64,000 nt of DNA from NCBI RefSeq assembly GCF_028715765.1, contig NZ_JAQURE010000007.1:1-64000 (forward strand), read 5' to 3'. The translations under genes and the position numbers were made by a program. The stretch is from Rhodoferax sp. (GTDB taxonomy: Bacteria; Pseudomonadota; Gammaproteobacteria; Burkholderiales; Burkholderiaceae_C). Positions 1 through 64,000 of the stretch are shown here, in pieces (position 1 is the first letter of the stretch; the number at the start of each line of letters is the position of its first letter). The notes beneath the pieces were generated by a model. The model did no database searches and was not told where the DNA came from. It saw only the letters and a program-made list of their open reading frames with translations.

Positions 1-1
1 C

Positions 2-2524
2 GATGCGCAGCACCTGCAGACCCTCAAACTGCTCGAAGACCTGCGCATTTACCAAGTCGAGCTGGAGCTGCAAAACGAAGAGCTGCGCGCCGCCCAGCAA
101 GATGCTGAACTGGCGCGCAAGCGTTACCAATATTTGTTTGATCAGCTGCCGCTGGCCGCCCTGGTGGTGGACGGGCAAGGCGTGGTGGACGAGTGCAACC
201 CCTTGGCGGATGCCCTGCTGGGCGAACGCAAAAAATTTGTCCATGCCGACATGCGGCTGTGGAGCCTGTTGACGGGCAAAGACCGCTCAAGGGTCAGTCA
301 GGCCTTGCGCAGTGTGGCCGCAGGCGAAACCCTGGTGATACCGCAGGTGCACCACAAGACGGCGCAGGGCCAGGTCTTGAGTTTTGATGTGCACCTGATT
401 GGTTTGTCGATTGACTACAAGCTTGAGCGCCGGGTGCTGATGCTGTGGGCCGACCGCAGTGCCGAGCTGGCGCGCCAGGCCGACCAGCAGTTTTATACGC
501 TGCTGCTCGATGCCAGCGACGCCTTCATGTATGCCACCGACACCCAGGGCAAGATGCTGCTGGCCAACCACGCCTTGCTGAACTTTGTCGGGCGCAGCCG
601 CGAGCAGGTGGTGGGGCAGCCACGCGAGAGCTTTTTGCCCCTGCGCGATGCCATTTTGCACGCCGAGGCTGACCAAAAAGTGCTGCACAGCAAGCAGGCC
701 ATCACCGTGGAAGAGCAAGTGCACGGCGCGCACGAGCGCATGGATTTTTTAACCCGCAAGTTTCCGTTGCGCAACCTGCAAGGCGAGGTCTATGGCGTGG
801 GCGGCATCTCAACCGACATCACCGCCCTGAAAGACCAGCAGCGCCAAATGCTGCTCAGCGAAGCGGTGTTTCAAAACTCTGCCGAAGCCATCATCATCAC
901 CGATGCCAGCACCCGCATCTTGCGCGTCAACCCGGCGTTTACCCGGCTGACCGGTTTCTCGGCCGAAGCCGTGCTGGGGCAAAAGACCAATGTGCTCAAG
1001 TCTGGGCGGCAAGATGCGGCGTTTTACACCGCCATGTGGCAAGCCATCACCCAAACGGGCACCTGGTCGGGCGAGCTCAACAACCGCCGCTCAGACGGCC
1101 GCTACTGCACCGTGTGGAGCACCATCAACGCGGTGCGTGATGCAGAAGGCAATGTGTTGAACTACATTGCCGTGCAAGCCGATGTGACCCCGCTGCACAA
1201 CGCCAAAATGGCCTTGGTGCACCAGGCCTCTTATGACAGCTTGACCGGCCTGCCCAACCGATCTTTGTTCAACGACCGCATGGCGCAGCTGATGAGCGCC
1301 AGCCTGCGCCACAACAGTTCTTTTGCTTTGCTGTTTGTTGACCTGGACCGCTTCAAGGAAGTCAATGACACACTCGGGCACCAAGTGGGCGACCAGCTGC
1401 TGCGCGAAGTGGCGCACCGACTGCAGTTGAGCGTGCGCGCCGAAGACACGGTGGCGCGCATTGGTGGCGACGAGTTTGTGCTGCTGCTGCCCGGCAGCGA
1501 CGTCCCCGGTGCGCAAGCGGTGGCGGCCAATGTGCTGACCAAACTGCGCGAACCCATGCAACTGCAAGACAGTGTCAGCTACCGCCCCATGGCCAGCGTC
1601 GGGTTAGCCCTTTACCCGCAAGACGGCCAAACCCCCGACGCGCTGCTGCGCTGTGCCGACCTGGCCATGTACGACGCCAAAATTGAGGGTCGCAACCGCT
1701 TTGCGGTCTACACGCCTGAGCTCAGCCGCGTCAATGACAAGCGCTTTGCCATCCAGACCGAACTGGCACAAGCCATAGAGCAGCAACAACTGCGGGTGTA
1801 CTTTCAGCCCAAATGCCGCTTGAGCGACGGCGCGCTGCAGGGCGCCGAGGCGCTGGTGCGCTGGCAGCGCCCGGGCAACGGCTTGGTGCTGCCTGGCGAG
1901 TTCATTGGTGTGGCAGAAAAAACGGGCTTGCTGGTGGCGCTGGACCATTGGGTGATGAACGATGCGCTGCGCCAGCTTGGCAGCTGGCTGGCCAGTGGCC
2001 AATGGCAACCGGGCTGGCGCTTGTCCATCAACCAAAATGTGGCTGATTTAAAGCACCCCCGCATGCTGGAAAACCTGCAGCAGCAGCTCAACCAGCACCG
2101 CGTGCCTGCCAGCGCGCTGGAGCTAGAGCTGACCGAAGACGCTTTGCTGGAACACACCCCTGAGCAGCTGGCGCAGCTGGCAGACATTCAGCGCCTGGGC
2201 GTGTCGGTGTCGATAGACGACTTTGGCACCGGTTACTCCAGCCTGGCTTATTTGCGGCAACTGCCGGTGTCGGTCATCAAAATTGACCAAAGCTTTGTCA
2301 AAGGCATGCTGACCCATGAAAACGATGCGGTGCTGGTGCAAACCATTGTCGACATGGCACACAACCTGGGGCACACGCTGGTGGCAGAAGGCATAGAGCA
2401 AGAGACTCAGCGCCAACACCTGGCTGGCCTGGGTGTGGAGCTGGGGCAAGGCTTTTTGTTTGACCCGGCACTGGACGCCCAAGCCTTTGCCCAGCGTTGG
2501 TTGACGGCCTCCCAACCCTCTTGA
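2..2524 (+). CDS. PAS-GGDEF-EAL c-di-GMP turnover protein (5' partial)
   Basis: The reading frame is already open at base 2, so the true start lies outside the window; about 840 residues are visible. They begin with a coiled-coil-like stretch rich in Glu, Gln and Leu, followed by PAS-type sensor regions (one ends near base 830, another near 1200), a GGDEF domain and an EAL domain. The diguanylate cyclase signature is intact (GGDEF at 1463-1477, FVDLDRFK upstream), and an RAED product-inhibition I-site sits five residues before it. The phosphodiesterase signature is also intact (EALVRW near 1847, DDFGTGYSS near 2216, VAEGIE near 2385). Both activities on cyclic di-GMP are therefore possible. 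The signal sensed by the PAS domains is unknown. A dispersed repeat follows the stop codon. Confidence 0.93.
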   Translation, partial: DAQHLQTLKLLEDLRIYQVELELQNEELRAAQQDAELARKRYQYLFDQLPLAALVVDGQGVVDECNPLADALLGERKKFVHADMRLWSLLTGKDRSRVSQALRSVAAGETLVIPQVHHKTAQGQVLSFDVHLIGLSIDYKLERRVLMLWADRSAELARQADQQFYTLLLDASDAFMYATDTQGKMLLANHALLNFVGRSREQVVGQPRESFLPLRDAILHAEADQKVLHSKQAITVEEQVHGAHERMDFLTRKFPLRNLQGEVYGVGGISTDITALKDQQRQMLLSEAVFQNSAEAIIITDASTRILRVNPAFTRLTGFSAEAVLGQKTNVLKSGRQDAAFYTAMWQAITQTGTWSGELNNRRSDGRYCTVWSTINAVRDAEGNVLNYIAVQADVTPLHNAKMALVHQASYDSLTGLPNRSLFNDRMAQLMSASLRHNSSFALLFVDLDRFKEVNDTLGHQVGDQLLREVAHRLQLSVRAEDTVARIGGDEFVLLLPGSDVPGAQAVAANVLTKLREPMQLQDSVSYRPMASVGLALYPQDGQTPDALLRCADLAMYDAKIEGRNRFAVYTPELSRVNDKRFAIQTELAQAIEQQQLRVYFQPKCRLSDGALQGAEALVRWQRPGNGLVLPGEFIGVAEKTGLLVALDHWVMNDALRQLGSWLASGQWQPGWRLSINQNVADLKHPRMLENLQQQLNQHRVPASALELELTEDALLEHTPEQLAQLADIQRLGVSVSIDDFGTGYSSLAYLRQLPVSVIKIDQSFVKGMLTHENDAVLVQTIVDMAHNLGHTLVAEGIEQETQRQHLAGLGVELGQGFLFDPALDAQAFAQRWLTASQPS

Positions 2525-2530
2525 AAGTTC

Positions 2531-2590
2531 AGAGTGTTTTTGGCCTCTAGCGCATGTCAAATAAGCGTGAGTAGCTCTTTATAAGATAGC
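2531..2590 (+). repeat. Dispersed palindromic repeat, copy 1
   Basis: It carries the extended left flank AGAGTGTTTTTGGCCTCTAG and the right arm ATAAGCGTGAGTAGCT. The same left flank recurs in the copy inside murU at 30.1 kb. It lies between the convergent GGDEF/EAL and hemerythrin genes. Confidence 0.85.
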
Positions 2591-2600
2591 GTTGTGGCGC

Positions 2601-3095
2601 CTATTGCGCCAGGCGTGCGGCACGGCTGGCCAGCTCTTGCGCCAGTTGCGCTTTGGCCTGCGGGTAAATCAGCGTTTCTTCGAGCACGATGTGGTCGTGG
2701 CACAGGCTCACAAACACCTCTGCGTTGTGCTTGAGCTCGGTTGGGTCAGCCCAGTCTTCGCCCTGCGCCAGGGCGCGCAGCAGGGGCGCCAGCTCCAGCC
2801 AGTTTTGCTCAATCCAGCCATGGTCTTGGCGCAACACCTGCACCGCTTGCACCAGCTCGGCATCGCCACTGAGCAGCAGTTTGGGGAACACATGGCGCTC
2901 TTCGTCGGCATGGTGGGCACGCGCGGTGTCTGAAAAAAAGGCCTCAATGGTTTTGGCTTTTTGGCGGCAGTGGGCGCTGCAGTCATCGCTTTCAAGGCGC
3001 TCCAGCAGGTCAGCCAAGGCTGCCAAGTGCTCGTGAATTTGCTGGTGGCAGGCGTCCAGCGCTTTGAAGGGGTCAGCAGTCGGGGCAGTGTTCAC
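2601..3095 (-). CDS. Hemerythrin HHE-domain protein
   Basis: A 164-residue all-helical protein with the histidine/glutamate pattern of the hemerythrin cation-binding family (HQQIHEHL, HHADEERHVFPKLL, RQDHGWIE, CHDHIVLEETLIYP). Such domains bind a di-iron centre and serve in oxygen, NO or iron handling. I chose the GTG start at 3095 because an AAGGAGA ribosome site (3102-3108) lies six bases upstream; an upstream in-frame start at 3152 lacks this and adds a Cys-rich tail unlike the family. It diverges from the korCAB operon with an FNR/FixK-like box between them, which suggests a link to low-oxygen metabolism. That link is inference. Confidence 0.88.
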   Translation of the reverse strand: MNTAPTADPFKALDACHQQIHEHLAALADLLERLESDDCSAHCRQKAKTIEAFFSDTARAHHADEERHVFPKLLLSGDAELVQAVQVLRQDHGWIEQNWLELAPLLRALAQGEDWADPTELKHNAEVFVSLCHDHIVLEETLIYPQAKAQLAQELASRAARLAQ

Positions 3096-3163
3096 AGGGG
3101 TTCTCCTTGGTGTGCAACAGGGGCAGGCATCAAAGCATTTTGGCGGCGACAAATCGGTTTGAT

Positions 3164-3177
3164 TTGCGCCAGATCAA
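3164..3177. promoter_or_regulatory. Candidate FNR/ANR/FixK-type box
   Basis: TTGCGCCAGATCAA, read on the other strand as TTGATCTGGCGCAA, matches the TTGAT-N4-ATCAA family with one strong and one degenerate half-site, as is common in FixK/ANR targets. It lies midway between the divergent hemerythrin gene and korC. No -10 element could be assigned with confidence. Confidence 0.5.
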
Positions 3178-3259
3178 GAAGGCCGTGCAAAGCCTCGGCG
3201 TAGGATGCCCCTCACCTGCGGTGCTCAAACCGATGACCCAGCAGGATGAGGAGACAAAC

Positions 3260-5101
3260 TTGCAACCCACCCAAACCTCGAACCCAACCTATTTTCACAA
3301 GGTTGTGGACTGCCAATGGGCCTGCCCGGCCCACACCCCCGTGCCCGAATACATCCGCCTGATTGGTCAGGGTCGCTACAGCGATGCCTACATGATCAAC
3401 TGGGTCAGCAATGTGTTTCCAGGTGTGCTGGGGCGCACCTGCGACCGCCCTTGCGAGCCCGCCTGCCGGCGTGGCCGGGTCGAAGAAAACAACGGCGCCA
3501 AGCCCGAACCGGTGGCCATTTGCCGCCTCAAGCGTGTGGCGGCTGATTTCAAAGACGACATCTCGGCGCGCATGCCCGCCATGGCGCCGCCCAACGGCAA
3601 AAAAGTGGCCTGCGTGGGCGCGGGTCCGGCCTCTCTCACCGTGGCGCGTGACCTGGTGCCGTGTGGTTATGCCGTCACCGTGTTTGAAGGCGAGTCCAAA
3701 GCCGGTGGCTTTGTGCGCACCCAAATCCCCAAGTTCCGCCTGCCGGAGTCGGTGCTGGACGAGGAAACCAATCAGATTTTGAAGCTGGGCGTGAACTTCC
3801 AGTCTGGCAAACGCATTGAGTCCATGAAAGCGCTGCTGGCGCAGGGTTTTGATGCCATTTTTGTGGGCAGTGGCGCACCACGTGGGCGCGACCTGGTGCT
3901 GCCCGGGCGCAAAGAAGCGGCGGCGCACATCCACATTGGCATTGACTGGCTGATGTCGGTGTCGTTTGGCCACATCTCTACCACCGCCGAGCGCGTGATT
4001 GTGCTGGGCGGCGGCAACACTGCCATGGACTGCTGCCGCAGCGCCCGGCGCATGGGTGGCAAAGACGTGAAAGTGATCGTGCGCAGCGGCTTCGAGGAAA
4101 TGAAAGCCTCGCCCTGGGAAAAAGAAGACGCTGCCCACGAAGGCATCCCGATTCTGAACTACCACGTGCCCAAATCTTTTGAGCACACCGACGGCAAGTT
4201 GACCGGCATGACCTTTGAGCTGGTTCGCGCTGAGTACGATGCCAAGGGCAAACGCAGCTTGGTGCCCACCGGTGAACCCGACGTGTTGGTGCCTTGCGAC
4301 GAGGTGCTGATTGCCGTGGGGCAAGAAAACTCGTTCCACTGGATCGAGCGCGACCTGGGCATTGAATTCGACAAATGGGGCTTGCCGGTTTTGAAAGAAG
4401 GCGCGTTCCAGTCCACTTTGCCGCAAGTCTTTTTTGGCGGCGACGCCGCTTACGGCCCCAAAAACATCATCACCGCAGTGGCGCACGGCCATGAAGCGGC
4501 GGTGTCGATTGACCGGCTGCTCAACGCTGAAGACGTGACCCAGCGCCCTGCGCCGACCACCAACCTGATGTCGCAAAAAATGGGCATTCACGAGTGGAGC
4601 TACAAAAACGCCGTCTCTAACGACCTGCGCTCCAAAGTGCCCTGGACCAGCGCCGAAAAAGCCCTGGCCAGCATCAAGGTTGAAGTGGAACTGGGCTTTG
4701 ATGCCGCCACCGCTTTCAAAGAAGCCAGCCGCTGCCTGAACTGCGACGTGCAAACCGTGTTCAAAGACAAGCTGTGCATTGAGTGCGATGCCTGCGTGGA
4801 CATTTGCCCGATGGATTGCATCACCTTCACCGACAACGGCGAAGAGGCTGATTTGCGCACCCGACTCAAAGCCCCGGCCACCCACACCGCGCAAGACCTG
4901 TATGTGTCTGACGGTCTGAAAACCGGCCGCGTCATGGTGAAAGACGAAGATGTGTGCCTGCACTGCGGCTTTTGCGCCGAGCGCTGCCCCACCGGCGCCT
5001 GGGACATGCAGAAATTCCGCTTGGACACCACGCAAGCCGGCCCGCGTGCACGCGACACCCGCAGCAGCGCTGCCCAACTCAAAACCCCGGAGGCCGCATG
5101 A
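3260..5101 (+). CDS. korC: KorC-like FAD/NAD(P) and [4Fe-4S] subunit of 2-oxoacid oxidoreductase
   Basis: A GltD-like electron-transfer subunit. It has an N-terminal Cys cluster (CQWACPAHTPVPEY and CDRPCEPAC), an FAD-binding Rossmann motif (GAGPASL), an NAD(P)-binding motif (GGGNTAMD), a second FAD motif (GGDAAYGPKNI), and a C-terminal two-cluster ferredoxin (CIECDACVDICP and CLHCGFCAERCP). Its size and fusion match the third, FAD-containing subunit described for 2-oxoglutarate:NADP+ oxidoreductase of Azoarcus evansii, which would pass electrons between ferredoxin and NADP. I favour the TTG start at 3260, six bases after a GAGGAG ribosome site (3248-3253). An ATG at 3233 is in frame but has no such site. 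The stop overlaps the korA start (ATGA). Confidence 0.85.
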   Translation: MQPTQTSNPTYFHKVVDCQWACPAHTPVPEYIRLIGQGRYSDAYMINWVSNVFPGVLGRTCDRPCEPACRRGRVEENNGAKPEPVAICRLKRVAADFKDDISARMPAMAPPNGKKVACVGAGPASLTVARDLVPCGYAVTVFEGESKAGGFVRTQIPKFRLPESVLDEETNQILKLGVNFQSGKRIESMKALLAQGFDAIFVGSGAPRGRDLVLPGRKEAAAHIHIGIDWLMSVSFGHISTTAERVIVLGGGNTAMDCCRSARRMGGKDVKVIVRSGFEEMKASPWEKEDAAHEGIPILNYHVPKSFEHTDGKLTGMTFELVRAEYDAKGKRSLVPTGEPDVLVPCDEVLIAVGQENSFHWIERDLGIEFDKWGLPVLKEGAFQSTLPQVFFGGDAAYGPKNIITAVAHGHEAAVSIDRLLNAEDVTQRPAPTTNLMSQKMGIHEWSYKNAVSNDLRSKVPWTSAEKALASIKVEVELGFDAATAFKEASRCLNCDVQTVFKDKLCIECDACVDICPMDCITFTDNGEEADLRTRLKAPATHTAQDLYVSDGLKTGRVMVKDEDVCLHCGFCAERCPTGAWDMQKFRLDTTQAGPRARDTRSSAAQLKTPEAA

Positions 5102-6918
5102 AACGCATTGAAGCCGTGAACGATTTCGTCATCAAGTTTGCCAACATCAACGGCTCTGGCTCGGCCAGCGCCAACGAGCTGTTTGCCAAAGCGGTGATGC
5201 GCATGGGCGTGCCGGTGAGCCCGCGCAACATTTTCCCCAGCAACATCCAGGGTCTGCCCACTTGGTACGAAGCCCGGGTGTGCGAAAAAGGCTACCACGG
5301 CAGGCGTGGCGGGGTCGACATGATGGTGGCCATGAACCCGCAAACCTGGGATGCCGATGTGGCCGAGATTGAGCCTGGTGGTTACCTGTTTTATGACAGC
5401 ACACGGCCGATTCCTGAGAACAAGTTCCGCAAAGATGTGACCGTGATTGGCGTGCCCCTGACCGAAATCACCAACACCACTTACACCGACCCACGTCAGC
5501 GCCAGCTGTTCAAAAACATCATTTACGTGGGTGCGCTCTCCCTGCTGCTGGACCTGGACGCCAGCGTGTTTGAGAAGCTGTTTGCCGAGCAATTCAAGGG
5601 CAAAGAGCGCTTGCTGGCCTCTAACCTGCAAGCCATCAACCTCGGGCGTGATTACGTCAAGCAGCACCTGGCTTACCCACTGGGGCTGACCGTGCGCCAG
5701 TCTGACAAGGTGGGCGACCAGATTTTTACCGACGGCAACAGCGCGCTGGCGCTGGGTTGCATTTATGGCGGTGCCACGGTGGCGGCCTGGTACCCGATTA
5801 CCCCGTCGTCTTCCGTGCCAGAAAACTTTCAAAAATACTGCGACAAGTTTCGGGTGGATGAAAGCACCGGCCAGCACCGCTTTGCCATCGTGCAGGCCGA
5901 AGACGAGCTGGCCTCCATTGGCATGGCCATTGGCGCCGGCTGGAACGGCGCACGGGCGTTTACCGCCACTTCGGGCGCGGGTATTTCGCTGATGACCGAG
6001 TTTTTGGGGCTGGCTTACTTTGCTGAGATTCCGGTGACCCTCATCAACGTGCAGCGTGGTGGCCCCAGCACCGGCATGCCCACCCGCACCCAGCAGGCAG
6101 ACCTGCTGGCCTGCGCCTACGCCTCGCATGGCGACACCAAGCATGTGATGCTGTTCCCGCAAGACCCGCATGAGTGTTTTGAGCACGCCGCCGCCGCGCT
6201 GGACTTGGCGGACCGGCTGCAAACCCCAGTGTTTGTGATGAGCGACCTTGACATTGGCATGAACCAGCGCCTGTGCAAACCCTTTGTGTGGGACGACGCG
6301 CGTGACTACGACCGCGGCAAGGTCATGACCGCCGCTGACCTGGACGCCGGCAAAGACTTTGGCCGCTACAACGACGTGGATGGCGACGGCATTGGCTGGC
6401 GCACCTACCCCGGCACACACCCCAGCAAGGGCAGCTTTTTCACCCGTGGCACGTCCAAAGACGCCTATGCGCGTTATTCAGAGCGTGGGCCAGACTATGT
6501 GTACAACATGGAGCGGCTGCTGAAAAAGTTCAAAACCGCCGCCACGCTGGTGCCCCAGCCCATCATTCACATGGCGCCGCAAGACACCCGCCTGGGCGTG
6601 ATCTACTTTGGCTCTACCACCCCCGCCATGCGCGAAGCGCTGGATGTGCTGGAGGCTGACGGCGTGCATCTGGATGCCCTGCGCTTGCTGGCGTTTCCGT
6701 TCCCGGCCTCGGTGGAGGCCTTCCTGGCGGCGCACGACACGGTGTTTGTGGTGGAGCAAAACCGCGATGCCCAAATGCGCACCCTGCTGGTCACCGAGCT
6801 TGATGCCAACCCCAAACAACTGGTCAAAGTGCTGCACTACGACGGCACGCCCATCACCGCGCGCTTCATCGTCAGCGCCATTGCCGCCAAGCTGGCGCTT
6901 TTGAAGGAGACTGTATGA
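5098..6918 (+). CDS. korA: 2-oxoacid:acceptor oxidoreductase, fused gamma-alpha subunit
   Basis: A 606-residue protein with the gamma (acceptor-interacting) domain first (roughly residues 1-190, motif GSGSASANELFAKA) and then the alpha pyrimidine-binding domain (GNSALALGCIYGG, WYPITPSSSVPE). With KorB it decarboxylates a 2-oxoacid, most likely 2-oxoglutarate, to the acyl-CoA and reduces ferredoxin or the KorC subunit. The ATG at 5098 follows a GGAGG site and overlaps the korC stop. The stop overlaps korB, so the three genes are translationally coupled. Substrate choice (2-oxoglutarate, pyruvate or another 2-oxoacid) cannot be fixed from sequence alone. Confidence 0.87.
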   Translation: MKRIEAVNDFVIKFANINGSGSASANELFAKAVMRMGVPVSPRNIFPSNIQGLPTWYEARVCEKGYHGRRGGVDMMVAMNPQTWDADVAEIEPGGYLFYDSTRPIPENKFRKDVTVIGVPLTEITNTTYTDPRQRQLFKNIIYVGALSLLLDLDASVFEKLFAEQFKGKERLLASNLQAINLGRDYVKQHLAYPLGLTVRQSDKVGDQIFTDGNSALALGCIYGGATVAAWYPITPSSSVPENFQKYCDKFRVDESTGQHRFAIVQAEDELASIGMAIGAGWNGARAFTATSGAGISLMTEFLGLAYFAEIPVTLINVQRGGPSTGMPTRTQQADLLACAYASHGDTKHVMLFPQDPHECFEHAAAALDLADRLQTPVFVMSDLDIGMNQRLCKPFVWDDARDYDRGKVMTAADLDAGKDFGRYNDVDGDGIGWRTYPGTHPSKGSFFTRGTSKDAYARYSERGPDYVYNMERLLKKFKTAATLVPQPIIHMAPQDTRLGVIYFGSTTPAMREALDVLEADGVHLDALRLLAFPFPASVEAFLAAHDTVFVVEQNRDAQMRTLLVTELDANPKQLVKVLHYDGTPITARFIVSAIAAKLALLKETV

Positions 6919-7970
6919 CCTACCTTGCCAAACCCCGGCTGCACCACCCCACGCTGACGCAAAACAAGGTGGGCTACACCCGGCGCGACTACGAAGGCCC
7001 GGTCTCTACGCTGTGCGCCGGTTGTGGCCACGACAGCATCAGCGCCGCCATCATCCAGGCCTGCTGGGAGCTTGACATTGAGCCGCACCGCGTGGCCAAG
7101 ATGTCTGGCATTGGTTGCAGCTCCAAAGCGCCCACCTACTTTTTAGGCGCCTCACACGGCTTTAACACCGTGCACGGGCGCATGCCCAGCGTGCTCACCG
7201 GGGCGAACCTGGCCAACCGCGAGCTGATGTATTTGGGGGTGTCGGGCGACGGCGACTCGGCCTCGATTGGTCTGGGGCAGTTTGCCAACGCCATGCGCCG
7301 CGGCGTCAACATGGCTTACATCGTGATGAACAACGGCGTCTATGGCCTGACCAAAGGGCAGTTTTCGCCCACCGCAGACCGTGGCTCCAAAAGCAAAAAA
7401 GGCGCCATCAACACCGACAGCCCGGTCGACCTGGTGGGCATTGCACTGCAACTGGGCGCCACCTATGTGGCGCGCAGTTTCTCGGGCGACAAAGCGCAGC
7501 TGGTGCCGCTCATCAAAGGCGCGCTGGCGCATGGCGGCGCGGCGTTCATAGACGTGATCAGCCCTTGTGTCACCTTCAACAACCACGGCGGCAGCACCAA
7601 GAGTTATGAATACATCCGCCAGCACGACGAGGCGGTGAGCGTGATTGACTTTGTGGCGCCTGGCTGCGAAATCACCACCAGTTACGCGCCTGGTGAAGTG
7701 GTGGAAGTGGCGCAGCATGACGGCTCGGTCTTGCGCATGCGCAAGCTGCACACTGACTACGACCCGACCGACCGTTACGCCGCGATGAGCTACATGAATG
7801 CGCACGCCGCGCGCGGCGAAGTGGTGACCGGCTTGCTCTACCTGGACCCGCTGCCCACCGACTTGCACACCTCGCTCAACACCTGCGCCCAGCCGCTCAA
7901 CAGCCTGGGTGTGCAGCAGTTGTGCCCAGGCTCAAAAGCGCTCGACAAGATCAACGCGGCACTGCGTTAA
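6915..7970 (+). CDS. korB: 2-oxoacid:acceptor oxidoreductase, beta (TPP-binding) subunit
   Basis: A 351-residue thiamine diphosphate-binding subunit. It shows the cluster-ligand region CAGCGHDS, the TPP/Mg motif GDGDSASIG followed by NNGVYGLTKGQ, and further cysteines (SPCVTFNNHGG). The length fits KorB-type subunits. ATG at 6915 overlaps the korA stop and has a GGAG site upstream. It closes a korC-korA-korB operon; the CBS-domain gene 84 bases downstream follows a dispersed repeat and may or may not be co-transcribed. Confidence 0.9.
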   Translation: MTYLAKPRLHHPTLTQNKVGYTRRDYEGPVSTLCAGCGHDSISAAIIQACWELDIEPHRVAKMSGIGCSSKAPTYFLGASHGFNTVHGRMPSVLTGANLANRELMYLGVSGDGDSASIGLGQFANAMRRGVNMAYIVMNNGVYGLTKGQFSPTADRGSKSKKGAINTDSPVDLVGIALQLGATYVARSFSGDKAQLVPLIKGALAHGGAAFIDVISPCVTFNNHGGSTKSYEYIRQHDEAVSVIDFVAPGCEITTSYAPGEVVEVAQHDGSVLRMRKLHTDYDPTDRYAAMSYMNAHAARGEVVTGLLYLDPLPTDLHTSLNTCAQPLNSLGVQQLCPGSKALDKINAALR

Positions 7971-7980
7971 GTTATACGTC

Positions 7981-8024
7981 AAAATGGCCTCTAGCGCTTA
8001 TGAATAGAGCGTGAGTAGCTATTG
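7981..8024 (+). repeat. Dispersed palindromic repeat, copy 2
   Basis: A near-consensus copy (TGGCCTCTAGCGCTTATGAA then TAGAGCGTGAGTAGCTATT) between korB and the CBS gene. Confidence 0.85.
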
Positions 8025-8053
8025 TTTTTAAGCTAAACCCACAGGAGCACAGC

Positions 8054-8494
8054 ATGACCGAACGCACCGTATTTCAATCCATGGCGCAGCGCCACGTGGT
8101 CAGCGTGCAACCCAGCGCCACGGTTTACACCGCAGCTTGTGTGATGACGCGTGCCAACTGCGGCAGCGTGCTGGTGATTGATGCCAACACCACCTTGCTT
8201 GGCATCGTCACCGAGCGCGATTTGATGACCCGGGTGATCGCCAAAGCGCAAGACCCAGCCACGCTCACCGTGGCTGACATCATGACGCGCAACCCGATTT
8301 GCGTGCCGCCCGAGACCAAAGTGACTGATGCGGTGCTGATCATGATTGAGCGCGGTTTCAGACACTTGCCCATCGTGACCGATGCCAAGAAGATTCTGGG
8401 CGTGTTCTCGGTGCGCGATGCCATGCCCAAAGAAGTGCAAGCCGCGCAAGGCTTGGCAGAATTTCACGAGCAAGTGAACGACGCACTGGGGTGA
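8054..8494 (+). CDS. CBS-domain pair protein
   Basis: A 146-residue stand-alone Bateman module. Two CBS repeats are visible: residues about 10-60, with GSVLVIDANTTLLGIVTERD, and 75-135, with FRHLPIVTDAKKILGVFSVRD. Such proteins bind adenine nucleotides and regulate partner enzymes. An AGGAG site precedes the ATG. Its position behind korCAB makes nucleotide-responsive control of that enzyme conceivable, but this is only inference from adjacency. Confidence 0.85.
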   Translation: MTERTVFQSMAQRHVVSVQPSATVYTAACVMTRANCGSVLVIDANTTLLGIVTERDLMTRVIAKAQDPATLTVADIMTRNPICVPPETKVTDAVLIMIERGFRHLPIVTDAKKILGVFSVRDAMPKEVQAAQGLAEFHEQVNDALG

Positions 8495-8529
8495 GGGTGC
8501 AATTCAAGCTGATGTGCTGCGAGTCTTAC

Positions 8530-8628
8530 GCCCTCTCCCTTTGGGAGAGGGCAGGGGTGAGGGCTCCCCGCAACAAAGTGACACCAACATCCGCCCTCAC
8601 CCTAACCCTCTCCCAAGGGGAGAGGGAA
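8530..8628. repeat. CCCTCTCCC-type compound inverted repeat
   Basis: GCCCTCTCCC (8530-8539) pairs with GGGAGAGGGC (8543-8552). GGGTGAGGGC (8555-8564) pairs with GCCCTCACCC (8593-8602), and a second CCCTCTCCC/GGGAGAGGG hairpin follows at 8606-8625. This layout is typical of a widespread proteobacterial MITE/REP-like repeat. It accounts for most of the gap between the CBS gene and the thioredoxin-like gene. Confidence 0.75.
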
Positions 8629-8717
8629 TAAGTCAATGATTTTGTGATGTTTACACCATGTTTGTGAGAATTTTCGCGTACATGGTGAAAGAGATCACTG
8701 GGTCAGTGCCACAGCGG

Positions 8718-9131
8718 TTATCGAAGGGCTTGAGGCTCGGCCCGAATGCGGCGCACGGCGGCGCTGACATGCGGGTCGGTGACGCCGGGGGCGGTGGTGG
8801 CGCTCATCGCGTTGCGCGCCATGCGCTCCAGCGTTTGCGCCTGCGGCGTGAGCGGGCCGAAAAAATAGGGGGTGTCGCCCAAGGCAATCAGCAGCGTGGG
8901 GAAGTCTTCCACATCCAGTGGGTGCAGCAAGGCTTCGTCGTCTTCAATGTCAATCCAGACAAAACGTGCGTCTGGGTGGCTGGCTGTGAGGGTGGCTTGC
9001 ACCTGCTCAAAGCGGCTGCGGTAGTCGGTGCACACATTGCACCACGCCGCACACAGGCAAGCCACCAGCAGGGGTGGGGTGGGCTCAATCGCCAAAGCAA
9101 ATCCCCAGGTCGCGCCCGGTTTGCAGGGCAT
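8718..9131 (-). CDS. Thioredoxin-fold protein
   Basis: About 125-137 residues with a thioredoxin-like active site AAWCNVC (WCxxC) after a short beta strand, then the conserved cis-Pro region DFPTLLIAL. It lacks the canonical WCGPC, so a thiol reductase or a thioredoxin-like binding role are both possible. The start is uncertain: ATG at 9131 overlaps the 3' end of pfkA by 47 bases, while a TTG at 9095 would overlap by 11 and still keep the whole domain. It is tightly coupled to the upstream phosphofructokinase. Confidence 0.7.
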   Translation of the reverse strand: MPCKPGATWGFALAIEPTPPLLVACLCAAWCNVCTDYRSRFEQVQATLTASHPDARFVWIDIEDDEALLHPLDVEDFPTLLIALGDTPYFFGPLTPQAQTLERMARNAMSATTAPGVTDPHVSAAVRRIRAEPQALR

Positions 9132-10194
9132 CGCTGCCCATGGGCACGTTGCGAATATGGCCGGCCACTTCTTCCAGTGCCACATAGTCCACGCCGTTCA
9201 CGCCCAGCGACACCATCACGCCGCTGTGGCCGGCGTCCAGCGCGCGCACGGCAGCAGCGCCAAAGCGCAGTGCGGCCAAGCGGTCAAACGCGGTGGGGCT
9301 GCCCCCGCGCAGCAAATGCCCCAGCACCACCACGCGGGCTTCTTTGCCGGTTTCTCTGGCCAGCGCCTCGGCCACGCGTTCGCCCATGCCGCCCAGGCGC
9401 TCGGCGTGCCCCACTTCGGCGGCGGCCAGCAGCTCGCGGTGGCCGTCGCGGGCTTGCGCGCCTTCGGCCACCACCACGATGGAGTAAAGGTGGCCGTTGG
9501 CCTCGCGGGCGCGGATTTTGGCCGCCACTTTGTCAATGTCAAAGCCAATCTCGGGGATCAAAATGGCATGCGCATTGCCGGCAATGCCGGCGTGCAAGGC
9601 AATCCAGCCGGCGTAGCGCCCCATGACCTCGACCACCAGCACGCGCTGATGGCTCTCGGCGGTGCTGTGCAGGCGGTCCAGGCATTCAGTGGCAAAGCCC
9701 ACAGCGGTATCAAAACCAAAGGTGGTGAAGGTTTTGTCGAGGTCATTGTCTATGGTCTTGGGCACGCCCACCACGCGCAGGCCTTTTTGGTGCAGGGCGT
9801 CGGCAATGGTCAGTGAGCCGTCGCCGCCAATCGACACCAGCGCGTCAATTTCATGGGTAGCAAAGTAGGTGATGATTTCGTCCGAGCGGTCAATTTCGCG
9901 CACGCTGCCGTCGGGCATGTTGACCGGAAAATGCAGCGGGTTGCCTTTGTTGGTGGTGCCCAAGATGGTGCCGCCCAGGTGGCCAATGCCGCGCACCCGG
10001 TCGCGCGTGAGGCGCATCACACCGCCTTCGGTGTAACGCTCGGGGAACAAGATGCCGTTGAAGCCATCGCGGATGCCAAAGCAGTCCCAGCCACGGTTGT
10101 CGGCGGCCATCATCACCGACTGGATGACCGCGTTCAGGCCAGGCGCGTCGCCCCCGCCGGTGTTGACTGCAATGCGTTTGATGGGGTGGGTCAT
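9085..10194 (-). CDS. pfkA: 6-phosphofructokinase
   Basis: A 369-residue group A phosphofructokinase phosphorylating fructose 6-phosphate. Motifs seen: GGGDAPGLNAVI at the N-terminus, GGDGSLTIA in the phosphoryl-donor loop, VPKTIDNDL around the catalytic Asp, and MGRYAGWIA. The donor loop has Gly (as in ATP enzymes, residue 104 in E. coli numbering) while the second position is Lys (PKTIDND, residue 124), as in PPi enzymes. The mixed pair is known from an ATP-using subgroup, so ATP is the more likely donor. An AAGGAAG site precedes the ATG. The thioredoxin-like gene overlaps its 3' end. Confidence 0.9.
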   Translation of the reverse strand: MTHPIKRIAVNTGGGDAPGLNAVIQSVMMAADNRGWDCFGIRDGFNGILFPERYTEGGVMRLTRDRVRGIGHLGGTILGTTNKGNPLHFPVNMPDGSVREIDRSDEIITYFATHEIDALVSIGGDGSLTIADALHQKGLRVVGVPKTIDNDLDKTFTTFGFDTAVGFATECLDRLHSTAESHQRVLVVEVMGRYAGWIALHAGIAGNAHAILIPEIGFDIDKVAAKIRAREANGHLYSIVVVAEGAQARDGHRELLAAAEVGHAERLGGMGERVAEALARETGKEARVVVLGHLLRGGSPTAFDRLAALRFGAAAVRALDAGHSGVMVSLGVNGVDYVALEEVAGHIRNVPMGSDALQTGRDLGICFGD

Positions 10195-10217
10195 GGTGGC
10201 TTCCTTTATTCAATAAT

Positions 10218-10258
10218 AATAGCTGCTTACGCTTGTTTTATAAGCGCTACAGGTCGAT
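10218..10258 (-). repeat. Dispersed palindromic repeat, copy 3
   Basis: A reverse-oriented copy (AGCTGCTTACGCTTGTTTTA then TAAGCGCTACAGGTC) between pfkA and dctR. Confidence 0.75.
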
Positions 10259-10259
10259 T

Positions 10260-10889
10260 TTAGGCTTGTGATTTGGGTTCCAGCTGGCCCAGCTTGTGGG
10301 CCAGCTCCACAGCCGAGCTGACCCCCATTTTCTCGAAAATGTTGGCACGGTGAAACTCTACCGTGCGCGGGGTGATGCCCAGGTGGTCGGCAATGTTTTT
10401 GTTGTAGTGGCCGCGAATCAGCTCGTCGAGCACCTCGCGCTCGCGCGGGCTCAGTGAGGCCAGTGCCAGCCGCAGGCGGCGGGTTTGCGCGTCATCTTGC
10501 TGAGCGGCGTGGGCCGCAGCCAGGGCTTGCTGCACGCGGTCAACCAGCTCGTTGTCTTGAAACGGTTTTTCTAAAAAGTCCCAGGCACCTTGTTTGACCG
10601 CCGCCGCTGCGGTGCCCACATCACCATGGCCGGTTAAAAACAGCACCGGCCAGGGGCAGCCCAGCGCTTTGAGCTGCTCAAAGGTGACGCTGCCTGAGAG
10701 CGGTGCCATGCGCATGTCAAGCAGCACCACGGCGCTTTCCCACTGGCCTTGCAGGGCGCGCGCAGCGTCCAGAAACGCCTGGCCTCCGTCCCAGGTGGCG
10801 GCCTTGAAACCACGCGAGTCAAACAGCCAGGCCAGGCCGTCGCGAATGTCGGGGTCGTCGTCCACAATGTGTACGCGTGGTGAGGTCAT
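10260..10889 (-). CDS. dctR: Response regulator, FixJ/DctR family
   Basis: A 209-residue two-domain regulator. The receiver domain (residues 1-120) has the acidic pocket DDD near residues 10-12, the phospho-acceptor in LLDMRM and the conserved Lys in EKPF. The C-terminal LuxR-type helix-turn-helix carries SPREREVLDELIRGHYNK and TPRTVEFHRANI. Its start overlaps the dctS stop (ATGA) with a GGAG site inside dctS. Being next to dctPQM, it most likely activates TRAP dicarboxylate uptake, as DctR does in Rhodobacter capsulatus. Confidence 0.85.
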   Translation of the reverse strand: MTSPRVHIVDDDPDIRDGLAWLFDSRGFKAATWDGGQAFLDAARALQGQWESAVVLLDMRMAPLSGSVTFEQLKALGCPWPVLFLTGHGDVGTAAAAVKQGAWDFLEKPFQDNELVDRVQQALAAAHAAQQDDAQTRRLRLALASLSPREREVLDELIRGHYNKNIADHLGITPRTVEFHRANIFEKMGVSSAVELAHKLGQLEPKSQA

Positions 10890-12940
10890 GCAAGCTCCGC
10901 TGGGGTGGGGGGTTCAGACAAGGGCAGCCGCACCGTGAAGCGGGCGCCGCCCAGCACCGGGTCGCGGCTGACTTCAATGCGGCCGTGGTGGGCTTCCACA
11001 ATCGACCTGCAAATGGCCAGTCCCATGCCCATGCCGCCTTCTTTGCGGCTGACAAAGGCGTTGAAGATGGTGGCCTGGGCTTCTTCGCTGACACCTGGCC
11101 CGGTGTCGGCCACTGTCAGCTCGGCCATGCCAAGCGCCGCATCCAGCCGCAAGCCCACCCACACTTGCGCCCGCTGCGCCCCTTGGGGCGCCCAGTCTTG
11201 CGCGTTGCTCACCAGGTTGTTCACCAAGTGCTCCAGCAACAGCTCGTCGGCATCAATCCAGACGGCGTGGGTGGGCAGCGCCCAGGCGGGGGGTAGTGCG
11301 GCGTCTTCGGCCAGCAGCACCAGCACCCGCTGCACGCAGGCCACCAGGTCAAGCCGCTGGCGCGACAACTCGCGCCGGCGGGCAAAGGCGTTGACCCGCT
11401 TGATGATGCCGCCCGCGCGCTCGGCCAGCCGCGCCATGCGCTCGACCACCGGCAGCAGGTCGGGCAGGGTGATGTTGCCGGTGTGCAGCCGGTTGAGCAG
11501 GCCGTTGGCAAAGCTGCTTAACGCGCCCAGCGGTTGATTGAGTTCATGCGCCAGGGTGGAGGCCACCTCGCCCACCGCCACCAGACGGCCAGAGGCCTCC
11601 AGCTTTTCTTGCTGTTGCGCGGCCATGCGCTGGGCGCGCTTGCGCTCGCTGATGTCAAGCACCGAGCTCATCCAGCCCATTTGCTCGCCCGTGGCCGAGT
11701 TCAGCGGGGCTTCGTGAATGAGCACGTCAACCAGCTGGCCGCTGCGGTGCTGAAACTGCACCTCCAGCCCCTCGCCACGGGTGCCTTGCGTCATCAGCCC
11801 TTGGTGGATTTTGTCGAGCAGGTCGCGCTGGTCGGCTGGCCAGTAAGGGAACGGTGTGGCGCAGCCAATGAGCTCTGCCGCGCTGTAGCCCACCATGCGA
11901 CAAAAGGCAGTGTTGACATACAAAATCTTGCCGCTCAGGTCCCAGGCACGCAGGCCAATGGTGACCGAGTTTTCCATGGCGGTGCGCAGTGCCACCTGGG
12001 TTTGCAACAGCGCTTGCACCTGCTGGCGCTTGGAGAAATCGCGCCGCAGTGCGTACAGGCTGACCAGCATGCCCGCCAAAAACAGCAGCGCCACCAAGAA
12101 AAATATGCGCGGCACGGTGGTTGGCTGGGCTTGGGTGAGCGCCACCTGCACAAACAAGTCAACGCCCGGCAAGTTCAGCCCCACGCGGTAAGCGCTGTCG
12201 GGCTGCGCCGTGGCCTCGTCGGTGAGCAACTGCACGCTGTGGTCTTGGGTAAACCAGCCTGGCACCAGGGCCGCCAGCGCCTGCTTGACCGCCACCGCCA
12301 CCAGGTAATTGCCGGCAAACTGGCCCCGCTCAAACAAGGGCACGGCCAGCCAGATCACGTCGCTGGCGCTGCCGTCTGCCTGCCGCATCAAGCCGGCGTA
12401 GGCGGCGCGGCGCAGCCCCTGGCTGGTGCTTTGCATCAGCGCCAAGGCCTGCGCGTTGTCTGGGTGGGCGGCCCAGTCTTGCGGCCAGCGCGCCGGGGCG
12501 GTGCGTGCCTCAGAGGCGGTTTGAGCGGGTGCGGGGTTCAAGGGCGCAGCAGGCAGCCAGCCGCTTGCCAGCACCACCCCGGGCGCACGCCACAGCAAAC
12601 CGGCTTTCAAGTCAGCCTCGGCCAGCGGCGCGGGGCTGCTGGCCGGCGCTTGTTGCACCGCCTGGCGTGCCAGCAGCAGCAAGTCGTCTTCCAGCCGGCG
12701 AAAGTGGAATTGCACGCTTTGCTCCAGCCACTGCGCGTCTGCGGCGCGGCGCCGGGCCGCCTCTTCCTGCTCAAAATTGTTCAGGTACAGCAGCAGCGTG
12801 ACCACCGAGCCCAGCAACAGCGCCAACAAGCCCAGCAGCCAGCCCAAGGCGCGCCGGTTGCGCGCACCATGGCGCCCGGCCGACTGGTGCAGCAACGCAA
12901 AGTCGAGCGTGTGGTCTACCGCGGCGGGGGCAAGTGGCAT
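10886..12940 (-). CDS. dctS: Sensor histidine kinase, DctS-like
   Basis: A 684-residue membrane kinase. TM1 lies near residues 32-55 (LLGLLALLLGSVVTLLLYL) and is followed by a periplasmic sensory region of about 220 residues. TM2 is near 276-296 (FFLVALLFLAGMLVSLYAL). A PAS domain with PAC (about 320-440) comes next, then a HisKA dimerisation helix with the phospho-accepting His in TLAHELNQPLG, and an HATPase domain with N, G1 and G2 boxes (NLVSNAQDW, VADTGPGVS, GGMGMGLAI). It forms an operon with dctR and probably senses C4-dicarboxylates. The promoter region is shared with the divergent lapA gene, and no ribosome site is obvious. Confidence 0.87.
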   Translation of the reverse strand: MPLAPAAVDHTLDFALLHQSAGRHGARNRRALGWLLGLLALLLGSVVTLLLYLNNFEQEEAARRRAADAQWLEQSVQFHFRRLEDDLLLLARQAVQQAPASSPAPLAEADLKAGLLWRAPGVVLASGWLPAAPLNPAPAQTASEARTAPARWPQDWAAHPDNAQALALMQSTSQGLRRAAYAGLMRQADGSASDVIWLAVPLFERGQFAGNYLVAVAVKQALAALVPGWFTQDHSVQLLTDEATAQPDSAYRVGLNLPGVDLFVQVALTQAQPTTVPRIFFLVALLFLAGMLVSLYALRRDFSKRQQVQALLQTQVALRTAMENSVTIGLRAWDLSGKILYVNTAFCRMVGYSAAELIGCATPFPYWPADQRDLLDKIHQGLMTQGTRGEGLEVQFQHRSGQLVDVLIHEAPLNSATGEQMGWMSSVLDISERKRAQRMAAQQQEKLEASGRLVAVGEVASTLAHELNQPLGALSSFANGLLNRLHTGNITLPDLLPVVERMARLAERAGGIIKRVNAFARRRELSRQRLDLVACVQRVLVLLAEDAALPPAWALPTHAVWIDADELLLEHLVNNLVSNAQDWAPQGAQRAQVWVGLRLDAALGMAELTVADTGPGVSEEAQATIFNAFVSRKEGGMGMGLAICRSIVEAHHGRIEVSRDPVLGGARFTVRLPLSEPPTPAELA

Positions 12941-13027
12941 GTCAGGGGGGTGTGCGCAAAATGGGCATCATAGCGAGATGGTGTACCATTAAGCGCACCC
13001 TGTTTAACCACCTGAAGGAGTTAACCC

Positions 13028-13522
13028 ATGCGCATTCGCAGTCTTTTTTTGATTTTGCTGTTGACCCTGATTGGCGCCTTTACCGCGTTGAACTGGACGG
13101 CTTTTTTGACCAACACATCGCTGTCGTTTGGCGTGACCACTTTGCAAGCCCCGCTGGGGTTGATCATGCTGGGGCTGATGATGTTTGTGGTGGCGTATTT
13201 GCTGGTGTATGTGCTGTATTTGCAGTCCACCGCTTTGTTTGATGGCCGCCGCAACGCCAAAGAATTGCAAACCAACCGTGAACTGGCTGACAAGGCCGAG
13301 GCTTCGCGTTTTACCGAGTTGCGTGGTTTTCTGGAAACTGGCTTGAAACAGCAAGCAGACCAAAACCTGGCCACGCAGCAAGCCGTGCTGGCGCGCCTGG
13401 ATGCGCTTGAGAAACACCTGCAAACCAGCCTGGAGCAGTCAGCCAATTCGCTCAGCGCCTGTGTGGGTGAGCTGGAAGACCGCTTGCTGCCCGGCGCGGC
13501 TCAGCCTGAGCGCCTGCGTTAA
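13028..13522 (+). CDS. LapA-domain membrane protein
   Basis: A 164-residue protein with two transmembrane helices (residues about 5-25 and 40-65) joined by a short loop, then a cytoplasmic coiled coil (residues 80-150, rich in Gln, Leu and Glu). This is the layout of the LapA/YciS (DUF1049) family, linked to envelope or LPS assembly. A strong AAGGAG site precedes the ATG. It sits between dctS (divergent) and the first dctP, only 20 bases from the latter, so it probably shares a transcript with that gene. Its role in this setting is unclear. Confidence 0.75.
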   Translation: MRIRSLFLILLLTLIGAFTALNWTAFLTNTSLSFGVTTLQAPLGLIMLGLMMFVVAYLLVYVLYLQSTALFDGRRNAKELQTNRELADKAEASRFTELRGFLETGLKQQADQNLATQQAVLARLDALEKHLQTSLEQSANSLSACVGELEDRLLPGAAQPERLR

Positions 13523-13542
13523 GGCACAGCGCCAAGCGAATC

Positions 13543-14574
13543 ATGCCCCGCTGGGCTGCCCACCCACTGCCACGGCGCAGCCTGCTCAAGGCCGGTGCCG
13601 CTGGGCTAGCCCTGCCAACGGCGGCATGGAGCCAGCACAAGCCCGACATCACCCTGCGCTTTTCGCATGTGGTGGCCGAAGAAACCCCCAAGGGGCTGGC
13701 CGCAGAGCGTTTCAAGGTGTTGGTGGCACAGCGCAGTGGCGGGCGCGTTGGCGTGCAGGTTTACCCCAACGCGCAGTTGTATGGCGACCACGACGAAATG
13801 CGGGCGCTGCAGCTCGGCGCGGTCGACCTGGTGGCACCGTCGTTGTCCAAATTTGGGCGCATTGGGTTGCCCGAGTTTGAGCTGTTTGACTTGCCTTTTT
13901 TGTTTGACGATCTGGCCGCCGTGCGCCGCATCACGCAAGGCGCGTTGGGGCAAAAACTGCTCAAGGGCTTGACCCACCAAGGGCTAGAGGGGCTGGGTTT
14001 CTTTGACAACGGCTTCAAGCAAATGAGCGCTAACCGCCCGCTGCTGGAGCCCAAAGACTTTGTCGGTCTGCGCATGCGGGTGCAGGCCTCGCGCGTGATT
14101 GCGGCGCAAATGCGGGCGCTGGGCGCTGTTCCGGTCACGCTGGCCTTTAGCGAAACGCGCCAGGCCTTGGCCAGCGGTGTGGTGGATGGCACCGAGAACC
14201 CGATTTCCAATTTTTGGACGCAGGCCATGCACGAGGTGCAGACCGATGTGAGCCTGACCGACCATGGCTACCTGGGCTACGCGGTGGTCACCAACCAGCG
14301 CTTTTGGCAAAGCCTGCAGCGCGCTGACCGCGAGTTGATTGCCCAAGCGCTGCAAGAAGCACTGGCGTTTGCCAACCAAATTGCCGACACGCAAAACGAC
14401 CAGGCGCTGCAAGCCTTGCGCCAGGCGGGCAACATCAATGTCCATCAGCTCACCACTGTGCAGCGAAATCGTTTGCGTCTGGCGGTGCAGCCAGTGCAAC
14501 AAGCTTTTGTAAATCGCATGGGGTCTGGGTGGACGCAAGCGCTGCAAATGGCCATGCGCGAGTCCAGAAATTGA
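13543..14574 (+). CDS. TRAP transporter substrate-binding protein, DctP family (paralogue 1)
   Basis: A 343-residue periplasmic solute-binding protein. The N-terminus has a twin-arginine-like signal (RRSLLKAGAAG) rather than the plain Sec signal of its neighbour. Family motifs include LRFSHVVAEETPKG, GVVDGTENPISNF (the carboxylate-binding region) and DHGYLGYAVVTN. It is clearly paralogous to the DctP encoded next door and probably binds a C4-dicarboxylate or related acid. It lies upstream of the main dctPQM genes and could feed the same DctQM permease or bias DctS sensing. Confidence 0.85.
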   Translation: MPRWAAHPLPRRSLLKAGAAGLALPTAAWSQHKPDITLRFSHVVAEETPKGLAAERFKVLVAQRSGGRVGVQVYPNAQLYGDHDEMRALQLGAVDLVAPSLSKFGRIGLPEFELFDLPFLFDDLAAVRRITQGALGQKLLKGLTHQGLEGLGFFDNGFKQMSANRPLLEPKDFVGLRMRVQASRVIAAQMRALGAVPVTLAFSETRQALASGVVDGTENPISNFWTQAMHEVQTDVSLTDHGYLGYAVVTNQRFWQSLQRADRELIAQALQEALAFANQIADTQNDQALQALRQAGNINVHQLTTVQRNRLRLAVQPVQQAFVNRMGSGWTQALQMAMRESRN

Positions 14575-14688
14575 CGTGACCAAGCACAGGGTTAACCCTA
14601 GCTGTTGAAGGCCACAGTTGCGTGAAAACTGCAGCGCCTTTAACCTTGGGTTGCTTCGTTTTTCATTCTTAATTATGAGGAGACATCT

Positions 14689-15684
14689 ATGAAATTGAAA
14701 TTTGTCCTGGCTGCTGCTTTGTTGGCCGTTGGTTTGAGCGCAACTGCTCAAACCATCATCAAGTTCAGCCACGTTGTTGCTGCAGACACGCCCAAGGGAA
14801 AAGCCTCGGTATTTTTCGCCCAAAAGGCGGCCGAACTGACCAAGGGCAAGGTCAAGGTTGAGGTCTATGCCAACAGTGCCCTGTACAAAGACAAGGAAGA
14901 AATGGAAGCGCTGCAAATCGGCTCGGTGCAAATGCTGGCTCCGTCGCTGGCCAAATTCGGCCCCTTGGGCGTGAAAGACTTTGAAGCCTTTGACTTGCCC
15001 TTCATGTTCGACAGCTATGCCGAACTGCACAAAGTGACGCAAGGCCCTGAAGGCGCTGCGCTGCTGGCCAAACTGGAGCCTAAAGGCATCAAGGGTCTGG
15101 CTTATTGGGACAATGGCTTCAAGTCGTTCTCAGCCAATTCGCCACTGAAGGCACCGGCTGATTTCAAGGGTAAGAAATTCCGCATCCAGTCGTCCAAGGT
15201 GCTTGAAGAGCAAATCCGCTCAGTGGGTGGCATTCCACAGGTGATGGCGTTCTCTGAGGTTTACCAAGCATTGCAAACCGGCGTGGTTGACGGCACCGAA
15301 AACCCGATCAGCAACTTTTACACCCAGAAAATGCACGAAGTGCAAAAACACATGACCCTGACCGACCACGGTTACCTGGGTTACGCGGTGATCACCAACA
15401 AGAAGTTCTGGGACGGTCTGCCCGCCGACGTGCGTGGCCAACTCGAACAGGCCATGAAAGAGGCCACCGTTTACGCCAACCAGATTGCCAAGGAAGAAAA
15501 TGACAAGTCACTGGAAGGTGTGAAGAAGAGCGGCAAGACCACCGTCTACACCCCTACTGCCGAGGAACGCCTGGCTCTGAAAAAAGCCATGGCTCCCGTG
15601 CACCTGAAAATGGCAGACCGCATTGGCAAGGGCACGCTGCAGCAGTTCTACAAGGCCACCGGCTTCGATCCGGCCAAGCTGTAA
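14689..15684 (+). CDS. dctP: C4-dicarboxylate TRAP transporter substrate-binding protein DctP
   Basis: A 331-residue periplasmic protein with a Sec signal peptide (KLKFVLAAALLAVGLSATAQ, cleavage near residue 21). Family motifs are IIKFSHVVAADTPKGKA, GVVDGTENPISNFY with the substrate-carboxylate Arg in KKFRIQSS, and DHGYLGYAVITN. It captures malate, fumarate or succinate for the DctQM permease. A GAGGAG site precedes the ATG. Codon use is more biased than in its paralogue, suggesting high expression, and a strong terminator-like hairpin follows it before dctQ. Confidence 0.92.
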   Translation: MKLKFVLAAALLAVGLSATAQTIIKFSHVVAADTPKGKASVFFAQKAAELTKGKVKVEVYANSALYKDKEEMEALQIGSVQMLAPSLAKFGPLGVKDFEAFDLPFMFDSYAELHKVTQGPEGAALLAKLEPKGIKGLAYWDNGFKSFSANSPLKAPADFKGKKFRIQSSKVLEEQIRSVGGIPQVMAFSEVYQALQTGVVDGTENPISNFYTQKMHEVQKHMTLTDHGYLGYAVITNKKFWDGLPADVRGQLEQAMKEATVYANQIAKEENDKSLEGVKKSGKTTVYTPTAEERLALKKAMAPVHLKMADRIGKGTLQQFYKATGFDPAKL

Positions 15685-15702
15685 TCCAGACCCACGCATC
15701 CA

Positions 15703-15734
15703 CCCCGGTCGAACCCGTATCGACTGGGGTTTTT
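15703..15734 (+). terminator. Rho-independent terminator/attenuator between dctP and dctQ
   Basis: CCCCGGTCGA (15703-15712) pairs with TCGACTGGGG (15720-15729) with one G-T wobble and a seven-base loop, followed by TTTTT. Partial termination here would give an excess of binding protein over permease. Confidence 0.85.
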
Positions 15735-15792
15735 GTTGTGCATCCCTTTTTGTAAAAGCATTATTCACTCAGATTTTTGAGGCAAACCTCCC

Positions 15793-16392
15793 ATGAAAAT
15801 TCTTGATCACCTGGAAGAATGGCTGATCACCTTCCTGATGGGAGGTGCCACACTCATCATCTTTGTTGCGGTGGTGCACCGCTATGCCGCCGGGCTGCCC
15901 ATCCCCGGCGTACAAGACTGGCTGCTGGCTCTTAACCTGGGCTGGGCGCAAGAGCTGTGCATCATCATGTTTGTATGGATGTGCAAATTCGGCGCAGCCT
16001 ACGGGGTGCGCACTGGCATTCACGTCGGGGTGGACGTGATGATCAACCGCCTAGACGACAAAATGCGCAGCAAATTCGTCATCATCGGCCTGGCCGCTGG
16101 TGCCCTGTTTACCGGCATAGTGGCCACCCTGGCCGCAGGTTTTGTTTGGGAGAACGGCGCTCACCACTGGTGGTTGAGCCTGCTGGGCATGGACGTGGGC
16201 GACCTGCCTGAAGGCCCCACCACACCTGACCTGGAGTGGCCCACCTGGATGGTCTACAGCGCCGTGCCGCTGGGCTCCACGCTGATGTGCTTTCGCTTTC
16301 TGCAAGTGTTGGTGACCTTCATCAAAACCGGCACCCTGCCACACCATGACCACGGCCATGTGGATGGTCTGGAAGAAGAGGTTGCCAAATGA
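15793..16392 (+). CDS. dctQ: TRAP transporter small permease DctQ
   Basis: A 199-residue inner-membrane protein with four predicted helices (about 13-35, 55-72, 95-117 and 150-170) and the DctQ-type region EELCIIMFVW-like (here QELCIIMFVWMCKFGAAYGV). It pairs with DctM in the sodium-coupled TRAP permease. The stop overlaps dctM (ATGA), so the two are translationally coupled. Its ribosome site is weak, consistent with lower expression than dctP. Confidence 0.9.
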   Translation: MKILDHLEEWLITFLMGGATLIIFVAVVHRYAAGLPIPGVQDWLLALNLGWAQELCIIMFVWMCKFGAAYGVRTGIHVGVDVMINRLDDKMRSKFVIIGLAAGALFTGIVATLAAGFVWENGAHHWWLSLLGMDVGDLPEGPTTPDLEWPTWMVYSAVPLGSTLMCFRFLQVLVTFIKTGTLPHHDHGHVDGLEEEVAK

Positions 16393-17672
16393 ACGCCGCA
16401 ATTATTTTTATCCTGTTGCTGGTGCTCATGCTCACCGGCATGCCGGTGTCGATCTCGCTCGGCCTGACAGTGCTGACCTTTCTGTTTGGTTTTACCCAGG
16501 TGCCGCTGGAGTCGGTGGCTTTGAAGCTGTTCACCGGCATTGAGAAGTTTGAGATCATGGCGATCCCGTTCTTCATTCTGGCGGGTAACTTTTTAACCCA
16601 CGGCGGTGTGGCGCGGCGAATGATCAACTTTGCCTCCAGCATGGTCGGTCACTGGTATGGCGGCTTGGGTCTGTCTGGGGTGCTGGGTTGCGCTTTGTTT
16701 GCGGCAGTGTCTGGCTCCAGTCCGGCCACGGTGGTGGCGATTGGCTCGATTTTGTTGCCAGCCATGACCAAGGCGGGTTTTCCCAAGAGCTTCGGCGCTG
16801 GTGTCATCACCACCTCGGGTGCGCTGGGCATTTTGATTCCGCCCTCGATTGTGATGGTGATGTATTCGGTGGCCACCAACACAAGCGTGGGTGCGCTGTT
16901 CATGGCTGGGGTCATTCCCGGCCTGGTGCTGGCCGGCGTGCTGGGCGGTGTCACGTTTTACCGTGCCCGCAAGTTCAACTACCCGCGTCTGCCCAAGGCC
17001 AGCTGGGCTGAACGGCTGCGCACCTTCAAGGCCTCGGCCTGGGGGCTGCTGCTGATCGTGATCGTGATGGGCGGCATTTATTCCGGCATGTTCACGCCCA
17101 CCGAAGCCGCGGCGATGAGTGCGGTGTATGCCTTCATCGTGGCGGTGTTTGTCTATAAGGACATGGGTCTGAAAGACGTGCCGCGCGTGCTGCTGAGCTC
17201 GGCCAACATGAGCGCCATGCTGCTGTACATCATCACCAACGCGGTGTTATTCAGCTTCATCATGACCAACGAGAACATTCCGCAGGCACTGGCCGACTGG
17301 ATGCTCGGTCACGGCCTGGGCATGGTGACCTTCTTGCTGGCGTGCAACGTGATCTTGCTGCTGGCGGGCAACTTCATGGAGCCTTCCAGCATCGTGCTGA
17401 TTTTTGCGCCAATCTTGTTTCCGGTGGCGATCAAGCTGGGCATTGATCCGGTGCATTTTGGCATCATGATGGTGGTGAACATGGAAGTGGGCATGTGCCA
17501 CCCGCCGGTGGGGCTGAACCTGTATGTGGCCAGCGGCATCACCAAGATGGGTATCACTGAGCTGACGGTGGCGGTGTGGCCGTGGTTGCTGGCGATGCTG
17601 GCCTTTTTGATGCTGGTGACGTATTACCCGCCCTTGAGCCTGTGGTTCCCGCGCATGTTGGGGATGTTGTAG
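16389..17672 (+). CDS. dctM: TRAP transporter large permease DctM
   Basis: A 427-residue hydrophobic protein with about 12 membrane segments and DctM landmarks (IPFFILAGNF, AVSGSSPATVVAIG, GALGILIPPSIVM, NMEVGMCHPPVGLNLYV). It forms the transport channel with DctQ and takes dicarboxylate from DctP. Length is normal for the family. A good terminator follows about 70 bases downstream. Confidence 0.93.
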   Translation: MNAAIIFILLLVLMLTGMPVSISLGLTVLTFLFGFTQVPLESVALKLFTGIEKFEIMAIPFFILAGNFLTHGGVARRMINFASSMVGHWYGGLGLSGVLGCALFAAVSGSSPATVVAIGSILLPAMTKAGFPKSFGAGVITTSGALGILIPPSIVMVMYSVATNTSVGALFMAGVIPGLVLAGVLGGVTFYRARKFNYPRLPKASWAERLRTFKASAWGLLLIVIVMGGIYSGMFTPTEAAAMSAVYAFIVAVFVYKDMGLKDVPRVLLSSANMSAMLLYIITNAVLFSFIMTNENIPQALADWMLGHGLGMVTFLLACNVILLLAGNFMEPSSIVLIFAPILFPVAIKLGIDPVHFGIMMVVNMEVGMCHPPVGLNLYVASGITKMGITELTVAVWPWLLAMLAFLMLVTYYPPLSLWFPRMLGML

Positions 17673-17740
17673 TGACACATTGCCTGACATGATTTTTGGC
17701 AAGGCGCTGTAGCTACGCGGGTCAAACCCCGGCTCTCGCA

Positions 17741-17770
17741 AAAATGCCCGGCTTGTTCCGGGCATTTTTA
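17741..17770 (+). terminator. Rho-independent terminator after dctM
   Basis: ATGCCCGG (17744-17751), loop CTTGTT, CCGGGCAT (17758-17765), then a T run. The A run before the stem would let it act in both directions. Confidence 0.85.
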
Positions 17771-17773
17771 TAA

Positions 17774-17830
17774 GCCAAATCAACCTCTAGAGCTTATGAA
17801 TAGAGCGTAAGCAGCTCTTTAATCAATAGC
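17774..17830 (+). repeat. Dispersed palindromic repeat, copy 4
   Basis: CAACCTCTAGAGCTTATGAA then TAGAGCGTAAGCAGCTCTTT. It abuts the stop codon of the convergent MBL-fold gene. Confidence 0.8.
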
Positions 17831-17831
17831 G

Positions 17832-18470
17832 TCAAACTTCTGTGACATAGGGGTTGGTGCGGCGCTCGCGGCCAAACGTGCTCTCGGGGCCATGGCCGGG
17901 GATGAACACGGTGTCGTCGCCCATGGGCCAGAGGCGGGTTTTGATGCTGGTCATCAAATCGGCATGGTTGCCTTGTGGGAAATCAGTGCGCCCCACCGAG
18001 CCAGCAAACAGCACGTCGCCGACAAAGGCACGCTTGGCCTCGGGCGAATAAAACACCACATGCCCCGGCGTGTGCCCCGGGCAATGGCGCACTTGCAGCG
18101 TGCAGTGGCCCACTGTGACGGTGTCGCCGTCCACCAACCAGCGGGTCGGTTTGAACAACAAGGCCGGTGGAAAACCAAACATCTGGCTTTGCTGCGGCAG
18201 GCCGTCAATCCAGAATTGGTCTGCTGTGTGCGGCCCGATGATGGGCAGCCCCAGCTTTTGCGCCAATTCACCGGCTGCACCAGCGTGGTCGATGTGGGCG
18301 TGGGTCAGCCAGATCTGCCCCAGCGTCAAGCCCCGGCGCTTGACTTCAGCCAGCAGCACATCCAGGTCGCCGCCGGGGTCAATCACCGCCGCCTGCAGCG
18401 TTTGGCTGCACCACACCAGCGAACAGTTTTGGGCGAACGGGGTAACGGGGACGGTGAGGTAATGGAACAT
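17832..18470 (-). CDS. MBL-fold metallo-hydrolase (YcbL/glyoxalase II-like)
   Basis: A 212-residue metallo-beta-lactamase-fold enzyme. The metal-binding motif HAHIDH (THAHIDHAG) is present, with later ligands in HCPGHTPGHV, FVGDVLF and PGHGPES. The nearest families are the YcbL-type glyoxalase II-like hydrolases. The start at MFHYLTVPVTP is chosen because it matches where the fold begins; an upstream start at 18521 adds an unrelated His-rich leader. Exact substrate unknown. Confidence 0.87.
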   Translation of the reverse strand: MFHYLTVPVTPFAQNCSLVWCSQTLQAAVIDPGGDLDVLLAEVKRRGLTLGQIWLTHAHIDHAGAAGELAQKLGLPIIGPHTADQFWIDGLPQQSQMFGFPPALLFKPTRWLVDGDTVTVGHCTLQVRHCPGHTPGHVVFYSPEAKRAFVGDVLFAGSVGRTDFPQGNHADLMTSIKTRLWPMGDDTVFIPGHGPESTFGRERRTNPYVTEV

Positions 18471-18560
18471 GGCAAATGTGCTGGTTGATGTGCGGAGCGC
18501 GTATTTTGCATGGTGGTGCAAGCCACAAGACCGCGCAGCAGCAGAAACGGTGATCGCGCC

Positions 18561-19391
18561 TCAGCCAAAGCTAAAGGCCGACAGGGTGGTCTCCAGCACC
18601 CGATCTGAGAATATTTTTCGCCCCACATCAAGACCGGCGGCACCCGCCACAGCCATCAGAGGAATCAGGTGTTCTTCGGCACGTGCCGGGTGGCATTGCC
18701 GGGCGCCGGGCGCTTGCTCCCAGTGGGTCAGAAGTTGGTCACGCTCTGGTGGGTTGGATGCAACTGCATGGGTCAGCCATGCGTCAAAGGCATCAGAGAT
18801 GGGTCCAAAGGCCGGATTGCCATAAGCCCGCATGTTGTGAAAGCTCATGCCGCTGCCAATGAGCAGCACATCCTGATCGCGCAAGGTTTCCAGCGCCCGG
18901 CCAGCTGCCAAGTGCTGCGCTGGGTCTAGCGAGGTGTGCAATGAGAGTTGCACCACCGGAATGTGGGCTTCTGGAAAGATCAGTTTGAGCGGAATGAACA
19001 CGCCGTGATCAAAGCCACGCTGGCTGTTCTGGGCACTGGCAATGCCAGCGGCGTTCAAGGTCTTGACGATTTGATTAGCCAGCGCTGGCGCACCGGCAGC
19101 GGGGTACTTGAGTTCATAGGTGTGGGGCGGGAAACCGTGGTAGTCATAAATGAGTTCCGGCTGTGACCCGCTGGTCACGGTAAATCGCGGCGCTAGCCAA
19201 TGCGCTGACACCACCACGATGGCTTGAGGCGTCCGCGGCAAGGTTGAGGCCAAACGCTTCAAAAAATCCGCCATGGCGTGCCACGCGTCGGGTGGGCTCC
19301 AGTCCATAAAGAAACAGGGGCCACCCCCGTGCGGGATGAACCAGGTTGGCATTCTTGCGCTGGTGTGGGTGGGCGTAGGCGTGTTTGGCAT
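18561..19391 (-). CDS. 4,5-DOPA-extradiol-type dioxygenase (LigB family)
   Basis: About 276 residues of the class III extradiol dioxygenase fold seen in YgiD and DODA proteins. Landmarks: FIPHGGGPCFF at the N-terminus, VVVSAHW, GFDHGVFIPLKLIFP, and LLIGSGMSFHNMR; conserved His residues provide the Zn/Fe site. Substrates of such proteins are catechol-like and often unknown in bacteria. The start at MPNTPTPTH (19391) is tentative; a shorter start at MPTWFIPHGGG is also plausible. The gene reads away from the divergent ATPase gene. Confidence 0.87.
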   Translation of the reverse strand: MPNTPTPTHTSARMPTWFIPHGGGPCFFMDWSPPDAWHAMADFLKRLASTLPRTPQAIVVVSAHWLAPRFTVTSGSQPELIYDYHGFPPHTYELKYPAAGAPALANQIVKTLNAAGIASAQNSQRGFDHGVFIPLKLIFPEAHIPVVQLSLHTSLDPAQHLAAGRALETLRDQDVLLIGSGMSFHNMRAYGNPAFGPISDAFDAWLTHAVASNPPERDQLLTHWEQAPGARQCHPARAEEHLIPLMAVAGAAGLDVGRKIFSDRVLETTLSAFSFG

Positions 19392-19508
19392 CGGGCTGCT
19401 TTCTTTGCATTGACATGTTAGTCGCAGGGGGGCCAGCGTGACCAGTGCGGTGTTGGCAAAGCATCTGGCGTGGTCCATTTAACCATGCAAAAAATGCATC
19501 TAAATCCT

Positions 19509-19514
19509 TATAAT
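19509..19514 (+). promoter_or_regulatory. -10 element for the DUF4143 ATPase, possibly leaderless
   Basis: A perfect TATAAT ends seven bases before the ATG at 19521, so transcription would start at or next to the start codon. There is no ribosome site upstream. A -35 element is not convincing. Confidence 0.5.
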
Positions 19515-19520
19515 GCATGG

Positions 19521-20705
19521 ATGATTGATCGCAAGTTGTTCCCTTTCATTCAAACGGCACTGTCAGATTACCCCGCGGTGGTCTTGCTGGGTGCGCGCCA
19601 GGTGGGCAAGACCACGCTGGCTCGGTGCATTGGGGACGCACGCGGCGCGATTTACCTGGACATCGAACGCCCCAGTGACCGGCAGAAACTCACCGACTCC
19701 GAAGCCTATCTGTCGCTGCACAGCCAGCGGTTGGTGATCCTGGACGAAGTGCAGCACATGCCAGAGCTCTTTCCTGTGCTGCGCAGTTTGATCGACGAAG
19801 GCCGTCGTGCCGGGCAAACCACGGGACGTTTCCTGCTGCTGGGCTCAGCCACCGGCGAACTGCTGCGCCAGTCGGGCGAAAGCCTGGCCGGACGGGTGGC
19901 CTACCTGGAGTTGCCGCCGCTGCAAGCGCTGGAATTGGCGCAAGATCAGCAAAACACCTTGTGGCTGCGCGGCGGGTTCCCCAACAGCCTGCTGGCCAGC
20001 GCTGATGACAAGAGCGTGGACTGGCGGCACAACCTGATCAACACCTACCTGGAGCGCGAACTGCCCAGCTACGGCGCGCGCTTACCCGCACAAACACTGC
20101 GCCGCCTTTGGACCATGCTGGCGCACTTGCAGGGCGGCTTGCTCGATGTGTCACAGCTCGCCAAAGGCCTGATGATTGACGCCAAAACCGTGCATCGCTA
20201 CCTGGACATGCTGGCCGACCTGATGCTGATGCGCAAATTACCACCCTGGCACAGCAACCTGGGCAAACGCCTGGTCAAGTCGCCCAAAGTCTATGTGCGC
20301 GACAGCGGTGTGTTGCACGCCTTGCTTGGGCTTGACTCACACGACGCCCTGCTGTCGCACCCGGTGGTGGGTAACAGTTGGGAAGGCTTCGTGATTGAAA
20401 CCCTGCTCAATGCTGCGCCACGCAACGCCCATTGCGGGTTCTACCGCAGCAGCAACGGTGCCGAGATTGACCTGCTGATGGATACCCCTGGCCTGGGTCT
20501 GATGGCCATTGAAGTGAAGAAAGGCAGCAACGCCAAACCGCGCCGTGGTTTTTACAGCGCCTGCGAAGATTTGAAACCCGACCACAAATTTTTGGTGCAT
20601 GGCGGCGCAGACGGTGAGCCTTACCCGGTTGGGGATGGGGTGATGGCGGTGGGCTTGCGACACCTAGCATTTCGCTTGGCACAAAATTTAGCAATTCAGC
20701 CTTGA
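19521..20705 (+). CDS. AAA+ ATPase with DUF4143 domain
   Basis: A 394-residue protein of the widespread ATPase plus DUF4143 family. The Walker A is GARQVGKTT, the Walker B region is LVILDEVQHMPEL, and a sensor-like LLLGSATGELLR follows. The C-terminal half holds the winged-helix and nuclease-like DUF4143 part (YLERELPSYG, NGAEIDLLM, AIEVKKG with the PD-(D/E)XK-like spacing). Function in this family is poorly known; such genes move often between genomes and are commonly found alone. It appears to have its own promoter. Confidence 0.87.
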   Translation: MIDRKLFPFIQTALSDYPAVVLLGARQVGKTTLARCIGDARGAIYLDIERPSDRQKLTDSEAYLSLHSQRLVILDEVQHMPELFPVLRSLIDEGRRAGQTTGRFLLLGSATGELLRQSGESLAGRVAYLELPPLQALELAQDQQNTLWLRGGFPNSLLASADDKSVDWRHNLINTYLERELPSYGARLPAQTLRRLWTMLAHLQGGLLDVSQLAKGLMIDAKTVHRYLDMLADLMLMRKLPPWHSNLGKRLVKSPKVYVRDSGVLHALLGLDSHDALLSHPVVGNSWEGFVIETLLNAAPRNAHCGFYRSSNGAEIDLLMDTPGLGLMAIEVKKGSNAKPRRGFYSACEDLKPDHKFLVHGGADGEPYPVGDGVMAVGLRHLAFRLAQNLAIQP

Positions 20706-20710
20706 CGTTG

Positions 20711-20750
20711 ACAACACTCTAGCGCTTATCAAATAAGCGTGAGGCACTCC
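20711..20750 (+). repeat. Dispersed palindromic repeat, copy 5
   Basis: It has the perfect stem CGCTTAT-CAA-ATAAGCG within CTCTAGCGCTTATCAAATAA, between the ATPase and ydcH genes. Confidence 0.85.
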
Positions 20751-20894
20751 TTTTAAAGGAGCAAATCAATGGCCTGGATCGACTCAATGAGGGTTTTCCC
20801 GAAAACGTTGGGGCACATAATGAATTTCTGGCTGTGGCAGCGGCGTTGGCTCAAGCGCTGCGCTGCAGGTTTGGTTCAACTTTTTGGAGTTTTC

Positions 20895-21116
20895 ATGTTT
20901 CCTGAATACCGTGCACTCATCACCCAGCTCAAAACCAGCGACGCCCATTTTCACAGCCTGTTTCAGCAGCACAACACGCTCGACCAGCAGGTCAAACGCA
21001 TGGCTTCGCGCACCGAGCCCAGCACGCCAGCAGAAATTGAAACCCTGAAAAAAGAAAAACTGCGCCTGAAAGACGCCATGTATGTGATCTTGCAAAAAGC
21101 CTCACAAAGCGAATGA
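20895..21116 (+). CDS. YdcH family (DUF465) small protein
   Basis: A 73-residue helical protein matching the YdcH family (FPEYRALITQLK, HFHSLFQQHNTLDQQVKRM, EIETLKKEKLRLKDAMY). Its two helices form an antiparallel coiled coil. I chose ATG at 20895, which has a GGAG site eight bases upstream; the in-frame extension to 20769 is not family-like and may be remnant sequence. Function unknown. Confidence 0.82.
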   Translation: MFPEYRALITQLKTSDAHFHSLFQQHNTLDQQVKRMASRTEPSTPAEIETLKKEKLRLKDAMYVILQKASQSE

Positions 21117-21227
21117 ACGCGTTGCCGGTGGGTGTTTGAGGTTTGTCTTAAGCTGACGCACAAGTGAATTTGAGCTGGGCCCGGCCCAGTTAAAAAAGTC
21201 ACAGCGTTTTTCTTGAAGGACATCCAC

Positions 21228-21713
21228 ATGACCACGGTATACGACTTTGAAGCTTTGGGGATTGACGGCCAAACAGTGGCGCTGAAAGCCTACACAGGCC
21301 AAGTGATGTTGATTGTCAACACCGCGAGTGCCTGCGGCTTCACGCCCCAGTTTGCCGGGCTGGAGCAGCTGCACCAAGCCTATGTGGCGCAAGGCTTGGT
21401 GGTGCTGGGGTTCCCGTGCAACCAGTTTGGTGCCCAAGACCCCGGCAGCAACAGCACCATTGCCGAGTTCTGCCAGCTCAACTATGGCGTGACGTTTCCA
21501 ATGATGGCCAAGGTCAATGTCAACGGCTCAGACGCTCACCCACTTTATGCCTGGTTGTGCGAGCAAGCGCCAGGTCTGCTGGGCAGCAAAGCCATCAAAT
21601 GGAACTTCACCAAATTTCTGGTGGGCAAAGACGGCCAGGTGCTCAAGCGCTATGCCCCCACCGACACCCCCGAGAGCTTGCGCCAGGACATCGCTGCGGC
21701 GCTGGCGGCTTGA
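21228..21713 (+). CDS. Glutathione peroxidase
   Basis: A 161-residue thiol peroxidase with the catalytic Cys in NTASACGFTPQF, the Gln/Asn region FPCNQFGAQDPG and the Trp-Asn motif WNFTKFLV. It is a cysteine, not selenocysteine, enzyme that reduces hydroperoxides in the cytoplasm, probably with thioredoxin or glutathione. ATG at 21228 follows GAAGGA. It converges on aroG with five bases between stop codons. Confidence 0.92.
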   Translation: MTTVYDFEALGIDGQTVALKAYTGQVMLIVNTASACGFTPQFAGLEQLHQAYVAQGLVVLGFPCNQFGAQDPGSNSTIAEFCQLNYGVTFPMMAKVNVNGSDAHPLYAWLCEQAPGLLGSKAIKWNFTKFLVGKDGQVLKRYAPTDTPESLRQDIAAALAA

Positions 21714-21718
21714 TTTTT

Positions 21719-22774
21719 TTACCGGCCAGCCAGGCGCTGCGCCGCCTCGCGCAACCCGGCTTCGGTGGCTTCCCAGCCCAGACAGGCGTCGGTGATCGAC
21801 ACGCCGTAGCGCAGTTGCGCTGGGTCGGTGCCTAGCTTTTGGTTGCCTTCCAACAGATTTGACTCAAGCATCACGCCTTTGATGGCGCGGTTGCCGTCCA
21901 CCATCTGCCCCACCACATCTTTCAGCACCAGGCTTTGCAGCGCGTGGTTTTTGCGCGAATTGCCGTGGCTGCAGTCCACCACGATGTTGACCGGTAGCTT
22001 GGCTTTGGCCAGCTCGGCAGCTGCCTCGGCCACCGCCACCGAGTCGTAATTGGGCTGCGAGCCACCGCGCAAAATCAAATGGCCATAAGCGTTGCCACGG
22101 GTTTGCGTCAAGGCCACCTGGCCGTCGCCATTGATGCCCAAAAAGGTGTGCGGCTGGGCGCTGGAAAGCATGGCGTTGAGTGCCACCTCCAAGCTGCCGT
22201 CGGTACCGTTTTTAAACCCTACCGGGCTCGACAAACCGCTGGCCATCTCGCGGTGGGTTTGGCTCTCGGTGGTGCGCGCGCCAATGGCGCTCCAGGCAAT
22301 CAGGTCGCCCAGGTATTGTGGGGTGATGGGGTCAAGTGCCTCGGTGCCGCAGGGCAAGCCCATGTGATTCAGGTCAACCAACAGTTGGCGTGCCAGGTGC
22401 AGGCCTTCTTCGATGCGAAACGTGTCGTCCATGCGCGGGTCGTTGATCAGCCCTTTCCAGCCTACGGTGGTGCGTGGTTTCTCAAAGTAGACCCGCATCA
22501 CAATGAACAGCGTGTCACTCAGCGCGTCGGCCAAGGCCTTGAGGCGCTGCGCGTAGTCGCGTGCAGCGGCCAGGTCGTGAATGGAGCACGGCCCCACCAC
22601 CACCAGCAAGCGCGGGTCTTGCCCGTTCAAAATGCGCGCCACCGTGGCACGCGCCTGGCTCACGGTCTGGCTGGCCTGCGCCGTGGCGGGCACGGCCTCA
22701 TGCAAGGCGCTGGGTGACAGCAGGGCTTGCTGTGCAACCACATTCAGGTTTTCAAAGGCGTTGGGAAAGGTCAT
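21719..22774 (-). CDS. aroG: 3-deoxy-7-phosphoheptulonate synthase (type I DAHP synthase)
   Basis: A 351-residue enzyme that condenses phosphoenolpyruvate and erythrose 4-phosphate at the entry to aromatic amino acid synthesis. Motifs: VVVGPCSIHD with the metal-binding Cys, VYFEKPRTTVGWKGLINDP, ARTTESQTHREMASGLS, GFKNGTDG, and DCSHGNSRKNH. This matches the AroF/G/H type. It is transcribed alone, with a dispersed repeat just upstream. Which aromatic amino acid inhibits it cannot be read off. Confidence 0.93.
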   Translation of the reverse strand: MTFPNAFENLNVVAQQALLSPSALHEAVPATAQASQTVSQARATVARILNGQDPRLLVVVGPCSIHDLAAARDYAQRLKALADALSDTLFIVMRVYFEKPRTTVGWKGLINDPRMDDTFRIEEGLHLARQLLVDLNHMGLPCGTEALDPITPQYLGDLIAWSAIGARTTESQTHREMASGLSSPVGFKNGTDGSLEVALNAMLSSAQPHTFLGINGDGQVALTQTRGNAYGHLILRGGSQPNYDSVAVAEAAAELAKAKLPVNIVVDCSHGNSRKNHALQSLVLKDVVGQMVDGNRAIKGVMLESNLLEGNQKLGTDPAQLRYGVSITDACLGWEATEAGLREAAQRLAGR

Positions 22775-22787
22775 GGTTTTGTAAGGT

Positions 22788-22836
22788 AAAAATGGGCTCT
22801 AGCGCTTATTCTACTTGCATGAGAAGCTATAAAAAT
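22788..22836 (+). repeat. Dispersed palindromic repeat, copy 6 (diverged)
   Basis: AAATGGGCTCTAGCGCTTAT followed by a degenerate right arm ending AGAAGCTATAAAAAT, upstream of aroG. Confidence 0.7.
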
Positions 22837-22854
22837 AAGAGTTCTTAGAGGTTG

Positions 22855-23133
22855 TCACTGCGGGCGCTGGCCAGGCGCAATCAAGGCTTCCATCACCGCA
22901 TCAGGGGCGCCACCTGTGCTGAGGTGAGTTTTATACCAAACGCTCAAAATGTTCGACACCACCGGGCCGGGGTCTTGGCACACTTTGCCAAAGTCAAGCC
23001 CGTTGAGCTGGCACACCCGCTTGACCAGGTCCATGTCGAGGTCAATGGCATCGTCGGCACAGCGGCGCAGTTTCAGGTCGGCAAAAGTGCAGCCAACAGG
23101 CAGTTTGAGGGTCAAGGGGGAAGGGCTGGTCAT
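22855..23133 (-). CDS. Conserved hypothetical protein
   Basis: A 92-residue soluble protein with four cysteines (at about 15, 25, 41 and 52) and a mainly helical prediction. I do not recognise the family. Its codon use is like that of real neighbours, and it lies between aroG and the tRNA-Arg gene with a plausible ATG. No function can be proposed. Confidence 0.6.
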   Translation of the reverse strand: MTSPSPLTLKLPVGCTFADLKLRRCADDAIDLDMDLVKRVCQLNGLDFGKVCQDPGPVVSNILSVWYKTHLSTGGAPDAVMEALIAPGQRPQ

Positions 23134-23264
23134 GAGGCAATCAAAACGGTGAAGGTGTGAAAGCCATGATTGTCGCCACGCTGCAGGGCGAGCCAGGCCA
23201 GCGCAAAGGGCTGCGATCTGGTGGCTGGGTTGCCTGTGCGAGAATGCACCTGCTTTTCAGCGTT

Positions 23265-23340
23265 GCGGCTGTAGCTCAGTGGATAGAGTATTGGCCTCCG
23301 AAGCCAAGGGTCGTGGGTTCGATCCCCGCCAGCCGCACCA
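23265..23340 (+). tRNA. tRNA-Arg (anticodon CCG)
   Basis: A 76-base cloverleaf. The acceptor stem GCGGCTG pairs with CAGCCGC, then ACCA is encoded. The D arm is AGCTCAGTGGATAGAGT. The anticodon stem TTGGC/GCCAA encloses CTCCGAA, giving anticodon CCG. The T arm has GTGGGTTCGATCCCC-type sequence. It would read CGG codons. Confidence 0.97.
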
Positions 23341-23450
23341 GTCATGGGATGGTTCAGACTTGAATCCGCCCAGCTTTTCAAAGGTGTGGCTTAAGTCGTA
23401 GCATTTCGTTACGACGACATTCGCCAGCCAGTTGTTTTTCTGTGTCACAT

Positions 23451-23625
23451 CCTTAAGGACACTCTGCACAACTCCCTGCGAGTTGTGGCAGCGCGGCCTC
23501 GGGCGGTCTGCTGCGTTGCATTTTTTGCCAATAGCTACGGCTATTGGCTGCAAAACGGCGCCTTGCATCCCATCCCGATCCGCACTACCACACTCTCGCC
23601 AGAGTTATGCAGAGTGTCCTTAAAG
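23451..23625. repeat. Foldback (MITE-like) element of about 175 bp
   Basis: The 24-base ends CCTTAAGGACACTCTGCACA and (reversed) CTTTAAGGACACTCTGCATA match at 22 positions. The two halves are imperfect reverse complements down to a central hairpin GCCAATAGC-TACG-GCTATTGGC (23527-23548), whose loop is a UNCG-type tetraloop. TTAA occurs at both ends. The right end contributes the stop codon of rsmE. No coding capacity is seen. Confidence 0.8.
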
Positions 23626-24396
23626 CAATTTTGCTAAAGCTACCAGTGCCGCGGTTTCAGCGCGCAGCACACGCGGCCCCAGTGTGGTGGGGAGAAAGCC
23701 TGTGGCTGTGGCGGCGGTTTCTTCAGCCTCAGATAAACCGCCTTCGGAGCCAGATAAAAAAACGATGTGGGTGCTGGCTGGCACTGCGCTTTCGCCAGAT
23801 AGGTCGTGCACATGTGTGGTCAAGCTTTGTGCGCCTGCCCGTAATGACAAGAGAAGCTTCAAAATTTGAACATCTTTTGCACCAGGCATGGGCTCTGGAA
23901 CAGTTTTTAACCACTGAGGCAAGTTCATGACTGCGTGTATGTGAGGTATCCGATTGCCACCACATTGCTCGCACGCCGCCACCGCCACGCTTTGCCAATG
24001 CACTTGCTTTTTGGAGGCGCGCTCTCCGCTCAAACGCAACACGCTGCGCTCGGTCATCAGTGGCTGGATGCTGACCACACCCAGCTCGGCGGCTTTTTCT
24101 ACCAACCAATCCATACGTTCATTGGCCGGCATGCCCACTGCCAGATGGACAGCGTGTTGACTCTCCCGAGCAGTGGCAGTCCATTCACCTACCTGCACTT
24201 GCACACTGCTGCGCCCCATGTGTGTCACGCGGGCGGCGCATTCGCCATAGCACCCTTGCGCATCTGGCACACCATTGAACAAAGTGATGGCATCACCTGG
24301 CTGAAGGCGAAGCACCTGCACATGTCGTGCGGCACCTTCTGGCAAGTCCAGCAGCGCGGTGCTGACCAGCGGTGTGGGGCAATAAAAACGCGGCAT
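23620..24396 (-). CDS. rsmE: 16S rRNA (uracil-1498-N3)-methyltransferase, C-terminus clipped
   Basis: A 258-residue SPOUT methyltransferase that methylates U1498 of 16S rRNA. Seen: N-terminal PUA-like part (PRFYCP, HVQVLRLQPGD), ERMDWLVEKAAELGV, RSVLRLSGERASKK, CEQCGGN, and the SAM knot FLSGSEGGLSEAE and LGPRVLRAETAAL. Family members usually continue past the Ala-Leu stretch to a short end such as FGD/WGD. Here the frame stops at ALAKLL where the foldback element begins, so roughly the last 6-8 residues are lost. The catalytic knot is intact and activity is likely. The start at MPRFYC follows family length. Confidence 0.88.
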   Translation of the reverse strand: MPRFYCPTPLVSTALLDLPEGAARHVQVLRLQPGDAITLFNGVPDAQGCYGECAARVTHMGRSSVQVQVGEWTATARESQHAVHLAVGMPANERMDWLVEKAAELGVVSIQPLMTERSVLRLSGERASKKQVHWQSVAVAACEQCGGNRIPHIHAVMNLPQWLKTVPEPMPGAKDVQILKLLLSLRAGAQSLTTHVHDLSGESAVPASTHIVFLSGSEGGLSEAEETAATATGFLPTTLGPRVLRAETAALVALAKLL

Positions 24397-24413
24397 GGGA
24401 AAACACAAGACCG

Positions 24414-25559
24414 TTAGTCGTTGAAATACCAGTAACCAGCGTTGACCCAGTCGGTCAGTTGACGGGCAAACTCGGGGTGGTTCAGCGCCGGTGCCAGCAA
24501 GTTGGCAGTGATTTCATCATGGTCACACAGCGCCATGAGGCTGGCGGCCAGGTCAGCGCCAAACGCATAGCGCTCACCGTCGACATAGCACACACCTTGA
24601 TCGATGGTGGCATCCACATAAAAGCAGCGCAGGCCACCAGTGCGGATCAATGGTTGGTCTTGTAATTGCGCCAGCATGTCGGCTGTGTCGAGCGGGTCAT
24701 CCAGCGCCTGCAAGTCCAGTGCGCACTTGGTGGCAGAGAAATAACTGCCGGCAAAGTCAGCCATCAGGGCTTCGTTGTCCAGCAGGTTTTGGATATTGGC
24801 ACGGATCAGCGTCAGGTCGCTGGTGTCAATGCGGCCTTGCTGGTGCGCTATCGGGCGTTTGGGGTCAGCCAGCAGGGTTTTGCCCAGATCTTTGTCAATC
24901 ACGTGGTCAGCCAGACCGCTGAGCATGTCGCAGCCAGACTTTGCGCGAAAACCCACCGAGAAGCTCAAAGAGCTTTCCAGAGTCACGCCGTCATGCGGAA
25001 AGCCCGGCGGGATGTACAAAATGTCACCCGGCAGCAGTTCCACATCGATGATGGCCTCAAACGGCTCGGTGTGCAGCAGCGCGGCATGTGCGGCAAACTG
25101 CTTGTGATTGCCAATGTCGCCCACACGCCAGCGTCGGCGGCCAGAGCCTTGGCAAATGAACACGTCATACAAGTCAATGTGCGGCCCGACACCGCCGCCC
25201 GGCGTGGCATAACTCACCATCACATCATCAAAGCGCCATTTAGGAATGAAGGCAAAGGGCTTGACCAGCTCAGCTACTTCTGGAGAATAGTGGTTGACAG
25301 CCTGCACCACCAGCGACCAGTCAGTTTTGCCAAAACGCTTGTACGACTCAAATGGCCCGCTTTCAGCCTGCCATTTATCGCCTTTTTTGAAGATCAAGCG
25401 CGATTGCACCGCTTCTTCCATGGCCAAGCCAGCCAGGTCATTGGCGTTGATAGGGTCTTCAAAATCTTGAAAACCTTGGCGAATCACCAGCGGCTGCTGC
25501 TGCCAATAGCAGGCCATGAAGTGTTCAAGGGAAAAGTCAGCCAGGTTGAGAGTGAGCAT
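24414..25559 (-). CDS. JmjC/cupin ribosomal protein oxygenase (YcfD/RoxA-like)
   Basis: A 381-residue Fe(II)/2-oxoglutarate oxygenase of the cupin-8 type. Metal ligands sit in GPHIDLYDVF (HxD) and later in the barrel; PPGFPHDGVTLESSLSFSVGF is the typical second half. The C-terminal winged-helix part follows (ATKCALDL to YWYFND). In E. coli the homologue hydroxylates an arginine of ribosomal protein L16. The start at MLTLNLADF is used because it begins the fold. It lies 13 bases after gapA on the same strand and is probably co-transcribed with it. Confidence 0.86.
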   Translation of the reverse strand: MLTLNLADFSLEHFMACYWQQQPLVIRQGFQDFEDPINANDLAGLAMEEAVQSRLIFKKGDKWQAESGPFESYKRFGKTDWSLVVQAVNHYSPEVAELVKPFAFIPKWRFDDVMVSYATPGGGVGPHIDLYDVFICQGSGRRRWRVGDIGNHKQFAAHAALLHTEPFEAIIDVELLPGDILYIPPGFPHDGVTLESSLSFSVGFRAKSGCDMLSGLADHVIDKDLGKTLLADPKRPIAHQQGRIDTSDLTLIRANIQNLLDNEALMADFAGSYFSATKCALDLQALDDPLDTADMLAQLQDQPLIRTGGLRCFYVDATIDQGVCYVDGERYAFGADLAASLMALCDHDEITANLLAPALNHPEFARQLTDWVNAGYWYFND

Positions 25560-25572
25560 AAAAAAACCAGCT

Positions 25573-26889
<1,317 letters not shown>

Positions 26890-28011
26890 ATGAGCGAACT
26901 CTTTTCTCCCCTGCACCTGCCTTCACCACGCGGCGGGTTGACGCTGCCCAATCGCCTGGTGGTGGCGCCCATGTGCCAATACCAAGCCGATGAAGGCTGT
27001 ACCACCGACTGGCACCTGATGCATTGGGGCAGTTTGCTCAACAGCGGTGCCGCCATGGTGACCCTGGAGGCCACGGCAGTGCTGCCTGAAGGCCGCATCA
27101 CACCACAGTGTTTGGGTTTGTGGGACGCCCGCACTGAGGCCGCGTTGGCGGCACATTTGCAGCGGGCACGCGCCTTGGCACCAGCCACCACGGTGTGCCT
27201 GCAACTGGCGCATGCAGGGCGCAAGGCCTCCAGCGCCGTGCCGTGGCAGGGTGGGCAATTGCTGTCGCCTGCGCAAGGGGGCTGGCAAACCGTGGCGCCG
27301 TCAGCCTTGCCGCATTTGCCATCAGAGTCGCCTCCGCAAGCGCTCACGGCGGCTGGCATGGCTGACATCGTGGCGGCTTTTGTGGCGGCGGCGCAGCGCG
27401 CCCAGCGCATGGGGGTTGAGGCCATTGAACTGCACTGCGCTCACGGCTATTTGCTGCACCAATTTTTGTCGCCCTTGGCCAATGTCCGCACCGATGCCTA
27501 TGGCGGCAATTTTGACAACCGGGTGCGCTTTCCGCTGGAGGTATTTACGGCACTTCGGTTGGCATTTGACGGCGTGCTGGGCGTGCGTTTGTCCGCCACC
27601 GACTGGGTCGAGGGCGGTTGGGATTTGCCCCAAAGCATGGCCTTTGCCCAGCGGCTCAAGGCGGCGGGGTGTGACTTCATGCACGTGTCTTCCGCGGGGG
27701 TGTCGCCGCTGCAAAAAATCAGTTTGGGTGCAGGCTACCAAGTGCCGTTTGCGCAAGCCATCCGGCAAGCCACTGGCATGGTCACCACTGCCGTGGGCTT
27801 GATCACCGAACCCGAGCAGGCGCAAGCTGTGGTGGCCTCAGGCCAGGCTGACCTGGTGGCGTTGGCGCGGGCTTTTTTGTACCAACCGCGCTGGGGCTGG
27901 CAGGCTGCTGCGGCGCTGGGTGGTACTGTGCAAGCGCATCCGTCTTATTGGCGCTGCTTGCCACGCCAGGCGCAAAGTGCCTTTGGCCAGGTGTCTGTGA
28001 ACCAGCGGTGA
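26890..28011 (+). CDS. NADH:flavin oxidoreductase, Old Yellow Enzyme family (YqjM-like)
   Basis: A 373-residue FMN-dependent TIM-barrel ene-reductase. The Cys in APMCQYQA and the Tyr that follows are marks of the thermophilic-like/YqjM subgroup. HAGRKAS, the substrate-binding HCAHGYLLHQFLSPLAN, RTDAYGG and SAGVSPLQKI also match. It reduces activated alkenes using NAD(P)H. The ATG at 26890 is chosen over an in-frame ATG at 26701 because the protein begins where the family begins (ELFSPLHL). Confidence 0.9.
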   Translation: MSELFSPLHLPSPRGGLTLPNRLVVAPMCQYQADEGCTTDWHLMHWGSLLNSGAAMVTLEATAVLPEGRITPQCLGLWDARTEAALAAHLQRARALAPATTVCLQLAHAGRKASSAVPWQGGQLLSPAQGGWQTVAPSALPHLPSESPPQALTAAGMADIVAAFVAAAQRAQRMGVEAIELHCAHGYLLHQFLSPLANVRTDAYGGNFDNRVRFPLEVFTALRLAFDGVLGVRLSATDWVEGGWDLPQSMAFAQRLKAAGCDFMHVSSAGVSPLQKISLGAGYQVPFAQAIRQATGMVTTAVGLITEPEQAQAVVASGQADLVALARAFLYQPRWGWQAAAALGGTVQAHPSYWRCLPRQAQSAFGQVSVNQR

Positions 28012-28040
28012 GTGGGTGGTGGGCATGTTTCCCAGTCAAC

Positions 28041-29771
28041 TCAGCCTAGCGCCAGCTTGGCACCAGATTGCACCATGCGCTCAAACTCTGGCACTGTCAC
28101 TGGCGGGCTGAACAGATAGCCTTGCAGTTGATCACAGCCCAAGCCGCGTAAAAACGCCATTTGCTCGGGCGTTTCCACCCCCTCGGCCACCAGCTCTTGG
28201 CGCAACTGCTTGGCCAGGGTGACGATGGCGCGGGCAATGGCACAGTCGTTTTCATCGGCGGGTACGCCAATGACAAAAGCACGGTCAATTTTGAGCGTGG
28301 TGATCGGAAATTTCTTGAGGTATGACAGGCTGGAGTAGCCCGTGCCAAAGTCGTCCATCGACAGCGCCAGCCCCATGGCCACCAGCTCGTTCATGATGCT
28401 GATCACGCCTTCTGCCCCACGCACCAGCAGGCTCTCGGTGATCTCAAGTTGCAAAAGTTTGGGCGACAACTGGTGGCGCTCAAGCACGGCCCACAGCCGC
28501 TGTGGCAACAAGCGGTCAAACTGGCGGGCAGATAAATTGACGGCAATGGGGGGCATGTGCAGCCCCGCGTCTTGCCAGGCGCGCAGCTGGCGGCAGGCCT
28601 CGTCAAGCACCCAGCTGCCAATGTCCAAAATCAGCCCGGTTTCTTCGGCCACCGGGATGAACTTGGCTGGCGACACCATGCCGTTGACCGGATGGCGCCA
28701 GCGGATCAAGGCCTCTGCGCCCACAATCTCGCCGGTGTGCAGACTCACTTTGGGCTGGTAATACAGCACCAGTTGCTGCGCCACCAGGGCGTGCCGCAGC
28801 TCGCCTTCAAGCTGCCATTTTTCTTTGGCGCGCTGGTTCATCTCGGCGCTGTAAAACAGGTAGCCAGAGGATTCTTCGGCTTTCATGCGGTTCACCGCCA
28901 CATCGGCACAGCGCAGCAGTGTGGCCACGTCTTGGGCGTCGTCTGGAAACACGGCTATGCCCACGTTCACGCCCACATGCACCAGTTGGCCGGCCAGCTG
29001 AAACGCCTCATCCATGGCAGACAGCAGCTTTTTGGCCACAATGCCAGCGTGCTCGCGTTGCTCCAGGTTCAGCAACGCCACCACAAATTGGTCGGCTCCC
29101 ACTTTGGCCAGCACATCGGCACTGCGCAGTGTCAGGCGAAAACGCTGGCTGATGAGTTTCAGCAACTCGTCTGCCACATCCAGCCCCAACGAGTCACTGA
29201 TGGTGCTCAGGCGCTCCAAATCCACCATCAAAATCGCGCCCACCTGCTGCGTCCGTTTGGAGCTGGCCAGCGCCACCTCAGTGAGCTGAATAAAGTGGCT
29301 GCGGTTGGGCAGCCCGGTCAAGTCATCAAAATTGGCCAGCCGCACAATCCGCGCCTGCGCCTCATGCAGCACGCTGATGTCTGAAAAAATTGAAAACGCG
29401 TGGGTAATGTTTCCCGTAGCATCCCGCACCACGCTGATCGACACGTTTTGCGGAAACAGTTCGCCGTTTTTGCGCCGACCAATGATTTCCCCTTGCCAGG
29501 GCCCTGCGCCAGCCATGGAGGCGGTCACTTTGGCGCGAAACTCTGCATCGTGAACGCCTGAGCGCAGCAAGTCGGTGGTCTGACCGATGGCCTCATCAAA
29601 GCTGTAGCCGGTGATTTTGCTGAAGGCCGCGTTGACCGACACAATGTGCTCGTGCGCGTCTGTGATCAAAATGCCTTGGTCGCTGTCGTTGATGATGCGC
29701 GAATGCAGCCGCTGCAGCTCAAGGGGAGAGAGCTCTGGCGGTGTCTGGCGGGGCAGTAACTGGGCGGTCAT
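28041..29771 (-). CDS. PAS-(degenerate GGDEF)-EAL protein, probable c-di-GMP phosphodiesterase
   Basis: A 576-residue soluble protein: PAS with PAC (residues about 20-145), GGDEF-like (150-310) and EAL (320-565). The cyclase signature is decayed: GADQF replaces GGDEF, and the metal-binding segment reads MVDLERLS instead of VDLDRFK. The domain is therefore likely to be non-catalytic, possibly GTP-sensing. The EAL domain keeps EALIRW, DDFGTGYSS, LKID and VAEGVE, so it should hydrolyse c-di-GMP. It diverges from murU. Confidence 0.9.
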   Translation of the reverse strand: MTAQLLPRQTPPELSPLELQRLHSRIINDSDQGILITDAHEHIVSVNAAFSKITGYSFDEAIGQTTDLLRSGVHDAEFRAKVTASMAGAGPWQGEIIGRRKNGELFPQNVSISVVRDATGNITHAFSIFSDISVLHEAQARIVRLANFDDLTGLPNRSHFIQLTEVALASSKRTQQVGAILMVDLERLSTISDSLGLDVADELLKLISQRFRLTLRSADVLAKVGADQFVVALLNLEQREHAGIVAKKLLSAMDEAFQLAGQLVHVGVNVGIAVFPDDAQDVATLLRCADVAVNRMKAEESSGYLFYSAEMNQRAKEKWQLEGELRHALVAQQLVLYYQPKVSLHTGEIVGAEALIRWRHPVNGMVSPAKFIPVAEETGLILDIGSWVLDEACRQLRAWQDAGLHMPPIAVNLSARQFDRLLPQRLWAVLERHQLSPKLLQLEITESLLVRGAEGVISIMNELVAMGLALSMDDFGTGYSSLSYLKKFPITTLKIDRAFVIGVPADENDCAIARAIVTLAKQLRQELVAEGVETPEQMAFLRGLGCDQLQGYLFSPPVTVPEFERMVQSGAKLALG

Positions 29772-29905
29772 GTCAAACCCTTTGAATGGCGGTTGTTGTC
29801 ATGATAACGGGACACAGCCGCCCGCCACCCGCAGGTCAATGGCGCTATGCTTATCTACCCTGTTACACCCTAGCTGCAACCTTGTCACACCCTGCCCCAC
29901 CCCCA

Positions 29906-30691
29906 TTGCCACTGGCCAGCGCCATGCTGCTGGCTGCTGGCCGCGGCGAGCGCATGCGCCCGCTGACCGACACCTGCCCCAAGCCCTTGCTGGTGGTGCA
30001 AGGCAAGCCGCTGATGCAGTGGCACCTGGAAGCCTTGGCGCGCGCTGGCTGCCCGCGTGTGGTGGTCAACACCGCGTGGCTGGCAGACAGCATTGAGCAC
30101 AAATTTAAGAGTGTTTTTGGCCTCTATAGCTTATCAAATAAGCGTGAGCAGCTATTGAATGCAGAGCATTTATTGCACCTTCACTACTCTTCTGAAGGGC
30201 GCGACTTTGGCGCAGCGCTAGAAACAGCGGGCGGCATTGCACGCGCTTTGCCGCATTTGGGCGACGTGTTTTGGCTGTTGGCGGGCGACGTGTTCACCCC
30301 TGGTTTTGACTTTGCCCCGCACGCGTTGGCGCGCTTGGCCGCCAGTGACAAACTGGCGCATCTGTGGCTGGTGCCCAACCCGCCGCACAACCCAGGGGGT
30401 GACTTTGGCTTGCAACCCAGCGCAGACGGCAGCCACGCGCTGGCACTGAACCTGCCCTTTGATAGCCGTCAAGCGCGCTACACCTATTCCACCATCGGGG
30501 TGTTTCGGCGTGCGTTGTTTGAGCCCCCTTGGTGCGACATTGCGCCAGGCAACCCGCTGGGCGTCAAAGCCCCACTGGCACCGCTGCTGCGCCGCGCCAT
30601 GGACAATGCGTTGGTCACTGCCGAGCTCTACACCGGCTCCTGGACTGACGTGGGCACGCCGCAGCGCCTGGCAGAGCTCAACGCCGCTTGA
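29906..30691 (+). CDS. murU: N-acetylmuramate-1-phosphate uridylyltransferase-like (MurU) with embedded repeat
   Basis: A nucleotidyltransferase with the signature LLAAGRGERMRPLTDTCPKPLL, LAGDVFTPGFD and TGSWTDVGTPQRL (GxWxDxGT). Together these fit MurU of the peptidoglycan recycling bypass; a related sugar-1-P transferase remains possible. The stretch KSVFGLYSLSNKREQLLN, between the SIEHKF and EHLLHLHYS segments, is encoded by a copy of the dispersed repeat lying in frame. The start is unsure. TTG at 29906 gives the usual N-terminus; ATG at 29924 is too short; ATG at 29786 would add 40 atypical residues. Confidence 0.82.
   Translation: MPLASAMLLAAGRGERMRPLTDTCPKPLLVVQGKPLMQWHLEALARAGCPRVVVNTAWLADSIEHKFKSVFGLYSLSNKREQLLNAEHLLHLHYSSEGRDFGAALETAGGIARALPHLGDVFWLLAGDVFTPGFDFAPHALARLAASDKLAHLWLVPNPPHNPGGDFGLQPSADGSHALALNLPFDSRQARYTYSTIGVFRRALFEPPWCDIAPGNPLGVKAPLAPLLRRAMDNALVTAELYTGSWTDVGTPQRLAELNAA
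30101..30160 (+). repeat. Dispersed palindromic repeat, copy 7, inside murU
   Basis: AGAGTGTTTTTGGCCTCTAT then ATCAAATAAGCGTGAGCAGC; nearly identical to copy 1 over 45 bases. The two TAG triplets of the consensus that would fall in the murU frame read TAT and CAG here, so the frame stays open. Confidence 0.88.
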
Positions 30692-30784
30692 CCCGGTTTG
30701 AATTCATGTGAAAACACCACGGTGCCAAATCTATCGCGTGTCACTGCCCTTGTTTATCTGACTGATTTTCTGAAAGCTTTCGCC

Positions 30785-32173
30785 ATGACCACATCTTCTG
30801 TTTACGCCCAGCGCCGTGCCCAACTGGTGCAGCACTTGGGCGCCAAAGGCATTGCCCTCATTCCCACCGCGCCAGAGCAGCAGCGCAATCGCGACTGCGA
30901 CTTTCCGTACCGCCCCGACAGCTATTTTTATTACCTGTGCGGCTTCACCGAACCGCATGCCTGGCTGGTCATCACCGGCGACGGCCGCAGCACCTTGTTT
31001 TGCCAACCCAAAGACCCGCAGCGCGAAATTTGGGATGGCTACCGCCTCGGTCCAGAAGCCGCGCCCACCCAGCTGGGGCTGGATGCCGCGTTTTCTGTGG
31101 CTGACCTGGACGCCAAATTGCCCGCCCTGCTGGACGGCTGCGACGCGGTGTGGATACCGTTTGCCATCCACAAAGGGCTTGAAACCCGGCTTGAAACCTG
31201 GCTGGCCAGCCTGCGCGCCCGGGTGCGCTATGGCGCGCTGTGCCCGCAAACCCAGCGCGACCTGTGCGGTGTGCTGGACGAAATGCGCCTGGTGAAAGAC
31301 CCGCACGAGCAAGCCATCTTGCGCAGTGCCGGAAAAATCAGCGCAGCGGCACACATTCGCGCCATGCAATGCTGTGCCCAGATGCTGCGCACCGGCCAAG
31401 AGGTGCGCGAATACCACCTTGAAGCAGAAATGCTGCACGAATTTCGCCGCCACGGCGCGCAGTTTCCGGCCTACGGCAGCATTGTGGCCGCCGGTGCCAA
31501 TGCCTGCGTGCTGCACTACCGCGCCGACCGCGGCCGCGTGCAAAATGGCGAACTGGTGTTGATAGATGCCGCCTGCGAGCTTGACGGCTATGCCAGCGAC
31601 ATCACCCGCACCTTCCCCGCCAACGGCCAATTTACCGGTGCACAGCGCACGCTTTATGAACTGGTGCTGGCGGCGCAAACGGCCGCTGTGGCGGCCACCC
31701 GACCAGGTGCGCGTTTCACCGACCCGCATGAGGCAGCAGTCAGCGTGCTGGCGCAAGGCATGCTGGACGTGGGTTTGCTAGACAAAAACAAGGTTGGCAG
31801 CTTGCAAGACGTGATCGAGCAGCGCGCCTACTTTCCGTTTTACATGCACCGCACCGGCCACTGGATGGGCATGGACGTGCACGACTGCGGTGACTACACC
31901 GAGCCCAGCGAAATCGGTCAGGTCAGCCAGCGCCAAGACGCCCTGACTGGCGACACCATCAAAGACCGCCCGGCACGCATCCTGCGCCCTGGCATGGTGC
32001 TGACCATTGAGCCTGGTATTTACGTGCGCCCAGCTTACGGCGTGCCCGAAGCTTTTCACAACATCGGCATTCGCATTGAAGACGATGCCATCGTCACACC
32101 CACCGGCTGCGAGCTCATCACCCGCGACGTGCCCGTGGCCGTGGACGAGATTGAGGCCTTGATGAGAGGGTAA
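30785..32173 (+). CDS. pepP: Xaa-Pro aminopeptidase (aminopeptidase P)
   Basis: A 462-residue M24B metallopeptidase removing N-terminal residues before proline. The N-terminal creatinase-like domain (FPYRPDSYFYYLCGF) is followed by the pita-bread fold with its metal ligands in VLIDAACELDGYASDITRTF, HRTGHWMGMDVHD and MVLTIEPGIYV. The ATG at 30785 starts the known fold; the longer in-frame start at 30698 adds an unlikely leader. It is 93 bases downstream of murU. Confidence 0.94.
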   Translation: MTTSSVYAQRRAQLVQHLGAKGIALIPTAPEQQRNRDCDFPYRPDSYFYYLCGFTEPHAWLVITGDGRSTLFCQPKDPQREIWDGYRLGPEAAPTQLGLDAAFSVADLDAKLPALLDGCDAVWIPFAIHKGLETRLETWLASLRARVRYGALCPQTQRDLCGVLDEMRLVKDPHEQAILRSAGKISAAAHIRAMQCCAQMLRTGQEVREYHLEAEMLHEFRRHGAQFPAYGSIVAAGANACVLHYRADRGRVQNGELVLIDAACELDGYASDITRTFPANGQFTGAQRTLYELVLAAQTAAVAATRPGARFTDPHEAAVSVLAQGMLDVGLLDKNKVGSLQDVIEQRAYFPFYMHRTGHWMGMDVHDCGDYTEPSEIGQVSQRQDALTGDTIKDRPARILRPGMVLTIEPGIYVRPAYGVPEAFHNIGIRIEDDAIVTPTGCELITRDVPVAVDEIEALMRG

Positions 32174-32304
32174 GGGCTTGTTGTATCTGTTGTAACGGCA
32201 TGTTCCACGGTGCGCATGCAAGACACATTCAGTCACTTTTTCAGCGCGGCGTGCGCATGGACTGAGCGATGATGACTCCTTTTTTTGAAGCAAGGAGCAT
32301 GTTC

Positions 32305-32529
32305 ATGTGGACAACAAGTCAGGTCAGTTGGGTTCGGCATGGCGCTTTGTTGGTGAGTGCGCTGCTGTTGGGCGGCTGCGCCAACCTGTCGCATCGCGAC
32401 CGCAACACCATCACCGGCGCCAGCATTGGTGCAGCCACGGGTGCTATTTTGACGGGCGGCAGCGCCGTGGGCACCGTGGGCGGCGGGGTACTGGGCGGCG
32501 TGATTGGGGATCGGGTTGGGCGCAAGTAA
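32305..32529 (+). CDS. Glycine-zipper lipoprotein (OsmB-like)
   Basis: A 74-residue outer-membrane-type lipoprotein. A signal with lipobox LLLGGC is followed by NLSHRDRNTITGASIGAATG and a Gly-zipper (GGSAVGTVGGGVLGGVIGD). The start at 32305 lies seven bases after AAGGAG; an ATG at 32299 is too close to that site. The glycine zipper suggests a small membrane or envelope-stress protein. Confidence 0.82.
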   Translation: MWTTSQVSWVRHGALLVSALLLGGCANLSHRDRNTITGASIGAATGAILTGGSAVGTVGGGVLGGVIGDRVGRK

Positions 32530-32704
32530 ACGGGTCGCCCGATTCGCCAACTTTGAAGCTGTGGCGATGCGCAAATTGCAGCAAATTCACGCGGCCACGG
32601 TCATCGAGTTTTTGCGGGTGCCGCCTGGTAACCAACTCGAAGCCCTCAAAGGTGACCGCAAAGGCCAGCGTGCTTGGACGCATTGTTCGGCGCGACATGG
32701 CTGA
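32526..32704 (+). pseudogene. HigB-type toxin remnant
   Basis: In one frame, the stretch FANFEAVAMRKLQQIHAAT, followed by RVPPGNQLEALKGDRKGQ, matches the middle of HigB-family mRNA interferases. The usual N-terminal strand is missing and the frame diverges after GQRAW, where HigB would continue to the RINDQWRICF core; it stops at 32704. No antitoxin follows. It is a decayed toxin gene 170 bases upstream of an intact toxin-antitoxin pair. Confidence 0.6.
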
Positions 32705-32842
32705 AGCCGCATAAGGCCGCAGTGTTGACAGTGCAGGCCCGCTGCCGTGCGCCAGCTTATACAACGGGGGTTATGTCAAGTTGCACCCGCCGATTCCAAT
32801 GCAGCGCCAGCCGATGGTCGCGAACTGCAACTTCCTGGGAAG

Positions 32843-32871
32843 TTCACTCTAATACGTAAGTAACGTACAAT
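32843..32871 (+). promoter_or_regulatory. Promoter and operator of the toxin-antitoxin pair
   Basis: -35 TTCACT (32843-32848) and -10 TACAAT (32866-32871) are 17 bases apart. Between and overlapping them is the perfect palindrome TACGT-AAGTA-ACGTA (32853-32867), a fitting operator for the antitoxin. Transcription would start at about 32878, the A of the ATG, with no ribosome site, so a leaderless mRNA is likely. Confidence 0.65.
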
Positions 32872-32877
32872 TTGTCA

Positions 32878-33237
32878 ATGAAAGCTACTTTCGTCGAGCT
32901 ACCACCTTTCGAGCGAATTCGCAAAGAATACATGGACGACGAAGCCTACAGGCTGTTTCAGCTTGAGCTGATGGACAACCCCACAGCAGGGGATGTCATA
33001 GAAGGCGCGGGTGGTTTGCGCAAACTGCGTCAAGCCGATCCGCGTCGAGGTAAAGGCAAGCGTGGTGGGTTGCGGGTGATTTACTACTTTTGGTCAGGCG
33101 GTGATCAATTTTGGCTTTTTACGGTCTACGACAAAGATCAGGCCGCCGATTTGACAACGGCACAACGCAAAGTGCTCAAACAGCTTTTGAAAAACGAGTT
33201 GACAAACCGTCAAACCCCAGGTGAAGAACAAACATGA
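32878..33237 (+). CDS. RelE/HigB-family toxin
   Basis: A 119-residue type II toxin of the RelE superfamily. The core LRKLRQADPRRGKGKRGGLRVIYYFW and FWLFTVYDKD shows the basic strand and aromatic residues typical of these ribosome-dependent mRNA interferases. It comes before its antitoxin, as in higBA modules, and overlaps it (ATGA). An in-frame TTG lies two codons upstream, but the ATG coincides with the predicted transcript start. Confidence 0.85.
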   Translation: MKATFVELPPFERIRKEYMDDEAYRLFQLELMDNPTAGDVIEGAGGLRKLRQADPRRGKGKRGGLRVIYYFWSGGDQFWLFTVYDKDQAADLTTAQRKVLKQLLKNELTNRQTPGEEQT

Positions 33238-33554
33238 TGACTCATAAACGCGATATTTTTGCTGAGTTGACTGAAGGCTTTGAAGCCCTGAAATCGGAAC
33301 GCGAGGGCAAGCTGACGTTGCGCACTTTCAAGACTGAAAGCAAGCCTGTGCCAGTGTTGTTGCCGCAAGACGTGCTTCAGGTGCGCGAACAATTGCGCTT
33401 GTCGCGACCGGTGTTTGCGCATTACCTACGCACCAACCCGCGAACGCTCGAAAACTGGGAGCAGGGCCGTGCCAAACCCAATGCTCAGGCATCGCTGTTG
33501 ATACGAATGGTGGCTCAGTTCCCAGACATGGTGCAGCGATTGGCTGCGCTTTGA
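33234..33554 (+). CDS. HigA-type antitoxin (XRE-like HTH)
   Basis: A 106-residue antitoxin with a C-terminal helix-turn-helix (DVLQVREQLRLSRPVFAHYL, then NPRTLENWEQGRAKPNAQA). It neutralises the upstream toxin and probably represses the pair by binding the TACGT-N5-ACGTA operator. The start overlaps the toxin stop. Confidence 0.87.
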   Translation: MMTHKRDIFAELTEGFEALKSEREGKLTLRTFKTESKPVPVLLPQDVLQVREQLRLSRPVFAHYLRTNPRTLENWEQGRAKPNAQASLLIRMVAQFPDMVQRLAAL

Positions 33555-33632
33555 AGTCTCAATCCAATGCTTGGGGACATGGGTGTGTCGCCCTGTATTG
33601 AGTTGATTGGCAAATCAAAGTGACGAAAACGT

Positions 33633-33785
33633 ATGAGTTGGTATCACCCCGCCGAACACGACTTCGTGTCACCAGCGCCAGGATGGTCAACCATTGCTTT
33701 TAATCGGCCAAACCGTCCGCCGCGTCAACAGGTTCTGGCTGGTTCTGCGGTGGAATTTGAAAATTTAAGACAAATAGAGCTCTAG
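33633..33785 (+). CDS. Possible small ORF cut by a repeat
   Basis: An open frame of 50 codons starting MSWYHPAEHDF and ending ENLRQIEL, whose stop codon TAG belongs to dispersed repeat copy 8. No family is recognised and there is no clear ribosome site. It may be the 5' remnant of a longer gene interrupted by the repeat, or chance. Confidence 0.25.
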   Translation: MSWYHPAEHDFVSPAPGWSTIAFNRPNRPPRQQVLAGSAVEFENLRQIEL

Positions 33786-33825
33786 ACCATGTTTTATAAG
33801 CACAAGCAGCTACTATTTCGATAGT
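33771..33825 (+). repeat. Dispersed palindromic repeat, copy 8
   Basis: AAATTTAAGACAAATAGAGC then TCTAGACCATGTTTTATAAG and CACAAGCAGCTACTATTT. It shares AAATTTAAGA with the left flank of copy 7. It provides the stop codon (TAG) of the convergent SNF2 gene. Confidence 0.75.
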
Positions 33826-36800
33826 GGCTTGAGCAGCTCTTGCACATCACTTTCACTGAACAGCGGCTGTTTGCGCCCCACTGAGCCGCTGTACATGCTC
33901 TCGGCCAAAGCAGCTTTACGGTCTTGCAGCGCCAGAATGCGCTCTTCAATCGTGCCTTGTGCCACCAGTTTCACCACCCACACGCTTTGCGTTTGGCCAA
34001 TGCGGTGGGCGCGGCCGGTGGCTTGGGCTTCTACCGCCGGGTTCCACCACGGGTCGTAGTGGATGACGGTGTCGGCTTGTGGCAGGTTCAGCCCCACACC
34101 ACCGGCCTTCAGGCTGATCAAAAACAGCGGCACCTCGCCGCTGGTAAAGCGCTCAATGAGCGCGTCGCGTTTTTGGCTTTGGCCAGTGAGTTTGACCCAT
34201 TGAATGCCACGTTTTTGCAACTCGGCCTCAATCAGCGTGAGCATGCTGGTGAATTGCGAAAACAGCAAAATGCGCCGTCCCTCGCCCAGCATTTCGGGCA
34301 GCATCTCCATCAGCTGCTCCAGCTTGGCCGAGGTCTTGACCTTTTTGGCGGCGTCAAGTTTGAGCAGATGCGGGTCGCAGCAGACTTGGCGCAGCTTCAA
34401 GAGCGCATCCAAAATGGTGATTTGCGACTTGGCCAGGCCTTTGGTGTTGAGCGCCTCGCGCACGGTTTTTTCCATGCCCAGGCGAATGGTTTCGTACAGG
34501 TCGGCCTGCTTGCCTGAGAGCTCCACACGCATCACGGTTTCCACCTTGGGTGGCAGTTCGTGCGCCACCAGCGCCTTGGTACGGCGCAGCATGAAGGGTG
34601 TGACGCGGGCGCGCAGCTGGTGCAGCGCCTCGGGGTCGCCCTGCTTTTCAATGGGGTTGCGAAACAGCTCTTGAAAGCGCTTTTGGCTGCCCAAAAAGCC
34701 CGGCATCAAAAAGTGGAACAGGCTCCAGATTTCGCCCAGGTTGTTTTCCATCGGCGTGCCTGAGAGGCACAGGCGGTGGTGGGACTTGAGCTCGCTGGCC
34801 ACCTGGGCGGCGTTGGTGGCGGCGTTTTTGATGTTTTGTGCTTCATCCAACACCACCAGATGCCACTGCGCCTCTAGCCAGCGTTCGCGGTCACGGTGCA
34901 ACAGGGAATAGGGGGCGATGACGATGTCGTGCTCGGCCATGGTGTCTGCCGCTTCATGGCGATCCAGGCCGTGGTGCACCAGGCTGCGCAGGCCGGGGCA
35001 AAAGCGCTCGGCCTCGCGCTTCCAGTTGCCCATCAGGCTCACTGGGGCAATGATCAGCGCCGGGTGGGTCAGGCGGCCAGCGTCTTTTTCGATCTGGATG
35101 TGGGCCAGGGTTTGCAGCGTTTTGCCCAGCCCCATGTCGTCGGCCAAGATGCCGGCCAGGCCGAATTCGCGCAAGAACTGCAGCCAGTTCACGCCGTGCT
35201 GCTGGTAGGGGCGCAGGGTGGCGTGCACGCTGCTGGGCAGCGGCACGGCGGGCAGTTCGGCGCGGCCACTTAGGCGTTGCACCAGCTCGCGAAGATGGTG
35301 CGCACCCTCCCACACCGCACCTTCGCCCAAGCTGGCGGTGGTGCGCATGGCGTCCAGGCGCGAGAGTTTCAGGCTCTCGCCGGTGAAATCATGGTCGCGG
35401 TCGCCCACCAGTTCCAGCAGGGCAGCCAGCCAGGGCAACAGGTTGTCGGTCGGCAAGCGGATGAAGCCGCCAGTGGGCGCGGGCAGGTAGACAAAAGGCG
35501 GAATGTGCGGCAGGCCGGTGGCCTCGTCGCGCGGGCTGCTGGCGGCTATTTTGATGAGTTCGGGCAAAAACGGCAAGATGTTGTGGCGCTGGCCATTGAT
35601 CTCCATGCCCAGGCTGAGGTCAAACCAGGGCGAGGTGGCCTCGTCATCGCCCTGGGCTTGCAGGTTCACGGTCAAGGCTTCGCCGTGTTGAATCCAGTCT
35701 TTCAGCGCTTCGTCTTGCGTGACCTCGAAACCTGCATAGCGCAGTTCGGCATAGTCTTCGTCAGCCCAGCGCAGCCAGCGCTGTTGGTTGAGGTCTTTGT
35801 CCAGGCCAAACACCCCGTTGCCGTGTGCCACCAGGTTGAGCTCCATTAGGTGGGTGATGGCTTCAAGCTCGGCTTGTGGGTCGCGGTGCAGCAGGCAGCG
35901 GCCTTGCGCATCGTCCACCAGCACGGTGGTGCCTTGGCCGACCCACCAGCCGCGGTGGCCGGCGTAGTCAAAGCGCAGCGTGGCTTGCATCAGCCCCATG
36001 CTGGGCACGTCTGGCGCGGGCACGGGCGCCAGGTGCAGGCAGGCGCGCGGGGCGATGCCGGTCAGGGTTTTGAGCTGCTCCAGCACCGGTGGCATGGGCA
36101 CGGGGCCGAGCCGCTCGACCAATTGGGCTTGGTGCGTTTTGAGGGCTTGCGCATTGAGCGGCGGGGTTTTCAGCAGCACGCCCATTTGCCCCAGGCTTAT
36201 GCCTTGGACATCGGCCAAGCCGCACACGCCGTTGATGCCGTCCAGGTACAGCGGCGGGTTGTTCAGGCACAGTTTGGCAAAGGGGTGGTTCAGATCGGCG
36301 CGCAGTGTCCAGGCTGATTCAGCGTCTTTGAGTTTGGCCACTTCGTGCCATTGCCAGCGCACATTCAGCGGCTGCCCCCAGGTCACCGGGTTGCCCGGCT
36401 GGCCGTCGTTGCTGCCAGTAAACAGGCGCCCGGTGCTGGCGGCGAGTTGCAGCACCTGCAGGCCAAATTTGCCTTCCAGCGTGACGCGCGATTTGACGCC
36501 ATAGCTGTAGTAGTAATTGCTGGCCACGCTGCGCATGGCGCGCATCAGCTGAATGATGTCGCGGTCGGCCTCGGTGGCCAGGTCATAGACCGGCTGGCCG
36601 CGCTCGGGGTCGAATTTAAGCTGTTTGGCCTTGGCCCAGCCGCCCACGGTTTTGGTGTATGACAGCACCACCTCCAAGGTCAGTTGCGGCGTGGCGCTTT
36701 GGGGCGAGAGCACATTGAGCAAATACAAAAATTGCTCTTGCCGCTGCACCGGGGCTTTGGTTTTGGCGGCGGGCGCGGTGTGGCTGGGGTCGAGGGTTTT

Positions 36801-37286
36801 GCTGCGCTGCTGCTCCAGGTCGTCGAGCCAGCGCAGCACGGTGCGCTCGGCTTCGAGTTTGGCCGCTGCCTCACGCTGGGCAATGTCGGCCAGGCGCTGT
36901 GCTTCAAGCTCTTTGGCGCTGGGTTTGCTGCTGAGGCGGACGACGGTGTTGCCCAGCATTTGCTGGCCTTTGTAGGCCGCTTTGATCATCAGCGCCACGC
37001 CGTGTTTGCATTGGTAGCCCACCGGGCAGGTGCAGTCGCTGTCCCACTCCAGCACTTTGCCACTGGCACCGCGTTTGATCTCAATCGACACCTGGTAGGG
37101 GTGGCGGGCGCTGCCTTGCACGTCGCCCATCAGCAGCCAGACGTCTTTCATGGGCTCGATGTTGAGCGAGAGCACGCGCTGGTTGCGGTAGAGCTCCAGG
37201 CCACGGGTGTAGGTGGCGGTGTCGCACTTTTGCACCAGCGTGGCGAGGTCGAGCCAGAGACTGGACTGGGCTGAATAATTAGACAT
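33813..37286 (-). CDS. SNF2-family helicase with SWIM zinc finger
   Basis: An 1157-residue Swi2/Snf2 ATPase, likely a DNA translocase/remodeller. The N-terminal SWIM finger reads CTCPVGYQCKHG. The ATPase core has GILADDMGLGKTLQTLAH (Walker A), VLDEAQNIKN (DEAQ box), LSGTPMENNLGE and, in the helicase C domain, LISLKAGGVGLNL and TGRAHRIGQTQ. The middle 500 residues are bacterial-SNF2-specific. The ATG at 37286 abuts repeat copy 9, whose TAGAGG lies eight bases upstream as a ribosome site; repeat copy 8 gives the stop. Confidence 0.92.
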   Translation of the reverse strand: MSNYSAQSSLWLDLATLVQKCDTATYTRGLELYRNQRVLSLNIEPMKDVWLLMGDVQGSARHPYQVSIEIKRGASGKVLEWDSDCTCPVGYQCKHGVALMIKAAYKGQQMLGNTVVRLSSKPSAKELEAQRLADIAQREAAAKLEAERTVLRWLDDLEQQRSKTLDPSHTAPAAKTKAPVQRQEQFLYLLNVLSPQSATPQLTLEVVLSYTKTVGGWAKAKQLKFDPERGQPVYDLATEADRDIIQLMRAMRSVASNYYYSYGVKSRVTLEGKFGLQVLQLAASTGRLFTGSNDGQPGNPVTWGQPLNVRWQWHEVAKLKDAESAWTLRADLNHPFAKLCLNNPPLYLDGINGVCGLADVQGISLGQMGVLLKTPPLNAQALKTHQAQLVERLGPVPMPPVLEQLKTLTGIAPRACLHLAPVPAPDVPSMGLMQATLRFDYAGHRGWWVGQGTTVLVDDAQGRCLLHRDPQAELEAITHLMELNLVAHGNGVFGLDKDLNQQRWLRWADEDYAELRYAGFEVTQDEALKDWIQHGEALTVNLQAQGDDEATSPWFDLSLGMEINGQRHNILPFLPELIKIAASSPRDEATGLPHIPPFVYLPAPTGGFIRLPTDNLLPWLAALLELVGDRDHDFTGESLKLSRLDAMRTTASLGEGAVWEGAHHLRELVQRLSGRAELPAVPLPSSVHATLRPYQQHGVNWLQFLREFGLAGILADDMGLGKTLQTLAHIQIEKDAGRLTHPALIIAPVSLMGNWKREAERFCPGLRSLVHHGLDRHEAADTMAEHDIVIAPYSLLHRDRERWLEAQWHLVVLDEAQNIKNAATNAAQVASELKSHHRLCLSGTPMENNLGEIWSLFHFLMPGFLGSQKRFQELFRNPIEKQGDPEALHQLRARVTPFMLRRTKALVAHELPPKVETVMRVELSGKQADLYETIRLGMEKTVREALNTKGLAKSQITILDALLKLRQVCCDPHLLKLDAAKKVKTSAKLEQLMEMLPEMLGEGRRILLFSQFTSMLTLIEAELQKRGIQWVKLTGQSQKRDALIERFTSGEVPLFLISLKAGGVGLNLPQADTVIHYDPWWNPAVEAQATGRAHRIGQTQSVWVVKLVAQGTIEERILALQDRKAALAESMYSGSVGRKQPLFSESDVQELLKPLSK

Positions 37287-37336
37287 CAAATTGGCCTCTA
37301 GCGCTTATGAATAAAGCGTGAGTAGCTATCAAAATT
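37287..37336 (+). repeat. Dispersed palindromic repeat, copy 9
   Basis: A consensus copy (TTGGCCTCTAGCGCTTATGA then ATAAAGCGTGAGTAGCTATC) directly upstream of the SNF2 start codon and just after lipA. Confidence 0.88.
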
Positions 37337-37339
37337 AAT

Positions 37340-38356
37340 TTATATATTAGGCTGCGAAAAGGCATGCCCGGCCTGCTGGTCGGCGTGGTAGCTAGAGCGC
37401 ACCATGGCGCCCACGGCGGCGTGGCTGAAACCCATCTCGTAGGCCTTGGCTTCAAACATCTTGAACACGTCCGGGTGCACGTAGCGTTTCACCGTCAGGT
37501 GGGAGGTAGAGGGCGCCAAATACTGGCCAATGGTCAGCATGTTGATGCCGTGCGCACGCATGTCGCGCATCACGTCAAGAATTTCGTCGTCGGTCTCACC
37601 CAGGCCGACCATCAGGCCGCTTTTGGTCGGCACATCCGGGTGTAGCGCTTTGAATTTTTGCAGCAGGTTCAGGCTGAATTGGTAATCTGAGCCAGGGCGC
37701 GCTTCCTTGTACAGGCGCGGGATGGTTTCCAGGTTGTGGTTCATCACGTCGGGCGGTGCGGCTTTGAGGATTTCAAGCGCGCGGTCGTCGCGGCCCCTGA
37801 AGTCAGGCACCAGCACCTCAATTTGCGTCTGTGGCGACTTGGCGCGAATCTGCTCGATGCATGCGACAAAGTGCCCGGCGCCGCCGTCACGCAAGTCGTC
37901 ACGGTCCACGCTGGTGATCACCACGTATTTCAGTTTGAGCTGGGCAATGGTGTTGGCCAGGTTGACCGGCTCGTTGGCATCCAGCGGGTCGGGTCGGCCG
38001 TGGCCGACATCGCAAAACGGGCAGCGCCGGGTGCATTTGTCACCCATGATCATGAAGGTGGCGGTGCCGTGGCCAAAGCATTCGCCAATGTTGGGGCAGC
38101 TGGCTTCTTCGCACACGGTGACGAGTTTGTTGGCGCGCAGCACGTCTTTGATTTCATAAAAGCGCGTGGTGGGGCTGCCGGCCTTGACGCGAATCCAATC
38201 GGGCTTGCGCAGCACCTCGCCCTGTACCACTTTGACCGGAATGCGCGACAGCTTGGCGGCAGATTTTTGCTTGGCTGACGGGTTGTAGTCGGCTTGCGAC
38301 TGGGCTTCGCGCACAGTGGGGTTGGCGCTTGCGGGAACGGTGGGGCTTGGGTTCAT
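37340..38356 (-). CDS. lipA: Lipoyl synthase
   Basis: A 338-residue radical-SAM enzyme inserting two sulfurs into octanoyl groups on lipoyl domains. The auxiliary cluster motif is [12 protein letters not shown], the radical-SAM motif is CTRRCPFC, and the final conserved SSYHADQQ is present. The N-terminal 50 residues before the auxiliary cluster are typical of betaproteobacteria. It follows lipB by 29 bases in a ybeD-lipB-lipA operon. Confidence 0.96.
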
Positions 38357-38385
38357 GGTGTCGGGTGCCAGGTCGGTGGAAGGGT

Positions 38386-39174
38386 TCAGGGGGCAAGGTA
38401 GGTGGCAAGCTTTTGGCTCAGCACCTGGGCAGCCTCGTCCCAGCTGACGGAAACGCCGATTGTAAAAAGGTCTACCGTTGTCAAGGCTTGGTAGCCGCAG
38501 GGGTTGATGCGTGAGTAAGGTTCCAGGTTCATGGCCACGTTCAGTGCCACGCCGTGGTAGGTGCAGTTGCGGCTGACTTTGATACCCAAAGCGCCAATTT
38601 TGCCCAGCCCGGTGAAGTCGGGGGTAATGGAATGCGTTGCAAGTGCTGCGGCGGAAGAATGGGGGTCAGATCCGGCCGCAGAGCGGAACGGCTCTGACCC
38701 CCATTCTGGAGCGACGTTGACTTTTCTTTGCGGCCGCTGTGGCAGCAGTGCGTGTCCGGCCGGGTCATCCAGCCGCACATAAATGCCGGGCGCACCCGCC
38801 ACCCGGTGGCCGGTCACGCCAAAGTGCAGCATCGTGCGGATGACGGCTTCTTCAATCCGGTAGACGTATTCCTTGACGAAATAGCCGCGGCGTTTCAAGT
38901 CCAGCAGCGGGTAAGCCACCACTTGGCCGGGGCCGTGGTAAGTGACCTGGCCGCCCCGGTTGGTTTGCACCACGGGAATGTCGCCGGGGTTGAAAATATG
39001 CTCTTTTTTGCCAGCTAGCCCTTGTGTATAGACCGGAACATGCTCACAAATCCATAGTTCGTCAGGGGTTTCGGGGGTACGCGCTGCATTGAAAACTTGC
39101 ATCGCCGCATAGGTTGGCTCATAAGCCACCAAGCGGCCTAAATCAATGGGGGTCAGAGTCGAATTGTTTTCCAT
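38386..39174 (-). CDS. lipB: Octanoyl-ACP:protein octanoyltransferase with repeat-derived segments
   Basis: A 262-residue LipB, which moves octanoate from ACP to lipoyl domains. Conserved parts: [32 protein letters not shown] with the key His, and [20 protein letters not shown] with the Lys/Cys pair, so it should work. Two features are odd. The first residues MENNSTLTP are encoded by one arm of a GGGGTCAGA palindrome. About 30 residues ([20 protein letters not shown] and onward) are inserted before PDFTGLGK, encoded by a second such palindrome. Homologues usually have only a few residues there. Confidence 0.9.
38657..38706. repeat. GGGGTCAGA palindromic element inside lipB
   Basis: A perfect 14-base inverted repeat, GAATGGGGGTCAGA (38657-38670) and TCTGACCCCCATTC (38693-38706), encloses a GC-rich inner hairpin (CCGC-AGA-GCGG). 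It is in frame within lipB. Confidence 0.88.
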
Positions 39175-39216
39175 GTCTATTGCGTCGAATGCGATTTAAT
39201 TGGAATCTGACCCCAA
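39147..39216. repeat. GGGGTCAGA palindromic element at the lipB start
   Basis: GGGGTCAGA (39149-39157) and TCTGACCCC (39206-39214) flank an AT-richer centre that contains the lipB ATG. The pattern resembles repeats associated with REP-type transposases. Confidence 0.8.
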
Positions 39217-39270
39217 TTAATTTGTTCTGTAAGGCGGCTGCGCGGTTCAGTCAGTCTAGCGTGGGCATGG

Positions 39271-39555
39271 CTACAGCACCACTTTGACCATCGGATGCGT
39301 GGACAAGGTGCGGTAAATCTCGTCAAGTTGTACGCGGCTGGTGGCGTTGATGGTGAGGGTGACACCCAGGTATTTGCCGCCTTTGCTTTCGCGCAGCTCA
39401 ATTGTGCGGGCGTCAAAAGCGGGGTCAAATTGTTCGGCAATGTGGGTGATGGCGTGCACCATGCCGTCGACCTTGAGCCCCATCACCTTGATGGGAAAAA
39501 GGCATGGATATTCGATCAAAGAAGGGGGTTCAACATGAGGCGGTTGGACTGTCAT
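39271..39555 (-). CDS. ybeD: YbeD family (DUF493) protein
   Basis: A 94-residue small alpha/beta protein of the UPF0250 family (SLIEYPCLFPIKVMG, then RESKGGKYLGVTLTINATS). Members sit next to lipB across proteobacteria, as here, and are thought to influence lipoate or small-molecule metabolism through an ACT-like fold. It is the first gene of the ybeD-lipB-lipA group, 96 bases from the lipB start. That gap is mostly filled by the GGGGTCAGA element. Confidence 0.88.
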   Translation of the reverse strand: MTVQPPHVEPPSLIEYPCLFPIKVMGLKVDGMVHAITHIAEQFDPAFDARTIELRESKGGKYLGVTLTINATSRVQLDEIYRTLSTHPMVKVVL

Positions 39556-39592
39556 GGCAGATGACTGTGAATTGTGAAAAGCGTTAAGGGGG

Positions 39593-39620
39593 TTGATGTT
39601 GTTGGTTTTCTACGTATAAT
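39593..39620 (+). promoter_or_regulatory. Sigma-70 promoter of the atp operon
   Basis: -35 TTGATG (39593-39598), 16-base spacer, perfect -10 TATAAT (39615-39620). It is positioned 42 bases before the atpI ATG. Confidence 0.78.
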
Positions 39621-39661
39621 CGAAGGCTGAACTAGGCAAGCCAACCTGTAAAGTAGGCGTA

Positions 39662-40186
39662 ATGTACATGGCGACAATACCACCTTCAAGAGAATGGCAA
39701 GCAGACTTTGACGATGCGTCAGATTTTGTGCCGCTGACCCGAGAGCAAGCCAATGCGCTTGCCAAAGCCCACCCAGTTGTTTCACCTTGGTGGGTTGTTT
39801 TGTGTCAGGGGGCTGTGGGCTTGGTGGCTGCTGGTGTGGCTGGGTTGCTGTTTGATGGTGTGGTTGCCAAATCAGTGGCCTGGGGTGCGTTGGCAGTGGT
39901 TGTGCCTGCGGCGTTGTTTGCGCGTGGTTTGACCGGGCAGTTTGCCCGCATCAATCCGGGTGCAGCGGTGGTGAGCTTCTTTGTGTGGGAGCTGATCAAG
40001 ATTTTGGTGACGTTGAGTATGTTGTATGCGGCTCAACGTTGGGTGACACAGCTAAGTTGGCCGGCCATGCTGGTGGGCTTGGTGGTCACGCTCAAGGTGT
40101 ATTGGTTGGCTTTGCTGTTTAGGCGCAAAGAGAAACCAGTTCAATTCATTCATGGCGAACATTTGCCGCACGGTAAAAGTAACTGA
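39662..40186 (+). CDS. atpI: ATP synthase subunit I
   Basis: A 174-residue membrane protein with four hydrophobic segments (near 43-63, 68-86, 100-122 and 132-150), at the head of the ATP synthase operon. AtpI assists assembly of the c-ring and possibly cation supply. The sequence is poorly conserved, so identification rests on position and topology. ATG at 39662; a second ATG two codons on is equally possible. Confidence 0.82.
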   Translation: MYMATIPPSREWQADFDDASDFVPLTREQANALAKAHPVVSPWWVVLCQGAVGLVAAGVAGLLFDGVVAKSVAWGALAVVVPAALFARGLTGQFARINPGAAVVSFFVWELIKILVTLSMLYAAQRWVTQLSWPAMLVGLVVTLKVYWLALLFRRKEKPVQFIHGEHLPHGKSN

Positions 40187-40200
40187 TCAAAGAGTAACTG

Positions 40201-41091
40201 ATGGCTGCTGAAGAAAACGCTGTAAAAGAAGTACTGACTGCTGGTGACTACATTGGTCACCATTTGCGTCATTTTCAGGCTGGTCATCAGTCTGGTGTGA
40301 TTGACATGTCGGTGCTCAACCTAGACTCCATTTTTTGGTCTATCTTGCTGGGTTGCTTGGGTATGTTTGTGATGTGGCGTGTTGCCAAAAGCGTCACGGC
40401 GGGTGTGCCCGGGCGCATGCAGGCAGCAGTTGAAATTCTGTTGGAAATGGTCGATACCCAAGCCAAAGGCATCATTCACAACGCTGAGTCACGCAAGTTT
40501 GTGGGTCCTCTGGCGCTGACCGTGTTCATCTGGGTGTTTTTACTTAATTCAATGGACTTTTTGCCCGTTGATTTGCTTCCCCTGATTTGGAAAATGATTT
40601 ACGGCGGCATGGGCTACGACGTTGAACACGCTTACATGCGTGTGGTGCCTACAGCAGATTTGTCCACCACGTTGGCCATGTCGTCTTCCGTCTTGTTGGT
40701 GTGCTTGTATTACAACGTCAAGATCAAGGGTGCAGGTGGCTGGGCACATGAGCTGGTCACAGCGCCCTTTGGCACCAGTAAAAATCCGATTTTTGCGTTG
40801 ATATTGGGTGTGCTGAACTTCAGCATGCAAATGATTGAATTCACTGCCAAAACGGTGTCGCATGGCATGCGGTTGTTTGGCAACATGTACGCGGGTGAGT
40901 TGGTGTTCATGCTGATTGCGCTGATGGGTGCGGTTGGTTTTGGCTCCGCCACTGGCGTGGCATTGTGGTTGGGTCATGTGGTGGCGGGTACCGGTTGGGC
41001 AATTTTTCACATTTTGATTGTTGCTTTGCAGGCCTTCATTTTCATGATGTTGACCTTGGTGTATGTGGGGCAAGCCCACGACCATCACTGA
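40201..41091 (+). CDS. atpB: ATP synthase F0 subunit a
   Basis: A 296-residue subunit forming the proton half-channels against the c-ring. The essential Arg lies in the helix with SHGMRLFGNMYAGELVFML; the C-terminal helix (FHILIVALQAFIFMMLTLVY) and the QAHDHH end are typical. About five or six membrane helices. The amino-terminal extension of about 40 residues is usual in betaproteobacteria. Confidence 0.95.
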   Translation: MAAEENAVKEVLTAGDYIGHHLRHFQAGHQSGVIDMSVLNLDSIFWSILLGCLGMFVMWRVAKSVTAGVPGRMQAAVEILLEMVDTQAKGIIHNAESRKFVGPLALTVFIWVFLLNSMDFLPVDLLPLIWKMIYGGMGYDVEHAYMRVVPTADLSTTLAMSSSVLLVCLYYNVKIKGAGGWAHELVTAPFGTSKNPIFALILGVLNFSMQMIEFTAKTVSHGMRLFGNMYAGELVFMLIALMGAVGFGSATGVALWLGHVVAGTGWAIFHILIVALQAFIFMMLTLVYVGQAHDHH

Positions 41092-41157
41092 TAGTTTTGT
41101 AGGTTAGTTTTTTCTTTTTTCTTTTTTCTTTTCAACTTGAATCCATAGGAGCTTTAA

Positions 41158-41412
<255 letters not shown>

Positions 41413-41448
41413 TTTCCTTCGCCTTTCACCAATTAGAGAGGGGTTGTT

Positions 41449-41919
41449 GTGAGTATTAACGCAACATTCTTCGCGCAAATGGCGGTGTTTTTCATGTTGG
41501 TGGTGTTCACGATGAAATTCGTGTGGCCACCCATAGCCAAAGCACTTGACGACCGCGCTCAGAAAATCGCAGACGGCTTGGCTGCTGCAGACAAGGCCAA
41601 ATCCGAACTTTCATCCGCTAACAAACGGGTTGAAGACGAACTGGTCAAGTCACGCACAGAAACCGCATCTCGTTTGGCTGATGCCGAACGGCGCGCCTTG
41701 TCCATCATTGAAGACGCAAAAGCCAAAGCCACTGAGGAAGGCAACAAAATTGTTGCTGCCGCCAAGGTTGAGGCTGATCAGCAGACCGTCAAAGCGCGTG
41801 AAGCCTTGCGTGAGCAAGTGGCCACACTCGCTGTGAAGGGCGCCGAGCAGATTCTCCGCAAGGAAGTCAATGCTGGCGTGCATGCTGATTTGCTGTCTCG
41901 TTTGAAGACCGAGCTTTAA
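41449..41919 (+). CDS. atpF: ATP synthase F0 subunit b
   Basis: A 156-residue stalk subunit. One N-terminal membrane helix ([20 protein letters not shown]) precedes a long alternating coiled coil ([20 protein letters not shown] onward). GTG start at 41449 with an AGAGAGGGG site. Confidence 0.95.
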
Positions 41920-41928
41920 GAGGTCGCC

Positions 41929-42459
41929 ATGGCTGAACTTGCCACTATTGCTCGTCCCTACGCTGAGGCTTTGTTCAAAGCCAGTGCATCAGATGCAAAG
42001 TCTGTGTTGACTTGGCTTGATGAACTTGCCTGCATCACGGCACAAGTCCAGCTGCTGGAGTTTGCAGACAGCCCGCAAGCCACTGATGCGCAGGTTGAAG
42101 CAGTCATCACCGGGGTGATGAAGTCGGCGTTGAATTCACACGCTCAAAACTTCATTCAAACCGTGATTGCAAACCAGCGTCTGGCTTTTGTGCCTGAAAT
42201 TGCGGTGCAGTTTCGGGCACTGGTGAACGCCAAAAGCGGCTCAAGCGATGCCGTGATTTACAGCGCTTTTCCAATGGACAGTGCTGCACTGGCAGAAGCT
42301 GAACAAGTCTTGGAAAAGCGTTTTGCACGAAAACTCAATGTGTCAGTTGAGTTGCAGCCTGAGCTCATTGGTGGCATCAAGGTGGTCGTGGGTGACGAAG
42401 TTCTTGACACATCCGTCAAGGCTCGTTTGGAACAAATGAAAATGGCACTGACGGCTTGA
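41929..42459 (+). CDS. atpH: ATP synthase F1 subunit delta
   Basis: A 176-residue peripheral stalk subunit: [14 protein letters not shown] at the N-terminus and the C-terminal [20 protein letters not shown] motif that joins the b stalk. A GAGG site is next to the ATG, nine bases after atpF. Confidence 0.95.
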
Positions 42460-42509
42460 GGCTTTTGCCCTCAAGTCCCAGGCCTGTTTAACGAAAGAAG
42501 GAAAGAGCC

Positions 42510-44063
42510 ATGCAACTCAATCCCGCAGAGATTTCTGAACTGATCAAGAGCCGTATTGAAGGCATGTCAGCCACAGCCGACATCCGTAATCAAGGTACCG
42601 TGGTGTCCGTGACCGACGGTATCGTCCGCATTCATGGTCTTTCAGACGTGATGCAAGGCGAAATGCTTGAATTCCCGTCAGATGCTGAAGGTCAAGCCAG
42701 CTATGGTTTGGCACTGAACCTGGAGCGTGACTCGGTCGGTGCCGTGATTTTGGGCGCATACGAGCACATCTCTGAAGGCGACACGGTCAAATGCACGGGT
42801 CGTATTCTTGAAGTGCCGGTGGGTCCCGAGCTCAAAGGCCGCGTGGTGAATGCCTTGGGTCAGCCGATTGATGGCAAAGGCCCCATCAACGCCAAGATGA
42901 CCGATGTGATTGAAAAAGTGGCGCCCGGCGTGATTGCCCGCCAGTCTGTCGATCAACCCATGCAAACTGGTCTGAAGTCGATTGACTCCATGGTGCCTGT
43001 GGGTCGTGGTCAGCGCGAATTGATCATTGGCGACCGTCAAACCGGCAAAACTGCCGTAGCCATTGACGCCATCATCAATCAAAAAGGTCAAAACATGACC
43101 TGCGTGTATGTGGCGATTGGTCAAAAAGCCTCCAGCGTGAAAAACGTGGTGCGCTCGCTTGAGCAAGCCGGTGCCATGGAATACACCATTGTGGTGGCTT
43201 CTACCGCCTCTGAGTCTGCTGCCATGCAATATGTGGCTGCCTACTCTGGCTGCTCCATGGGCGAATATTTCCGTGACCGTGGCGAAGACGCATTGATCGT
43301 GTACGACGACTTGTCCAAGCAAGCCGTGGCTTACCGCCAAGTGTCTTTGCTGTTGCGTCGCCCACCAGGCCGCGAAGCTTACCCTGGCGACGTGTTCTAT
43401 CTCCACAGCCGTTTGTTGGAGCGCGCCGCACGCGTGAACGCCGATTACGTGGAAGCCTTCACCAAAGGTGAAGTCAAAGGCAAAACTGGTTCGTTGACAG
43501 CTTTGCCCATCATTGAAACCCAAGCGGGTGACGTGTCAGCCTTCGTGCCTACCAACGTGATTTCAATCACCGATGGTCAAATCTTCTTGGAAACTTCATT
43601 GTTCAATGCGGGTATCCGTCCGGCCATCAACGCTGGTATTTCGGTGTCTCGCGTGGGTGGAGCAGCGCAAACCAAATTGATCAAGAACTTGTCTGGCGGT
43701 ATTCGTACCGACTTGGCACAGTACCGTGAGCTGGCGGCTTTTGCTCAGTTTGCTTCTGATTTGGATGAGGCCACACGCAAGCAACTCGACCGCGGTGCAC
43801 GCGTGACCGAATTGCTCAAGCAAGCCCAATACAGCCCACTGCCAATTTCCCTGATGGGTTCCACCTTGTTTGCTGTCAACAAGGGTTACCTTGATGACAT
43901 CGCTGTGAACAAGGTGTTGGCGTTCGAGCATGGCTTGCACGGCTATTTGAAAGACAAGCATGCTGCTTTGTTGGCCAAGCTCGAAGCTGCACGTGCCATG
44001 GACAAGGATGCAGAAGCTGAATTGAACACTGCTGTGGCTGCCTTCAAGAAGACGTTTGCTTAA
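42510..44063 (+). CDS. atpA: ATP synthase F1 subunit alpha
   Basis: A 517-residue non-catalytic nucleotide-binding subunit. P-loop GDRQTGKTA, then the arginine-finger region [12 protein letters not shown], and [18 protein letters not shown]. The length and gene order are standard. GAAGGAAAG ribosome site. Confidence 0.97.
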
Positions 44064-44091
44064 GGTCACCTCACACGATTAGGAGACTGAT

Positions 44092-44988
44092 ATGGCAACT
44101 GGCAAGGAAATACGCGGCAAGATCAAAAACTTCGAAAGCACGAAGAAGATCACCAAGGCCATGGAGATGATTTCTGTCTCCAAAATGCGTAAGGCCCAAG
44201 AGCGGATGCGTGCGGCTCGCCCGTACGCTGAAAAAGTCCGCAACATTGCGGCGCATTTGGGTCAAGCTAACCCTGAGTACGTGCATGCTTTCATGAAACC
44301 CAACGATGCCAAATCGGTGGGCATGATTGTGGTCAGCACTGACAAAGGGCTGTGCGGTGGTCTGAACACCAATGTGTTGCGTGGTGTGACCAACAAGCTG
44401 CGTGAAGTCCAGACGGCTGGCATGACCACCCAAGCGGTGGCCATCGGCAACAAAGGCTTGGGGTTTTTGAATCGCATTGGCGCCAAGGTGGTGGCTCATG
44501 TCACGCAACTGGGCGATCGTCCTCATCTTGAACGCCTGATCGGCCCCGTCAAGGTGTTATTGGATGCATATGCCAAGGGTGAAGTCAATGCGGTTTACCT
44601 GACCTACACACGCTTCATCAATACCATGAAGCAAGAAGTGGTGATGGAGCAGCTGTTGCCTTTGTCTGCGGTTGAAATGCAAGCCCAAGCCAAGGCCAGC
44701 GAACAAGCCACAGGCATCAAACATGGCTGGGACTACATCTATGAGCCAGACGCGCAAACCGTGATTGATGACCTGTTGGTTCGCTATGTAGAGGCGTTGG
44801 TTTTTCAGGCGGTGGCTGAAAACATGGCCTCCGAGCACGCAGCACGCATGGTCGCCATGAAAGCGGCCACGGACAATGCTGGCAACGTGATTGGCGAGTT
44901 GAAATTGGTCTACAACAAGACCCGTCAAGCGGCCATCACCAAAGAGTTGTCAGAAATTGTCTCTGGCGCGGCAGCCATCAGCGGCTAA
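44092..44988 (+). CDS. atpG: ATP synthase F1 subunit gamma
   Basis: A 298-residue central rotor. N-terminal helix [20 protein letters not shown] and [12 protein letters not shown], then [13 protein letters not shown] and C-terminal [27 protein letters not shown] site before the ATG. Confidence 0.97.
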
Positions 44989-46461
<1,473 letters not shown>

Positions 46462-46512
46462 TGGCTTTACGGGGCGGCTCGTTAGCGCTGCCCCCAACTG
46501 ATTAGGAAAAAA

Positions 46513-46929
46513 ATGAACACTATTCATGTTGATGTGGTAAGTGCCGAAGAATCCATTTTCTCGGGCGAGGCGCGTTTTGTGGCCTTGCCTGGCGAAGCCG
46601 GAGAACTGGGCATTTACCCACGCCACACACCTTTGATCACACGCATCAAAGCGGGTTCGGTACGCATTGAACAAGCGGATGGCAGTGAAGAATTTGTGTT
46701 CGTGGCGGGTGGCATTCTTGAAGTGCAACCCAACTGCGTCACCGTTTTGTCTGACACCGCCATTCGCGGCAAAGACCTTGACGATGAAAAAGCCAATGCT
46801 GCCAAGCTGGCCGCCGAAGATGCGGTTAAAAACGCCAAGACTGACCTTGACTTGGCTCGCGCCTCGTCTGAATTGGCAGTGATGGCGGCTCAAATTGCGG
46901 CTCTGCGCAAATACCGCAACAAGAAATAA
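46513..46929 (+). CDS. atpC: ATP synthase F1 subunit epsilon
   Basis: A 138-residue subunit: beta-sandwich ([29 protein letters not shown]) and a C-terminal helical hairpin that regulates the motor. Last gene of the operon; a terminator follows. Confidence 0.96.
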
Positions 46930-46950
46930 CCGTCAGAGCTTTGTCTCTCT

Positions 46951-46990
46951 CAAAAGCCAGCATTCGCTTTGTCGACTGCTGGCTTTTTTT
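46951..46990 (+). terminator. Rho-independent terminator of the atp operon
   Basis: AAAGCCAGCA (46953-46962) pairs perfectly with TGCTGGCTTT (46977-46986), followed by a T run. The A run on the other side would also stop the convergent TPM operon. Confidence 0.9.
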
Positions 46991-47025
46991 GTGGTCATCG
47001 TTTACGGCCACATGACCCTGCACCG

Positions 47026-47547
47026 TCAGTTCAATATTGGCTCATTGGGTAATTCATCCGGATTGTCTTGCTGGGAGGTGATGGGGAAATAGGTGGCCAA
47101 GAGGCGGTTGACTTCCTGCAGTGCCATGTGCAGTCCTGCTTCGGGGGTGCTTGATTTGAATGCGGCACTCATGCGTGCCGACAAATTCACCCAGGTGTTG
47201 GGCGGCACTTGTCGGTTCAGCCCTCGGTCGGCCACAATTTCAAGCCGTCTTTCCACCAACAGCAGGTAAATCAACACGCCGTTGTTGTGTTCGGTGTCCC
47301 ACACCTTGAGTTTGCCGAACAGGCTCAAGGCACGCTGGTGAACCATCTCGGCCACAGGAATGTCTTGCCAAAGGTAGCTGTTGGGCAGCGCAGATTCAAT
47401 GTGAATGCGGATTTCCCCACTGTGCTGGGTTTCAGATTGAGCTACAGCCTCAGTCAACCTTGCCTGCGCGGCAGGTGGCAGCCATTGGCTGGCCGCATCG
47501 TCACTTTGCCAGCGGTGCTTCATCAGACGTACAAATCGCTGCCACAT
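47026..47547 (-). CDS. TPM-domain protein (short, membrane-free)
   Basis: A 173-residue protein built mainly of a TPM (YgcG/phosphatase-like) domain: LTEAVAQSETQHSGEIRIHI, WDTEHNNGVLIYLLLVERR, and DRGLN. It has no signal peptide. Its start overlaps the stop of the upstream TPM gene by one base (TGATG), so they are coupled. It ends a lemA-TPM-TPM operon. Biochemical role unknown. Confidence 0.82.
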   Translation of the reverse strand: MWQRFVRLMKHRWQSDDAASQWLPPAAQARLTEAVAQSETQHSGEIRIHIESALPNSYLWQDIPVAEMVHQRALSLFGKLKVWDTEHNNGVLIYLLLVERRLEIVADRGLNRQVPPNTWVNLSARMSAAFKSSTPEAGLHMALQEVNRLLATYFPITSQQDNPDELPNEPILN

Positions 47548-48452
47548 CACCAGTCTCCCGAGGCGCCACCGCCACCAAAATCGCCACCACCACCAGAGCT
47601 AAATCCGCCACCTGAGCCGCCGCCAAACCCACCCATGCCAGCGCCGCCGCCACCCCAGCCACCACCGTGGCCACCTCGTCCGCCCCGAGGGGGGTTAAAA
47701 CTTTGAATCAAGGTGAAGATAAGCGCCAGCACCCCCGCTAGGCCAGCCAACATGAGGCTGGTGGTGAGGATCATGGTGATGAAACCCGCTACACCGCCAG
47801 TGGCCACCGCCCCCAACTTTTTCCCTAACATGTTTCGCGTGACCGCACCCACCACAGGCACGGCGATGAACATGAACACGCCCAATTGCATCCAGTCAAA
47901 GCCTGTCTCTGCCTGGTTTGCCCCTGTTGCCGCTGCTGCGGCAGGCTCAGGCAAGGCTTCACCTGCAATCAGTGCGGTCAGCCGTGCCACACCTGCTTGC
48001 AGCCCACCGGCGTAGTCAGACTGTTTGAAACGCGGCTTGATGGTGTCGTCAATGATGCGCTTGGCGGCCAAGTCGGGCACCGCACCTTCCAGGGTTTTGG
48101 CCACTTCAATGCGCAGTTTGCGATCTTGCACCGCTACCACCATCAGCACACCGTCACCCACGTCTTTGCGACCAATTTTCCAGCTGTTGGCCACACGGTT
48201 GGCATAAGCTGCAATGTCTTCCGGTAGCGTGCTGGGCACCAGCAGCAGCACTACTTGTGACCCCTTGGTCTGTTCAAAACTGGCCAAAGTGGCTTCAAGT
48301 TCAGCTACCTGGGGGGCTGTCAAAGTGCCAGAAGTGTCAACCACATGGCCGGTTAAAGCCGGCACCGCTTGTTGTGCCCAACTGTGCCCGCCCAATGACA
48401 GTGCCAGCAGCCAACCGAGCAGCTTCAAGCACCATGCTGCGCGGAGATTCAT
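47547..48452 (-). CDS. TPM-domain membrane protein (YgcG-like), Gly-rich tail
   Basis: A 301-residue protein. Signal peptide (LLGWLLALSLGGHSWAQ), periplasmic TPM domain (residues about 28-165: VVDTSGTLTAPQVAELE, DVGDGVLMVVAVQDRKLRIE), a hydrophobic segment at about 185-245, and a C-terminal tail almost wholly Gly, Ser and Phe. This is the classic layout of YgcG proteins that accompany LemA. Stop and start codons interlock with neighbours on both sides. Confidence 0.87.
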   Translation of the reverse strand: MNLRAAWCLKLLGWLLALSLGGHSWAQQAVPALTGHVVDTSGTLTAPQVAELEATLASFEQTKGSQVVLLLVPSTLPEDIAAYANRVANSWKIGRKDVGDGVLMVVAVQDRKLRIEVAKTLEGAVPDLAAKRIIDDTIKPRFKQSDYAGGLQAGVARLTALIAGEALPEPAAAAATGANQAETGFDWMQLGVFMFIAVPVVGAVTRNMLGKKLGAVATGGVAGFITMILTTSLMLAGLAGVLALIFTLIQSFNPPRGGRGGHGGGWGGGGAGMGGFGGGSGGGFSSGGGGDFGGGGASGDW

Positions 48453-49036
48453 TTTTTATTGAAATCCACTACCGGCGGGGCAGAAATGGCGGCCTCGTTT
48501 TGCACCGCAAAGGCGGGCTTGGGCGCGTAACTGAACACCATGGCGGTCAAGTTGCTGGGAAAGCTGCGCGCCAGCACGTTGTAATCTTGCACCGATTGAA
48601 TGTAGCGATTGCGTGCCACCGTGATGCGGTTCTCGGTGCCTTCAAGTTGCACCCGTAAATCGCTAAAGCCCTGGTTGGCTTTCAAATTGGGGTACTGCTC
48701 AGACACCATCATCAGCCGACTCAGTGCGGAGCCCAACTCGCCTTGTGCCGCCTGAAACTTGCCAAAGGCCGCGGGGTCGTTCAAGGTTTCCGGCGTGACC
48801 TGGATCGAGGTGGCTTTGGCGCGCGCCTCAATCACCTTGGTCAACGTGTCTTGTTCAAAAGCAGCTTCGCCTTTGACTGTGGCCACAATATTGGGCACCA
48901 AATCGGCGCGGCGTTGGTACTGGTTCAGCACTTCGCTCCAAGCCGACTTGGTTTGTTCGTCCAAGCGTTGAAAGTCGTTGTAGCCACAGCCTGACAACAG
49001 CACCGCGGCAAGCAGCATCAAAATCCAGCGTTTCAT
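48449..49036 (-). CDS. LemA family lipoprotein
   Basis: A 195-residue protein with lipobox LLSGC, then the LemA fold: YNDFQRLDEQTKSAWSEVLN, QYQRRADLVPNIVATVKG, and a long coiled-coil-like bundle. A strong GGAGG site precedes the ATG at 49036. It leads the lemA-TPM-TPM operon. LemA proteins are envelope-linked; the exact role is unknown. Confidence 0.9.
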   Translation of the reverse strand: MKRWILMLLAAVLLSGCGYNDFQRLDEQTKSAWSEVLNQYQRRADLVPNIVATVKGEAAFEQDTLTKVIEARAKATSIQVTPETLNDPAAFGKFQAAQGELGSALSRLMMVSEQYPNLKANQGFSDLRVQLEGTENRITVARNRYIQSVQDYNVLARSFPSNLTAMVFSYAPKPAFAVQNEAAISAPPVVDFNKK

Positions 49037-49189
49037 GAGCACCTCCAGAATAAAAACAATACGTTAGCACACGTCATGCGATCCGCCACCGGCGTTGATG
49101 TGAGCTGTCATACGGCTATTGAGGGCATGGCGCGGGCGAGTGTTTCAAATGCGGTCAAAATCAAACGCTTCTACCAGCCACACACCGCC

Positions 49190-49639
49190 ATGTCCAAAGC
49201 CAAAAAAATTGCAGCCACCGTGGGCGGCTCAGCCGACGAAATTGAGGCAAGTTTCTACGAAGCTTTGCAAAAGGGCGACCTTGAGCGCCTGATGGCCTGT
49301 TGGGCAGACGAAGACGAAGTGGTCTGCATTCACCCTGGCGGCCCTCGCTTGGTGGGGCTGGGGGTGATTCGTGCCGCGTTTGAGTCGATGTTCAGCAACG
49401 CCAGTTTGCGCATCAGCGCCCAAGACGTGCGCAAGATTGAAGCCCTGGCCAGCAGCGTGCACAGCGTGCGTGAGCGCATTGAAATCCTCACCCCCGAAGG
49501 CCCGGTGGATGCTTTTGTGATGGCCACCAACGTCTACCACAAGACCGCCCAGGGGTGGCGCCTGGTGGCGCACCATGCCAGCCAAGGCAGCCCGCGTGAG
49601 ACTGAAGACATCACCGAAAAACCGCCTGTGCTGCATTGA
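49190..49639 (+). CDS. SnoaL-like/NTF2-fold protein
   Basis: A 149-residue protein with the NTF2-like fold pattern (EIEASFYEALQKGDLERLMA, CIHPGGPRLVGLGVIRAAFE, VYHKTAQGWRLVAHHAS). The start at MSKAKKIAAT is chosen; the in-frame extension to 49076 is not fold-like. Related proteins include ketosteroid isomerase-like and YybH enzymes; activity unknown. Confidence 0.82.
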   Translation: MSKAKKIAATVGGSADEIEASFYEALQKGDLERLMACWADEDEVVCIHPGGPRLVGLGVIRAAFESMFSNASLRISAQDVRKIEALASSVHSVRERIEILTPEGPVDAFVMATNVYHKTAQGWRLVAHHASQGSPRETEDITEKPPVLH

Positions 49640-49690
49640 TGGTCAAAAAATGCCTCTCGTGCCTGTCAATCAAGCGCAATCAGCTCCAAA
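49640..49690 (+). repeat. Dispersed palindromic repeat, copy 10 (diverged), at the yheT start
   Basis: TCAAAAAATGCCTCTCGTGC then CTGTCAATCAAGCGCAATCA and GCT. It aligns with the consensus codon by codon in the yheT frame, with the consensus TGA reading CAA. Confidence 0.6.
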
Positions 49691-50696
49691 AGTTATAGCA
49701 CCTGGCTGGTTGCCAGGTGGTCATGCACAGACCATTTGGCCAGCGTTGCGGGTGCGGCACAGCTGCCCTGCAGCGCTGGCTGCCATTCGCTACGAGCGCC
49801 AGCGCTGGCCTACGCCAGATGGCGACTTTGTGGATGTGGACTGGCTCACCCTTAGCCCACGCCCCATGCAAGCGCCGCTACTGGTGCTGTTTCATGGGTT
49901 AGAGGGGTCGTCACGCAGCCACTACGCACTGGCATTTGCGCGCGTGGCGCACGATTGCGGTCTGAACTTTGCAGTGCCGCACTTTCGTGGCTGCAGTGGC
50001 CAGATCAACCTGGCCCCGCGTGCCTACCATTCCGGTGATTTTGAAGAAGTGGGGTGGCTGCTGTCGCGCTTGCGCCAGCACACGACGCGCCCTTTGTGGG
50101 TGGTGGGCGTGTCTTTGGGGGGCAACGTGCTGCTGCGCTGGGCGCAAGAGGCAGGCAGCCAAGCGCTGCAGCTTGCCAGCGCCGTTGCCAGTGTGTCCGC
50201 CCCGTTGGACTTGACGGCCAGCGGTCAGGCCATGGGGCTGGGATTTAACCGGTGGGTCTACACCCGCATGTTTTTGCGCAGCATGAAACCCAAAGCGCTG
50301 CAAAAGCTGGCGCAACACCCAGGGCTGTTTCAAGTGCAAGACTTGCTCAAGGCGCGCACGCTGTATGACTTTGACAACGTCTTCACCGCGCCACTTCATG
50401 GCTTTCAAAACACGCAAGACTATTGGCAGCGTGCATCTGCTCTGCCACACCTGCACCGGCTGCAGCTGCCCAGCCTGGTGGTGAATGCGCAAAATGATCC
50501 GTTTGTTCCTGCGGCCAGTCTGCCCCACGCCCACCAGGTCAGCCGCCATGTCACGCTGTGGCAACCCCGCCAGGGTGGCCATGTGGGGTTTGCACAAGCA
50601 CCGTGGCCGGGACAGATTCAAGCCTTGCCACAAGCCGTGGTGGCCTGGCTGGCGCAGCAGGCCAACTTCAACCTCAAAGGATGCTCAGATGGATGA
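49650..50696 (+). CDS. yheT: YheT family alpha/beta hydrolase
   Basis: A 348-residue hydrolase. Landmarks: PGWLPGGHAQTIWPALR, LVLFHGLEGSSRSHYA (oxyanion hole), NFAVPHFRGCSG, nucleophile Ser in VGVSLGGNVLLRW, and acid/His in NAQNDPFVP and GGHVGF. The first dozen residues (MPLVPVNQAQSA) are encoded by a diverged dispersed repeat. The physiological ester is unknown. Confidence 0.88.
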   Translation: MPLVPVNQAQSAPKVIAPGWLPGGHAQTIWPALRVRHSCPAALAAIRYERQRWPTPDGDFVDVDWLTLSPRPMQAPLLVLFHGLEGSSRSHYALAFARVAHDCGLNFAVPHFRGCSGQINLAPRAYHSGDFEEVGWLLSRLRQHTTRPLWVVGVSLGGNVLLRWAQEAGSQALQLASAVASVSAPLDLTASGQAMGLGFNRWVYTRMFLRSMKPKALQKLAQHPGLFQVQDLLKARTLYDFDNVFTAPLHGFQNTQDYWQRASALPHLHRLQLPSLVVNAQNDPFVPAASLPHAHQVSRHVTLWQPRQGGHVGFAQAPWPGQIQALPQAVVAWLAQQANFNLKGCSDG

Positions 50697-51228
50697 CCTC
50701 GTCAAGCAAGCCATGGCCAAATGGCCCAATGTGCCCGACTGTTACGGCTGGCTGGGCTTGGATGCACGTGGCAACTGGTTCATGCGCGACGACCGCACAC
50801 AGGCGCTGGGTGGGTTTGCCAGCGGGCTGGCGGGCAGCAAAGGCGCTGAATTGCGCCACGACAAGTTGCTGGCCTTCATCGGGCGCAACTACGCGCCCGA
50901 TGCACGCGGCTGCTGGGCGTTTCAAAATGGGCCACAGCGGGTGTTTGTAGAGCTGCAAGCCACCCCGCTGGTCTGGCGGCTGCAGCCCGATGGCCACGTC
51001 CACGACCACATGGGTCACGTCGCGGTGGTGCAGTCCTGCTGGCTTGATGACCTAGGTTGGCTCTACCTGGCAACAGATTTGGGTTTTGGCCTGGTGCACA
51101 GCCAAGACGTAGCGCAGGCTGCGCTTCAAATTGAACAAGGCGTTTGGAGCCCTCAAGACACCACTCAAGCCAATCTGGAAACCCAATTCGGCTTTGTCAA
51201 AAGCCCTGAATTGCTACATAATAAATAG
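50689..51228 (+). CDS. Conserved hypothetical protein (Burkholderiales type)
   Basis: A 179-residue soluble protein beginning MDDLVKQAMAKWPNVPDCYG, with many Trp and Gly and a LATDLGFGLVHSQDV motif. I recognise it as conserved in Comamonadaceae, probably under a DUF2946 label, but the function is unknown. The ATG overlaps the yheT stop by eight bases, indicating coupling. The stop codon is supplied by dispersed repeat copy 11. Confidence 0.78.
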   Translation: MDDLVKQAMAKWPNVPDCYGWLGLDARGNWFMRDDRTQALGGFASGLAGSKGAELRHDKLLAFIGRNYAPDARGCWAFQNGPQRVFVELQATPLVWRLQPDGHVHDHMGHVAVVQSCWLDDLGWLYLATDLGFGLVHSQDVAQAALQIEQGVWSPQDTTQANLETQFGFVKSPELLHNK

Positions 51229-51270
51229 CTATAAGCGCTTTATTTATAAGCACTATAGGCCTAAAATGCT
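51222..51270 (-). repeat. Dispersed palindromic repeat, copy 11
   Basis: Reverse orientation: AATAGCTATAAGCGCTTTAT then TTATAAGCACTATAGGCCTA. Its TAG is the stop codon of the gene upstream. Confidence 0.82.
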
Positions 51271-51323
51271 CTTAAAAAATAACTACTCAGTACGCTATGA
51301 ATTCATGAGCAAGAATTGAGGCA

Positions 51324-52019
51324 ATGCAAAGCTTGCCCGACCTCACCACACTCAGTCACGTAGAAAAGGACGCGCTCATTGTGACGTTGTGGAATCCGGT
51401 GCAAAGCCTGGGCAAGCAATTGGCTGCGATGCAGCAGTCGATCAAGGAGCTTCAAGCTCGCTTAAGCCTCAACAGCAGTAACTCCAGCAAACCCCCAAGT
51501 ACGGATGGCCTGGCTAAACCAGCGCCGAAGTCTCTGCGTGGCAAAAGCGCAAAACCATCTGGTGGACAGCCCGGCCACAGAGGTGCAACTCTGAGCCAAC
51601 GTGCACCACTGCCACCGCAGCGCCAGATATGGTTCACCGAGCAATGGACGCTATTGCTGCAGCGTGGTGAGCGCTTCAACCCAGAACAAAAGTACACGGG
51701 AGCACCCACTGGCAAGCGGGGCAAACTCAGGCAATGCAAGGCATTCAATCTGCTGCTGCGCCTGCGCAACTACAAAGACGATGTATGGCGCTTCATGACC
51801 GATGTGGGCGTACCGTTCATCAACAACTTGGCCGAGCAGGCGCTGCGCATGGCCAAGGTTCGACAGAAGGTCTCGGGGTGCTTGTGCACGATTGAGGGAG
51901 CCAAAACGTTCTTCACCATTCGCTCGTACTTGGCCACCATGCGCAAACAAAAAGCCTGTCTGTTTGATTGTCTGGTCAGTGTCTTTCAGGGCCAGCCGAT
52001 TCAACCTCAGTTGGCTTGA
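51324..52019 (+). pseudogene. IS66-family transposase with internal in-frame deletion
   Basis: 231 codons. The N-terminal IS66 part is present: helical region and NSSNSSKPPSTDG motif, then SGGQPGHRG. So is the C-terminal part (VPFINNLAEQALRMAKVRQK and GAKTFFTIRSYLATMRKQK). About 250-300 residues that should hold the zinc finger and most of the DDE catalytic core are missing around base 51640, yet the frame is kept. It cannot transpose. No clear terminal repeats were found. Confidence 0.85.
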
Positions 52020-52131
52020 ATTCCTGAATTCTTATGGGGGCGTGGGCTGCATGGCTGGGCTGGATACCTGAGTAGTTACGACGATTTATAAGAAAACAGC
52101 CTGTAGCCCTGGTTCGCGCAAAAATGAAGTG

Positions 52132-52287
52132 CAACACCAAGGCGCGCAAAGCCTGCTCGGCTGGGGCTGGGGACTGCCAAGGCGGTGAATTGCGTTCAGC
52201 ACAGAACGCAGCAATCAACTCTGCATCAACTTTGTCAGTCTTGGTATGCACCAAACGGGACGCGCCAAAAGCCTTGATTTGTGCCGG
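52132..52287 (-). pseudogene. IS110-family transposase fragment
   Basis: A stretch reading PAQIKAFGASRLVHTKTDKV, then DAELIAAFCAERN and APAEQALRALV, matches the N-terminal DEDD domain of IS110/IS1111 transposases. Sequence on both sides is not transposase-like in that frame. Only about 50 codons remain. Confidence 0.8.
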
Positions 52288-52352
52288 CCAGCCAATCAGC
52301 CAAGTTGTCCAACCTCTTTGCCTCGCACCGTCACAAGCAAGGCCGGCAAGTT

Positions 52353-53045
52353 TCAAGCCGGATAGTGCCGTCCGCCAAAAATGGCCGAGCCCACGCGCAC
52401 CATGGTGCTGCCGCTGGCAATGGCGGCCTCCAGGTCGGCACTCATGCCCATGGACAGCGTGTCGAGCGCCAAGCCTTCCGCATTTAATGCATCAAATAGA
52501 CCTCTAGCCCTACTGAATACTGCACAAGCAGCTACAAAATCAAAAGCAGGCTCTGGAATGCACATAAGTCCGCGCAGGTGCAAACCAGGCAGCAGAGCCA
52601 CCGCTTTGGCCAGCGCCATAGCCTCTGCAGGTACCACCCCGGATTTGGTTGCGCCGCCGTCCACATTGACCTGAAGGCACACCTGCAGTGGTGGCTTTTC
52701 GGCAGGACGTTGCGCACTCAAGCGCTCGGCAATTTTGAGCCGGTCAACCGTGTGCACCCAGTCAAAGTGCTCGGCCACCAAGCGGGTTTTGTTGCTTTGG
52801 ATGGGACCAATGCAGTGCCACTGCAGCGGCAAATGGTGCAGCAAAGTGATTTTTTGTACCGCTTCCTGGATGTAGTTTTCACCAAAGGCGGTTTGCCCGG
52901 CGGCATAAGCCGCTTGCACGGCATCTGTGCCAAATGTTTTGGACACCGCCAGCAGCGTCACAGCATTTGAGGGGCGGCCACTGGCATGAGCGGCGGCGTC
53001 TATGCGCTGGTGCACGGCCTGCAGGCGGGTTTGAATCGTGGTCAT
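52353..53045 (-). CDS. yggS: PLP homeostasis protein YggS/PLPBP
   Basis: A 230-residue alanine-racemase-like barrel that binds pyridoxal phosphate. The PLP-binding Lys is in LLAVSKT, with FGENYIQEA, WHCIGPIQSNK and LSMGMSADLEAAI. The segment FVAACAVFSRARGLFDALNA is encoded by a diverged dispersed repeat (52495-52545), rich in codons rare in this window (GTA, AGG, AGA, CTA, TTA). Overall length stays normal. Start at MTTIQTRLQ. It diverges from pilT. Confidence 0.92.
   Translation of the reverse strand: MTTIQTRLQAVHQRIDAAAHASGRPSNAVTLLAVSKTFGTDAVQAAYAAGQTAFGENYIQEAVQKITLLHHLPLQWHCIGPIQSNKTRLVAEHFDWVHTVDRLKIAERLSAQRPAEKPPLQVCLQVNVDGGATKSGVVPAEAMALAKAVALLPGLHLRGLMCIPEPAFDFVAACAVFSRARGLFDALNAEGLALDTLSMGMSADLEAAIASGSTMVRVGSAIFGGRHYPA
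52495..52545 (+). repeat. Dispersed palindromic repeat, copy 12, inside yggS
   Basis: ATAGACCTCTAGCCCTACTG then AATACTGCACAAGCAGCTAC and AAAAT. The copy reads through yggS in the only stop-free frame of the reverse-complement consensus. Confidence 0.65.
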
Positions 53046-53061
53046 AATTGTGTGGAGGTTT

Positions 53062-53078
53062 TTGTCAAAGCGTGACAA
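53062..53078. promoter_or_regulatory. Palindrome in the yggS/pilT divergent region
   Basis: TTGTCA-AAGCG-TGACAA, a perfect six-base inverted repeat centred between the two start codons (53045 and 53111). It is a possible operator; no known regulator consensus is matched with confidence. Confidence 0.35.
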
Positions 53079-53110
53079 GGCCAGAGCGTAACAAACACCA
53101 AGGGGAACCC

Positions 53111-54154
53111 GTGGACATCACCCAGTTGCTGGCTTTCAGCGTGAAAAACAAGGCCTCAGACTTGCACCTTTCGGCCGGGCTGCCACCGATGATTCGGGTG
53201 CATGGCGACGTGCGCCGCATCAACGTCGAGGCGCTGGACCACAAGCAAGTGCACGCCATGGTGTACGACATCATGAACGACTCGCAGCGCAAGCACTATG
53301 AAGAGTTTTTAGAGATTGACTTCTCGTTTGAGATTGAGGGGCTGGCGCGGTTTCGGGTCAATGCGTTCAATCAAAACCGGGGTTCCGGTGCGGTGTTTCG
53401 CACCATTCCCAGCAAAATTTTGACCCTTGAACAACTCAACTGTCCCAAAATTTTTGCCGACCTGGCGCTTAAACCGCGTGGCTTGGTGCTGGTGACTGGC
53501 CCCACCGGTTCAGGCAAATCCACCACGCTGGCGGCCATGGTGAACTACCTCAATGAAACCGAGTTCGGCCACATCCTCACCGTCGAAGACCCGATTGAGT
53601 TTGTGCACGAATCCAAAAAATGCCTGATCAACCAGCGCGAAGTGGGGCCGCACACGCAAAGCTTTGCCGCCGCACTGCGCTCTGCCCTGCGCGAAGATCC
53701 AGATGCCATTTTGGTGGGTGAAATGCGCGACCTGGAAACCATCCGCTTGGCCATGACCGCCGCTGAAACCGGCCACCTGGTGTTTGGCACGCTGCACACC
53801 AGCAGCGCCGCCAAAACCATTGACCGGATCATTGACGTGTTTCCAGCGGAAGAAAAAGAAATGGTGCGCGCCATGTTGTCTGAGTCGCTGCAAGCTGTGA
53901 TTTCGCAAACGCTGTGCAAAACCAAAGACGGCCAGGGCCGGGTGGCAGCGCACGAGATCATGCTGGGCACCAGCGCCATTCGCAACTTGATCCGCGAGGC
54001 CAAGGTGGCGCAGATGTACTCCAGCATCCAGACTGGCAATAGCGTGGGCATGCAAACGCTGGATCAAAACCTGACCGACCTGGTGCGGCGCAACATCATC
54101 AGCCCGGCCGAGGCGCGTTCCAAAGCCAAAATCCCGGACAACTTCCCTGGCTGA
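53111..54154 (+). CDS. pilT: Type IV pilus retraction ATPase PilT
   Basis: A 347-residue hexameric ATPase driving pilus disassembly and twitching. Walker A GPTGSGKST, Asp box ILTVEDPIEFVHESK, Walker B DAILVGEMRDLETI, His box TGHLVFGTLHTSSAAKT, and the PilT-type AIRNLIREAK at the C-terminus. The GTG start at 53111 follows AAGGGGA and gives the standard length; the longer frame to 53048 is not family-like. Confidence 0.96.
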   Translation: MDITQLLAFSVKNKASDLHLSAGLPPMIRVHGDVRRINVEALDHKQVHAMVYDIMNDSQRKHYEEFLEIDFSFEIEGLARFRVNAFNQNRGSGAVFRTIPSKILTLEQLNCPKIFADLALKPRGLVLVTGPTGSGKSTTLAAMVNYLNETEFGHILTVEDPIEFVHESKKCLINQREVGPHTQSFAAALRSALREDPDAILVGEMRDLETIRLAMTAAETGHLVFGTLHTSSAAKTIDRIIDVFPAEEKEMVRAMLSESLQAVISQTLCKTKDGQGRVAAHEIMLGTSAIRNLIREAKVAQMYSSIQTGNSVGMQTLDQNLTDLVRRNIISPAEARSKAKIPDNFPG

Positions 54155-54168
54155 CACAAGGACATTTC

Positions 54169-55305
54169 ATGGAACGCGATCAAGCCACTTCTTTTATCAC
54201 CGACCTGCTCAAGCTGATGATTAGTCGCGGCGGCAGCGACCTGTTCATCACCGCCGATTTCCCGCCGGCCATCAAGGTCGATGGCAAGGTCACCAAGGTG
54301 TCGCCCCAGCCGCTCAACAGCACCCACACCATTGCGCTGGCGCGCTCGATCATGAGCGACAAGCAGGTGGCTGAGTTTGAGCGCACCAAAGAATGCAACT
54401 TTGCCATTGCCCCGCCTGGGTTGGGGCGGTTTCGGGTCAATGCCTTCATGCAGCAAAGCAAGGTCGGCATGGTGTTGCGCACCATTCCCAGCACGCTGCC
54501 CACCATTGACAGCCTGAAACTGCCACCGGTGTTGAAAGACGTGGTCAACAGCAAACGTGGGCTGTGCATCCTGGTGGGCGCCACCGGCTCGGGTAAGTCC
54601 ACCTCGCTGGCGGCGTTGGTGGACTGGCGCAATGAAACCACTTTTGGCCACATCATCACCGTCGAAGACCCGATTGAATTTGTCCACGCCCACAAAAATT
54701 GCGTGGTGACCCAGCGCGAGGTGGGCATTGACACCGACAGTTGGGGCGCGGCTCTGAAAAACACCTTGCGCCAGGCGCCGGATGTGATTTTGATGGGCGA
54801 AATCCGCGACCGTGAAACCATGGAGCACGCAGTGACGTTTGCCGAAACCGGTCACCTGTGCCTGGCCACACTGCATGCCAACAGCTCAAACCAGGCGCTG
54901 GACCGCATCATCAACTTCTTTCCTGAAGAGCGGCGTGCCCAGCTGCTGATGGATTTGTCGCTGAATTTGCGGGCACTGGTATCACAGCGGCTGCTGCCCA
55001 AGCAAGATGGCAAGGGACGAGTGGCAATGGTCGAGATCATGCTCAACTCGCCCTTGATTTCTGATTTGATCTTCAAGGGTGAAGTGGCCGAGATCAAAGA
55101 GGTGATGAAAAAAAGCCGCAACATTGGCATGCAAACCTTTGACCAAGCACTGTTTGACGCCTATGAGGCCAACCTCATCACCTACGAAGATGCCCTGCGC
55201 AACGCCGACTCCGTGAACGACTTGCGCCTGCAAATCAAGCTCAACAGCCAGCGCAGCAAGCGCCAGGATTTGGCCGCTGGCACCGAAAACCTGACCATCA
55301 TGTAA
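54169..55305 (+). CDS. pilU: Type IV pilus ATPase PilU
   Basis: A 378-residue PilT paralogue that helps retraction. Walker A GATGSGKST, HIITVEDPIEF, DVILMGEIRDRETM and CLATLHANSSNQALDRIINF. Its C-terminal tail (about 30 residues past PilT) is typical of PilU. It lies 14 bases after pilT. Confidence 0.95.
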   Translation: MERDQATSFITDLLKLMISRGGSDLFITADFPPAIKVDGKVTKVSPQPLNSTHTIALARSIMSDKQVAEFERTKECNFAIAPPGLGRFRVNAFMQQSKVGMVLRTIPSTLPTIDSLKLPPVLKDVVNSKRGLCILVGATGSGKSTSLAALVDWRNETTFGHIITVEDPIEFVHAHKNCVVTQREVGIDTDSWGAALKNTLRQAPDVILMGEIRDRETMEHAVTFAETGHLCLATLHANSSNQALDRIINFFPEERRAQLLMDLSLNLRALVSQRLLPKQDGKGRVAMVEIMLNSPLISDLIFKGEVAEIKEVMKKSRNIGMQTFDQALFDAYEANLITYEDALRNADSVNDLRLQIKLNSQRSKRQDLAAGTENLTIM

Positions 55306-55359
55306 CCTGCCTTATCCCAAGGAAGCTTTTTTTATCCACTTCATCCCCTCAAACGCCTC

Positions 55360-56277
55360 ATGAACACTCGCACTTATGCCCCCACCCCTACCCGCCGCGT
55401 TGCCTTTTTAGGCCTGGGAGTGATGGGCTACCCCATGGCTGGCCACCTGGCGCGCGCCGGCCACAGTGTCACGGTATACAACCGAACCACTTCAAAATCA
55501 ATAGCTTGGTGCACAGAATACACGGGCGCTACAAGCCAAAATGCCACATTAAATCCGGCCGCAACGCCACGCCAGGCGGCCGCAGGTGCTGAGCTGGTGT
55601 TTTGCTGTGTGGGCAATGATGACGACCTGCGCAGCGTGGTGCTGGGCGCAGACGGCGCTTTTGCCGGCATGGCACCCGGTGCCGTGCTGGTGGATCACAC
55701 CACGGCCTCCGCCAACGTGGCGCGTGAGCTGTATGCCACCGCCCAAGCCCAGGGCTTGCATTTTGTCGATGCCCCCGTGTCTGGCGGCCAAGCCGGGGCG
55801 CAAAACGGTGCTCTGACCGTGATGTGCGGTGGTGATCTGGCGGCGTTTGAAGCGGCGCAGCCCGTGGCCATGGCGTTTGCCAAAGCCTTCACCTACCTGG
55901 GCGAAAGCGGCGCCGGGCAACTGGCCAAAATGGTCAACCAAATTTGCATTGCCGGGCTGGTGCAGGGGTTGGCCGAAGCCATTGCCTTTGGTGACAAAGC
56001 GGGCTTGGACATGAACCTGGTGCTGGACGTGATTGGCAAAGGCGCAGCGCAAAGCTGGCAAATGGACAACCGTGGCAAAACCATGGTGGCGGGTAAATTC
56101 GACTTTGGCTTTGCGGTGGACTGGATGCGCAAAGACCTGGGGCTGGTGTTAGACGAAGCCAAGCGCAATGGTGCGCGCTTGCCAGCCACCGCCTTGATTG
56201 ACCAGTTTTATGCCGATGTGCAGCAGATGGGTGGCCGCCGCTGGGACACCTCAAGCTTGATCAAACGCCTGAAATAA
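55360..56277 (+). CDS. 3-hydroxyisobutyrate dehydrogenase-type NAD(P)-dependent oxidoreductase
   Basis: A 305-residue beta-hydroxyacid dehydrogenase: Rossmann GLGVMGYPMAGHLARAGH, catalytic-region DAPVSGGQAGAQNG, and the Lys in GAGQLAKMVNQI. Candidate substrates are 3-hydroxyisobutyrate, tartronate semialdehyde or similar. The segment SIAWCTEYTGATSQNATLNP, where relatives have a shorter, Ala-rich stretch, is encoded by a diverged dispersed repeat (55495-55545). The cofactor and catalytic motifs are intact. Confidence 0.87.
   Translation: MNTRTYAPTPTRRVAFLGLGVMGYPMAGHLARAGHSVTVYNRTTSKSIAWCTEYTGATSQNATLNPAATPRQAAAGAELVFCCVGNDDDLRSVVLGADGAFAGMAPGAVLVDHTTASANVARELYATAQAQGLHFVDAPVSGGQAGAQNGALTVMCGGDLAAFEAAQPVAMAFAKAFTYLGESGAGQLAKMVNQICIAGLVQGLAEAIAFGDKAGLDMNLVLDVIGKGAAQSWQMDNRGKTMVAGKFDFGFAVDWMRKDLGLVLDEAKRNGARLPATALIDQFYADVQQMGGRRWDTSSLIKRLK
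55495..55545 (-). repeat. Dispersed palindromic repeat, copy 13, inside the dehydrogenase gene
   Basis: AATCAATAGCTTGGTGCACA then GAATACACGGGCGCTACAAG and CCAAAAT. Both ends match the reverse consensus well, the middle less so. It uses the same reading frame of the element as the copy in yggS. Confidence 0.55.
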
Positions 56278-56280
56278 CGA

Positions 56281-56375
56281 TCCCCCCTGAGCCGAGCCTG
56301 GCGGCGCGTCTCCCCCCGGGGGCAACACCTTGCAGCCCGGCAAAGCCGGTTCTGCGGTGCTCTGGCTTTTGCGCC
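56281..56375. repeat. CCCCCTGAGCC/CCCCCCGGGGG intergenic repeat
   Basis: TCCCCCCTGAGCCGAGCCTG, a CCCCCCGGGGG palindrome, then GCCCGGCAAAGCCGGTTCTG. Elements of this form are frequent between genes in Comamonadaceae. It lies between two convergent genes and may act in termination. Confidence 0.55.
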
Positions 56376-56388
56376 TCAGTGCGCTTGC

Positions 56389-57072
56389 TTACTGTGCTGG
56401 CTTCGCTTTGGCGTCGTCTGGGGCGGGTTGCGGCAGCAGGTTGCGCAGCTCGTCTTCTGAAATGATCTCAAACACCCGCACCACTTTTTGCACGCCAGAG
56501 ACAGCGCGTGTAATGTCGGTGGCACGGTCGGCTTCACGCTGGGTGACACGCCCCAGCAGGTAGGTGGTGCCGCGCTCGGTGACCACCTTGAAGGCGTTGG
56601 CATAGAGGTCTTTGGCATCCACCAAGCCCGCCTTGACCTTGCCGGTGACCAAGGTGTCTGAAGACCGCTGCCCCAAAGTGGCATTGCCCAACACGGCCAG
56701 CTCGTTGACCACAGCCTGGACGTTTTCCACCCCTGAGACCACTTGCTCCACCAGCTGTTGGTCTTGCGCACTGGGCACCTCGCCCGAGAGCAAGACCCGG
56801 CGGTTGTAGCTGGTGACGTTGACATGTACCCGGTCGCCCAGGTTGTCACGAATGCGGCTGGCCGCGCGCAACTCAATGCCTTCGTCCTCCAACTGGGTGC
56901 CCGAGGTGCGCCGGTCGGTGGCCACCAAGCCGCCACCCACCATGGCGCCGCCCATCATCATGGGCACAGCCAACGGAAAGCAGGCCGTCAAGCTGCTGCC
57001 CACGGTGATGGCCAAGGCCAAGGTGGTCAGCACGCGCTTGGTGCTGACTGAAGGTGTGAGGTGATTCATCAT
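56389..57072 (-). CDS. dolP: BON-domain lipoprotein (DolP/YraP-like)
   Basis: A 227-residue envelope lipoprotein. A signal with a lipobox-like SSLTAC is followed by two BON domains (residues about 65-135 with INVTSYN-type [16 protein letters not shown], and 140-205 with [18 protein letters not shown]). DolP supports outer-membrane integrity in E. coli. Its start overlaps the diaA stop (ATGATG), repeating the E. coli yraN-diaA-dolP order. Confidence 0.88.
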
Positions 57073-57665
57073 GTAGATTCCTGGTCGCCAAGTAACAAAA
57101 TATCAACCGCATCGCACAGGCAGTGCAGGGTGAGCAAATGCACCTCTTGCACGCGGGCGGTGCGGTCGTGGGGCACGCAAATGTGCACATCGGTGTCGCG
57201 CAGGGCTTTGCTCATCTTGCCGCCGCCACGGCCCGTCAAGCCAATGACCACCATGTCACGCTCGTGTGCCGCTTCGATGGCGGCCAGCACATTGGCCGAG
57301 TTGCCGCTGGTGGAGATGGCCAGCAACACGTCACCGGGCTGGCCGAGCGCCCGCACCTGGCGTGAAAAAATCACGTTGAAGTCGTAATCGTTGGCAATGG
57401 CGGTAAGGATGGAGCTGTCGGTGGTCAAGGCAATGGCAGCCAACTCGGGGCGCTCGCGCTCAAAACGCCCGACGAATTCGGCAGAAAAGTGCTGTGCGTC
57501 AGCCGCCGAACCGCCGTTGCCACAGCTAAGCACTTTGCCACCGCTGGTGACGCAAGCCAGCAAGGCCTGCACGGCATCTGCAATGGGTTTGCTCAGCAGT
57601 GGTGCCGCCTGGTATTTGAGGTCGGCACTGTCGATGAAATGTTGTTGTATTCGTTGTTCCAGCAT
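57069..57665 (-). CDS. diaA: SIS-domain protein DiaA (GmhA-like)
   Basis: A 198-residue SIS-fold protein: [36 protein letters not shown] and [17 protein letters not shown]. It resembles both sedoheptulose-7-phosphate isomerase and DiaA, the DnaA-binding initiation factor. The flanking yraN and dolP favour DiaA. Confidence 0.88.
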
Positions 57666-57706
57666 GGCCGTGATGATACCCGCGCCACATGGCGCTCAAG
57701 GCAGAC

Positions 57707-58099
57707 TCAAGCCGCGTCAAAAGCGCCCTGCAGCCAGATGATGGCGCCATATTCAACCGCCACCACGTCAAAACGGCATGGCGGCAAGCTCGCACAGCGC
57801 ATCAAATAATGGCGCGCGGCAAACACAATGCGGCGCTGCTTGAGCGCGCTGACACTGGCTGCCGCACCGCCATGGCTGGCCGTGCTGCGCTGGCGCACTT
57901 CCACAAACACACAAGTGCCGTCAGGCGCGCGCATGATCAGGTCAATTTCACCGCCGCCTCGTCCGGGGGTTCGATAATTGCGCACCAGCAAGCGCAAGCC
58001 CGCCTGCTGCAAGTGCGCCAGAGCGGCGTTCTCAGCTGCATCACCGCGTTGTTTGGTGCTGGGCGGCACGGCCAATTTATTTGTTTGAGGAAACCCCAT
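57707..58099 (-). CDS. yraN: YraN family (UPF0102) endonuclease-like protein
   Basis: A 130-residue protein with the PD-(D/E)XK-like core seen in YraN: GDAAENAALAHLQQAGLRLL, RGGGEIDLIMR and VFVEVRQRS. The start at MGFPQTNKL is two bases from the divergent rsmI start, so each ribosome site must lie in or beside the other gene. A longer in-frame start would run deep into rsmI and is unlikely. Confidence 0.85.
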   Translation of the reverse strand: MGFPQTNKLAVPPSTKQRGDAAENAALAHLQQAGLRLLVRNYRTPGRGGGEIDLIMRAPDGTCVFVEVRQRSTASHGGAAASVSALKQRRIVFAARHYLMRCASLPPCRFDVVAVEYGAIIWLQGAFDAA

Positions 58100-58101
58100 C
58101 A

Positions 58102-59040
58102 ATGTCACACCCTGTGTTGTCGGTAAGCGCCAGTTACGCCTTGGCGTTGCGTGCAGCCTTGGAGGCGGCAGGCAACCAGAATTATCGGCCGGGCACGCTG
58201 TTTGTGGTGGCCACACCGATTGGCAACCTGGCAGACATCAGCCTGCGCGCGCTGCATGTGCTGCAGCTGGCCGATGTGGTGGCCTGTGAAGACACCCGCC
58301 ACACCCAAGCGCTGCTGCGGGCCTATGGCATTGACAAAACTCCCGCACAGTTGCTGGCAGTGCACCAACACAACGAGGCACAAGGTGCGCAGGTGGTGGT
58401 TGAGCGCCTGCAACAAGGCGCGCGCGTGGCCTATGTGAGTGATGCAGGCACCCCGGCCATCAGCGACCCGGGCGCCCGACTGGTGCAGGCGGTGCGCCTG
58501 GCTCACCTGCCGGTGGTGCCGCTGCCCGGTGCCAGCAGCGTGATCACAGCGTTGAGCGCCGCCGGTATTGCGCCGGGTATTCAGCAGCATGGTGAATTTG
58601 TGTTTGTGGGCTTTTTACCCAGCAAAACCACCGAGCGTCAAACGGCTGTGGCGGCACTTGCTGGCGAGTTGCGCGCCGTGGTGTTGCTGGAGGCGCCGCA
58701 CCGCATTGAAGCCCTGGCCACGGCTCTGGCCACCTTGGGCACACGCCAACTGACGGTGGGGCGCGAGTTGACCAAACAGTTCGAAGACATTGCCAACCTG
58801 GCAGCACAAGATTTTCCGGCCTGGCTGGCACAAGATGCCAACCGCCTGCGCGGTGAATTTGCGCTGGTGTTGCACCCCGTGGCGGCACCCCAGGCAGCAG
58901 CGGCAGACACCCGCGTGCTACAACTGTTGCTGGCCGAATTGCCGTTGAAAACTGCTGTGAAACTGGCCGCAGACATCACCGGTGAGCCACGCAACGCGTT
59001 GTATGAACAGGCGCTGCAGCTTAAAAAGCCAGCAGCTTAA
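58102..59040 (+). CDS. rsmI: 16S rRNA (cytidine-1402-2'-O)-methyltransferase
   Basis: A 312-residue tetrapyrrole-methylase-fold enzyme. GTLFVVATPIGNLADISLRA, CEDTRHTQALL, YVSDAGTPAISDPGARLV and FLPSKTTERQ are all family marks. ATG at 58102 has GAGGA upstream, inside the yraN 5' end. The divergence from yraN-diaA-dolP copies the E. coli arrangement without lpoA. Confidence 0.94.
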   Translation: MSHPVLSVSASYALALRAALEAAGNQNYRPGTLFVVATPIGNLADISLRALHVLQLADVVACEDTRHTQALLRAYGIDKTPAQLLAVHQHNEAQGAQVVVERLQQGARVAYVSDAGTPAISDPGARLVQAVRLAHLPVVPLPGASSVITALSAAGIAPGIQQHGEFVFVGFLPSKTTERQTAVAALAGELRAVVLLEAPHRIEALATALATLGTRQLTVGRELTKQFEDIANLAAQDFPAWLAQDANRLRGEFALVLHPVAAPQAAAADTRVLQLLLAELPLKTAVKLAADITGEPRNALYEQALQLKKPAA

Positions 59041-59048
59041 TCGGTCAG

Positions 59049-59903
59049 CTATCTGGCTGGCTGGCCAGTGCTGCGCTGGTAAAGCGGCAACACCTTGGGC
59101 AGGTTGGCCTGAATGTCGGCAATGCGGGTGGTGCCAGACGGATGGGTGGACAACCATTGGGGCGGTGCACCTTTGCTGGCTGCCGCCATTTTTTGCCACA
59201 AGCTGACACCCGCACGGGGGTCAAAACCCGCCCGGGCAGCCAGCTCCATGCCCACCAGATCGGCCTCAGACTCGTCGCTGCGGCTGAACTGCAAAGTGAG
59301 CAGTTGTGCCCCGTAACTGGTCACCGTTTGACCCAATTGCCCCAACCCCAGCACGCTGCTGAGCAAATTGGCACCGATGCCGGTCGCGGCATTTTTGCCC
59401 ATGCGCTCTCTGGCGTGTTCACGCAAGGCGTGCGCCACTTCATGCCCCATGACGGTGGCCACTTCATGGTCGGTAAGTTTGAGCTGCTCCAAAATGCCGC
59501 TGTAAAACGCAATTTTGCCGCCCGGCATGCAAAACGCATTGATCTGCTTGCTGCCAATCAGGTTCACCTCCCAGCGCCATTGCTGAGCACGCGGGTTCCA
59601 GCCCATGGCATGCGGGATGATTTTTTGGGCAATGGCGCGCAGCCGCCTTAACTGCGGGTGATCTTTGCCCGCCAGGGCGTTTTTACCAGCCGCTTGCTGC
59701 AGCATCTGGGTGTATTGCTGTGCGGCAGATGCCTCGATGGTTTGGGCTGACACCAGCTTGGTAAACACCGAGTTGCCGCCAACGTTGACACCTTCATGCG
59801 GTGCGGTTTGCGACCAGCCCAGCGCGGGCACCAGCCACACCAAACCACCTGCCTGAAGCAAGGCGCGACGTTGGTGACAGGAACAATATGAAGTGCAGGT
59901 CAT
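59049..59903 (-). CDS. M48-family metallopeptidase
   Basis: A 284-residue zinc protease. A leader with RRALLQAGG is followed by the catalytic domain with HEVAHALREHARER (HExxH) and the third ligand in SRSDESEADLVG, as in LoiP/BepA-type envelope peptidases. It starts four bases after the GAF-PilB/GspE gene stop on the same strand, so it probably shares the transcript. It is convergent with rsmI. Confidence 0.88.
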   Translation of the reverse strand: MTCTSYCSCHQRRALLQAGGLVWLVPALGWSQTAPHEGVNVGGNSVFTKLVSAQTIEASAAQQYTQMLQQAAGKNALAGKDHPQLRRLRAIAQKIIPHAMGWNPRAQQWRWEVNLIGSKQINAFCMPGGKIAFYSGILEQLKLTDHEVATVMGHEVAHALREHARERMGKNAATGIGANLLSSVLGLGQLGQTVTSYGAQLLTLQFSRSDESEADLVGMELAARAGFDPRAGVSLWQKMAAASKGAPPQWLSTHPSGTTRIADIQANLPKVLPLYQRSTGQPAR

Positions 59904-59907
59904 GGCG

Positions 59908-62280
59908 TTATTTGATACAGACTGAGCGAACCATTTTCAAATCGGTCAAGCCCATCATGACTTTTTCCATACCATCCATCTTCAGGGTGCGCATACCACC
60001 CTCGACCGCTGCGGCAAACACGTCAGCCACACGGGCGCGCTCCTGGATTAATTTTTTGATGGCGTCGTTAGCGATCAACAGCTCATGCAGCCCGACGCGG
60101 CCTTTGTAGCCGGTTTGGTTGCACTTGTCGCAACCGGTGTGGCGGTAAAACTTGATGTTGCCGTTGTCTGCAAACTCTTGCTGCCAGCGCTGCAAGAGTT
60201 TGGTCATTTCGCCCTCAAAGTCGGCTTTCCAGACGGCTGAGTGACGCAGTTCCTCGACATACTCGGTGGCAAACAGCCGCAACTCTTGCGCATCAGGCAC
60301 ATAAGCCTCTTTGCACACACACAGTTTTTTAGCCAGGCGCTGCGCCAAAATACCCAGCAGGGCATCGGCAAAATTGAAGGGGTCCATGCCCATGTCAAGC
60401 AAGCGGGTGATGGACTCTGGCGCTGAATTGGTGTGCAGGGTGGAGAACACCAAATGCCCGGTGAGTGAGGCTTCGACCCCCATGGCCACGGTTTCATGGT
60501 CACGCGACTCGCCGACCATGATGATGTCGGGGTCAGCACGCAAAAACGCCCGCATGATCAACGCAAAGTCGATGCCGGCTTTTTTGTTGATTTGCACCTG
60601 CCGCAACCCTTTTTGGGTGATTTCCACCGGGTCTTCAGCCGTCCAGATTTTGGTGTCTGGGGTGTTGAGGTGTTTCAAAATGCTATGCAGCGTGGTGGTT
60701 TTACCCGAACCCGTGGGGCCGCAGACATAAAACAAACCGTAGGGTTTTTCAATGGTCTGGATCACACGCGCCATGTTGTGCGGCGTCAGGCCCAGCTTTT
60801 CAAGCGGTATGGGCTCGCCCGCGGCCAGAATCCGCATCACCACATCTTCCACCCCCCCGGCAGAAGGAATGGTAGCCACCCGCAGTTCGATGTCAACCGG
60901 ACCGTATTTTTTGAACTTGATCTTGCCGTCTTGCGGCTTGCGGCGCTCTGAAATATCGAGGTCGCACATGATCTTCAGGCGCGTGACCATGGCCTGGCGA
61001 AAGTGAGCCGGCACTTCAATGTAGGGCTGCAAAGAGCCATCAATGCGAAACCGAATGCCGGTTTTGAGCTTGCCTGGCATGGGCTCGATGTGAATGTCTG
61101 AGGCACCCTGGTGGTAGGCATCCAAAATGACTTTGTTGACAAATTTGACCAACTCGTTGTCTGCCGCAGCAGACTCCAACGAATCGTCGTTGCTGCCGTC
61201 GTCCATGGGTGAGCTATCCATGTCAGCCAGCATTTCGTCAATGCTGCCGCCGGTGGCTTGAATCCCAAAAATTTGACCCAGTGTGTCTTTGAATTCGTTG
61301 TGGGTGGTGACCCGGTAGACAAATTTGGTGATCTTGGGGAACACCTGTGCCACGATGCGGGAGCTGCGCACAGCCTCAGGGTCCAGACACATGATGATCA
61401 AGCCCGCGGGTGACTCTTCCAGCGGCACCCAACCCTGCTCTTCAATGAATTCACGCTTGAAGACGCCATGCAGCATTTCGGCACGAATGCGCCCCTCAGA
61501 AAATGGCTCGTAAGGCACACCAAAAAACTTGGCCAATGACGCACCAATTTGAGCCGGGCGCACCTGGTAGTGCGCAATCAACACCTGTTCTGCTGGGGCA
61601 CCCTCGGTGCGGGCTTCTTGCAGGCAGGTTTGCAACTCTTGCGCAGTCATGACACCGTCAGAGACCAAACCGTCGTATTTGGTCACCATGCGCCGCACAC
61701 TCTCTTGTGCCTCGTGAATGCGATGCCGAATGGCTGTGGCCAAAGTCTTGCAAAGCTGAGAGACGCCTTCCACCTCAAGCTCGCCAAACGTTTGATCACT
61801 TTTGTTGTTGATGACCTGCAACACACCAAACAAGGTGGCGCCCTCCACAATGGGAGCCACCAGCATTTGCTTGGTGCGATAGCCAGACCGCTTGTCAACC
61901 TCTTTGAGGAACGTGAGCGACGGGTGAATTTTTTTCAGCGACTCTTCGTCGTAAACATCTGGCAAGTTGAGCAATTTGCGGCTGTAGGCCACGTAACCCG
62001 CAATGCTTTGCGGGGTGATGGGCAGCTTCAGATCGCGGCTGCTGTTGAGCCCTGTTTTGACCTTGGACACAATGGCGGTGTGGTCGTCGTTGACCACATA
62101 CAGCGTCAGCCGGTCGGAGTTGAACAACTTGCAAATATCTTGGCTGGCTTCAAGCATGATCTGCTCGATGTTGACGGTTTCATGAATTTGCGCCGTCACA
62201 TGCTGCAGCTGCTTGTAAAAAAGAGCCTCAAAGGTCATGCCCGCACGTTCTCCGCCGTGAAATTTAATGCCAGGTGTCAT
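59908..62280 (-). CDS. GAF-domain PilB/GspE-type secretion ATPase
   Basis: A 790-residue ATPase of the GspE/PilB family with an added N-terminal GAF domain (residues about 15-195). Then come an MshEN-like region (about 215-290) and the ATPase: Walker A GPTGSGKTTTLHSIL, WTAEDPVEIT, DIIMVGESRDHETV (Walker B has Glu-Ser where Glu-Ile is usual), HLVFSTLHTNSAPESI. The zinc-binding cysteines are CVC and CDKCNQTGYKGR. It lies two bases after the cyclase gene. GAF sensing may couple a small molecule, possibly a cyclic nucleotide, to pilus or secretion drive. Confidence 0.9.
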   Translation of the reverse strand: MTPGIKFHGGERAGMTFEALFYKQLQHVTAQIHETVNIEQIMLEASQDICKLFNSDRLTLYVVNDDHTAIVSKVKTGLNSSRDLKLPITPQSIAGYVAYSRKLLNLPDVYDEESLKKIHPSLTFLKEVDKRSGYRTKQMLVAPIVEGATLFGVLQVINNKSDQTFGELEVEGVSQLCKTLATAIRHRIHEAQESVRRMVTKYDGLVSDGVMTAQELQTCLQEARTEGAPAEQVLIAHYQVRPAQIGASLAKFFGVPYEPFSEGRIRAEMLHGVFKREFIEEQGWVPLEESPAGLIIMCLDPEAVRSSRIVAQVFPKITKFVYRVTTHNEFKDTLGQIFGIQATGGSIDEMLADMDSSPMDDGSNDDSLESAAADNELVKFVNKVILDAYHQGASDIHIEPMPGKLKTGIRFRIDGSLQPYIEVPAHFRQAMVTRLKIMCDLDISERRKPQDGKIKFKKYGPVDIELRVATIPSAGGVEDVVMRILAAGEPIPLEKLGLTPHNMARVIQTIEKPYGLFYVCGPTGSGKTTTLHSILKHLNTPDTKIWTAEDPVEITQKGLRQVQINKKAGIDFALIMRAFLRADPDIIMVGESRDHETVAMGVEASLTGHLVFSTLHTNSAPESITRLLDMGMDPFNFADALLGILAQRLAKKLCVCKEAYVPDAQELRLFATEYVEELRHSAVWKADFEGEMTKLLQRWQQEFADNGNIKFYRHTGCDKCNQTGYKGRVGLHELLIANDAIKKLIQERARVADVFAAAVEGGMRTLKMDGMEKVMMGLTDLKMVRSVCIK

Positions 62281-62282
62281 GC

Positions 62283-64000
62283 TTATTTGGTCTCGAAATT
62301 GGTCACGCCGTCCCAGTCAGGCAATTGGGGAAGAGACTGCTGTGCAGTGACGCGCTGGGCATACAACACATAAAGCGTTTTGCTGCCATCCAGGCGTTGC
62401 AGCTGGGCAATCAATTCACTGCTCTCTTCATGATGTTGCGCCCGGTAAGCTGCTAAAAATGCATCCCACAGCGCCAATTCACGCGCCTTCTCTTTGCTGA
62501 GCTGCCCGACGGTGGTCAATGGCGTAAAAATGGCAATGGATTGCTGCTTGCCTTTGACGCGCACCAGGTCAAGCTCTTGCCAGACAAAGTTACTGGCCAA
62601 AAGCCGAGTGGACTCACTGGCCACCACGCTCACGCCATAGACTTTACACAGGCCTTCGAGCCGGGAACCCAGGTTCACGGCGTCGCCAATGACGGTGTAG
62701 CTGCGTCGAATGTTGGAACCCATGTCACCCACAAACATCTGGCCGGTGTTGAGCCCAATGCCCAACCCAATGTCGAAGCCGGTATTGGCAAAAGCACCGG
62801 TTTTATAGGCTTGATTGATGCGGCTGATGACTTGCGCCATTTCAAGCGCGGTTTTCACTGCCAACTGGGCATGCGTGGGCGAAACAATGGGCGCACCCCA
62901 AAACGCCATCACACAGTCGCCCATGTATTTATCGACGGTACCGCGATTGGCACCAATGACCTGCGTCAGCTCTGAGAAGACATGGTTGAGCAGCTGCTGC
63001 AGTTGCAACGGCTCAAGCCGCTCAGACATTTCAGTAAACCCACGCATGTCACAAAACATCACAGTGAGCTCATCACTGCGGGCACGCATGCTGTAGTTGT
63101 CAGGGTCTTTGACCATTTCAAGCACCACTTCTGGTGGCACATAGGTGCCAAACAAGGCAATCAACTCGCGGCGCGAGCGCGCTACCAGCATGTAACCATA
63201 GCCCACATTCAAAATGAAAATGGCCGCTGCCATCAACCACACGGCAGCCAGTCCAAACACCAGACTGTAGGACTGATACAACCACCCGTTGATGCCCCAC
63301 AGCGCAGCCAACACTGCCAAGCTCAAGGTCACCGCTAACGGCGCGCGCAACATGGGTAAAACCCATGTCAACGCCAAGCCCACCACCAAAATCAACAGCG
63401 CTTCATAACTACCAGAATGCGCTGGTTTGACCAGAAAACGCCGATCCAACAAACCGCTCAACACGTTGGCTTGCACCTCAATGCCTGGGTAGACGGCACT
63501 GACGGGAGTGGCACGCACATCGCCAATGCCTGGTGCGGTGGTTCCCAGCAGCACAACTTTGCCGTTCAACTGCGCTGCGGGTACGCGCCCTGACAACACA
63601 TCTCCGGCTGACACATACTTGAAAGACCCGCCCTGAGGCCCCCCCTTGCCACGGAATGGCACCAAGATGCCCCCAGCGTCATCCACAGGAATAGTGAATG
63701 TTTTATCTGGCCACTTGAGCACAATGCTTTCCAACACCGGGTTGGTGCTTTCTTGGCGCAATTGCGCTGGCAAACCAGGTGTGACTTGTGGCATACCCAC
63801 CAGACGGCGAAACATGGCCAAAGCCAAAGACTCGTAATACTGCCCAGCATACCTTGCCACCAGTGGCAAGACTCGCACCACACCGTCGGCATCTGTGCGT
63901 GAGTTAAAAAAACCTGCCAAGGGTGCGGCTTGCGCCACTGTGGCTATGTTGGATCCAAAACCACTCCAATCAAGCTGCGGCACGCTGCGATTCGGTTGCG
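62283..64000 (-). CDS. CHASE2-domain adenylate/guanylate cyclase (5' partial)
   Basis: At least 572 residues; the frame stays open at the window edge, so the start is missing. A periplasmic CHASE2 sensor (residues about 1-195 of the visible part) is followed by three membrane helices, and a class III cyclase domain at the C-terminus: VMFCDMRGFTEMS with a metal-binding Asp, GTVDKYMGDCVMAFWGAP with the second Asp and the Lys, and GDAVNLGSRLEG. The Lys favours ATP, so cAMP is the likely product. It leads a cyclase-ATPase-protease cluster. Confidence 0.9.
   Translation of the reverse strand, partial: QPNRSVPQLDWSGFGSNIATVAQAAPLAGFFNSRTDADGVVRVLPLVARYAGQYYESLALAMFRRLVGMPQVTPGLPAQLRQESTNPVLESIVLKWPDKTFTIPVDDAGGILVPFRGKGGPQGGSFKYVSAGDVLSGRVPAAQLNGKVVLLGTTAPGIGDVRATPVSAVYPGIEVQANVLSGLLDRRFLVKPAHSGSYEALLILVVGLALTWVLPMLRAPLAVTLSLAVLAALWGINGWLYQSYSLVFGLAAVWLMAAAIFILNVGYGYMLVARSRRELIALFGTYVPPEVVLEMVKDPDNYSMRARSDELTVMFCDMRGFTEMSERLEPLQLQQLLNHVFSELTQVIGANRGTVDKYMGDCVMAFWGAPIVSPTHAQLAVKTALEMAQVISRINQAYKTGAFANTGFDIGLGIGLNTGQMFVGDMGSNIRRSYTVIGDAVNLGSRLEGLCKVYGVSVVASESTRLLASNFVWQELDLVRVKGKQQSIAIFTPLTTVGQLSKEKARELALWDAFLAAYRAQHHEESSELIAQLQRLDGSKTLYVLYAQRVTAQQSLPQLPDWDGVTNFETK

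Follow-up and report, generated by a model that had tools for sequence, protein, structure and literature searches.

A repeat in frame within murU

In a 64-kb window of a Rhodoferax sp. genome (the whole stretch of DNA analyzed, positions 1 to 64,000 of contig NZ_JAQURE010000007.1), the gene for MurU carries, in frame, a copy of a repeat that is dispersed through the same genome. Our main reading, which we hold to be very probable, is that this ∼70-bp quasi-palindromic repeat of the Comamonadaceae entered a helix-strand loop of murU once and has been kept there as a tolerated loop. The gene and its insert are as follows.

29924..30691, + strand: murU (N-acetylmuramate alpha-1-phosphate uridylyltransferase), the insert-bearing gene, assigned by ORF, family, sequence, and fold
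30101..30169, + strand: in-frame repeat copy, residues 60 to 82 counted from 29924 (KFKSVFGLYSLSNKREQLLNAEH); profile match at 30102-30168

The murU ORF is uninterrupted throughout and the gene is intact; since the frame stays open back to an ATG at 29786, the position of its true start is uncertain. The NCBIfam MurU model matches the product with an E value of 5.3e−65 and 219.4 bits, below the curated cutoff of 250, and MurU of P. putida resembles the product in both sequence and fold. At this score, an automatic pipeline might leave the protein unnamed. Upstream of murU, on the opposite strand (28041-29771), lies a 576-aa ORF that we take, by motif, to be GGDEF/EAL-like.

An HMM of the repeat, built from 104 aligned rows of this genome with the murU row excluded, matches window positions 30102-30168 at 49.1 bits (E value of 2.1e−14). 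An earlier note on this DNA had placed a repeat in frame within murU, and the full-length copy in an open frame bears this out. The extent given there, 30101-30160, was too short, as the repeat spans about 30101-30168. The near identity to a copy at 2.5 kb that the note had described over 45 bases proved to be 86% over 56 bp, and the copy closest to the murU insert is on contig C1 (90% over 52 bp).

The repeat family in the Rhodoferax sp. genome

A pattern search of the 3.41-Mb genome gave 222 repeat matches, near balance between the strands (107 versus 115), and the reversed pattern used as a control gave none. Double counting affects about 1 match in 100, one palindromic place having been found on both strands among 100 fetched matches. 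The 100 bp around the murU site had 40 repeat matches in the genome (40 of 90 candidates scored). The aligned set of 105 rows drawn from the 222 matches represents 102 distinct places (L185, L218, and L221 are both-strand duplicates); the sample is nonrandom, being made up of the 30 loci most like murU and 60 of 100 listed places. The repeat is ∼70 bp long. Its borders are AT-rich, and its core, strongly conserved among free copies, is quasi-palindromic; the majority sequence is GGCCTCTAGCGCTTATGAAATAAGCGTAAGCAGCTATT. Twelve profile matches were found in the window, the murU copy included. The others are as follows.

2525..2591, + strand: dispersed copy named in the earlier note, 50.5 bits, past the stop of the upstream ORF
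7970..8031, + strand: dispersed copy, 53.9 bits
10209..10261, − strand: dispersed copy, 46.4 bits
17766..17831, + strand: dispersed copy, 50.7 bits
20717..20744, + strand: partial copy, 25.8 bits
22783..22842, + strand: dispersed copy, 28.1 bits
33762..33824, + strand: dispersed copy, 35.2 bits
37278..37338, + strand: dispersed copy, 57.8 bits, the best in the window
49638..49700, + strand: diverged copy, 23.8 bits
51211..51276, − strand: dispersed copy, 38.9 bits
52485..52547, + strand: diverged copy, 18.9 bits, the weakest match

Ten of the 12 window copies are on the + strand, against the near-balanced split of the whole genome. A search of the window against Rfam at the gathering score returned no family for the repeat, the sole match being a tRNA at 23265-23337. 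The literature searched (CC-licensed PMC papers) held no description of the repeat family, and a text search with a piece of its sequence returned unrelated papers only. Described nowhere in this literature, the family is apparently new, yet it is like Rickettsia palindromic elements (RPEs) or intragenic REPs in kind.

The frame used in murU is one that the family closes

When the 105 rows were read in the murU frame, at least one stop was present in all 104 rows other than murU (101 distinct places), and none was present in murU. The counts of open rows for the remaining five frames are 29, 21, 19, 5, and 2 of 105. In the murU frame, TAG is frequent in the family at three positions.

30125..30127, + strand: TAT replacing the family TAG at +5 (TAG in 95 of 105 rows)
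30149..30151, + strand: CAG at +29, the commonest family state (TAG in 45 of 105 rows)
30164..30166, + strand: GAG at +44, a frequent TAG position of the family (TAG in 42 of 105 rows)

The earlier note had held that two consensus stops, both TAG, were changed in murU to TAT and CAG. This is true of the first. The second is no change, because CAG is the commonest state of the family at +29, where the first base is C in 49, T in 45, A in 9, and G in 1 of 104 rows. The third frequent stop, at +44, had been overlooked. Among the loops read, TAT at the first stop is particular to this genome, relatives having mostly CAG or AAG. The murU frame may have become readable through the landing of a stop-poor variant or through later mutation of the stops; free copies with CAG at the first stop exist, as in 6 of 28 tallied in R. 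antarcticus. Two proteins in other genomes have what appear to be in-frame copies read as in murU, at L158 (index ∼1500, reverse strand; NGLQPLPNKREQLSK) and at L406 (index ∼1500; IGLQSLSGKRKQLSN), so this frame is usable elsewhere. The murU insert is notable for using a frame that the repeat family itself closes and for its retention across genera.

The insert is weakly constrained and the modeled fold is kept

Among 19 hand-picked, partly overlapping pairs, dN/dS was 0.80 for the insert versus 0.18 for the rest of murU. By these ratios, murU outside the insert is under purifying selection, and the insert hardly so, drifting in a near-neutral manner. The structural check proposed in the earlier note was run with AlphaFold. 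The model (pLDDT of 88.1, pTM of 0.87) keeps the MurU fold and places insert residues 60 to 82 between a helix (54 to 61) and a strand (84 to 89), as an excursion of lower confidence (mean of 60 for residues 71 to 80). The least confident stretch of the model, residues 94 to 97, is another loop outside the insert. We read the insert as a surface excursion that the protein tolerates and that selection hardly constrains.

The sequence might instead be kept for a role as nucleic acid, as a protein-binding site or an mRNA hairpin, with its translation incidental. We consider this quite unlikely. Strong conservation of the core in free copies would fit such a role, as would the murU insert of one Comamonadaceae MAG (L061:2178-2248), a near-perfect hairpin with changes relative to the family on both arms and a single-strand folding z score of −3.60 against shuffled sequences. 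However, the other three of the four folded copies were no better than shuffles (z of −0.84 for the murU copy of this genome, 0.67 for the 2.5-kb copy, and 1.05 for the R. antarcticus insert), many murU inserts are decayed, and for 2 of the 8 stem pairs inspected, pairing is kept in only about half of the copies of this genome. Since its own murU copy folds no better than shuffles, the palindrome is imperfect. The L061 insert is a better palindrome than the copies of the Rhodoferax sp. genome; template-switch correction of quasi-palindromes would produce such a hairpin.

Distribution and age of the murU insertion

Comparison with relatives for a repeat-free allele, also proposed earlier, found insert-free murU in other families of the order. 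Outside the Comamonadaceae, the murU loop was uniformly 63 nt long in all 25 loci read (the best 25 loci among 195 such genomes searched), and typically reads LGDGSRFG at the place of the insert, in keeping with the earlier claim that the insert replaces a usual short loop. The outgroup survey comprised 29 loci read out of 200 genomes searched. Within the Comamonadaceae, 48 of 85 distinct murU loops scored above 4 bits with a repeat profile made without murU. The controls were shuffled loops (maximum of 3.7 bits in 2,120) and downstream pieces (maximum of 0.4 bits in 424). The murU loop varies freely in length, from 45 to 123 nt, as might be expected if the insert were an ordinary variable loop with a chance resemblance to the repeat. 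Against the 3.7 bits reached by shuffled loops, the 49.1 bits of the murU copy, together with the presence of the repeat at many other places, make the chance of this negligible.

Scoring loops were found in Rhodoferax, Acidovorax (L089, L090, L100), Extensimonas, Hylemonella, and Polaromonas (L113, L118, L131), in MAGs titled Rubrivivax and Burkholderiales, and in a further genus (L423, 15.2 bits). The repeat reading frame is constant across the scoring loops, and the profile-to-loop offset is single in nearly all that are full length. The profile found no repeat in the murU loops of Tepidimonas, Hydrogenophaga L117, and Ramlibacter; four full-length loops (L063, L103, L105, L114) also lack a score, and in Variovorax L124 and some others a trace of the repeat is seen by eye only, unscored by the profile. 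In one set of 80 named loci, all except L076, L077, L081, and L115 were parsed.

The earlier note had named relatives with the same residues and no repeat family as evidence against its reading. To the letter, Polaromonas provides such relatives, with 0 to 2 repeat copies in each of the four genomes so titled (L096, L113, L118, L123) among the 50 genomes, of 59 selected, in which copies were counted. Nevertheless, the profile still recognizes repeat DNA in three Polaromonas loops (L113, 14.6 bits; L118, 13.1 bits; L131, 11.6 bits), and we therefore read these inserts as fossils; L123 scores −1.3 bits, and the loop of L096 is short. In the murU tree, ten short-loop rows (54 or 84 nt) group as a single clade (SH-aLRT of 99) nested among insert bearers, and the eight genomes searched from it hold 0 to 4 repeat copies. 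This clade reads as a loss of the insert.

Several independent insertions into the same permissive loop, in the same frame but in different genera, would also place the repeat in murU of these lineages. The insert is patchy on the murU tree, where 18 label changes are needed, at least 5 of them forced by starred branches, and this count is due in part to full-length loops that have decayed below the threshold; the tree, of a single gene, has little resolution, with 34 of its 74 inner branches open. The fresh-looking inserts of this genome, R. antarcticus, and an Acidovorax MAG also suit repeated insertion, and a MiaA loop shows that a second repeat can be accommodated. Independent events would, however, have to account for the one frame and offset of nearly all full-length scoring loops, though other frames are more often open in free copies, and for the non-consensus residues that relatives have in common at the stop positions. 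We therefore regard independent insertion as unlikely. A single insertion, rather than several, would account for murU: the repeat would have entered the loop before Rhodoferax, Acidovorax, Polaromonas, and their relatives diverged, and the slow decay or loss apparent in the pattern of loops would have followed. By comparison of these loops, the murU insertion appears to be old, not recent.

Resemblance of the murU insert to the dispersed copies

The murU insert of this genome has a mean identity of 0.672 to the dispersed copies of its own genome, at a rank of 0.60, like a typical free copy. Of the other distinct orthologous inserts, 53 in number and averaging 0.52, none is as close to these copies (alignment of 54 of the 80 named loci). 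When five murU inserts were scored with profiles from equal-sized samples, the profile of the own genome was best in 200 of 200 subsamples for three (this genome, R. antarcticus, and the Acidovorax MAG) and in 0 of 200 for the other two, which are more decayed. The concerted pattern was complete with three genomes and held for three of five after widening. These comparisons are only suggestive of refreshment of the murU copy from dispersed copies. That the insert is kept in concert with them by ectopic gene conversion, with selection vetoing in-frame stops, is a tentative proposal that we put forward with some doubt. If it is true, the insert is evolving as one more copy of a selfish repeat family while housed in a living enzyme.

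Repeat copies in other proteins

About 19 of the 102 sampled places are in-frame copies in genes with coding flanks, mostly in frames other than that of murU; this count omits L191 (a 90-aa ORF past the Y1 transposase gene) and includes MiaA L022 (upstream flank score of −0.17). Family models span the repeat in ten proteins besides MurU: AroE, enoyl-CoA hydratase, CobU, heptosyltransferase I, PurL, WaaA, RecC, a photolyase-related protein, a DUF6537 protein, and, weakly (3.3e−5), a PD-(D/E)XK nuclease. MiaA and RlmL each match their family model in two stretches. The insert peptides PLALMNKAQAAIN and SASSPYxISANSY recur, from two frames, and the reverse strand yields others. Genes for DNA repair or restriction are frequent among those with in-frame copies (L181, L231, L218, L229, L175, L216, L206), a set with a PD-(D/E)XK nuclease, RecC, a UvrD-like helicase, a photolyase-related protein, and MmeI- and Eco57I-type methylases.

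Orthologues of WaaA, PurL, MiaA, and RlmL were assessed by eye at 30 loci each. The WaaA insert is absent in L246, L251, and L259, and L257 has an unrelated loop. PurL has a recognizable loop in about 22 of 30 loci, the others being diverged or three residues shorter. MiaA of four species (L292 to L295) has two adjacent repeat-like stretches in one loop, other species having one or none. RlmL has the insert in about ten loci, that of this genome included, and a clean short allele in L335, L337, L339, and L350, so that insert-free alleles occur within the genus. In Acidovorax defluvii (44 rows), 12 of the listed ORFs traverse the repeat. Three are convincing by eye; one is PurL, and the other two are presumably a MoeA-like protein and an oxidoreductase-like protein.

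The PurL of A. defluvii carries the repeat at the same site as in Rhodoferax, which bears on whether an insert-bearing murU was transferred between genera, the insertion then being younger than the genus split. The open branches of the murU tree would leave room for such an event, but the shared PurL site means that transfer would be needed more than once, and we judge it very unlikely. Under the single old insertion that we favor, the repeat would have moved as a unit by some route. Frame-breaking insertions would have been purged and readable ones retained in loops, where their survival is seen as a pattern, and the insert would have no function of its own.

Relation to known repeats and a candidate mobilizer

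Descriptions of RPEs present them as dispersed repeats of ∼150 bp that are tolerated in frame in unrelated proteins (PMC10969869). The present repeat is like them in being dispersed, in frame within unrelated proteins, and tolerated; as far as description allows comparison, it differs in its length (∼70 bp), its host (Comamonadaceae rather than obligate intracellular bacteria), and its use of several frames. The earlier note had likened the murU copy to an RPE, and insert-free alleles, the dN/dS contrast, the kept modeled fold, and copies in other enzymes support the likeness. A dispersed family, in-frame copies in unrelated proteins, and insert-free orthologues were all found, as for an RPE-like protein-invading repeat. 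By analogy, the repeat appears RPE-like in behavior, which does not in itself make it an RPE. We infer that it is selfish and mobile.

The GTAG/CGTC REPs described by Di Nocera and colleagues (2013, PMC3733652) are mostly intergenic palindromes, some lying in ORFs that include recBCD, a UvrD helicase, and a photoreactivating enzyme. Copies of the present repeat in RecC, a UvrD-like helicase, and a photolyase-related protein resemble these, and the repair and restriction bias noted above echoes the bias reported for intragenic REPs. The GTAG/CGTC tag is absent from the present consensus, GTAG occurring solely when the less common T is present at +29, and the main text of PMC3733652 makes no mention of Rhodoferax, Acidovorax, or Polaromonas. 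Enterobacterial RU elements, described as small mobile sequences inside genes (PMC2759123), share intragenic copies with the present repeat and differ in size (103 to 168 bp) and host.

BRE, known from Betaproteobacteria, Rhodoferax and Acidovorax among them, is likewise a short repeat with some copies in coding sequences; it is described as ∼90 bp long, with 69% GC in Bordetella and up to 29 copies per genome, R. ferrireducens T118 having 4 (PMC3110155). For the present repeat, the two genomes that bear the title R. ferrireducens (L082, L086) give 63 to 134 matches. Compared by description rather than sequence, its length of ∼70 bp, AT-rich borders, and copy numbers led us to reject identity with BRE.

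As small dispersed quasi-palindromes, the copies also recall REPINs, and the genome has a Y1 transposase gene with a copy nearby, which made a RAYT a candidate mobilizer. This sole Y1 gene has one repeat copy, at its 3′ end. The candidate found no support: Y1 genes are present in 44 of 50 genomes regardless of repeat copy number, a copy lies close to only 3 of 30 Y1 loci elsewhere, and the GTAG/CGTC tag is lacking.

Significance

Rickettsia is the best-known setting for the in-frame invasion of proteins by palindromic repeats. The present case comes from an environmental lineage that has cultured members, and in some freshwater bacteria of this lineage the repeat numbers hundreds of copies. 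Annotation is touched as well, in that an insert-bearing MurU falls below the curated cutoff of its family. The enzymes affected include the core enzymes PurL, WaaA, MiaA, RlmL, and MurU, and there are both alleles and genomes with and without the repeat. The tolerance and domestication of selfish DNA by proteins, and the fading of inserts after loss of the repeat family, are therefore testable in this lineage.
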